Part shown: positions 1 to 30,014 of the stretch, in pieces
Position numbering within the stretch: the first letter of the stretch is position 1
Layout: each line of letters opens with the position of its first letter
Virus record (IMG/VR): IMGVR_UViG_3300023174_006034
Coordinates: 1 to 30,014 of that record
From: a virus
Length of the DNA stretch: 30,014 nucleotides
Strand: one strand, 5' to 3'
Program-made: the position numbers and the translations under genes
Notes under the pieces: model-generated
The model's database searches: none
What the model was told of the DNA's origin: nothing
Seen by the model: the letters and a program-made list of their open reading frames with translations, nothing else

Positions 1-441
1 GGAAGAATCAAAGCAGACACCTAGCGCCTCCTGTAACAACGATGGTATGCCATCTTTACTAAAGTTCTTATCTCTACCTTCCATAATACCAATCGATTGA
101 AGAATGGCATTATAAACGGCTTTATCTTTACAAAACTTCTCAGTCTCATCTAACAGCCAATCTTGATTAGGCTGCTCGAATACTTCTAACTCTTTTACCA
201 GGTCACTGGTCTCTTTAAACGTACCTTCAGGTAAATTAGAATTCTGTAATGTTATACCCAACGCCTCAGTAGTCGGTGGCTTATTATACTTAACTACAAA
301 ATCACTAATTACCTTATAGATCGTTCTCTCACTCTCATCTGTAAAGTACTCTGACTTTACAAACGGTAAGACCTTTCGCATGTAGCTTTCATTGTGTACT
401 AGATTCCGTAGTATCGTTATCTCTAGTCTGTTTGAGGTCAT
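1..441 (-). CDS. 41: Replicative DNA helicase gp41 (T4-like), N-terminal part only
   Basis: Homologue of T4 gp41, the hexameric 5'-3' helicase of the primosome that works with primase gp61. Only about 147 N-terminal residues lie in the window; the ATPase domain is off the left edge. The start ATG at 441 gives MTSNRLEITILRNLVHNESY followed by a segment reading VLPFVKSEYF, which matches the T4 gp41 N-terminus (SHLIFDQAYF..PYMDSEYF). Further on, NQDWLLDETEKF and a GIPSLLQEAL..CFDSS segment match T4 counterparts. A later ATG at 381 would remove this conserved N-terminus. AGAGAAG sits just upstream of 441. The gene start overlaps the end of the upstream small gene by 53 bases. Downstream of uvsX is also where gene 41 lies in T4. 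Confidence 0.9.
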   Translation of the reverse strand, partial: MTSNRLEITILRNLVHNESYMRKVLPFVKSEYFTDESERTIYKVISDFVVKYNKPPTTEALGITLQNSNLPEGTFKETSDLVKELEVFEQPNQDWLLDETEKFCKDKAVYNAILQSIGIMEGRDKNFSKDGIPSLLQEALGVCFDSS

Positions 442-697
442 CAATTGCTTCTCTTAAAATATCGTTAATAATAACTTCTATGACAACTTTAAATTTATCA
501 CCCTTAACATCTTCATCCGTAATTATTTCGGGTTTATGTACTACATGGTAGTCAAGGGCCAGTTCATTTTTACCCTCATCAGGCCAATCTAACTTTTCAA
601 TCTGAACGGTTACGCCTTTATACTCACCATCAATAATTTCAAAGCCCCAATCCTTTTCGCCAACGAACCAAGGTTTAAATAATTCATTCCTTAGCAT
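389..697 (-). CDS. Small conserved phage protein between uvsX and 41 (gp40 position)
   Basis: A 102-residue acidic soluble protein with no signal peptide or membrane segment. The N-terminal half (FKPWFVGEKDWGFEIIDGEY...) looks like a compact beta-rich domain; the C-terminal 30 residues are helical and charged. A strong Shine-Dalgarno GAGGAG lies 7 bases before ATG 697, and the gene overlaps the end of uvsX by 14 bases, so it is translated with it. In T4 this slot holds gene 40, a head-vertex assembly chaperone of similar size. I infer that role from position only, since I cannot align the sequences. The gene is real (ribosome site, tight packing); the function is uncertain. Confidence 0.75.
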   Translation of the reverse strand: MLRNELFKPWFVGEKDWGFEIIDGEYKGVTVQIEKLDWPDEGKNELALDYHVVHKPEIITDEDVKGDKFKVVIEVIINDILREAIDDLKQTRDNDTTESSTQ

Positions 698-1748
698 CTG
701 CGTACTCCTCGTCTATTTCGAGATCAGTTAAGATTGCACCATTAGCAACCTGATACGTTTCCTTTACCCAGTCATGGAACGACTTAGTCGTAAGAATAGG
801 TATCCAGAACTCTTTAGTATCTGTATCCTTAATACGGAATTTCTTTTCTTCGATCTCCCCGCTATCTTTATCTACACGTGAATACCAACCATTGCTTGGC
901 TTAACTACGTGACCGGATTCAATAGCCATATCCAGTAGACCAGACCAACGACTGATACCACCATCGTGGCGAACGGTAACGGGTATCTTAGACTTTTCTC
1001 TTACATAACGAGACTTTTCAACATTGATAATAAAGTTATAACCTACAACCTCAGTACCGTCTTTTTCTTGTTGACGACCTAGGATAAAGATATTGTCGGC
1101 AGCATAATAAGAACCTGTACCACCACCTACAACATCTTTAGAATACAACTCCATAGTCTTATAGGTATGATTAACTACAACCATAGGAATATCTTTTAAC
1201 GAAAGATGAGGAGTTACCATTCGGAATAAAGACTTAATCTGCTTTGCACGAGACATATCTGCAACTGACTTACCTTCTAAAGCATCTTCAACTTCTTTCT
1301 TAGACGCAAGATTACCTATCGAATCAATAATAATAATTACATGGTCGTTTCGCTCTACGCCTTCAAGCTGGGTCATTATATCAAACTTCAATTGCTCGAT
1401 ATTAGTTAGAGGCGTATGAATAACTCGTTTAGAATCGATACCGAAAGAGTCAAAGTAAGACTGAGGAGTACCGAATTCAGAATCATAGAAGAGCAAGCAA
1501 GCATCAGGGTACTTATCTAGATACGACTTAGCCATCAACAACGAAAAAGCCGTCTTAAAGTGCTTCGAAGGCCCAGCCCACATAGTTAGACCAGGCGTCA
1601 GACCACCTTCAAGTTTACCTGACAAAGCAATATTAATCGCAGGAATAGAAGTAGGGATCATATCCTTCTTTTGAAAGAACTTCGAATCGGCTAAAATAGC
1701 CGTATCTTTAATCGTAGAGTTTTTCTTTATTTTATCAAGTATAGACAT
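684..1748 (-). CDS. uvsX: UvsX RecA-like recombinase
   Basis: Strand-exchange protein of T4-type recombination-dependent replication and repair, 354 residues (T4 UvsX is about 390). Walker A is GPSKHFKT at residues 59-66, very close to the T4 form GPSKSFKS. Walker B is the hydrophobic stretch ending IIIIDSIGN at about 137-145. An MVVVNHTY segment and a GGGTGSYYAADNIF segment (about 190-220) fit the RecA-core L1/L2 region. AAGGA lies 8 bases before ATG 1748, and a TTGACC/TATAAT promoter lies just upstream. It forms an operon with the gp40-position protein and gp41 downstream. Confidence 0.95.
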   Translation of the reverse strand: MSILDKIKKNSTIKDTAILADSKFFQKKDMIPTSIPAINIALSGKLEGGLTPGLTMWAGPSKHFKTAFSLLMAKSYLDKYPDACLLFYDSEFGTPQSYFDSFGIDSKRVIHTPLTNIEQLKFDIMTQLEGVERNDHVIIIIDSIGNLASKKEVEDALEGKSVADMSRAKQIKSLFRMVTPHLSLKDIPMVVVNHTYKTMELYSKDVVGGGTGSYYAADNIFILGRQQEKDGTEVVGYNFIINVEKSRYVREKSKIPVTVRHDGGISRWSGLLDMAIESGHVVKPSNGWYSRVDKDSGEIEEKKFRIKDTDTKEFWIPILTTKSFHDWVKETYQVANGAILTDLEIDEEYADAKE

Positions 1749-1772
1749 TGTATAGTTCCTTATAGATCACAT

Positions 1773-1801
1773 ATTATAATATAGCCCAGCCGTAAGGTCA
1801 A
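1773..1801 (-). promoter_or_regulatory. Sigma70-type promoter for uvsX
   Basis: On the minus strand there is a -35 TTGACC (1796-1801), a 17-base spacer and a perfect -10 TATAAT (1773-1778). The predicted start is near 1766, giving a leader of about 18 bases before the uvsX ribosome site. It lies in the 57-base gap between uvsX and the nuclease gene. Confidence 0.7.
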
Positions 1802-1805
1802 TCGT

Positions 1806-2246
1806 TTACTGGCACCAGCTTTGTTTGGCGTCACCGTAATATTCACGTGCTAAACCGTTAGCAATTAACCCTGCTCGAACACTTTGACCGTTTACAATAA
1901 TATCCCCAAGTACTCTACCACCAAATTTATCCCAGGCATATAATGTAACTTGTATCTTACCACCTTGAGCTACCAGCTGCGTGGTCCACTTACTAGCTAA
2001 CTGTGCTCTTTGATCTTCTTGTGGGCACTGTGCTCTATGTCCCTTTTCTGGAGTATCAACTCCGAAGATACGAACTGCTAGTTCTGGTTTGAGCGGAGCA
2101 GGTAAGAACGGCGCCGCGATAACAATCGTATCACCATCGCTTACACGTAAAACTTGAGTATCATAGGTTGCTGAGTTCTTGGGTATCTTTTGAGCAAATG
2201 CCTGAGTAACTAACAGTAGCGAGAGAATTGCAATATATTTTTTCAT
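1806..2246 (-). CDS. Secreted thermonuclease (SNase-like nuclease)
   Basis: A 146-residue staphylococcal-nuclease-family protein. Residues 1-19 (MKKYIAILSLLLVTQAFAQ) form a clear Sec signal peptide ending in the AFAQ cleavage site, so the product should be exported to the periplasm. The OB-fold nuclease core starts at VLRVSDGDTIVI. The catalytic region VRIFGVDTPEKG contains the family Arg, Asp and Glu, and the second catalytic Arg is in DKFGGRVLGDI, followed by the usual GLAREYY helix. The domain is complete. Its ATG overlaps the gp43 stop by 4 bases, so it is translationally coupled to DNA polymerase. Possible roles (inference): degrading DNA in the periplasm or after lysis for nucleotide supply, or blocking incoming DNA. 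Confidence 0.88.
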   Translation of the reverse strand: MKKYIAILSLLLVTQAFAQKIPKNSATYDTQVLRVSDGDTIVIAAPFLPAPLKPELAVRIFGVDTPEKGHRAQCPQEDQRAQLASKWTTQLVAQGGKIQVTLYAWDKFGGRVLGDIIVNGQSVRAGLIANGLAREYYGDAKQSWCQ

Positions 2247-4753
2247 CCGAATAATCCTTCTAAAGATGCGGTTTCTTTAACTTGCCAGCCAATACAGCTG
2301 AGTAAAGAGTTAAGGGGTTCAAGAAAAGACTTCTCAAACATTTTATCATAATCAATGTAATCCCGAATTTTAAATTCAGGCGGTACTTCACCAGCAAAGG
2401 TAATAACATGGGTACCAAGTGGATTAGGTTCACGAAGATATAAGAACTTAATCTTATCACCTTCTTGAATCAACTGATACATTTTCTCTAGCCCTTTGCT
2501 TGTAACTAGATGATTATATATGAGAGCACCCCTCACGTGAATGGGGGTACCTTTCCTAAAGATACCGTTAGAGTCTGCATACTCCTTGATACCGTTAACA
2601 CCACGAGGAAAAGCAATATCTTCCGGTTCAAGACTATGCCACCTGGCTTCTAGATCTACTACATACTTTCTTAAAGTAGTTTCATCTTTAGTAAGTGCAA
2701 TTGCCACTGCCTCTTTTAATGCCTTCCGTACCGGTGCAGGGGTAGAGGATCTAACAATCTCCATACCCAGTACTTTTAGTTTAGGGGGATCGTATGCAAC
2801 ACCCTCAGAGTTATAAACGTTAACAGCATAACGTTTCTTAGCAATCCAAATACCTCTATCAGCAATAATCTCACGTTTGAACTTAATCTTACGTTGGTAA
2901 GTATTCAGATAATCTGAAATAGACTCACAAGCATCATTGATCGTCGGTTCAATTTGAGTTGCACAGTACTTGTCGAGTACGTCAACGATGGCTGACTTCT
3001 CTTTACCTGCAAGATTCTTCTCAACAAGAGCACCAAGAGTAATATAGGTAGAATCGGTATCAGAGTAAAAAGAATATTCAACATCTTTAGTTCCTACTTC
3101 TTTATTAACAAACTCATTTAGTTTTTTAGCAACCGATCTAATTAAAAACTGACCGGTCATAGTAATACCTTCAGCAATACGAATATCGTAATACCTGAAG
3201 TGAATATTACCCATTGCACCGTAAAGTGAATTCATCAAGATCTTAGCAGCCATCTGCTTGGAGTTAAGACTAGAGATCAAACCAAGATACTTTTTATCTT
3301 TAGTTTCCTCGTACATAGTCTGGGCAGCTAACATTTCTTTCTTGGCCACCTGCCTGGAGGTAAAGTAAAACTCAATAAGCTCAGGAAATATACCTTTCTT
3401 AGTTCGAGTAAAACTCTGTCCATTTGCAGTCATAGACCAGTTATTCTTATGCAACTCTGACGTGTTCACTTCATGGTCTATCAACCGCTGGATCGATCTC
3501 TCGTCATCTGCTAAGAACTTTTGACCATCTACCAACGTCTCTGGAGACATATTCCAGGTCATAATGATAGAGGGATATAGAGAGGTAGCATCAAAAGATA
3601 CAACCCAGTCGTAGCGAGAAGGTTTAGGTTCCTTAACATACGCACCCATGATAGTACGATCCTTATCTGGATCTACACCCGGTGGGTTATGTACAATAAT
3701 ATTATCTTTTAACAACTTATTGTATAGGATACAATCCCAAGTTCTTACAGATGAAAAGATATCGGTATAGTTACACTTAGCATCATAAGCCATCGTAAGA
3801 ATCAAGTTAATGATCCTCATCTTATCCTCTAACCTATCTACCAACTCTACGTCACGGATATTATAGTCTACGAATAGTTCCCAGTCCTTGGTATAGAACT
3901 CTTTAAACGTTGCATGAGGGTTTTTTAATTTATTCTCACCGAGCTCTTCCATAGCAACGGTATCCAGTTTATAGTTCTCAACCATCTTATAAGAAAACTT
4001 CTTATACAGATCCATAAAGTCGAGAATAGAAATACCACACCACTCATACGCCAATTGAGTACGACCCCGGGCAGTAGGTACTTCGTATTGTCTGATAATA
4101 CCCCATGGGGAGCATTCATCTAAGGCTTTTTCACCAAGGACTTTTGTAATACGAGAAGAAAGATATGCTATATCGAATAACTGACTATTCCAACCTGTCG
4201 TCACATCAGGGTAATCGGACTTATGATGATTAATAAACTGGCGTAGAAGATCGAACTCATCCTTACACTGAACGTATACGGAATTAGGTTTCTTGCTTAG
4301 ATAGGGTCCACAGCCAAACGTAGTAATTACTTTGGTATTAAAGTCCTGTACTGATATAAGGGTGACTTGCTCTTGAGCAGTCCTGGGTTCAGGAAACCCG
4401 TATTCCGTTGTTGTCTCAATATCGATAGTCACAATTTTCATCAACGATATATCGAACTCAATCATATCAGGGAACATCTTACTGATGAACTGATACGTAT
4501 AACTTCTATTACCGAAGATAGGGAAGTTACTTACTTCCTTATACTGCTCAACAAAGTTTCTTGCCTCTTTAATCGTACTAAACTTAATCTTTTCGAGATT
4601 TTCACCCCACAACGATTTAAATTCTGATGGCTTACCAGAACGAACATATAGGGTAGGTTGGAAGGGAATCTTTTGATTTACGCGTTTTCCGTCTTTAAAA
4701 CCACGAAAATGAACGTAGTTTCCACGCGTATAGATATTAGTATAGAATAGCAT
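2243..4753 (-). CDS. 43: DNA polymerase gp43 (family B)
   Basis: Replicative polymerase with 3'-5' proofreading, 836 residues from the chosen start. Exonuclease motifs are visible: Exo I TIDIETTTEYG (about residue 110), Exo II VTTGWNSQLFDIAYL (about 186) and Exo III YNIRDVELVD (about 298). The polymerase palm follows: motif A SFDATSLYPSII (about 387), motif B KILMNSLYGAMGN (about 505) and motif C YSDTDSTYI (about 563). An upstream in-frame ATG at 4777 is possible, but ATG 4753 (MLFYTNIYTRGN) resembles the usual start of marine T4-like polymerases. The candidate promoter at 4778-4806 would begin transcription below 4777, which also favours 4753. No strong Shine-Dalgarno is seen. Confidence 0.96.
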   Translation of the reverse strand: MLFYTNIYTRGNYVHFRGFKDGKRVNQKIPFQPTLYVRSGKPSEFKSLWGENLEKIKFSTIKEARNFVEQYKEVSNFPIFGNRSYTYQFISKMFPDMIEFDISLMKIVTIDIETTTEYGFPEPRTAQEQVTLISVQDFNTKVITTFGCGPYLSKKPNSVYVQCKDEFDLLRQFINHHKSDYPDVTTGWNSQLFDIAYLSSRITKVLGEKALDECSPWGIIRQYEVPTARGRTQLAYEWCGISILDFMDLYKKFSYKMVENYKLDTVAMEELGENKLKNPHATFKEFYTKDWELFVDYNIRDVELVDRLEDKMRIINLILTMAYDAKCNYTDIFSSVRTWDCILYNKLLKDNIIVHNPPGVDPDKDRTIMGAYVKEPKPSRYDWVVSFDATSLYPSIIMTWNMSPETLVDGQKFLADDERSIQRLIDHEVNTSELHKNNWSMTANGQSFTRTKKGIFPELIEFYFTSRQVAKKEMLAAQTMYEETKDKKYLGLISSLNSKQMAAKILMNSLYGAMGNIHFRYYDIRIAEGITMTGQFLIRSVAKKLNEFVNKEVGTKDVEYSFYSDTDSTYITLGALVEKNLAGKEKSAIVDVLDKYCATQIEPTINDACESISDYLNTYQRKIKFKREIIADRGIWIAKKRYAVNVYNSEGVAYDPPKLKVLGMEIVRSSTPAPVRKALKEAVAIALTKDETTLRKYVVDLEARWHSLEPEDIAFPRGVNGIKEYADSNGIFRKGTPIHVRGALIYNHLVTSKGLEKMYQLIQEGDKIKFLYLREPNPLGTHVITFAGEVPPEFKIRDYIDYDKMFEKSFLEPLNSLLSCIGWQVKETASLEGLFG

Positions 4754-4762
4754 CTGAGAGAT

Positions 4763-4770
4763 TATAAATA
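4763..4770 (+). promoter_or_regulatory. T4-type late promoter, rightward operon
   Basis: Exact TATAAATA on the plus strand, the T4 late promoter -10 consensus read by the gp55-type sigma factor. By T4 spacing, transcription would begin near 4776, leaving a leader of about 77 bases before the DUF4337 gene. It is the only promoter-like element before the whole rightward operon (4853-9306). Confidence 0.65.
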
Positions 4771-4777
4771 ATACCAT

Positions 4778-4806
4778 AGTATATATGACTTTATCTGAAC
4801 ATGCAA
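4778..4806 (-). promoter_or_regulatory. Sigma70-type promoter for gp43
   Basis: On the minus strand: -35 TTGCAT (4801-4806), 17-base spacer, -10 TATACT (4778-4783). The predicted start near 4771 lies downstream of ATG 4777, which supports ATG 4753 as the gp43 start. It faces and overlaps the start region of the late promoter at 4763-4770. Confidence 0.6.
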
Positions 4807-4852
4807 CGTGTTCGTGACCATTACATAAAATAGTAATTTAATGGAGATAAAG

Positions 4853-5383
4853 ATGGAAGAAGTAAAGATACTCTCACGCTCGGAAAGAGAAGCACGAATT
4901 AAAGATAAAGCAGGGTGGACCATTACGGTTATAGCTGCTTTACTTGCTGTTAATACTTATATTGCAAACGGTATTAGTAGCAGTGTACTAACTAATACAA
5001 TTAAAGCTAACGATACCTGGAACTTTTACCAAGCCAAATCTATAAAGCAATCCATTGCCGAAGGTCAGCTTGAAGATACAAAAGATCCCGCAAGACGTGA
5101 ACAGTTACAGGCTAAAATAGAGCGTTATGAGTCTGACCCTAAATCAAATGAGGGTAAGAAAGAACTAATGGCTAAAGCAAGAGGGCTTGAAGCTGACAGG
5201 GACAATGCTAAAAAACACGGCCCATGGTTAACGTTTGCAGGTTCTGCTTTACAATTAAGTATCGTCCTATTATCTGCTGCTATACTTGCCGTTAGCATGG
5301 GTATGTTCTGGGCTAGTTTAGGTGTTAGTGCAATCGGTGCACTTTTAATGAGCCAAGGTATTTGGCTATGGTTGCCTATTTAA
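4853..5383 (+). CDS. DUF4337-family membrane protein
   Basis: A 176-residue protein with one N-terminal membrane segment (about residues 22-40, WTITVIAALLAVNTYI), a soluble helical middle, and two C-terminal hydrophobic segments (about 123-145 and 150-175). The middle contains the signature NDTWNFYQAKSIKQ and a charged coiled-coil-like stretch rich in Glu, Lys and Arg. This layout and the W-x-YYQAKSIK-type motif match the bacterial DUF4337 family, whose function is unknown. ATG 4853 is chosen over 4841 because GGAG sits 6 bases before it. First gene of the late rightward operon; its end overlaps the start of the next gene. Confidence 0.8.
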   Translation: MEEVKILSRSEREARIKDKAGWTITVIAALLAVNTYIANGISSSVLTNTIKANDTWNFYQAKSIKQSIAEGQLEDTKDPARREQLQAKIERYESDPKSNEGKKELMAKARGLEADRDNAKKHGPWLTFAGSALQLSIVLLSAAILAVSMGMFWASLGVSAIGALLMSQGIWLWLPI

Positions 5384-5580
5384 AGTGGTTAGTAGTTTTA
5401 CTACTGACCGTTATATTACCAGCAGTCGGTCAAAATAATAAAGACAAACCAGACGACGGTAAAAGGTGCGTACGCTGGGGATGGACAGGTGATGTTTATG
5501 AGCGAAAAGTATATTGCCTAGAATGGGTTAAAAAAGATTGCTCACAACGGCTTCACAAAGAAATATGTAAACAGGAATAA
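5368..5580 (+). CDS. Small secreted or membrane-anchored cysteine protein
   Basis: A 70-residue protein with an N-terminal hydrophobic segment (LKWLVVLLLTVILPAVGQ) that reads as a signal peptide or anchor. About 48 charged residues follow with four cysteines (RCVRW, YCLEW, DCSQ, ICKQE), enough for two disulphides in the periplasm. ATG 5368 is preferred over a TTG two codons upstream; AAGG lies about 9 bases ahead. It overlaps the DUF4337 gene end by 16 bases. No family recognised. Small Cys-rich exported proteins in phages can be outer spanin-like or superinfection-related, but no lipobox is seen here. Confidence 0.65.
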   Translation: MVAYLKWLVVLLLTVILPAVGQNNKDKPDDGKRCVRWGWTGDVYERKVYCLEWVKKDCSQRLHKEICKQE

Positions 5581-5585
5581 AACAA

Positions 5586-6083
5586 ATGATAGATCCTATC
5601 ACAGCCCTTGCGGGCATTCAATCTGCTATCAGCATGGTTAAGAAGGCAGCAAAAGTTGCCAACGACTTAGGTTCTCTTGCCCCAATGATTGGCAAGATGT
5701 TTGATGCCAAGAGTACCGCCACTAAAGCATTAATTGAAGCTAAAAAGACAAAGAAGGGTTCCAACATGGGAACCGCTCTTCAGATTGAAATGGCATTAGA
5801 ACAGGCCAGAGCATTCGAAGAAGAATTAAAATTGCTGTTTATGCAGACGGGCAAGATCGACGTGTGGAATAAGATCAAGGCTCGTCAAGCAGAAATGGAT
5901 GCAGATGATGCTAATGATTTAAGACTCCATAATGCACAAGAACGTAAGCGTAAACAAAAAGAAGAAGAGTTAAATGAGTGGGTAATGATTATAGGTGCAG
6001 TTGCATTTATAGTGTTTATATTTGGCATCGGCACTTATGAATTGATAGAATGGTGCCAAACAAGCGCTAGGTGTGGAAGATGA
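5586..6083 (+). CDS. Tail-anchored coiled-coil protein, paralogue A
   Basis: A 165-residue protein of unknown function. It begins MIDPITALAGIQSAISMVKK, an amphipathic, alanine-rich helical region, followed by Lys-rich helices. A central helix runs IEMALEQARAFEEELKLLFM and is followed by a highly charged stretch (AQERKRKQKEEEL). A single C-terminal membrane segment follows (about residues 133-153) with a short tail containing two cysteines. The same plan (MDP-x-T start, central LEQ helix, charged linker, C-terminal membrane segment) recurs in the gene at 6236, so I treat them as paralogues. The long domain is probably cytoplasmic. Its stop overlaps the next start (ATGA). Confidence 0.75.
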   Translation: MIDPITALAGIQSAISMVKKAAKVANDLGSLAPMIGKMFDAKSTATKALIEAKKTKKGSNMGTALQIEMALEQARAFEEELKLLFMQTGKIDVWNKIKARQAEMDADDANDLRLHNAQERKRKQKEEELNEWVMIIGAVAFIVFIFGIGTYELIEWCQTSARCGR

Positions 6084-6229
6084 ATGAATATCAAAAAACT
6101 TTTGATATGTGCTTAAAGATATTTGTGTATGGTAGTGTGGCGTTATATTTTTTAGGGTTCTTAAAATTTTTACCTGATGACTTATCAAATAAAATTGTTA
6201 ATAGTTTAATAGGTAGATATTTACCATAA
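6080..6229 (+). CDS. Micro membrane protein, 49 residues
   Basis: Starts at ATG 6080 inside the ATGA overlap with the upstream stop and ends TAA at 6227-6229. The protein begins MNEYQKTFDMCLKIFVYG and has one membrane segment (LKIFVYGSVALYFLGFLKFL), then a short polar tail ending RYLP. GTGGAAG precedes the start. It fills the gap between the two paralogous tail-anchored proteins and appears translationally coupled. No family recognised. Confidence 0.6.
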   Translation: MNEYQKTFDMCLKIFVYGSVALYFLGFLKFLPDDLSNKIVNSLIGRYLP

Positions 6230-6235
6230 TGCTAA

Positions 6236-7006
6236 ATGGACCCATTAACACTTTTTGCTTTAGCTAACGGAGCAGTTTCCGCAGTTAAAGCCGGCTGTAA
6301 ACTTTATAAGGATATAAAGGGTGCTGCAGGGGATATAAAAGATGTATTAAAAGATCTCGACGATCAATTTCATAAATTATACCCTGCAGGAGCAACTACT
6401 GCACAGCGTAACGCTTACATTGAAGAAAAGAACCGTGTCATCGACCTTAATAAAAAAGACGGTGAAACGACAGGCATATATCAGGAAATTGGTGAGCACT
6501 TGGGTACATACTACGATAACTTTCACAAATGTATTGCAGTATTTGAAGAAGAAGAGAGACGCGCTAGATCTGAAGTATATAGCGGTACAGATAGCCTCGG
6601 TAAGAGAGCACTGCAGCGAGTTCTAATGAAGAAACAATTAGAGCAGATGAGTGTTGAATTACGCGAGTTAATGGTATACCAGAGCCCACCTGAACTTGGT
6701 GCACTGTATACTGAGGTTGAAGATATGATGAAGGTGATGGGTAAGGAGCAAAAAGCATTACTTATAAAGCAATTGCAGTATGATGTCATTCAAGCAAAAA
6801 GACGTAAGGCAAGATTAGATAAACTTAGAAGTGAAGCTATCATTGGTATCTTTATTTTAATAATTATTTTTACGTTTGGCTTTACTATGATGTGGGTTGC
6901 CTACGATCGATCAAAAAAATATCCCCAATATGGGGATGATTTAATTCCAAAGAGCGAAGAACAGCGTCGTAGAGAAAAAGAACCTCAAATATATGTTGGA
7001 CGTTAA
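6236..7006 (+). CDS. Tail-anchored coiled-coil protein, paralogue B
   Basis: A 256-residue protein beginning MDPLTLFALANGAVSAVKAG, with a long helical cytoplasmic part, a strongly charged linker (KRRKARLDKLRSEA) and a single membrane segment (about residues 202-225), followed by a basic tail of about 30 residues. It shares the plan of the product at 5586: MDP-x-T start, central QLEQ helix (MKKQLEQMSVELRELM) and C-terminal anchor. An extra region at about residues 55-110 is unique to this copy. Function unknown. The single hydrophobic segment and long charged domains argue against a transporter; a scaffold, lysis or membrane-remodelling role is only a guess. Confidence 0.72.
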   Translation: MDPLTLFALANGAVSAVKAGCKLYKDIKGAAGDIKDVLKDLDDQFHKLYPAGATTAQRNAYIEEKNRVIDLNKKDGETTGIYQEIGEHLGTYYDNFHKCIAVFEEEERRARSEVYSGTDSLGKRALQRVLMKKQLEQMSVELRELMVYQSPPELGALYTEVEDMMKVMGKEQKALLIKQLQYDVIQAKRRKARLDKLRSEAIIGIFILIIIFTFGFTMMWVAYDRSKKYPQYGDDLIPKSEEQRRREKEPQIYVGR

Positions 7007-7015
7007 AGGTTGTGA

Positions 7016-7023
7016 CATAAATA
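7016..7023 (+). promoter_or_regulatory. Possible weak late promoter
   Basis: CATAAATA, one mismatch from the T4 late consensus, sits 17 bases before the ATG of the 38-residue gene and just ahead of its AAGGAG ribosome site. It could give an extra start for the Fe-S gene pair. The mismatch is at the first T, so this is tentative. Confidence 0.3.
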
Positions 7024-7040
7024 TAAAAAAAGGAGAAACT

Positions 7041-7157
7041 ATGTTAGATATTTTACTTTGGGTAGCAGTAGGAGCATTTATAGGCTGGAACTTTCCCCAG
7101 CCATTTTGGGCTAAGATAATGCAAGAGAAAATTCAAGCGATGATAGCGAAGAAATAA
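7041..7157 (+). CDS. Micro membrane protein, 38 residues
   Basis: A short gene with a very strong ribosome site (AAGGAG, 5 bases before ATG 7041). The product starts MLDILLWVAVGAFIGWNFPQ, one membrane-spanning segment followed by an amphipathic basic helix ending AKK. The stop TAA overlaps the iscU start (TAATG at 7155-7159), so it is coupled to IscU translation. Function unknown; it may simply set translation of the Fe-S scaffold, or anchor something at the membrane. Confidence 0.68.
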   Translation: MLDILLWVAVGAFIGWNFPQPFWAKIMQEKIQAMIAKK

Positions 7158-7540
7158 TGTCATACTCGCAACAGGTTATTGACCATTATGAAAATCCCAG
7201 GAATGTCGGATCTTTTGACAAGAGTGATCTTAGTATTGGTACTGGTATGGTTGGTGCGCCTGCATGCGGCGATGTAATGAAGCTTCAAATTAAAGTTGTT
7301 GAAGGTATTATAGTAGATGCAAAATTCAAAACCTACGGGTGTGGATCTGCCATTGCAAGCTCCAGTCTTGTCACAGAATGGGTCAAAGGGAAAACGCTTA
7401 ACGAAGCGGGAAAGATTACTAATTCACGAATTGCTGAAGAGCTTGCCCTCCCACCAGTTAAAATACATTGTTCAATACTTGCAGAAGATGCAATAAAGGC
7501 GGCTATACATGATTACAATTACAGATGTTGCAAAGTCTAA
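7157..7540 (+). CDS. iscU: IscU Fe-S cluster assembly scaffold
   Basis: A 127-residue, full-length homologue of the ISC scaffold on which [2Fe-2S] clusters are built. All ligand and catalytic residues are present: Cys37 and Asp39 in GAPACGDVM, Cys62 in YGCGSAIASSS, and His104-Cys105 in IHCSILAEDA. The HscA chaperone-binding motif LPPVK is at 98-102, so it should be able to use the host HscA/HscB system. No IscS, HscA or ferredoxin gene is nearby; the host would supply them. The last residues (NYRCCKV) differ from ordinary IscU and are set by a 32-base overlap with erpA. Identity to bacterial IscU is striking, which suggests fairly recent acquisition. Confidence 0.96.
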   Translation: MSYSQQVIDHYENPRNVGSFDKSDLSIGTGMVGAPACGDVMKLQIKVVEGIIVDAKFKTYGCGSAIASSSLVTEWVKGKTLNEAGKITNSRIAEELALPPVKIHCSILAEDAIKAAIHDYNYRCCKV

Positions 7541-7832
7541 GATCATAGACTTATTACGTGAAGAAAATAACCCTAAAGTTTCATTAAGAACTTTTGTAGT
7601 GGGTGGAGGGTGTTCCGGGTTTAATTACGGGTTTACCATGGATGAAGTTATGAATGAAGATGACTTTGAATTTCCTCTAGATGAATTCAGAGTCTTAATT
7701 GATGCAGCAAGTATGCAATATTTGCAAGACGCAAATATTGATTACAAAGATGAATTTATGAAAAAAGAATTTGTAATTACCAATCCCAACGCAAAACATA
7801 CATGTGGGTGTGGTAGTAGTTTTAGTGTCTAG
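7509..7832 (+). CDS. erpA: ErpA/IscA-type A-type Fe-S carrier
   Basis: A 107-residue A-type carrier that takes clusters from the scaffold and inserts them into target proteins. Cluster-ligand cysteines are all present: Cys35 in GGGCSGFNYGF, and Cys99 and Cys101 in HTCGCGSSFSV. The NPNA-KHTCGCGSSF ending and the SMQYLQ-type segment resemble ErpA more than IscA or SufA. It overlaps iscU by 32 bases in another frame, so the two are expressed together. In bacteria erpA is normally unlinked to iscU or sits with other isc genes, so a minimal iscU-erpA pair is unusual. Targets are unknown; candidates are phage tail/baseplate Fe-binding proteins or host enzymes. Confidence 0.94.
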   Translation: MITITDVAKSKIIDLLREENNPKVSLRTFVVGGGCSGFNYGFTMDEVMNEDDFEFPLDEFRVLIDAASMQYLQDANIDYKDEFMKKEFVITNPNAKHTCGCGSSFSV

Positions 7833-7844
7833 TTTTACCGTATA

Positions 7845-8612
7845 ATGAACTCTAAAAAGTATCGCAGTATTTTTATTAGTGATGTTCATTTAGGTACTAA
7901 TGATTGTAAAGCCGGTAAACTTAATAATTTTTTAAAGCATAATACCTGTGATACTCTGTACCTAGTAGGTGATATAATTGACGCCTGGCGCATACAACAA
8001 AATAAATGGCGATGGAAGCAGTCTCATACTAATGTGGTAAGACGTGTGTTAGGGCATGCTAAACGAGGTACCAGAGTAATATACATTGCAGGAAATCATG
8101 ATGAATTTTTGAGACCAATGATACCTTACGGGTTTAGTTTCGGGTTGGTTGAAATTCATAATCAAATTGAACATATAGGTGCAGATGGTAAGCATTATCT
8201 TGTTACCCACGGTGATTTGTTTGATGGTATTACAAGACTGGCACCGTGGATAGCATTTTTAGGAGACAAAGCATATGATATGGTTTTATCGCTTAATAGT
8301 AAACTTAATTGGATACTTCATCGCATGGGTCTTAGGTACTTTAGTCTTAGTCAGTATCTTAAACACAGAGTCAAAAAAGCAGTAGACTTTATATTTAAAT
8401 TTGAACAAAACTTAGCAGGGTATTGTAAGAAGCGTGGTTACGACGGGGTTATTTGTGGTCACATTCACCATGCAGAAATAAAAGAAATAGACGGTATCGT
8501 GTATATGAATGACGGTGACTGGGTTGAGTCATGCACTGCATTAGTAGAGCACTGGGACGGTAAGTGGGAAATTATTACTTGGACAAATGAAACAGATGAA
8601 GTTATCGGATAA
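7845..8612 (+). CDS. LpxH-like metallophosphoesterase
   Basis: A 255-residue calcineurin-type phosphoesterase of the UDP-2,3-diacylglucosamine diphosphatase-like family (COG2908). Metal-binding motifs occur in order: ISDVHLG (residues 11-17), VGDIIDAW (about 41-48), AGNHDEFL (about 83-90), VTHGDLFDG and CGHIHHAEI. The ending NDGDWVESCTALVEH is typical of this LpxH-like group. True LpxH cleaves UDP-diacylglucosamine in lipid A synthesis; the longer members found beside glycosyltransferases are less well defined, so the substrate is uncertain. It overlaps the following glycosyltransferase by 26 bases. No good Shine-Dalgarno before ATG 7845. Confidence 0.9.
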   Translation: MNSKKYRSIFISDVHLGTNDCKAGKLNNFLKHNTCDTLYLVGDIIDAWRIQQNKWRWKQSHTNVVRRVLGHAKRGTRVIYIAGNHDEFLRPMIPYGFSFGLVEIHNQIEHIGADGKHYLVTHGDLFDGITRLAPWIAFLGDKAYDMVLSLNSKLNWILHRMGLRYFSLSQYLKHRVKKAVDFIFKFEQNLAGYCKKRGYDGVICGHIHHAEIKEIDGIVYMNDGDWVESCTALVEHWDGKWEIITWTNETDEVIG

Positions 8613-9306
8613 AATTACTATCGTTGTACCTTGTAAAAATGAAGAGAACTATATCTCTCATTTATTAGATTCTTTTCGTTCTCAGGACATAGGTGATACT
8701 AAAATTATAATTGCTGATTGCTCTACTGATAATACGAGGCAAGTTATAAGGGATAATAGTCATTCTTTAAATGTAGAGATCATTAAAGGTGGTCCTGTTT
8801 CTGAAGCTAAGAATAATGGAGCATACTTAGCTAAAACTCCTTATATTCTATTCATCGATGCTGATGTTCGTTTTTTTAATAATAACGTTATTCGCGATTC
8901 TGTTAACGAAATAGTTTCAAAAGACTTAGATCTTGTTGGACTGAATATAAAATGTTATGATAATGATAGAAGAGCAATTATTGGATTCACTCTTTTTAAT
9001 ATTGTAAATCATACATTAAAGTTCTTCTCACCATTTGCAGTTGGTGCATTTATGCTGACCCGTAAAGATAGATTTGAGGAGTTTGGAGGGTTTCCAGAAA
9101 AGACCGCAACATCAGAGGACTATTTCCTATCCCGAAAATATAGTCCTAAAAAGTTTAAAATAGTAAGCCACTACTTCGGACAAGATTCACGCAGGTTTAA
9201 AAAGATGGGTTATTTTGGTATGGCAACCTATCTCATAAAGAATTTTATTAACCGCAATAACAAAGCGTATTGGGATAATCTAGATTCCTCTAAGTATTGG
9301 AACTAG
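8587..9306 (+). CDS. Family 2 glycosyltransferase
   Basis: A 239-residue GT-A-fold enzyme. ITIVVPCKNEENYISHLLDSF at the N-terminus is the nucleotide-sugar binding start, ADCSTDNTRQV is the usual second element, and the metal-binding DxD is FIDADVRF at about residues 96-103. VGAFMLTRKDRFEEFGGFPE and TSEDYFLSRK form the acceptor half. ATG 8587 and 8596 are both possible. Last gene of the rightward operon; pairing with an LpxH-like phosphoesterase suggests modification of a lipid-linked or LPS sugar. Confidence 0.85.
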   Translation: MKQMKLSDKITIVVPCKNEENYISHLLDSFRSQDIGDTKIIIADCSTDNTRQVIRDNSHSLNVEIIKGGPVSEAKNNGAYLAKTPYILFIDADVRFFNNNVIRDSVNEIVSKDLDLVGLNIKCYDNDRRAIIGFTLFNIVNHTLKFFSPFAVGAFMLTRKDRFEEFGGFPEKTATSEDYFLSRKYSPKKFKIVSHYFGQDSRRFKKMGYFGMATYLIKNFINRNNKAYWDNLDSSKYWN

Positions 9307-9311
9307 TTATA

Positions 9312-9330
9312 CCCTAAAATAATATTAGGG
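9312..9330. terminator. Possible bidirectional terminator hairpin
   Basis: CCCTAA and TTAGGG form a 6-base stem around a 7-base AT loop between the convergent glycosyltransferase gene and tRNA gene. There is no clear T-run on either side, so it is a weak candidate. Confidence 0.35.
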
Positions 9331-9334
9331 GAAA

Positions 9335-9409
9335 TGGTTGCGGGGGAAGGATGCGCGCCTCCGACCTCAGGATTATGAGTCCCACGCTCTACTACTGAGC
9401 TACCCCGCG
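9335..9409 (-). tRNA. tRNA-fMet-like (CAU), initiator type
   Basis: A 75-nt cloverleaf with encoded CCA. The acceptor strands CGCGGGG and CCCCGCA leave a C1-A72 mismatch, the hallmark of bacterial initiator tRNA, and the acceptor is identical to E. coli tRNA-fMet. The D-stem is GCTC/GAGC, the anticodon loop CTCATAA gives CAU, and the anticodon stem has two of the three initiator G-C pairs. The T-loop is CGCGCAT in place of the usual TTCRANY, which is very unusual. Confidence 0.75.
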
Positions 9410-9480
9410 ATTGTTTTTGCTTTATATCACTCGGGTAAATAGCAGCCACAAACTTAGGCCTATTTTTACCATTCATAATA

Positions 9481-9858
9481 TCATTTGGAATGAATTGTGC
9501 CATTTGTTTGACTGTCCCCGGGTGCTACCCTATAATTGTCTTCTACTGAATCAGGCGTTGATACTTCTATTATAGTACCCTCTTCAATACATATCAACTG
9601 ATGTGGTAGTAAGGGTGTATTATGCCAGGTATCACCTTCTACAAGTACCTGCGAGTATTCATCAGCATTCATTGTATTAATACAAACTACTTTAAACTTA
9701 CCACTAAGAACATACCATGTCTCATCTTTATGAGCATGAAAGTGCATAGAAAACTTTGCACCTTTTTTAAAGTGTAACAGCTTACCGCAGTATTTATCGT
9801 TGGTAGCCCAGATTAGCTCGTGACCCCAACCCTTCTTAACGAAGCCTTCTAATCTCAT
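9481..9858 (-). CDS. Cupin, sugar-phosphate isomerase-like
   Basis: A 125-residue single-domain cupin. The N-terminal KKGWGHELIWATNDKYCGK and the metal-binding HFHAHKDETWYVLSGKFKV (residues about 38-57), followed by GDTWHNTPLLPHQL, match the cupin half of type II phosphomannose isomerases. Such stand-alone cupins occur in surface-sugar clusters, where they may isomerise sugar phosphates. It overlaps the kinase stop by 4 bases and is last in the heptose group. The C-terminal 25 residues are polar and not conserved in appearance. The exact substrate cannot be read from sequence. Confidence 0.82.
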   Translation of the reverse strand: MRLEGFVKKGWGHELIWATNDKYCGKLLHFKKGAKFSMHFHAHKDETWYVLSGKFKVVCINTMNADEYSQVLVEGDTWHNTPLLPHQLICIEEGTIIEVSTPDSVEDNYRVAPGDSQTNGTIHSK

Positions 9859-10601
9859 AAAAACTCTTTCATTGTAGGTGCATAGGTACCTATCTTCTGC
9901 ACCGTTACTGCACTTGCTTTATTTGCCAATGGAATAGCTAAATTCATGTTACATGTTGCCAGATGAAAGTAAACTAATGATGCAAGAAACGTATCACCTG
10001 CACCACAAACATCGGTCACTTCTATAAACGGAGCAGGGTAAGTTGTATCTTTATACCGCGCGCCATCTTTACCTTGTGTTACAATTAATTCTGAAGGATA
10101 AGAAATAGCCAGGCTATTTTCTAAACTATTAATCTTTACGATTGCACCTTCAAACCTCTTTAGATCTTTTTTCTTTGTATCGATGTAAATTGGACAGGTA
10201 GAAGTTTTTATTAGATCTTCCACTAACCCGTAGGTCACAGCACCTTTATCATAATCTGAAATAACTATAGCATCATAATCAGAAGATGAAAACAGCATAA
10301 CATCAACAGGAACTGCAACTATGTCACGATCAATACGCGTAATATGATGACCTGTTCTACTATCTATTAATCTAATTTTTCTAGATGGATCCCGTGTAAG
10401 TAGGGTAACACGACATCCTAACTTTTCTAAGTTATTTCTTACATTATAAACCATACCTGGTTTCTCTTCAGAGCGAAGATATTTAAAGATAGGTACAGGT
10501 GCTTCCGGACTGATACGATCAACGGTACCGTACTGGTACTCATCAATACAACTATCACCTATTAATAATATTTGAAATGGTTTTAGTGGAGGAGTAATCA
10601 T
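9855..10601 (-). CDS. hldE: HldE kinase-domain protein (PfkB family)
   Basis: A 248-residue ribokinase-family enzyme resembling the N-terminal domain of HldE, which phosphorylates D-glycero-manno-heptose 7-phosphate at C1. Visible motifs are IGDSCIDEYQYG, RISPEAPVPIFK (typical of HldE) and the ATP/anion-hole signature DVCGAGDTFLASL near the C-terminus. It is shorter than the HldE kinase domain (about 320), with the middle lobe reduced. ATG 10601 is used; a TTG four codons upstream is also open. It overlaps the nucleotidylyltransferase gene by 47 bases in another frame, so the two HldE halves are separate proteins, in reverse order to the fused bacterial enzyme. Confidence 0.85.
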   Translation of the reverse strand: MITPPLKPFQILLIGDSCIDEYQYGTVDRISPEAPVPIFKYLRSEEKPGMVYNVRNNLEKLGCRVTLLTRDPSRKIRLIDSRTGHHITRIDRDIVAVPVDVMLFSSSDYDAIVISDYDKGAVTYGLVEDLIKTSTCPIYIDTKKKDLKRFEGAIVKINSLENSLAISYPSELIVTQGKDGARYKDTTYPAPFIEVTDVCGAGDTFLASLVYFHLATCNMNLAIPLANKASAVTVQKIGTYAPTMKEFL

Positions 10602-10956
10602 CAATGCGTTCAAAAAATTCTAATCGTTTAGCGTATTGGCTACCTATTACGGTCTTATTTCGCCAATCACTACCTACTACCATTATAGCAGGTCTAACCT
10701 GTTTAATCCACAGTTCAAGTTCTTCATTACTACTAAAGATTTCAACCTCATCTACTGCTTTAAGATTAAGTAACATAGTCTTACGTTGGAAGGCATCATA
10801 AACTGGTCTAGTCGATCCCTTTAACTGCCTGACTCTATCATCACTATCAATAGCGACAAATAATTTGTCACCTAGACTCTTAGCATAATTAAGAAGTGCT
10901 AAATGGCCAACATGTAAGATGTCAAACGTACCATTAACAAATATTGACTTAGACAC
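10555..10956 (-). CDS. hldE: HldE nucleotidylyltransferase-domain protein
   Basis: A 133-residue cytidylyltransferase-like enzyme equivalent to the C-terminal half of HldE, which forms ADP-heptose from heptose 1-phosphate. FVNGTFDILHVGHLALLNYAK carries the HxGH nucleotide-binding motif; DSDDRVRQLKGSTRPV and the FSSTKTI-like element (here YSSTKTISNII) complete the fold. The start is a GTG at 10956, since no ATG lies before the conserved motif. The GTG overlaps the end of the epimerase gene by 8 bases. With the kinase and epimerase neighbours, this supports ADP-glycero-manno-heptose synthesis. Confidence 0.88.
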   Translation of the reverse strand: MSKSIFVNGTFDILHVGHLALLNYAKSLGDKLFVAIDSDDRVRQLKGSTRPVYDAFQRKTMLLNLKAVDEVEIFSSNEELELWIKQVRPAIMVVGSDWRNKTVIGSQYAKRLEFFERIDDYSSTKTISNIINR

Positions 10957-11713
10957 CTGAATATGCCTTATTAAAGTTTGTCATATCAGCACATGTATAG
11001 CGTTGATAGGAGTGTTTAAGGTGATCGGGAAAAGGAATATATTCAATTTTAGCATTATACCTTTCTGCAATCTCACCAGCTACATCTAAAAACGATTTAG
11101 CCTTACCTGTACCTACATTCCAAATACCACTAACCTTTAAATCCATAAAACGAATATGTGCATCGATAACAGTCTTGACAGGTACAAAATCTCTTAAAAA
11201 GTTTTCACTATTCTCAAATACATTAACTACTCTTGTATTAAGTGCTTGCTCTGTAAACTGGTGGTAGGGGCTAGCCTGTGAGCCTTTATGATCTTCATGA
11301 GGACCATGAACATTAAAATATCTGAATCCCTGTGCCTCTTTACCTTGAGCATATAATTCAAACATATATTTTGACCACGCATAAGGTGTTCTTGGATCTA
11401 CGGGAGAGGTTTCTGTAAATTGTTGATTTAAACCATATACCGATGCTGAACTCGAATACTGAAATGGTATTTTATATGAAATACAAAGATCCAGTAAGTT
11501 ACAACTAAATCTATAGTTTTGAGCAATAATCTTTTCTACATTACGTTCAGTAGTAGAAGAAATAGCACCCAGGTGAATGACTTGATCATACTGTTCAATA
11601 TCAGGTAATACATCCCCCCATTCAAAGCCAGTCACAGTATGGCCAGCGTATTCTAAATGAGGTACGAGATTCTGACCTATGAAGCCTCTATGACCTGTTA
11701 CTAATATATTCAT
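10949..11713 (-). CDS. hldD: HldD-like ADP-heptose 6-epimerase
   Basis: A 254-residue NAD(P)-dependent short-chain epimerase resembling HldD, which converts ADP-D-glycero- to ADP-L-glycero-manno-heptose. It has a Rossmann motif TGHRGFIG at the N-terminus, GAISSTTE (an HldD hallmark), SSSASVYG, the catalytic YAWSK, FRYFNVHGP followed by HKGSQAS, and IEYIPFPDHLKHSYQ near the end. HldD enzymes are about 310 residues, so this one lacks about 50 C-terminal residues. ATG 11713, 1 base after the upstream stop, is chosen over an upstream in-frame start because the Rossmann fold begins there; GAGAAG precedes it. Confidence 0.88.
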   Translation of the reverse strand: MNILVTGHRGFIGQNLVPHLEYAGHTVTGFEWGDVLPDIEQYDQVIHLGAISSTTERNVEKIIAQNYRFSCNLLDLCISYKIPFQYSSSASVYGLNQQFTETSPVDPRTPYAWSKYMFELYAQGKEAQGFRYFNVHGPHEDHKGSQASPYHQFTEQALNTRVVNVFENSENFLRDFVPVKTVIDAHIRFMDLKVSGIWNVGTGKAKSFLDVAGEIAERYNAKIEYIPFPDHLKHSYQRYTCADMTNFNKAYSGV

Positions 11714-11714
11714 T

Positions 11715-12452
11715 TTACTTCTCAAGCCATGGAAACTTACCTGCATACATTGCATGCATCTTTTTATTACCTTCATCAAAAAACTCACGATTAACAGAGC
11801 CCTCATTGCCCCCTAGTCGGTATGAAAGAGTAAACTCACCTGTACATGCATAGTTATCGTGCTTGATATGGTCTTTTAAAATGGTATAAAATCTTCTATC
11901 ACCACCCCACCCGTAATCCCAAATATGGCATACTTGCCTATAAAATGATGTCTTAAAACAATATGAGCTTGTATCTATAAGATGAGCATTCTCGTTTACC
12001 CATGCAGGCCAACGACCTAGAGATTCACAATTATCAACAGTAATATAATTCTTATCTTTATCAAAAATCTGTCTAAGAGAATATGCCCAATCTAGGTTTT
12101 TATTCTCTATAATATTGATAAGTGAATCCACATGACCAGGTTCGAACCAGTTATCCTGATCTAAAAAGAGAACATAGTCGTGATCGATAAGATGGCCAAA
12201 CCCAGCCATGATTCGGTGGCCATAAAAGCCATTTTTACCGGTATTAAACGGTAAGTCAACTCGTTTAATTTTTCCGCCAGTAATAATTTTCGCATCATTT
12301 AATACCTTGTCTACCTTGTATGAAAACTCAACACCATCTACAACTAGAAGGTGTTCTACATCTTTGTTTGTCTGATTTAATACCGAATATACAGCATCAG
12401 CTAATTCAGGTGATCCTGTAGTAGGGGTTATAACTAATATACTCAATCCCAA
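11715..12452 (-). CDS. Family 2 glycosyltransferase
   Basis: A 245-residue GT-A-type enzyme. ILVITPTTGSPELADAVYSVLNQT and HLLVVDGVEF form the nucleotide-binding half; the DxD-type metal motif is YVLFLDQDNWFEP at about residues 112-124. The C-terminal half (WDYGWGGDRRFY, CTGEFTLSYRLGGNEGS) is typical of phage glycosyltransferases. It probably transfers the heptose or a related sugar made by the downstream genes (inference from position). The start overlaps the gene at 12443 by 10 bases. Confidence 0.82.
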   Translation of the reverse strand: MGLSILVITPTTGSPELADAVYSVLNQTNKDVEHLLVVDGVEFSYKVDKVLNDAKIITGGKIKRVDLPFNTGKNGFYGHRIMAGFGHLIDHDYVLFLDQDNWFEPGHVDSLINIIENKNLDWAYSLRQIFDKDKNYITVDNCESLGRWPAWVNENAHLIDTSSYCFKTSFYRQVCHIWDYGWGGDRRFYTILKDHIKHDNYACTGEFTLSYRLGGNEGSVNREFFDEGNKKMHAMYAGKFPWLEK

Positions 12453-13093
12453 AGTCCTCTGTAGTATTTACCAAATAAAACTAGACCGTTTGAAATTCTT
12501 TCGCTATGCTTCCTATAGCCTTCGCTATCAAATTCACTTGTGTCGTTAGGGCCCTTATCCCAACTGTACATAGTAGGCTTACCGTTCTCATCCCAGGCAA
12601 CTGGGGTAGTTACCCTGTCAATTTCACCAGTGTGGAATTGAGCTTCCCAATCAGAGGTTAGTTGCTCAAAGGCCCAGATCATTTCTCCTAGGACCCAATC
12701 CCAACGCTTATGCCAGTTTTCATCTGTATCCCATTCGTTCTCTTTAGCCGGTGCTTCTGTCGAACGAAGGTTTAATCCTTCAGGTACATCCTCGTCTTCT
12801 ACAAAAGGTGCGCCATGTTTTGTTGCCTGTAGTTGTTTAAGCATAGGTAGGATAATTTGGGAAAGTGAAGTATCCATATTCCAAGTATCCCATTTATCAA
12901 TTTTAACGTAATCGATTTTAGGGTGAATTGTATCAAGTATCTTTTGAACTCCAACACAAAAAGGCTGAAGTATATTACTCAGCTTATCAATAAGCGGCTC
13001 ATCGTAATCAATTTCCCGCCAGAAAAAGACTTTCTCAAGAATCTTGTAGGGGCTGATCCAGTGGTAGCGGTATTTGCTTAGGTAGACTTTCAT
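12443..13093 (-). CDS. Conserved T4-like phage protein, unknown function
   Basis: A 216-residue soluble protein rich in Trp, Tyr and Asp/Glu, without signal or membrane segments. Segments such as YRYHWISPYKILEKVFFW, IDYVKIDKWDTWNMD and KHGAPFVEDEDVP look highly constrained, and I recall similar proteins in marine T4-like phages without a known function. A good ribosome site (GGAAGAAAG) precedes ATG 13093. It overlaps the upstream small gene by 59 bases. Confidence 0.75.
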   Translation of the reverse strand: MKVYLSKYRYHWISPYKILEKVFFWREIDYDEPLIDKLSNILQPFCVGVQKILDTIHPKIDYVKIDKWDTWNMDTSLSQIILPMLKQLQATKHGAPFVEDEDVPEGLNLRSTEAPAKENEWDTDENWHKRWDWVLGEMIWAFEQLTSDWEAQFHTGEIDRVTTPVAWDENGKPTMYSWDKGPNDTSEFDSEGYRKHSERISNGLVLFGKYYRGLWD

Positions 13094-13274
13094 TTCTTTC
13101 TTCCCAGGTTTTATTCTTTATAATAAATGTTTTATCTTCTTGCATGTCAAAGTTTATAACATCATCAACACGCCAATCATGCTCAGCTAAAAATTCTTCA
13201 GAAAACTGAAGCATTTTGTCACCGGAACCATCTTCAGCATCTACTACATCTAAGATATACTTTTTATTTTCCAT
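13035..13274 (-). CDS. Small AbrB/MazE-like protein
   Basis: A 79-residue protein starting MENKKYILDVVDAEDGSGD. The pattern DGSGDKMLQFSEEFLAEHDW followed by RVDDVINFDMQEDKTFIIKN resembles the swapped-hairpin AbrB/MazE fold (DGxGD-L-P-eLL-GW-GD), which may bind DNA. The tail is proline-rich (PKQIPLPLDQP). ATG 13274 is used because codons upstream of it lie within the tRNA at 13288. Seen pattern only; no proof of DNA binding. Confidence 0.6.
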   Translation of the reverse strand: MENKKYILDVVDAEDGSGDKMLQFSEEFLAEHDWRVDDVINFDMQEDKTFIIKNKTWEERNESLPKQIPLPLDQPLQDS

Positions 13275-13287
13275 ATTATTTCCAAAA

Positions 13288-13365
13288 TGGTGGGCCCCCC
13301 GTGAGTCGAACACGGCACCAATGGATTATGAGTCCACTGCTCTAACCAACATGAGCTAGGGGCCC
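13288..13365 (-). tRNA. tRNA (CAU), probably tRNA-Ile2
   Basis: A 78-nt cloverleaf with encoded CCA. Acceptor GGGCCCC/GGGGCCC is perfectly paired, D-stem GCTC/GAGC, anticodon stem GTGGA/TCCAT with loop CTCATAA, and T-arm CCGTG-TTCGACT-CACGG. C4-G69 and C5-G68 pairs, known determinants for TilS lysidine modification, favour Ile2 (reads AUA) over elongator Met. Confidence 0.85.
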
Positions 13366-13384
13366 GGTGGTATAGTAAGAGTTA

Positions 13385-13693
13385 TTAATTAATACAAGTA
13401 CGAACTTCGTTTCTAATGATACCTGTGTAAGGATCTTGAACTTGCACAAGGCATGAGTAGTAATTCTGCATAGGATAATTAATAATAGGGGGTTGCTGTA
13501 CAATAATAGGGGGTTGCTGTACAATCACCTGTCTTTGAGAATTTGCAATCACAGTACCTAATACCATGCCCCCAATTAACGGACCCACCCAATTACCGCC
13601 ACCGTAGTATCCACCGTGGTGGTGGCCATGGTGTTGCGCCATGGTACTAGTAGATAACAGTAACGCTGTAATAACGATGAGTAATTTTTTCAT
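13385..13693 (-). CDS. Secreted His/Gln-rich small protein
   Basis: A 102-residue protein with a signal peptide (MKKLLIVITALLLSTSTMA-Q). The mature part starts with a histidine cluster (QHHGHHHGGYYGGG) that could bind metal, then a Gly-rich hydrophobic segment (WVGPLIGGMVLGTVI) like glycine-zipper periplasmic proteins. Then comes a twice-repeated VQQPPII segment and two cysteines near the end. The peptide repeat comes from a perfect 21-base tandem repeat. No phage family recognised; it resembles small bacterial periplasmic proteins, suggesting capture from a host. A promoter lies directly upstream. Confidence 0.72.
   Translation of the reverse strand: MKKLLIVITALLLSTSTMAQHHGHHHGGYYGGGNWVGPLIGGMVLGTVIANSQRQVIVQQPPIIVQQPPIINYPMQNYYSCLVQVQDPYTGIIRNEVRTCIN
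13481..13522. repeat. Perfect 21-bp tandem duplication, two copies
   Basis: Two identical back-to-back 21-base copies (13481-13501 and 13502-13522) inside the secreted His-rich gene, encoding a seven-residue VQQPPII-type unit twice. The frame is kept; perfect identity suggests recent duplication or variable copy number. Confidence 0.9.
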
Positions 13694-13718
13694 TTACATT
13701 TCCTTAGTTAGTATACAT

Positions 13719-13746
13719 ATTATACACTCTTTAGAGAATAATGCAA
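13719..13746 (-). promoter_or_regulatory. Sigma70-type promoter for secreted His-rich gene
   Basis: Minus strand: -35 TTGCAT (13741-13746), 16-base spacer, -10 TATAAT (13719-13724). It lies just upstream of the gene at 13385-13693. Same -35 word as the gp43 and 14258 promoters. Confidence 0.55.
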
Positions 13747-13749
13747 CCG

Positions 13750-13929
13750 TTACTTCTTACGTAACGCTTCCTTACGCATTAATACAGTTCGTTGCATAAT
13801 GGGTTTGCGTACTTTTACGTATTCTACCCCATCAATGAAGAGTGTGTCGTTAAAATCTTCACAAATCCATTCTTCAGAATTAACTGGGTTAAATAGCGTT
13901 ACTGGATGAGGTTTCTTTACCGGTTTCAT
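13750..13929 (-). CDS. Small conserved phage protein, 59 residues
   Basis: Starts MKPVKKPHPVTLFNPVNSEE at ATG 13929 and ends RKEALRKK before TAA. A compact beta-rich segment (EEWICEDFNDTLFIDGVEYVKV) is followed by a basic C-terminus. No signal or membrane segment. I recall similar short proteins in marine T4-like phages, without assigned function. It ends 21 bases before the neighbouring promoter and starts 6 bases after the end of the gene at 13936. Confidence 0.7.
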   Translation of the reverse strand: MKPVKKPHPVTLFNPVNSEEWICEDFNDTLFIDGVEYVKVRKPIMQRTVLMRKEALRKK

Positions 13930-13935
13930 AATACA

Positions 13936-14220
13936 TTATAGACCAGTCAGTTGAATACCTGAACCAAATGCTGAATTATACTGATTGTACAGTTCTTTAA
14001 TTGGTTTCGCGTCCCAGATAATTTTATCTATATCTATATCAATGCAATGATCTTCTGTATAAGCCGCATACGGGAACATCCCCATCATAGGCTGATCTGG
14101 GTTTTTTCGAGAAGGTACCATTTGAAGGGAACATGGCTTACTTAAGGTCATAGTAACATCCCCGCTCGTTACATCTGCAATTAATTCTTCACCTGTAATT
14201 AATTTTACAACTTTAATCAT
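13936..14220 (-). CDS. Sm-like-fold small phage protein
   Basis: A 94-residue protein starting MIKVVKLITGEELIADV, with a GMFPYAAYTED segment and an ending YNSAFGSGIQL. This layout (K-L-x-TGEE-x-I-x-DV at the start, YN-xx-FGSGI at the end) is common in T4-like phages and resembles an Sm-like beta barrel. Function not known. AGGA lies about 9 bases before ATG 14220, behind the TTGCAT/TATAAT promoter at 14258. Confidence 0.75.
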   Translation of the reverse strand: MIKVVKLITGEELIADVTSGDVTMTLSKPCSLQMVPSRKNPDQPMMGMFPYAAYTEDHCIDIDIDKIIWDAKPIKELYNQYNSAFGSGIQLTGL

Positions 14221-14389
14221 TAGTTAGTTCCTCAATAAAAATATATGCTAGATCTTCATTATAAAAGATTTTAAAAAAATATGCAAGTGTTAACGGGTTA
14301 TAAAAAAACACTATTATCTGGTCATCGAAGACGCTGGCTTGAATATACCAGTCGTTTTTCCTAACAGGTAATAGTGATAGTATATTCAT
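14213..14389 (-). CDS. Putative 58-residue small protein
   Basis: ATG 14389 to TAA 14213-14215, starting MNILSLLPVRKNDWYIQASV and ending FIEELTND. AAAAGGG precedes the start. It begins within an ATGA overlap with the micro-ORF upstream and overlaps the start of the next gene by 8 bases, which supports translation. A promoter for the next gene lies inside it. Mixed hydrophobic and acidic composition; no family recognised with certainty. Confidence 0.5.
   Translation of the reverse strand: MNILSLLPVRKNDWYIQASVFDDQIIVFFYNPLTLAYFFKIFYNEDLAYIFIEELTND
14258..14286 (-). promoter_or_regulatory. Sigma70-type promoter for Sm-like gene
   Basis: Minus strand: -35 TTGCAT (14281-14286), 17-base spacer, perfect -10 TATAAT (14258-14263). 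It lies inside the putative 58-residue gene; the predicted start is near 14251, about 30 bases before the Sm-like gene. Confidence 0.6.
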
Positions 14390-14469
14390 GACCCTTTTGG
14401 ATGTCTCACTCGACCTTTTCGTATTGCATTTCTAACTTCGTACATTATATTTAGTATTTTTTTTAACAT
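14386..14469 (-). CDS. Putative 27-residue basic peptide
   Basis: ATG 14469, with AAGGA 6 bases ahead, to TGA 14386. The product starts MLKKILNIMYEVRNAIRKGR and is strongly basic. Its stop overlaps the next start (ATGA). The strong ribosome site and coupling support translation, but its size makes this a candidate only; it may be a leader peptide. Confidence 0.45.
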   Translation of the reverse strand: MLKKILNIMYEVRNAIRKGRVRHPKGS

Positions 14470-14494
14470 ATTTTTCCTTGGCTTATGTATAAAT

Positions 14495-14516
14495 TAAAAA
14501 AGCCCCCGAAGGGGCT
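14495..14516 (-). terminator. Rho-independent terminator after Hsp20
   Basis: On the minus strand, AGCCCC / GGGGCT pair around a TTCG loop, followed directly by a run of six T. It lies 6 bases beyond the Hsp20 stop. Confidence 0.85.
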
Positions 14517-14521
14517 TAGTA

Positions 14522-15031
14522 TTACAGGTTGCGATCTAGTGGATCTTCTGTAAGTAGTTGAGGTTTAGTTTTTTTAGGTTTGTCTTCAGAAGTATCTTTA
14601 ACTTCGATCTTTTTTGGCTTTTTATGCTCAGGAATAATACGCTCTAAAAATACTTTAAGCATACCATTCAACATTTCAGCATTTTGAACTTCGATTTGAT
14701 CGTCGAGTGCAAAAGTACGAGTGAAAGCCCGATTAGCAATCCCTTTAAATAGGAAATTTTCCTCAGCTTCATTTGACTGAACATTACCCTTAATCAACAT
14801 CTTACCATCAGCAAGTTCGATCTCGATATCTTGCTTGGCAAAACCAGCAACAGCTACTTCAACAACGTAAGTATTATCGCCTGTCTTTTTAATGTTGTAT
14901 GGGGGGTAGTTAGGAATGTTTTTTGTCATGTCGTCATGCATTTTAGCAAGACGGGTGAACTGATCATCAAAACCAACAAAGAATTTATCGTAATCCTTGA
15001 AACCTGGACCAAATACAGATAAATGTGTCAT
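14522..15031 (-). CDS. Small heat-shock protein Hsp20
   Basis: A 169-residue alpha-crystallin-type chaperone that holds unfolding proteins. The N-terminal arm (MTHLSVFGPGFKDYDKFFVG) is followed by the crystallin domain (about residues 45-140): YPPYNIKK, VVEVAVAGFAKQDIEIELADG, the FLFKGIANRAFTRTFALDD stretch, and the closing NGMLKVFLERIIPE, where the usual G-x-L motif lies. The C-terminal tail is Lys/Pro-rich. ATG 15031 is chosen over an upstream in-frame codon because GGGAG sits 7 bases before it. Hsp20 is common in marine T4-like phages. It shares a transcript with the upstream 73-residue gene and ends at a terminator. Confidence 0.93.
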   Translation of the reverse strand: MTHLSVFGPGFKDYDKFFVGFDDQFTRLAKMHDDMTKNIPNYPPYNIKKTGDNTYVVEVAVAGFAKQDIEIELADGKMLIKGNVQSNEAEENFLFKGIANRAFTRTFALDDQIEVQNAEMLNGMLKVFLERIIPEHKKPKKIEVKDTSEDKPKKTKPQLLTEDPLDRNL

Positions 15032-15032
15032 A

Positions 15033-15254
15033 TTAAGCTCCCTTTTTTGTAATACCAGTAATTGTATTTGCAAATGTTTGAGCTGTTAGTGTTATTACAT
15101 CACTAGCAGATTTAGCAATTTGCTTTGTAAAGACACGCTGTGCCTCAACAAAATCAACTAAAGGTTTTTTAAGGGAATCTTCCTGTACGGTTTGTTTGAG
15201 GAAGGTGATTTTGGCGTCTTGAATTGAATCGATAGCCATGTTTGCGTAAAACAT
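15033..15254 (-). CDS. Small phasin-like helical protein
   Basis: A 73-residue protein, MFYANMAIDSIQDAKITFLK onward, predicted to be almost entirely amphipathic helix. The middle FVEAQRVFTKQIAKSASDVI resembles the short helical repeats of phasins, proteins that coat polymer granules, but the match is only a pattern. AGGAG lies 7 bases before ATG 15254. It is the first gene behind the structured leader and late promoter, 1 base before hsp20. Similar small helical proteins near Hsp20 are seen in T4-like marine phages. Confidence 0.6.
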   Translation of the reverse strand: MFYANMAIDSIQDAKITFLKQTVQEDSLKKPLVDFVEAQRVFTKQIAKSASDVITLTAQTFANTITGITKKGA

Positions 15255-15286
15255 ATAGTTTCTCCTATTAAGCGAGTTTAAAATTT

Positions 15287-15378
15287 GATACCCCGAAGGC
15301 GTATCATTAATCCAGCTTACCGACTACTGGGGTGCCTTATCGTTGCACCGGCTTTAGACGCTCCTAAGGTAGAAGAGC
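15287..15378 (-). ncRNA. Structured 5' leader upstream of phasin-like/Hsp20 genes
   Basis: The 164-base gap 15255-15418 has no gene but contains three inverted repeats. One is a GATAC/GTATC hairpin capped by a UUCG tetraloop with a bulged G (15287-15305). The others are a GGTGC/GCACC hairpin (15331-15349) and a GCTC/GAGC pairing (15360-15378). It lies directly downstream of a late promoter and has higher GC than its surroundings. A candidate cis-acting RNA; no known riboswitch recognised. Confidence 0.4.
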
Positions 15379-15407
15379 CTGTAACGTTCCCATCCCGGGG
15401 ATATTAT

Positions 15408-15415
15408 TATTTATA
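15408..15415 (-). promoter_or_regulatory. T4-type late promoter before phasin-like/Hsp20 genes
   Basis: Exact TATAAATA on the minus strand. Transcription is expected to begin near 15402, giving a structured leader of about 148 bases before the 73-residue gene. Three bases of gap separate it from the regA stop. Confidence 0.65.
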
Positions 15416-15418
15416 CGA

Positions 15419-15853
15419 TTAATCGTTAGAATCTATTCTTTTTTTACTACCAATATTATACTTGGTTTGTAAATCCCATTCGTGCTTGTCTTTGTAAGCA
15501 ATTACTTTAATCTGCGATAGAGGTGCAAGATCAGTAAATTTAGTAGGATCTATAATTTTTACAAGTTCCCAATCAGATAAGAGCTTGGCAATTGTATTTC
15601 TACGTTCTAGATCGTTATCTGTTAAGTCGGTCTGCTTTCCATCTAAGGCAAAGAGTTCCTTGAAGTGAACGATATAGTATTTTCCTTGTTTATGTAAAAT
15701 ATGGCAAGATTGAAAAAGAATCTTATCTTTTCTTGAGGCAACACCAATTCTGGTTAACGTTTCTCTTACCTTAAGAAAATCATCTGGTTGAACAAGTAGG
15801 ACTTCTAGGGGCGCATATCCAGGTAAGTCAATCTTGAAGTACTCGTTTGACAT
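15419..15853 (-). CDS. regA: RegA translational repressor
   Basis: A 144-residue homologue of T4 RegA, which binds early mRNAs at ribosome sites and represses their translation. The segments PDDFLKVRETLTRIGVASRK, QSCHILHKQGKYYIVHFKE and DKHEWDLQTKYNIG match T4 RegA closely. ATG 15853 is preferred over an upstream GTG; AAGGTGG lies before it. The start overlaps the end of gp62 by 26 bases. The order regA-62-44-45 is as in T4. Confidence 0.94.
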   Translation of the reverse strand: MSNEYFKIDLPGYAPLEVLLVQPDDFLKVRETLTRIGVASRKDKILFQSCHILHKQGKYYIVHFKELFALDGKQTDLTDNDLERRNTIAKLLSDWELVKIIDPTKFTDLAPLSQIKVIAYKDKHEWDLQTKYNIGSKKRIDSND

Positions 15854-16283
15854 TATTAATTCCACCTTTTTCTAATTTTTGTTTTATCAGGTCAATCCAA
15901 GATTGATCTAGAAGGGGAAGTACTTGGCGCGCCTTTTCTGTGCTATAACCATAGTATTGTTTTATTACTTCTATCGATTCAATCTTTTCAGCTTTGATCC
16001 ACTTGTTATAGCGTTTCTTGGGCCTAATATTATTTATTAGAAAGTGGAACTGGAGTTTCTTATCGAGATGAGGTCTAGAATTCATTTCATTTGCCTGGAT
16101 TACGGTATCAGCGCCGTACGAAAGTCCTTTATTTACAATGTATGGAGCATATTGTTTTTCAGCCCAATCATCTACCATAAGATCATTCTTATTATAGGTA
16201 ATCGCATTAATAAATTCAAAAGGTGAGATAGCAGGTGCCTTATACGGTTCAATAACTATCTCTACTTTAGGTTCTCCAAACAT
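15828..16283 (-). CDS. 62: Clamp loader small subunit gp62
   Basis: A 151-residue subunit that joins four gp44 copies to load the gp45 clamp. It matches the marine T4-like gp62 pattern: FEFINAITYNKNDLMVDD, YIVNKGLSYGADTVIQANEM, HLDKKLQFHFLINNIRPKKRY, NKWIKAEK and YYGYSTEKARQVL. Shorter than T4 gp62 (187). The start overlaps the upstream stop (TGATG). Position between regA and gp44 agrees. Confidence 0.9.
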   Translation of the reverse strand: MFGEPKVEIVIEPYKAPAISPFEFINAITYNKNDLMVDDWAEKQYAPYIVNKGLSYGADTVIQANEMNSRPHLDKKLQFHFLINNIRPKKRYNKWIKAEKIESIEVIKQYYGYSTEKARQVLPLLDQSWIDLIKQKLEKGGINNVKRVLQD

Positions 16284-16570
16284 CAGAACACCATCCGAAT
16301 TAAACCAATTGTATCGATTGTAGTGAGCAGGATGTAGTTAGCCAGCATGCCAAATGATTTCCTAGTATAACTAGCCCAAGCATACATAGCACAGCCGCTA
16401 ATCCAGACAGGATATAGAATAAGTAAAGGAGGGTTAGGAACTGTGGCGGCCATGGTAATTGAGCAACCGATACTAACAGCCCAAGCGAGCAACTCAACAC
16501 AAAAACGCAAAGGATAAGTTCTGTAATCATCGTGAATCCAATCAAATGTAGGTTTTAATAGTTCATTCAT
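16283..16570 (-). CDS. Integral membrane protein in clamp-loader operon
   Basis: A 95-residue protein starting MNELLKPTFDWIHDDYRTYP, with about three hydrophobic segments (residues about 27-42, 46-66 and 74-93). It contains PNPPLLILYPVWISGCAMYAW and RKSFGMLANY. ATG 16570 is fixed by a 4-base ATGA overlap with the upstream small gene. It lies between gp44 and gp62, an odd place for a membrane protein. I recall similar proteins in marine T4-like phages, function unknown. No transporter motif seen. Confidence 0.75.
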   Translation of the reverse strand: MNELLKPTFDWIHDDYRTYPLRFCVELLAWAVSIGCSITMAATVPNPPLLILYPVWISGCAMYAWASYTRKSFGMLANYILLTTIDTIGLIRMVF

Positions 16571-16743
16571 AATACCCAATCTTCAGCAAAGTCTTCTGCC
16601 TTATCAAGTACGTCAAAAAAAGTTTCTTTTTCAGTTTCAAAATAACTATCTAGACAAACTACTCTGTAACCAGTTCCTCGGCCCAAGACCATTGCAACTT
16701 TTTGTCTGTCATTTGAATAATGTTCACTAATTAATGATGTCAT
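16567..16743 (-). CDS. Small protein downstream of gp44, 58 residues
   Basis: ATG 16743 overlaps the gp44 stop (ATGA), and its own stop overlaps the next start (ATGA), so it is translated as part of the chain. The product starts MTSLISEHYSNDRQKVAMVL, contains a beta-like GRGTGYRVVCLDSYFE and ends with an acidic helix (VLDKAEDFAEDWVL). It resembles short acidic proteins next to gp44 in other T4-like marine phages; function unknown. Confidence 0.7.
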   Translation of the reverse strand: MTSLISEHYSNDRQKVAMVLGRGTGYRVVCLDSYFETEKETFFDVLDKAEDFAEDWVL

Positions 16744-17672
16744 TTTAACTCCACAGATGCCATAATTTCAGTTAAGCATGCAACCAAGTTAATCTCTTGA
16801 TCAGCTACAAATGCGGACTTATACTGATAGTCAGCAATCGTTAGAACTAGTTGCGGTACTTGATTAGTTAACGGTACAAAGGTATCATAGATCTTACGGA
16901 ATAAGGATACAGGGTCATTATCTAAGTTATTAACAACCCATGCACGCATCTTCTTCCAGTCTTTTTCTTTAATAGCATCAACCAGCTCTTTCATATTAGC
17001 TTCACTGACACTAACTAAGATACCTTCATCAATAGAACCGGATTGAGAATAACGCTGAAGCTCATTTAACGTTCTACGAAAGTCAGGGAAGTACTTTTGA
17101 ACAATCTTAACAATAACTTTTTGATCAAACGGTATAGTTTCTTGCTCAAGTATACTGCACACCCGTTTAAAGAAGTTAGCAGCAATAGCTGGTTTATCCG
17201 CATTAGGAATCTTAAACTCAATTACAGCACACCTGGAATGCAAGGGCGGGATAATTCGGTTCTTAAAATTACAAGTTAGAATAAAGCGACAATTGCTTGC
17301 AAACTCTTCGATAAAACCACGTAATGCAGGCTGGGTAGAGTTAGGGTTTAAGTAATCAGCTTCGTCAAGGATAACCACCTTAGTGTTACCACTAAAAGAG
17401 ACCGTGGAGGCAAATTGCTTAATTTTAGTGCGCAATACATCAATGCCTGACTCTTCTGATCCGTTAATAATCATATAGTCAGTTTGAAGCTCCTCACACA
17501 GGGCTCTTGCTACTGTAGTCTTCCCCGTACCTGCGGAACCACATAACAACATATTCTGAATCTCACCTTTAGCAACCATCTGCTTAAAGTACTCTTTCTG
17601 AGACTCAGGTAAGATACAATCGTCAATTTTCCTAGGGCGATATTTTTCAACCCAGATAAAATGCTCACTCAT
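16740..17672 (-). CDS. 44: Clamp loader ATPase gp44
   Basis: A 310-residue AAA+ ATPase that opens and loads the sliding clamp. N-terminal WVEKYRPRKIDDCILP is the classic clamp-loader start. Walker A GSAGTGKT is at residues 45-52, Walker B ILDEADYL at 101-108, sensor 1 FILTCNF, and the SRC arginine finger is at 146-148. The C-terminal collar follows. GAGGG lies before ATG 17672, 9 bases after the gp45 stop. Confidence 0.96.
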   Translation of the reverse strand: MSEHFIWVEKYRPRKIDDCILPESQKEYFKQMVAKGEIQNMLLCGSAGTGKTTVARALCEELQTDYMIINGSEESGIDVLRTKIKQFASTVSFSGNTKVVILDEADYLNPNSTQPALRGFIEEFASNCRFILTCNFKNRIIPPLHSRCAVIEFKIPNADKPAIAANFFKRVCSILEQETIPFDQKVIVKIVQKYFPDFRRTLNELQRYSQSGSIDEGILVSVSEANMKELVDAIKEKDWKKMRAWVVNNLDNDPVSLFRKIYDTFVPLTNQVPQLVLTIADYQYKSAFVADQEINLVACLTEIMASVELK

Positions 17673-17681
17673 ATGCTACCC

Positions 17682-18353
17682 TCAAACTACCGAACCAGGT
17701 TCTGCTGCAATCCAGTATTGTAATTGTCTAGATTCGTGTTTAAAGTGAAGGAACTTAGCTTTGCCATTAGGAGTCTTAGCAACCGTAATATCATATGCAT
17801 CAGGAATAACTTTTAAATTCTCAACTGCAATAAAGACATCAAAGTCATCAAAAGATGTACCTAGAGACTTCCTAAAGTTAGATGCAGTATCATTCTTACG
17901 ATCACTTACCGATAATACAACTGCTTGGCTCTTACAAGTAACAGATACAGTAGGGGCACCAGTAATAGCGGCCGCTTTCATAATCATCTGAATATCTTCA
18001 GCCGTTACTTTAAACTTATAAACATCGATATGCTCAATCTCAGTAGTAGGAGCAGCAGTTACAATCTCAGGATTAGAATAGTAGTATTCAAACTTACCTG
18101 CCGGGCTCGTAATACCAATACACTTATCACCGAATTCAATCTCTTGACTATCAGTCAACGTCCACATAGCCAGAAGAGAGTTTAAATCATAAATTGCAAA
18201 CTCTTTAGGTATAGTTTCTTTGATAGTAGCTTTAGCAAAGATGTTCTTAGCATTAGAGATAGTACTTACTGCATCCCCCTCCTTAAATACGATGTTCGTA
18301 TTAATAGATGCAAAGTTCTTTAGCAACGCAATAGTTTCACTTCCAATTTTCAT
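17682..18353 (-). CDS. 45: Sliding clamp gp45
   Basis: A 223-residue trimeric processivity clamp that holds gp43 on DNA and, in T4, activates late promoters through gp33/gp55. MKIGSETIALLKNFASINTN and FAIYDLNSLLAMWTLTD match the T4 gp45 N-terminal domain, and the two-domain clamp length agrees. GAGGAC lies 7 bases before ATG 18353. As the T4 late activator, it links replication to the TATAAATA promoters in this window. Confidence 0.93.
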   Translation of the reverse strand: MKIGSETIALLKNFASINTNIVFKEGDAVSTISNAKNIFAKATIKETIPKEFAIYDLNSLLAMWTLTDSQEIEFGDKCIGITSPAGKFEYYYSNPEIVTAAPTTEIEHIDVYKFKVTAEDIQMIMKAAAITGAPTVSVTCKSQAVVLSVSDRKNDTASNFRKSLGTSFDDFDVFIAVENLKVIPDAYDITVAKTPNGKAKFLHFKHESRQLQYWIAAEPGSVV

Positions 18354-18375
18354 AATGTAGTCCTCATAATTATAT

Positions 18376-18381
18376 ATTATA
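18376..18381 (-). promoter_or_regulatory. Possible -10 element for gp45
   Basis: Minus-strand TATAAT, about 23 bases before the gp45 ATG, between it and the sugar operon. No convincing -35 is seen, so it may need an activator (for example a MotA-like factor) or not be a promoter. Confidence 0.35.
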
Positions 18382-18384
18382 GTA

Positions 18385-19125
18385 TCATTTCCAGTTCAGT
18401 GCTACTTCTTTCGTTGGCATGGTACCGTTATACTTGTCGATACAGTACTGTCTTTCTTTTGTATCCAGTTCTTGAAACTTTGGATCCCGAAAGGCAGAGG
18501 AACCATGTTCTCTAAAGCAGACCAGCACGTCGTCAAGCTTAATTGGGTCACCGTGATAGTAATATGAGCGATAGAAATACTCACCATCTACAATCCAAAG
18601 CAGATCATCGTCCATCTCTAAAGCACAATTATTTCTTACTGCATAGTTAGAAGGATTACCAGTAGTATTATCTCCGTTAACGTATTTGTTCTCATACCAC
18701 GGTTGCCTAGTATCGAAGAACTCAGTTCGGTCTTCATTGCTATGAGTGAACCCGGATATAAACCATTTACCGTGGGGGTTGTTATCAAATGCATCTGCAA
18801 TTTTTTGTAATGCGCTTTGATCTACAAAGAAGTCATCCATGTAAAGTAATTTAATTATTTCCCCTGTCGCATACTTGACAGCATTGTTTACATTATTGGC
18901 AGCATTCTTTTTATTACTGGTATTTTTAATATACCTAATATCTAGAACGTGTGAAAATGTATCACAAATGGTTTTAAGGTTATCACCATCACTTTGATCT
19001 GAGATTACAACATCGAAATCTTTAAACGTCTGATACATTAGATGAGATAGATATTCTACTAAGAATCTCTCAGCAGTTTTATTTTTCATTGTGTATACTG
19101 GGCAACAAATAGATATTTTAGACAT
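18385..19125 (-). CDS. Family 2 glycosyltransferase
   Basis: A 246-residue GT-A enzyme, MSKISICCPVYTMKNKTAER onward. FKDFDVVISDQSDGD and the metal motif KLLYMDDFFVD at about residues 94-104 (a DD-type DxD) identify the fold; WIVDGEYFYRSYYY lies in the acceptor half. ATG 19125 is chosen over an upstream GTG. It overlaps the upstream gene by 8 bases. Last gene of the surface-sugar operon. Confidence 0.82.
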   Translation of the reverse strand: MSKISICCPVYTMKNKTAERFLVEYLSHLMYQTFKDFDVVISDQSDGDNLKTICDTFSHVLDIRYIKNTSNKKNAANNVNNAVKYATGEIIKLLYMDDFFVDQSALQKIADAFDNNPHGKWFISGFTHSNEDRTEFFDTRQPWYENKYVNGDNTTGNPSNYAVRNNCALEMDDDLLWIVDGEYFYRSYYYHGDPIKLDDVLVCFREHGSSAFRDPKFQELDTKERQYCIDKYNGTMPTKEVALNWK

Positions 19126-19558
19126 AGTCAACACACACCCCGTGAATACCTAATAGCTTATACTTTTCGAAATCTACATTTGGATAGAAATCTAGAAGAA
19201 CTTGATTATAAGAAAATACGTTTTGAGGCTTAGGGTAAGTCCAGACATTTCCTTGAGAAGTCAAAGTGTAGTCGTCTTTATCATGAAAGAAATAATTAAA
19301 ACCTCTGAACCTAAACAACTCTGTACTTGCTTGGAGGTTCTTACAATGGATCCACAATCTTGTCTTCATTGATACAAGATAGTCCATAGGGACAGGAAAT
19401 ACCGGTTCATCATGTCCAAGATAAAGATCATTATTATGAACCCAAAGATCAATTTCTATATCGTATCCTTGTTGAATACAATAATCGATTACTTCAGGTT
19501 TATTTTCATTATCTGGATCAGATCCAAACGTATTGCCGCGATGGCAAATTATTTTCAT
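19118..19558 (-). CDS. GDPD-like (glycerophosphodiesterase-type) protein
   Basis: A 146-residue protein with the start of the GDPD/PI-PLC TIM barrel: ICHRGNTFG (His-Arg), YDIEIDLWV (catalytic Glu/Asp pair) and LYLGHDEPVFPV (catalytic His). Typical GDPDs are 230-250 residues, so only about the first 60% of the barrel is present. Related short proteins sit in surface-sugar clusters, where they may act on phosphodiester-linked sugars. It lies 1 base from the SDR gene. Confidence 0.72.
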   Translation of the reverse strand: MKIICHRGNTFGSDPDNENKPEVIDYCIQQGYDIEIDLWVHNNDLYLGHDEPVFPVPMDYLVSMKTRLWIHCKNLQASTELFRFRGFNYFFHDKDDYTLTSQGNVWTYPKPQNVFSYNQVLLDFYPNVDFEKYKLLGIHGVCVDYV

Positions 19559-19559
19559 A

Positions 19560-20216
19560 TTAAATTATCTTCGGAGTACCTAGGGGTTGAACGTTAAGAT
19601 ATTTTTTCCAAGGTTGACCTTGATCTACACGCTTAAGTTTTCTAAATCCTCTCTTGCGTATAATTACATTATCACCTGGTTTATACTTTCCGTCAATACA
19701 TTCTTTAACAATTTCGGCAACCTGTAACGTCGATAATCTGGTTCGCTTATCTTCTCCGGGGAAATCGTTTTCTCTCATTTTAGTATCTACGCGCCCAGGG
19801 CTAATAGAGTAAGCATCGTAACCTTCAAACCCTAAAGACTGTACAAAAGAAATAACTCCAGACTTGGAGGCAGAGTAACCACTGTGCTCAGGTTTACCGT
19901 ACATACCGGCTACCGATGCAATAAAGATCATAGTTTTAACCCCAGAGTTAATTGATTCTCTAGCAACAATAAAGCTACCAACTAAATTAACATCAATTTC
20001 TTCTTTCCAGTAATCAATATTAGAATCTCTTACAACTTGAACATGAGAGATACCCGCGCAGTTAACAATTACATCAGGCTTGTATTTCTCTAACGTGTTA
20101 CGTACTTGTAAAGCATCTCTAACGTCACATTCTTCTTTTGGAATGTTTACAGTATCAGGGTAAAGTTGTTTAATACCTTCACCTATATCACTCTTACCAA
20201 AAATCAATACTTTCAT
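19560..20216 (-). CDS. Short-chain dehydrogenase/reductase
   Basis: A 218-residue SDR-family oxidoreductase. The N-terminal IFGKSDIGEGI is a divergent Rossmann loop; VNCAGISHV is the conserved NAG-type motif; the catalytic Ser lies in IFIASVAGMYG and the Tyr-Lys pair in GYSASKSG. YSISPGRVDTKM follows as in classical SDRs. Coupled (ATGA) to the nucleotidyltransferase, it may reduce or epimerise the sugar that enzyme activates (inference). Confidence 0.85.
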   Translation of the reverse strand: MKVLIFGKSDIGEGIKQLYPDTVNIPKEECDVRDALQVRNTLEKYKPDVIVNCAGISHVQVVRDSNIDYWKEEIDVNLVGSFIVARESINSGVKTMIFIASVAGMYGKPEHSGYSASKSGVISFVQSLGFEGYDAYSISPGRVDTKMRENDFPGEDKRTRLSTLQVAEIVKECIDGKYKPGDNVIIRKRGFRKLKRVDQGQPWKKYLNVQPLGTPKII

Positions 20217-20938
20217 AATACAACGTCTCCGTTTTCAACTTTATCTAAAAAGATTTCTAATTCATAAGGTGTACCAAGCATATGTTTTTTGTTAACATCG
20301 ACTTCGTATATCGAAACATTACCTTGCCCTGCAATCAACTCATTGTATGCAGGTGCAATATAAAACTCGTTATTAGTTCTAATATTTTTAGCAATCATCA
20401 TAATTACACTTTCAATATATTCATTACCATGTCGAAAGTAATAGATACCTGCGCAAGCTTTATCAGAAATAACTTTCTTTTCAGCTACTTCTATAACTTG
20501 ACCTTTTTTTACCTTAGCATAACTATGATGGGGGTTGGTTGAATTAAACACAACCAGTGAACCATCGCGGTCTTTAGAATGCTCTAAAAAACTATCAAAA
20601 TCCCATTCAAGATATTGATCACAGTTTGCAATAACTAACGGCTTAGAATTATTAATATAAGGTAGTGCCATTAACGTAGTACATGCAGCACCTTCAGTAA
20701 CAATATCCAAAGGAATGATTGTACCCTGTTGCTCAAGAAATTCATGAAGCCCGTTATCTAAATGATCTTTCAATGCAATAAAAATAAAATTACACTCACT
20801 GTGTTTAGACGTAAGCGAATCAATGACACGTTTAATCATTGGAACGCCAACTACGTCAATCATTGGTTTAGGCTTATCATAACCACTCTCAACAAATCGT
20901 TGACCTCTACCGGCCATTGGAATAACTATATTAATCAT
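20213..20938 (-). CDS. Sugar-phosphate nucleotidyltransferase
   Basis: A 241-residue NTP-transferase that activates a sugar phosphate with a nucleotide. The signature is IVIPMAGRGQRFVESGYDKPKPMIDVVG at the N-terminus (G-x-G-x-R and K-P). The metal-binding Asp is probably in VIANCDQYLEWD. The sugar is not determined; RmlA-like and mannose-type enzymes share this pattern. AAGGA lies 6 bases before ATG 20938. Confidence 0.87.
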   Translation of the reverse strand: MINIVIPMAGRGQRFVESGYDKPKPMIDVVGVPMIKRVIDSLTSKHSECNFIFIALKDHLDNGLHEFLEQQGTIIPLDIVTEGAACTTLMALPYINNSKPLVIANCDQYLEWDFDSFLEHSKDRDGSLVVFNSTNPHHSYAKVKKGQVIEVAEKKVISDKACAGIYYFRHGNEYIESVIMMIAKNIRTNNEFYIAPAYNELIAGQGNVSIYEVDVNKKHMLGTPYELEIFLDKVENGDVVL

Positions 20939-20949
20939 TTAAATCCTTA

Positions 20950-21618
20950 TTATGGAAATCTAGCTAAGATTTCTTCGTTAATTGGTATCTTACCACGTAA
21001 GCGGTCTGTGTAATCTCTTGTACAAATACTTGTTAACAGGTGACCGCTTAATTGAGGTTCCTCACTCATGAAGTGAATATTTTCTGCACCCATGATAGGT
21101 GCAAGAATAGAGTAAAAGTTATGCATGTGGTTAGGATCGAATTTAGCAAGCTCTGCAAATCCTTCTACCACTTGTTTATGAAGACGTTTCGGCCAGGCAT
21201 AAAAAGTATCACCTACAAATTGCTGACTTTCCCAATACCCGTTACCCTCACGAGAAACAAAATTAAATTTATCCCAGTCTATGTTAAAGTCTTTTAAAGG
21301 TTTGTTGTAATGAACATCAAACCTTGACATAATATAGAAATCAATACGCTCATCATCCCCTGTAAGCTTAACAGCAGCCGCACGAGTTGGGTTTTGCTTA
21401 CTACCTTCAAAAGGTATAGAAGCAAGTCTTTTAGGGTTAAGGAGTCTGGTAACTTCATCCATTCTATCATTATCATACGTTGCAACGTATTTGTAGACAG
21501 AGTGTTCTTCCCAAAGAGGTTGAATTAAGTTACGATCAATGTTAGGGAAACAATGATTAAAATCTCTTTCTGATTTATGACCGAATGATATACCTGCAAA
21601 AATTAATGCTATGTTCAT
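20950..21618 (-). CDS. Putative glycosyltransferase-like protein
   Basis: A 222-residue protein starting MNIALIFAGISFGHKSERDF. The centre has IDFYIMSRFDVHYNKPL, a possible nucleotide-sugar or metal site, and IPFEGSKQNPTRAAAV; the end is mixed alpha/beta. Proteins of this appearance occur in phage sugar clusters. ATG 21618 is chosen over an upstream GTG; AAGG lies before it, and a TATAAATA late promoter lies 20 bases upstream. Family uncertain. Confidence 0.6.
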   Translation of the reverse strand: MNIALIFAGISFGHKSERDFNHCFPNIDRNLIQPLWEEHSVYKYVATYDNDRMDEVTRLLNPKRLASIPFEGSKQNPTRAAAVKLTGDDERIDFYIMSRFDVHYNKPLKDFNIDWDKFNFVSREGNGYWESQQFVGDTFYAWPKRLHKQVVEGFAELAKFDPNHMHNFYSILAPIMGAENIHFMSEEPQLSGHLLTSICTRDYTDRLRGKIPINEEILARFP

Positions 21619-21638
21619 ATTCACCTTATATAATAGTT

Positions 21639-21646
21639 TATTTATA
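21639..21646 (-). promoter_or_regulatory. T4-type late promoter inside the sugar operon
   Basis: Exact TATAAATA on the minus strand in the 23-base gap before the gene at 20950-21618. The expected start near 21633 leaves a leader of about 15 bases that holds AAGG, so it could give a separate late transcript for the distal half of the operon. It lies at the end of the 21642 gene. Confidence 0.6.
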
Positions 21647-22355
21647 TTTCAGATTTAAGATTTACAGCAAACGGAAAATAGTCTTTTTTAAATATTTGAT
21701 TCAATTTATTTTCATCAGCAATGTGCTGCGAACCAAACCCTCTTGCCTTGTCTGACTCAGGAATTCTATTCTGTATTTGTAATTTACGACTTAATGCTTT
21801 CGTGTTAAATGGTGACCAACCATACCATAAAACTTTAAGTTTATCAGTATTAAAATTAGGGTAATGTCTACCAAGGGGGTACGATACCCCGGGCTTATTA
21901 TGAATTAGTCTAGGTCGTCTTGCTAGAGGATCTCTACCGTGATAATGAATACCATGATATTTTTGTTCTATAAGCGGTTTGGTGTATGAGGGTAAAATCT
22001 CTGGTTCTGCATCTACCATTATAAAACACGGTACCGTGATTTCCTGATTTGGTATACTATTCATTAAAGAATAATCGCCAACCAATAACTCGGTCGTATT
22101 AAGACAAGTCTTCCAACCTGTAACTGTACTCTCAATATCAGATACTTCATCATCAATTAGTTTTGCATCAAAGAATTGATTTCTAGAATTTACAATAGTC
22201 CAATCAGGACATATATGTCTAATAATGCTTACGGAGTTGTCAGTAGAGGCATAGTTAATCATTATACCATGATTAAAGTACTTCTTATGATGTTCTAGCC
22301 ACCAAGGAAGCAAATACTCTTCATTATAAAAATGTGAAATTATTGTCTTGTACAT
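21642..22355 (-). CDS. Glycosyltransferase (family 2/92-like)
   Basis: A 237-residue protein with a GT-A-like start: SHFYNEEYLLPWWLEHHKKY followed by GIMINYASTDNS and CPDWTIVNSRNQFFDA. This pattern is found in GT2/GT92-like enzymes. CFIMVDAEPEILP may hold a divergent metal motif. The later half (DPLARRPRLIHNKPGVSYPLG) is typical of these proteins. Start overlaps the upstream fusion gene by 16 bases. Confidence 0.75.
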   Translation of the reverse strand: MYKTIISHFYNEEYLLPWWLEHHKKYFNHGIMINYASTDNSVSIIRHICPDWTIVNSRNQFFDAKLIDDEVSDIESTVTGWKTCLNTTELLVGDYSLMNSIPNQEITVPCFIMVDAEPEILPSYTKPLIEQKYHGIHYHGRDPLARRPRLIHNKPGVSYPLGRHYPNFNTDKLKVLWYGWSPFNTKALSRKLQIQNRIPESDKARGFGSQHIADENKLNQIFKKDYFPFAVNLKSEI

Positions 22356-24247
22356 ACTACTTCAGGAAAGTATTTTAAGAAGTTAATTTTATTAGATTTA
22401 CGGGAAAGAACTTTAGATTTAATCTCATCAAAGAAGTTCCACGCCAAAGGTACAACGCAAATTTCACCCTCTTCATCAAACAAAGTATCGGGAGGTAGAA
22501 TTGGTATTTTAGAGCCTGGACTAAACATACGGTGCTTCAAAGGATTATCATCTACAATATAGTCTAAATTAAACTTAGAGAAGTTAAGAAAGGTATTACC
22601 CTTGGCAGCTGCCCCGTACCCGATAACTTTAATACCTTGTTTTTGCAATGCTTCCACCATTGCTTTTGTTTCTTTAGCAATACGTATACAGTTATTTGCA
22701 TACTTAAGCATGATACGGTAGGTAAGTGTTTGTTCTTCTGCAATAAACTTTTCAGATTGATCAGGTAAGTTTTTAGATAACACAAATACAAAACTCGTAC
22801 CGTGAATAGGTGTACGGGTTACGTCAATAACATTTAGCCCTGCTCGGTGAGCTAGTGCGCAAAAAGATTTAACACTGAAGAAAGAAATATGTTCATGGTA
22901 AATAGTATCAAACTGATTATTTGCTACCATATCTGCTTGTGATGTCTGAATAAAAATACAACCATTTGTATCCAGAGCATCTTTACAAGATTCTAAGAAC
23001 TCTTTAGGGTATGAATTGTGAGCAAATACGTTTTGTGCAGTAATGATATCAAACTTTGTATCAAACTGTTTAGCAGATGTAAAGTAATCACATACAATAG
23101 AATGCTTCTTAGAGCTTTCAGGGTATAAGTTTTCAGCTGGATCAATACCGTATGTAATAAAACCTTTCTCTTTATAAGAGTCAAGTTGAGTACCATCGTT
23201 ACACGCGATATCGAGTACCTTTTTACCTTCTGTATATTTACGCGTAAAGTCTACAAACCAATCAAAGTAATCCTTCAACGTCTTTGTTGTACCGCTTACA
23301 TAGAGGTAGTGTTTGAATAGTTTATCAGGGTCGACGACATGCGTTAACTGAATATGGGTACAATCCATACAGTAGTTAATACCTAGAGGGTAACTGTACT
23401 CTTTTTTATCAACGGTTTCAAGATAGCTATTAGCCAGGGGCTGGTTGTTAAGGTTTAAAATGTCTTCTAAGTTAGTACCACCACAGCAAAGACAATTTGT
23501 TAACTTTTTGTAGCTACTGTAATCTAAAGAAAGAATATCTCTTAACTCAGCCTTTGATACATCACTCCAGCGTCTATGCGACCCCGCGACATAATGAACA
23601 CCCATCATCTCACCGTCACTATTTTTAAAATAACAGTTACCATAACTAGTGGCATCCGTCTTCCAATTTTCAGACAAGATATTATTTTCAAAAATATGTT
23701 TACGAATTCGGTATCCTACTTCAACATATCCTGTAGAACGATTTTCGCTCACCTCTAGTTCAGTAATAATCCAAGAATGTGACTTAGCTAACTCTGCATC
23801 ATAATATGCTCCGAAGCAGACAGGAATATTTTTAAACGCTTCAGGATTCTTTTCTACCCAGCTCTTTGTATCTTTGCCATCGTTATATTCGGTACCAATA
23901 GCTTTGTACCCTTCTTTAAACTTTTTATATACGTAATCGTGAATATTTTTATTAAGAATAAAGTAGTCTGAGTCAATGATACCAACAATATCTGACTTAA
24001 CATATTTCAAGCCTTCATTAATAGCCTTACCGTGGGAAAGACCATCAAATGTTGGTACACTTTCACATTTTACAAAGTGATCTATAATAGAATCTAAGCA
24101 TGCACCCGTAGTCTGCTTTTCACCATCCGGTGTATTGTCTACAACGATTAAATTATAATCTTTATGTGGAAAAAGGCGTTTAAAATTCTCTATTTGCAAT
24201 TCTAGCAAATCATAATTTTTATAGATAACAATTATGTAATCAATCAT
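22340..24247 (-). CDS. Fused glycosyltransferase and sugar C-methyltransferase
   Basis: A 635-residue two-part protein. Residues 1-235 form a GT-A-like glycosyltransferase (DYIIVIYKNYDLLELQIENF, LIVVDNTPDGE, VGIIDSDYFIL). Residues 250-300 carry a zinc-binding pattern (CLCCGGTNL and YCMDCTHIQL). Residues 340-450 are a Rossmann methyltransferase with SAM motif VLDIACNDGTQLD. The rest (VIGYGAAAKGNTFLN, YIVDDNPLKHRMFSPGSKIP) matches the C-terminal domain of NDP-sugar C-methyltransferases. So one protein may both methylate and transfer a sugar (inference). It overlaps the neighbouring epimerase by 8 bases. Confidence 0.85.
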   Translation of the reverse strand: MIDYIIVIYKNYDLLELQIENFKRLFPHKDYNLIVVDNTPDGEKQTTGACLDSIIDHFVKCESVPTFDGLSHGKAINEGLKYVKSDIVGIIDSDYFILNKNIHDYVYKKFKEGYKAIGTEYNDGKDTKSWVEKNPEAFKNIPVCFGAYYDAELAKSHSWIITELEVSENRSTGYVEVGYRIRKHIFENNILSENWKTDATSYGNCYFKNSDGEMMGVHYVAGSHRRWSDVSKAELRDILSLDYSSYKKLTNCLCCGGTNLEDILNLNNQPLANSYLETVDKKEYSYPLGINYCMDCTHIQLTHVVDPDKLFKHYLYVSGTTKTLKDYFDWFVDFTRKYTEGKKVLDIACNDGTQLDSYKEKGFITYGIDPAENLYPESSKKHSIVCDYFTSAKQFDTKFDIITAQNVFAHNSYPKEFLESCKDALDTNGCIFIQTSQADMVANNQFDTIYHEHISFFSVKSFCALAHRAGLNVIDVTRTPIHGTSFVFVLSKNLPDQSEKFIAEEQTLTYRIMLKYANNCIRIAKETKAMVEALQKQGIKVIGYGAAAKGNTFLNFSKFNLDYIVDDNPLKHRMFSPGSKIPILPPDTLFDEEGEICVVPLAWNFFDEIKSKVLSRKSNKINFLKYFPEVVCTRQ

Positions 24248-25124
24248 ATTGGAAATATTCGTTTCTAATTACTACTTTAGGGTTTCTGTTTTTATAACAA
24301 TCAATAACACTCTCAACAACAGAGTGGATATTATCTTCATATGTAAACATATTCAGCACTTTAAATTTAGTATTATCAATAGCAAAATTATATGTACCTG
24401 ATGTATTCCCGTTATCAATAATATCTACTTTTGTATGCTCATTAACTATCTTACAAATATCTTCAACTGTTGAATTAAAATTTGCAAGATTAAAGATATT
24501 TGAATGAGTATTTTGTATAATTATCGATTCAACAGCCCTTGATAAATCTCTTACTGAAAGTATAGGTCGCTTAATATGTTTATTTGTAATAGTAATATGA
24601 CCTTCTGTAATAGCTGAATACACCATAGAGTTAATCATTAGATCTCTTCGAATGACTGGTGAATTACCATTGACAGTACCAAATCGAAGACCTACTAGCT
24701 TTCTACCTTCAGACATATGCTTCATTGCCAATAAGTCTAAACTTACTTTTGTAAGATCGTAATTGTTTACAAAATCAACACTAATTTCATTTTCAATATA
24801 CAGACGTTTAACATCATTAGCACCGTACACCGATGCACTACTAGCGTATATAATAGTTTGCTTATTATCTGTTTTTTCAACTAGATTTTTAAAATTTCGT
24901 ACATTGTTTTTCCAAGGTGAATCTAACGGACCATTACAACACTGAACACTTGAATGACCAGCTAATAATACAATGTGAGAGAATTGAAGAAGGAATTCTC
25001 TCCCTAAAATATTATAATCTTGTTTCCTATTACCGAAGGTTTGAACATCTAGACCTTGACTAATTAGATGGTTATTAAGATAAGTACCAATGTACCCCTC
25101 ACCACCGATAATTAAAATTTTCAT
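24240..25124 (-). CDS. NAD-dependent sugar epimerase/dehydratase
   Basis: A 294-residue extended SDR enzyme. Rossmann motif IIGGEGYIGTYL is at the N-terminus; VLLAGHSSV, IYASSASVYGAND and the catalytic YDLTK (Tyr-x-x-x-Lys) follow. GLRFGTVNG and RPILSVRDLSRAVE fit nucleotide-sugar enzymes. Length is usual for the family. Coupled by ATGA to the aminotransferase. The substrate is likely an NDP-hexose that becomes an amino sugar through the neighbour (inference). Confidence 0.86.
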   Translation of the reverse strand: MKILIIGGEGYIGTYLNNHLISQGLDVQTFGNRKQDYNILGREFLLQFSHIVLLAGHSSVQCCNGPLDSPWKNNVRNFKNLVEKTDNKQTIIYASSASVYGANDVKRLYIENEISVDFVNNYDLTKVSLDLLAMKHMSEGRKLVGLRFGTVNGNSPVIRRDLMINSMVYSAITEGHITITNKHIKRPILSVRDLSRAVESIIIQNTHSNIFNLANFNSTVEDICKIVNEHTKVDIIDNGNTSGTYNFAIDNTKFKVLNMFTYEDNIHSVVESVIDCYKNRNPKVVIRNEYFQYD

Positions 25125-26200
25125 ATTCCAGTATACTCATTTAATACTTTGATTATATGCTCTTGCTCAAACATAGTCAACCACCACCCGTTAGGAATGC
25201 AGATCTGAGTTTCAGTAAACGATGTCACACCGGGTAGAGCACCCTCTCGGAATTGAGATATACTGCTGTACATATCATTACGGAAGTGAACTGGGCTAGC
25301 TGCAATACCGTTGTTCTCTAAGTACTTTGTAAAATGATCCTTTAATCCTGCTTTTACATGCAAACTGAATAGCCAATAGGAACACGTCTCGTCCCATTCA
25401 GGTAAAGTAAGTAAAGGGTTATTTACTTTTGTAATATAGTCTTTTGAGTTGCGTCTACTGCAAGCAACAGAAAAATCAGCTTTACCTATATTAGATAGCC
25501 CAATAGAGGCATTGATATCATTCATATGATATTTAAACCCAACTTTGGTAATATCTTGTGTACATCGGAATGATTCGTTTTTTGTTCTATCTAAGCCATA
25601 CCAGCGAAGTGTACGGGCTTCATTTTCCATTTCAGATGGGCAAACTAAAACTCCTCCATCACCGGTAGTCAGAAACTTAATAGCCTGGAAGCTATAACAA
25701 ATATAATCTCCACGTTCAGTATCACCTACACCAAAAACATCCCAGGTGTGAGCAGCATCTTCGATTACTGGTACACCAAATGCTTTAAGTGCTTTATAAT
25801 CACAAATCTTCCCAGCCCAGTTAACAGCCAGAATGGCTTTAGTTTTTTCGTTGACTAGTTTACCAACAGATACAGGATCGATAAGACCGGTCAGAGGATC
25901 GATATCAGCCCAGCGCAGTCTAGCGCCTCGATGAATCGCACCTACGTTAGATGCAAAACAGGTCTGAGGTGTAGCAATAACTTCATCGCCTGGTTTAATA
26001 TTTAATAGATCTAAAGATAGATCAATAGCCGCAGTACAAGAATTTACTGTAACAGGTCTTGTCTTAGATTTTAAAACACGCCACAAAACATCTTCAAATT
26101 CCTCTACAACAGGCCCCTGCCCGATAAAGCCTGAAGCTAGAACAGCGGAAACTTTTTCTGCTGCATGATCAGACATCGCAACTTTAAATAACGGAATCAT
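25121..26200 (-). CDS. DegT/DnrJ/EryC1 sugar aminotransferase
   Basis: A 359-residue PLP enzyme that aminates keto-sugars. The N-terminal IPLFKVAMS and GFIGQGPVVEEFE start is typical; VNSCTAAIDLSLDLL and VIATPQTCFASN follow. VIEDAAHTWDVFG holds the PLP Asp, and YSFQAIKFLTTGDGGVL has the PLP-binding Lys. Nearly full length for the family. With the epimerase and GNAT, it suggests an N-acetylated dideoxy amino sugar. Start overlaps the GNAT gene by 17 bases. Confidence 0.9.
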   Translation of the reverse strand: MIPLFKVAMSDHAAEKVSAVLASGFIGQGPVVEEFEDVLWRVLKSKTRPVTVNSCTAAIDLSLDLLNIKPGDEVIATPQTCFASNVGAIHRGARLRWADIDPLTGLIDPVSVGKLVNEKTKAILAVNWAGKICDYKALKAFGVPVIEDAAHTWDVFGVGDTERGDYICYSFQAIKFLTTGDGGVLVCPSEMENEARTLRWYGLDRTKNESFRCTQDITKVGFKYHMNDINASIGLSNIGKADFSVACSRRNSKDYITKVNNPLLTLPEWDETCSYWLFSLHVKAGLKDHFTKYLENNGIAASPVHFRNDMYSSISQFREGALPGVTSFTETQICIPNGWWLTMFEQEHIIKVLNEYTGI

Positions 26201-26648
26201 ATTGATACTCCATGTAAAATATTTTATCTGTTTCGCCTGTTACTTTAAAGTTAAGGCCTTCGTAAGTTTTAAATGCTCGTGTATTGGTTTTTAATACTTC
26301 AAGCCTAATAGGTAATGATTTATGACATTGATCAACCAAAAATTTAAAAATAATTTTACCTAATCCCTTATCCCTATAATCAGGAACAAGACCCCCAGTT
26401 AAAAGAAATTCATTTTCATTTTTATGAACAACACCAAAACCAGCATCAACAATACATACACCGTACTCGACAGCATAAGCAATGTATAGATCATATTTAC
26501 GAAACGCAGTCTTGAACCATTCATCCTGCTGTTCAGGTGTAATGAACTCTGTACTACGTGTCATATACTCACGACATTGATTACGAACTACGCGAAGATT
26601 CTCAGCCTCAGCAGGCGTTGTAACTCTCTTAAAAACTAATTGTGTCAT
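26184..26648 (-). CDS. GNAT acetyltransferase
   Basis: A 154-residue GNAT-fold N-acetyltransferase. The acetyl-CoA motif LTGGLVPDYRDKGLGKIIFK (R-x-x-G-x-G type) is at about residues 82-101, and the C-terminal IRLEVLKTNTRAFKTYEGLNF is typical. It may acetylate the amino sugar made by the adjacent aminotransferase (inference). Coupled by ATGA to the upstream glycosyltransferase. Confidence 0.85.
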   Translation of the reverse strand: MTQLVFKRVTTPAEAENLRVVRNQCREYMTRSTEFITPEQQDEWFKTAFRKYDLYIAYAVEYGVCIVDAGFGVVHKNENEFLLTGGLVPDYRDKGLGKIIFKFLVDQCHKSLPIRLEVLKTNTRAFKTYEGLNFKVTGETDKIFYMEYQYDSVI

Positions 26649-27592
26649 AGAAACACCTCTTTAAATTTATGCATAACAGGGGTAGGTTTATACTGCTCAA
26701 CCCGCTTAGTCCAGTCTTCTTTGAAGTCCGAAAGGTTATGCAGTAGGTAATTTAAATCATCAGCATCATTATATAATAACCCGCTATCTTTTAACATATC
26801 TAAATGATTTAAATCATGACCATCATTCCATGCAAGGACCGGTTTATTTAAAGATAAGAACTCTGCAATTGATAATCCAAAACTCTCACCTCGTTGTCTT
26901 GCATGTATCATTGCATCACATGTATTAATAAATTTAGCTTTTTTATGCGGGCTATGGAACTCGTTTATAAACCGAACATTAGGATGAGAAATAAAAGGTT
27001 CCGTACCCGCAAAAAGGAATACAAATTTATCATTATCTGTAACCAAGCGTTTAATATATTCTTTTACAAACGGAATATCAAATGTATAGTAACCACCAAT
27101 ACGACCAATAACAATTTGATCATCTCTAATGCTAAAAGCACTACGATAGTTTTCCGTTGTGTCAGGTAATTGTACTATATGGGGTACAAAAGGAATTTCA
27201 CCACCAGACATCTTTTGTGATAACCAATCACTAATGTATGCGTACCGGTCACCGTGAGGTTCCTTAAACTGAAACACAGCATGAACAGTCGTCTTACAAT
27301 TTGTAGGCAATTCTTCTTTACGACCTGAGTTAATAAAGTACGCTAGGTCAATATGAAGATTATCAATCTTCTTTTCTAAGTCACCAGCCCGATAACCTAC
27401 AACTTTAAACTCTTTCTCTAGTTCATCAATAACAGCCGGTTCGTTGCCCATGTCTCTTTCTGGTCCGATAGTTTTGCAATATGTAATAATGCTTTCATTA
27501 CCAAGAATCTCTTGATTGTATCTTGCATAATCGGTAATGGCTACAGTTGTACCTCTGTAGTTAATTGTATTAGCGTGAAATAATATTTTCAT
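26645..27592 (-). CDS. GT4-type glycosyltransferase
   Basis: A 315-residue GT-B-fold enzyme. The N-terminal Rossmann lobe begins MKILFHANTINYRGTTVAIT; the second lobe has VIGRIGGYYTFD, FVFLFAGTEP and the nucleotide-sugar motif RGESFGLSIAEFLSLNKPV (E-x7-E region) near residue 240. Slightly short. Coupled to both neighbours by ATGA overlaps. Confidence 0.8.
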   Translation of the reverse strand: MKILFHANTINYRGTTVAITDYARYNQEILGNESIITYCKTIGPERDMGNEPAVIDELEKEFKVVGYRAGDLEKKIDNLHIDLAYFINSGRKEELPTNCKTTVHAVFQFKEPHGDRYAYISDWLSQKMSGGEIPFVPHIVQLPDTTENYRSAFSIRDDQIVIGRIGGYYTFDIPFVKEYIKRLVTDNDKFVFLFAGTEPFISHPNVRFINEFHSPHKKAKFINTCDAMIHARQRGESFGLSIAEFLSLNKPVLAWNDGHDLNHLDMLKDSGLLYNDADDLNYLLHNLSDFKEDWTKRVEQYKPTPVMHKFKEVFL

Positions 27593-28254
27593 AATTTAAA
27601 TGTAGTAGCAGAAGTAAAGGACTCAGTTGTAAATTTGTCTTTAATAACCTGATCACAACGTTTAACAAACATCTCAATATTTTCTGCCATTCTGGATTGA
27701 TAAAGATGGTATATCGAATTATCGAATACCGTACCGATACCATAATACCCAAGATTACTCAAAGGCCAGATACCTTCAGAGGATGGCTTCTCAAAGTACG
27801 TAGGCATCAATGCACGATACTTCATATCTCTTTCTTCAGCCATGTAGCAAATTTCTTCTGCGGTATCTGACCTACGTGTTTCGGTAAAGGAGGGTCGATC
27901 TAGCTTATCATATGCTTTCTTAGAGATTGCATAGAAGGCAGGTGCGGCGTAGATATGAGATTTAGGGGGGATGTGGTTTGAGACTTGAGCAATACCGACA
28001 AATGTCTCATTCCGATTTGCATACTTAATATACTCTAAGTAGCATTTATTGAGAGGGATACAATCAGGTTCCATAAACACAATAACGTCACTTGACGAGT
28101 TATTGATTACCCACTGCATCCACATACCGTGATTATGACCATCACGGTTATCATAATTCATCGGAATACTAAAATGGTCCATGACACGTTGATGTGCTGA
28201 CAGCATATCCGTATCAACGTTATTCCAATGTAACGAATTAAACTCAACTTTCAT
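27589..28254 (-). CDS. Putative GT-A glycosyltransferase
   Basis: A 221-residue protein, MKVEFNSLHWNNVDTDMLSA onward. VIVFMEPDCIPLNKCYLEY resembles the D-x-D region of GT-A enzymes (EPDCIP), and IYAAPAFYAISKKAYDKL fits the acceptor half; the usual N-terminal nucleotide-binding strand appears shortened. The first gene of the long sugar operon, with AGGAG before the ATG and promoter-like elements at 28274 and 28315. Confidence 0.6.
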   Translation of the reverse strand: MKVEFNSLHWNNVDTDMLSAHQRVMDHFSIPMNYDNRDGHNHGMWMQWVINNSSSDVIVFMEPDCIPLNKCYLEYIKYANRNETFVGIAQVSNHIPPKSHIYAAPAFYAISKKAYDKLDRPSFTETRRSDTAEEICYMAEERDMKYRALMPTYFEKPSSEGIWPLSNLGYYGIGTVFDNSIYHLYQSRMAENIEMFVKRCDQVIKDKFTTESFTSATTFKL

Positions 28255-28273
28255 ATCACACTCCTATCATATA

Positions 28274-28279
28274 ATTATA
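28274..28279 (-). promoter_or_regulatory. Possible -10 element before the sugar operon
   Basis: Minus-strand TATAAT just before the ribosome site of the first sugar gene, with no clear -35. It resembles the TATAAT words before uvsX and gp45. Confidence 0.3.
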
Positions 28280-28293
28280 ATATAGACAAAGAA

Positions 28294-28315
28294 AAACCGC
28301 CACTGAGGACGGTTT
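28294..28315 (-). terminator. Rho-independent terminator after the tRNA cluster
   Basis: On the minus strand AAACCGTC pairs with GGCGGTTT (8 base pairs, one G-U) around a 6-base loop, followed by a T-run. It ends leftward transcription from the tRNA genes. Its 5' arm begins one base after the late-promoter word. Confidence 0.8.
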
Positions 28316-28322
28316 ATTTATA
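28315..28322 (-). promoter_or_regulatory. T4-type late promoter for the sugar operon
   Basis: Exact TATAAATA on the minus strand. The expected start near 28309 lies inside the 5' arm of the terminator at 28294-28315, so late transcripts would lack most of that arm. It drives the operon from 28254 leftward. Confidence 0.6.
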
Positions 28323-28332
28323 CCACAAAAAA

Positions 28333-28409
28333 TGGTGCGAGTGACGGGACTCGAACCCGCAGATTATGGATTTTAAGTCCACTGCCTATACCAATTCGGC
28401 TACACTCAC
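28333..28409 (-). tRNA. tRNA-Leu (UAA), short variable loop
   Basis: A 77-nt cloverleaf with encoded CCA; acceptor GTGAGTG/CACTCGC (one G-U), anticodon stem GTGGA/TCCAT with loop CTTAAAA (UAA), T-arm GCGGG-TTCGAGT-CCCGT. The variable region is only 5 nt (AATCT), although leucine tRNAs usually have a long variable arm. Confidence 0.85.
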
Positions 28410-28415
28410 ATTAAA

Positions 28416-28490
28416 TGGTCCGGCGTACAGGAATCGAACCTGTATTGATAGCTTAGAAGGCTACTGTTCTTTCCATTGAACTAACGCCAG
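28416..28490 (-). tRNA. tRNA-Arg (UCU)
   Basis: A 75-nt cloverleaf with CCA: acceptor CTGGCGT/ACGCCGG, D-stem GTTC/GAAC, anticodon stem GTAGC/GCTAT with loop CTTCTAA, T-arm ACAGG-TTCGATT-CCTGT. Confidence 0.92.
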
Positions 28491-28495
28491 AAGAA

Positions 28496-28579
28496 TGGTG
28501 CCCCAGGTCGGACTCGAACCGACACGCCTTTCGACATGAGTTTCTAAGACTCACGTGGCTACCATTACACCACCGGGGC
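28496..28579 (-). tRNA. tRNA-Leu (UAG)
   Basis: An 84-nt tRNA with CCA: acceptor GCCCCGG/CTGGGGC, anticodon stem TGAGT/ACTCA with loop CTTAGAA, long variable arm and T-arm GTCGG-TTCGAGT-CCGAC. Confidence 0.92.
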
Positions 28580-28586
28580 TAAAACT

Positions 28587-29057
28587 CTAAGCTGCTAATA
28601 CTTCTTTCAACCTGTCAGCCGCGTAGCTGGCAGCAAAAGCATTTGGTTTAACCATCGGTACAACGTTACATGTACCTTTAATATAACCTACTGCCTGCTG
28701 AATTACTATACTACTATTATAACGTACATCTGGGTTAATATCAAGGTGTATCTGTACTTCTTTTTCACCAATTGAATCTACAATTTTATGGTACAGTTCC
28801 GCCACCTTATACACTTCGTTCATTAAACGCATAGACGGTTTACTAGCCTTGGCATCATAATCCACCTCGGTCTGAACCTCACCAAAAATCTTACAACCAT
28901 GGCGTCCATCTATATGTACCACGATCGCTAAAGTATAATCTGCATACCATTTATTGTTTCGTTTACATCTTTCTGAATCAGCGCCGATATAGATTTTAGT
29001 CTCCGGACCCTGCGCTTCAATGAAAGCTTTTACTTCCGCTATATCGATTTTTTTCAT
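28587..29057 (-). CDS. RNase H-like nuclease (DUF458/YkuK-like)
   Basis: A 156-residue protein starting MKKIDIAEVKAFIEAQGPET. IYIGADSERCK begins an RNase H-like fold with an acidic residue on the first strand. RLMNEVYKVAELY, VQIHLDINPDVRYNSS and AVGYIKGTCNVVPMVKPNAF match the DUF458/YkuK family, found in Bacillus and marine phages and of unclear function. ATG 29057 is used because codons upstream are tRNA sequence; AAGAAG precedes it. It lies inside the tRNA cluster. Confidence 0.82.
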   Translation of the reverse strand: MKKIDIAEVKAFIEAQGPETKIYIGADSERCKRNNKWYADYTLAIVVHIDGRHGCKIFGEVQTEVDYDAKASKPSMRLMNEVYKVAELYHKIVDSIGEKEVQIHLDINPDVRYNSSIVIQQAVGYIKGTCNVVPMVKPNAFAASYAADRLKEVLAA

Positions 29058-29072
29058 GGTACACTTCTTAAA

Positions 29073-29146
29073 TGGAGCGGGGTGCGAGAATCGAACTCGC
29101 GACTTGAACTTGGAAGGATCTAGTTTTACCACTAAACTAACCCCGC
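29073..29146 (-). tRNA. tRNA-Gly (UCC)
   Basis: A 74-nt tRNA ending TCCA (U73, usual for Gly): acceptor GCGGGGT/ACCCCGC, T-arm GCGAG-TTCGATT-CTCGC, anticodon loop CTTCCAA. The anticodon stem AGATC/GTTCA has two mismatches, so it may be weaker or fold with modifications. Confidence 0.85.
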
Positions 29147-29148
29147 AT

Positions 29149-29222
29149 TGGCATCCCGGGAGGGATTTGAACCCCCACCAACGGTTTTGGAGACCGACAT
29201 GCTGCCGTTACACTACCGAGAT
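29149..29222 (-). tRNA. tRNA-Trp (CCA)
   Basis: A 74-nt tRNA: acceptor ATCTCGG/CCGGGAT with discriminator G73 (typical of Trp) and encoded CCA; anticodon loop CTCCAAA. T-arm GGGGG-TTCAAAT-CCCTC. Confidence 0.9.
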
Positions 29223-29238
29223 GTATTCTTATTATATA

Positions 29239-29315
29239 TGGTGCGTCCTGAGAGATTCGAACTCCCAACCTCAGGTTTCGAAGACCTGCTTTCTATCCAG
29301 TTGAATTAAGGACGC
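29239..29315 (-). tRNA. tRNA-Arg (UCG)
   Basis: A 77-nt tRNA: acceptor GCGTCCT/AGGACGC, anticodon stem CAGGT/ACCTG with loop CTTCGAA, T-arm GGGAG-TTCGAAT-CTCTC, encoded CCA. Confidence 0.92.
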
Positions 29316-29319
29316 ATGT

Positions 29320-29394
29320 TGGTGGTGACAGTTGGATTCGAGCCAACGACCTGCTCCGTATGAGGAAGCTGCACTACCGCTGTGCTATGTCACC
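29320..29394 (-). tRNA. tRNA-Met (CAU), elongator type
   Basis: A 75-nt tRNA: acceptor GGTGACA/TGTCACC, anticodon stem GCTTC/GGAGC, loop CTCATAC (C at position 38 rather than A), and CCA. Positions 4 and 5 of the acceptor lack the C-G pairs expected of Ile2, so elongator Met is favoured. Confidence 0.85.
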
Positions 29395-29399
29395 GTAAA

Positions 29400-29489
29400 T
29401 GGCGGAACGACTGAGACTCGAACTCAGAAACCGGCTTTCACCGGTCGACGGATTAGCAATCCGCTCTAATACCATTATAGGACCGTTCC
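29400..29489 (-). tRNA. tRNA-Ser (GCU)
   Basis: A 90-nt tRNA with a long variable arm; acceptor GGAACGG/TCGTTCC, discriminator G73 (typical of Ser), anticodon loop TTGCTAA and CCA. Confidence 0.92.
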
Positions 29490-29501
29490 AATTATAAAAC
29501 T

Positions 29502-29870
29502 CTATTCTTCTTTATTCAATGAAACACTTTCGGAATAGTAGCCGTTAGACTCACCATACCAACGAATGTCAACATAACCTTTGATAGTTGCTAACTTGTA
29601 GAATGTCCATGTGAACGATTCTTGATACTCTGACACCACAGCACCTTCTGGATTTTCATTGCTTGAAGATTCTTCAGCAACAAGCAGTGGAACACCGATC
29701 AGGTCCTGAACATCACCAACAACTGATTCAACTGTAACGGATTCGCAACAATCTTGGTCATGGTACATGTTGTACACTTCACCATCAACAGTAACAAACT
29801 TAATGTTGTCACTGCCAACATCAACTTCTTTTAAAACTTTTCCTAGCAGAGATTCAAAATCTACGTACAT
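29502..29870 (-). CDS. DUF7448-like conserved phage protein
   Basis: A 122-residue soluble protein, MYVDFESLLGKVLKEVDVGS onward. The constrained segments GEVYNMYHDQDCCESV and WTFYKLATIKGYVDIRWYG followed by SNGYYSESV match a widespread phage family (DUF7448-like) of unknown function. ATG 29870 is chosen because AAGGA is 7 bases before it; upstream in-frame codons read into the adjacent tRNA region. Located between two serine tRNA genes. Confidence 0.85.
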   Translation of the reverse strand: MYVDFESLLGKVLKEVDVGSDNIKFVTVDGEVYNMYHDQDCCESVTVESVVGDVQDLIGVPLLVAEESSSNENPEGAVVSEYQESFTWTFYKLATIKGYVDIRWYGESNGYYSESVSLNKEE

Positions 29871-29889
29871 ATAATATCCTTTATAAAAA

Positions 29890-29981
29890 TGGCGGAAGAC
29901 AGAGGAGTCGAACCCCATCCCATTTCTGAGAACCTGGTTTTCAAGGCCAGTCGCAGGACCATCCCCGCTGCATTATCTTCC
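29890..29981 (-). tRNA. tRNA-Ser (UGA)
   Basis: A 92-nt tRNA with a long variable arm; acceptor GGAAGAT/GTCTTCC, discriminator G73, anticodon stem CTGGC/ACCAG with loop CTTGAAA, encoded CCA. Confidence 0.92.
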
Positions 29982-29988
29982 ATTAACT

Positions 29989-30014
29989 TGGTACCGAGAG
30001 ACGGGATCGAACCG
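29989..30014 (-). tRNA. Partial tRNA, 3' half, at the window edge
   Basis: Encoded CCA, acceptor 3' strand TCTCGGT with A73, and a T-arm containing TTCGATC are visible; the anticodon is beyond the right edge, so identity is unknown. Confidence 0.75.

Follow-up and report, generated by a model that had tools for sequence, protein, structure and literature searches.

A probable ROSE-like RNA thermometer in the leader of a phage hsp20 unit

The window, by which we mean the whole 30-kb stretch analysed (30,014 nucleotides of IMG/VR record IMGVR_UViG_3300023174_006034), belongs to a T4-like phage that encodes a UvsX-like RecA, DNA polymerase, clamp, clamp loader and RegA on the minus strand. A gap of 164 bases separates the regA frame (15419–15865) from a gene for 73 residues, which is followed by hsp20. 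The locus raises the question of what this gap does for the genes behind it, for which the original prediction offered a thermosensor, a leader peptide or a small RNA. The hsp20 product was best described by the NCBIfam IbpA model (E 1e-32; 112.6 bits, below the 212-bit cut-off of that model), and part of PMC3037559 counts hsp20 among the cyanophage core genes. The 73-residue product itself gave no match to Pfam Phasin_2, which was reached below its cut-off by two of seven relatives (best E 0.0073). Genes of 73–76 residues were found at this place in the window and in part of its relatives. The coordinates of all features are collected in Table 1.

Table 1. Positions of the genes, promoter-like motif and RNA structures in the window, with the basis of each assignment
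Feature	Position	Strand	Basis or remark
73-residue gene	15033..15254	(-)	directly 3' of the hairpin element; weakly phasin-like
hsp20, IbpA-like small heat-shock protein, second gene of the unit	14522..15031	(-)	Pfam PF00011, E 3e-17
T4-type late promoter motif TATAAATA	15408..15415	(-)	sequence match
Hairpin P1, CUC-loop-GAG, conserved loop CUACCUUAG	15361..15377	(-)	alignment A3: C-G/U-A double change, 3/20, one pair
Hairpin P3, GGUGC-loop-GCACC	15331..15349	(-)	double changes at 4/5 pairs in A3, 4/5 in A4
Hairpin P4, CCAG-loop-CUGG	15312..15330	(-)	covariation in A3 and A4
Pseudoknot strand CGG in P4 loop, pairs with CCG at 15349–15351	15320..15322	(-)	covariation in A3 and A4
Hairpin A, GAUAC[G]CC-UUCG-GGGUAUC, bulged G at 15300	15287..15305	(-)	covariation, RNAalifold, covariance model
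Hairpin B, CUC[G]CU-UAAU-AGGAG, anti-SD strand UCGCU, bulged G at 15273, Shine-Dalgarno (SD) at 15262–15266	15262..15276	(-)	48/48 regA-found loci, covariation, RNAalifold, covariance model

The gap had been described as opening with an exact late promoter. The motif is present as claimed, but is not significant alone, with four copies in the window against 5.48 expected by chance. An A/T-rich promoter-like motif was found a few bases 5' of hairpin A in 45 of 52 relatives, using a permissive pattern with no control. Transcription presumably starts at about 15402, if the usual T4 spacing holds here. The inverted repeats that had been noticed in the leader exist as well, and among them the UUCG-capped hairpin, now hairpin A, lies 32 bases before the ATG at 15254 rather than 33.

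Sequence comparison indicates that the leader end is a structured, conserved element of two hairpins, A and B, which occupy its last 44 bases (15262–15305, minus strand). Loci were sampled through RegA, without imposing the motif, to avoid selection by it. This yielded 80 IMG/VR loci, 53 with hsp20 and 27 without it in the available DNA; five were too short, leaving 48 usable. A hairpin B enclosing the SD and followed by a start codon was found in all 48; the distance from that codon to the aligned Hsp20 start was at most 60 bases in 44 of them and larger in four. The scans for both hairpins demanded the pairs and the bulged G, and no usable regA-found locus failed the scan for hairpin B. Its stem occurs as CUC/GAG (23 loci), GUC/GAC (11), GAC/GUC (8), CUU/GAG (4) and GAU/GUC (2), and the G is always bulged. 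A bulged G followed by C was likewise present in hairpin A in 48 of the 51 leaders, regA-found or annotated, that had sufficient DNA upstream; the standard form of hairpin A was absent from L125, L136 and L145. Its outer pairs are variable and number four to 11, and the linker to hairpin B spans three to 12 bases.

As a control, the hairpin B pattern was sought before 1521 SD-preceded open reading frames from all loci, spurious frames included, and was matched eight times. Two of these matches (L174 and L180) were hsp20 genes missed by the filter, four (L185, L210, L251 and L264) came from loci fetched by the motif, and those in L173 and L238 seem to be chance matches. The motif itself was the selection criterion from L166 on, and those loci therefore provide no evidence of the frequency of the element. 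The element precedes hsp20 directly or, in the window, the small gene before hsp20; 92 of 236 elements lie more than 60 bases upstream of the aligned Hsp20 start. In three annotated phages, the hsp20 start differs from the ATG behind the element: in P-HM2 (L294) it precedes the element, which thus falls inside the annotated gene, and in S-T4 (L291) and S-CAM7 (L295) it lies further downstream. These annotated starts look misplaced.

Covariation was assessed in alignment A2, comprising 27 of the 29 loci with a five-base hairpin B loop and a hairpin A tetraloop (L098 and L105 were omitted, and the window was not included). All 322 cells were paired (100%), and 67 were double-changed, compared with 21.1 ± 3.2 after shuffling (0 of 500 shuffles reached this value); the score collapsed once the pairing partners were slid. 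Neither the count of double-changed pairs (6) nor that of further pair types (16) exceeded the shuffles (372 and 112 of 500, respectively). RNAalifold predicted the identical structure from A2 unprompted. Taken by itself, the leader folds with no greater stability than its shuffled versions do (z −0.58; 54 of 200 shuffles equalled or exceeded it), so the case for leader structure rests on the relatives. In an Hsp20 tree of 68 rows, built from the regA set, annotated phages, the window and 19 hand-picked loci, the stem types of hairpin B require nine changes, some branches being long and uncertain. The original prediction had named covariation and conservation in related phages as its test, and the hairpins both covary and are conserved.

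The covariance model R1, derived from A2 and hence without the window in training, matched the window at 15262–15305 with 48.2 bits (E 2e-12). Among 85 sources, it also matched 54 others at E up to 1, of which 22 were in the training set; the matches in L125 and L136 were weak (E 0.07 and 0.3), L135 gave one extra weak match, and L104 was not found. Of 53 matches compared, 50 end at the independently found SD, and three lie on contigs that end before hsp20. When applied to 12 whole records, R1 matched 11, in 10 cases once per genome, with a second weak match in G008 and none in G004. A blastn search with the leader against named phages returned 44 records; among the matches listed, the nine of 20 with E below 0.01 all cover approximately 15260–15309. 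The stretch matched in P-SSM2 lies directly 5' of hsp20, as does a weaker match (E 8) in S-BM1. Nine named phages were further fetched by Hsp20 similarity, and the element was found in eight (Syn33, S-CAM7, S-CRM01, P-SSM4, Bellamy, P-HM2, S-T4 and Pelagibacter phage Mosig), Vibrio phage PWH3a-P1 being the one in which it was not. The 54-kb Pelagibacter phage HTVC103P, whose record carries no Kyanoviridae placement, has a weaker relative of the element with an AUC/GAU stem. The same element precedes hsp20 in many other, presumably aquatic, phages. For bacterial counterparts, genome contigs were scanned with the Hsp20 of the window, which yielded 58 pattern matches, none of them a confirmed relative; an exact-pattern scan gave no match.

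Part of PMC11342760 characterizes ROSE-like thermometers by a U(U/C)GCU strand that pairs imperfectly with the SD, with a predicted bulged G. The window has UCGCU at 15271–15275, paired imperfectly with the SD around one bulged G, in the 3'-proximal hairpin of a 5' UTR with A and B in tandem, upstream of a heat-shock gene that is here the second of its unit. Eight of 48 relatives, those with the GAC/GUC stem, have ACGCU, which is outside the U(U/C)GCU rule and counts against the thermometer reading. The closest parallel in layout is drawn with the ROSE-like thermometers of Pseudomonas ibpA, for which excerpts of PMC3669281 describe two hairpins, the first remaining closed and the second melting. 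Likenesses comprise the stable first hairpin, the 3'-proximal second hairpin that pairs the SD with U(U/C)GCU and places a G opposite the SD, the unpaired start codon, and the gene itself, ibpA, to which the phage Hsp20 is akin. In contrast to the Pseudomonas case as given in those excerpts, the element is phage-borne, hairpin A also carries a conserved bulged G, hairpin B has only 15 bases in the window, the GAC/GUC stem of other phages departs from the rule, and a small gene stands before hsp20 in the window. The same source reports that deletion of the G nearly abolished induction in P. aeruginosa ibpA, and that the corresponding deletion in P. putida reduced expression at 25 °C and increased the fold-induction, which was abolished only when a second change was added.

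Classical ROSE elements (RF00435 and RF01832) share the motif and the small heat-shock gene context, and differ in having three to four hairpins, according to part of PMC3669281, instead of two. Neither Rfam ROSE (RF00435) nor ROSE_2 (RF01832) matched above its cut-off in five records including the window, and because the curated cut-off was not reached the phage element is not filed in these families. One sub-threshold ROSE_2 match was obtained on hairpin B of P-SSM2 (13.9 bits, cut-off 65, E 0.6), which proves little, as ROSE_2 gives below-cut-off matches in most of 14 control genomes. Other known Rfam RNAs were represented in the region by two weak matches to eukaryotic families (E up to 10). 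RNA thermometers in phage DNA have precedents of the fourU type, namely SPbeta blyA (in part of PMC10586365) and a Caudoviricetes sigma70 case (in part of PMC11342760), but these have a fourU motif and other genes, whereas the present element precedes a small heat-shock protein gene and its strand opposite the SD, CUCGCU, has no four-U. The cyanobacterial hsp17 thermometer serves a small heat-shock gene of possible hosts and differs, as outlined in part of PMC4477652, in its single hairpin with a 1x3 internal bulge and in the pairing of the start codon as well. The manA RNA (RF01745) is a leader RNA of cyanophages, and the genes it is reported to precede include ibpA chaperones (part of PMC2864571); it resembles the element in this neighbourhood and differs in sequence and structure, and it matched neither the window nor the leaders of nine relatives scanned. 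In P-SSM2 (L298), manA RNA sits at 142837–143034, after regA and one gene before hsp20, so the regA–hsp20 neighbourhood collects leader RNAs. An open-licence literature search found no phage hsp20 thermometer.

On motif and layout, we infer that the leader end is probably a phage-borne ROSE-like RNA thermometer for hsp20 translation. It would constitute a variant of a known thermometer motif class in a new setting, with a sequence family of its own. Among the three guesses of the original prediction, the thermosensor is thus best supported, by structure and context, yet hairpin B, which holds the SD and would do the sensing, was absent from the three inverted repeats it had listed. At the usual temperature, hairpin B would keep ribosomes off, and warming would open it at its bulge, allowing translation of the small gene and hsp20. 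Hairpin A would stay folded and either help hairpin B to fold or shield the message, in line with what has been suggested for hairpin I of Pseudomonas ibpA. The amount of message would be set by the phage promoter and the translated share by temperature.

Folding predictions bear on this thermometer reading in two ways. The SD is unusually hidden in the phage leaders, with a median unpaired fraction of 0.07 at 20 °C in 52 leaders compared with 0.46 in 130 control genes. Warming is predicted to open the SD only slightly (median 0.06 at 5 °C and 0.17 at 42 °C in the same number of leaders), and hairpin B in isolation was predicted to be 94% formed at 37 °C, with its melting midpoint only near 60 °C. 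In the window leader, ViennaRNA predicted no heat-opening of hairpin B and a trend in the opposite direction: in the free fold, hairpin B increased between 4 °C (0) and 48 °C (about 0.55) while the unpaired SD fell from 0.60 to 0.30, and with the conserved hairpins enforced hairpin B was at 0.25–0.68. The predicted gain with temperature arises because other helices compete in the cold; these programs leave out pseudoknots and folding order. For now, the modelled folds count against the thermometer, and melting predictions were rejected as proof of it, being unfavourable in the window. Two competing helices in the window, AUAG..CUAU (over the SD) and P4 UAAGC/hairpin B GCUUA, are not conserved in many relatives and are therefore not treated as functional.

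According to part of PMC10474464, IbpA of E. coli binds its own 5' UTR and thereby represses itself, for which Arg93, R97 and K98 are needed. The phage element might likewise be chiefly autoregulatory, with Hsp20 binding its own leader and repressing it until unfolded proteins draw the protein away; the two bulged-G hairpins would then be two candidate binding sites, which could act jointly with a thermometer. The bulged-G form of hairpin B is indeed repeated in hairpin A, and the equivalent of Arg93 is present in 243 of 250 phage proteins (four were unmatched by the pattern and three have other residues) and invariant across the 21 rows of alignment A5. At the place of Tyr34, a loose pattern found an aromatic residue in 230 of 250 proteins, counted without selection by the motif that contains it; such selection makes the figure of 231 of 231 uninformative. 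R97 has its equivalent in most phage Hsp20 proteins, but K98 is a lysine in only 8 of 174 matched ones, and Arg93 may be kept for other reasons, being described in part of PMC10474464 as a general feature of alpha- and gamma-proteobacterial IbpAs. We consider a chiefly autoregulatory element unlikely; thermometer and autoregulation may coexist. A broader combination, doubtful though conceivable, is a dual sensor of host protein health, in which the tandem bulged-G hairpins would be both thermometer and binding sites for the IbpA-like Hsp20, joined in the nearer relatives of the window to a pseudoknotted domain through which a third signal may be read. If true, heat and the folding state of the host would determine when the phage makes its chaperone.

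A leader that stabilizes the message or sets translation constitutively, with hairpin A protecting the 5' end and hairpin B merely lowering translation, would agree with the start of hairpin A a few bases past the promoter-like motif in many relatives and with the lack of predicted heat-opening in the window. It is nonetheless quite improbable, as it leaves unexplained both the tie to hsp20 and the G bulged in the SD hairpin at 48 of 48 loci despite the swaps of stem pairs. That the repeats are DNA operators for a regulator is suggested by their position just behind the promoter-like motif, and is very improbable given that U-G pairs at set positions (one pair of hairpin A is U-G in 13 of 27) preserve RNA pairing and break the DNA palindrome, that the bulge is always on the same strand, and that hairpin B overlaps the SD. 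Control of the unit by a leader peptide is scarcely credible. The frame from the ATG at 15393 does read MGTLQALLP in the window, as had been claimed, but is not conserved: among 43 leaders with the same start (window and duplicates counted), 27 end after MGT, nine encode MGTLQALLP, three MGTLMALLP and four others, which contradicts that guess. A coding frame through the leader is also argued against by the linkers between hairpins, the lengths of which differ by single bases among relatives. A terminator or attenuator was rejected, many relatives having A/C-rich linkers and no U-run after hairpin A.

The thermometer, if confirmed, would link the temperature of the water directly to the development of phages within their Synechococcus, Prochlorococcus and SAR11 hosts, and it would provide a testable account of when hsp20 is used. 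The natural stem swaps around an unchanged bulged G represent a ready-made set for learning the role of that G in ROSE-like sensors.

Upstream of the two hairpins, bases 15312–15377 are, by comparative analysis, a second conserved RNA domain that comprises hairpins P1, P3 and P4 and a short pseudoknot; the hairpins of the original prediction other than hairpin A belong to it. Two alignments were built, A3 (20 rows) and A4 (16 rows, another subtype), which together hold 35 of 58 distinct upstream domains plus the window; a third subtype of 20 copies was left out. In A3, 97.5% of the cells were paired, with 33 double changes compared with 9.4 after shuffling, and in A4 the values were 99.5% and 29 compared with 7.6. 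The varying pair of the pseudoknot is U-A in 13, C-G in six and other in one of the 20 rows of A3, and A4 has one G-C against 12 U-A, with three gapped. None of the 58 copies comes from loci L082–L164, and the domain had no Rfam match. A model of it, R2, which had the window in training, matched clearly, and once each, at the hsp20 leaders of four among 13 other records, and three of those four had also served for training; its other matches were weak, and the weak one in G014 was not at hsp20. This domain may be a separate small RNA, the third of the original guesses. That it is a ligand or protein site is a guess, and if it binds something it would be a new kind of phage regulatory RNA.

Two minor observations concern this part of the leader. 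The conserved loop CUACCUUAGG (15363–15372 in the window) is the reverse complement of CCUAAGGUAG, which we take to be a highly conserved stretch of 23S rRNA; the match may be chance. The leaders of many relatives (L266, L282, L204, L047, L198 and L199) open, 5' of hairpin A, with a UCCC/GGGA hairpin, then UGGGA and an H-type pseudoknot whose two stems, as judged by eye, differ in sequence and stay complementary, and the window has only the first part of this arrangement (GGGAUGGGAACG).
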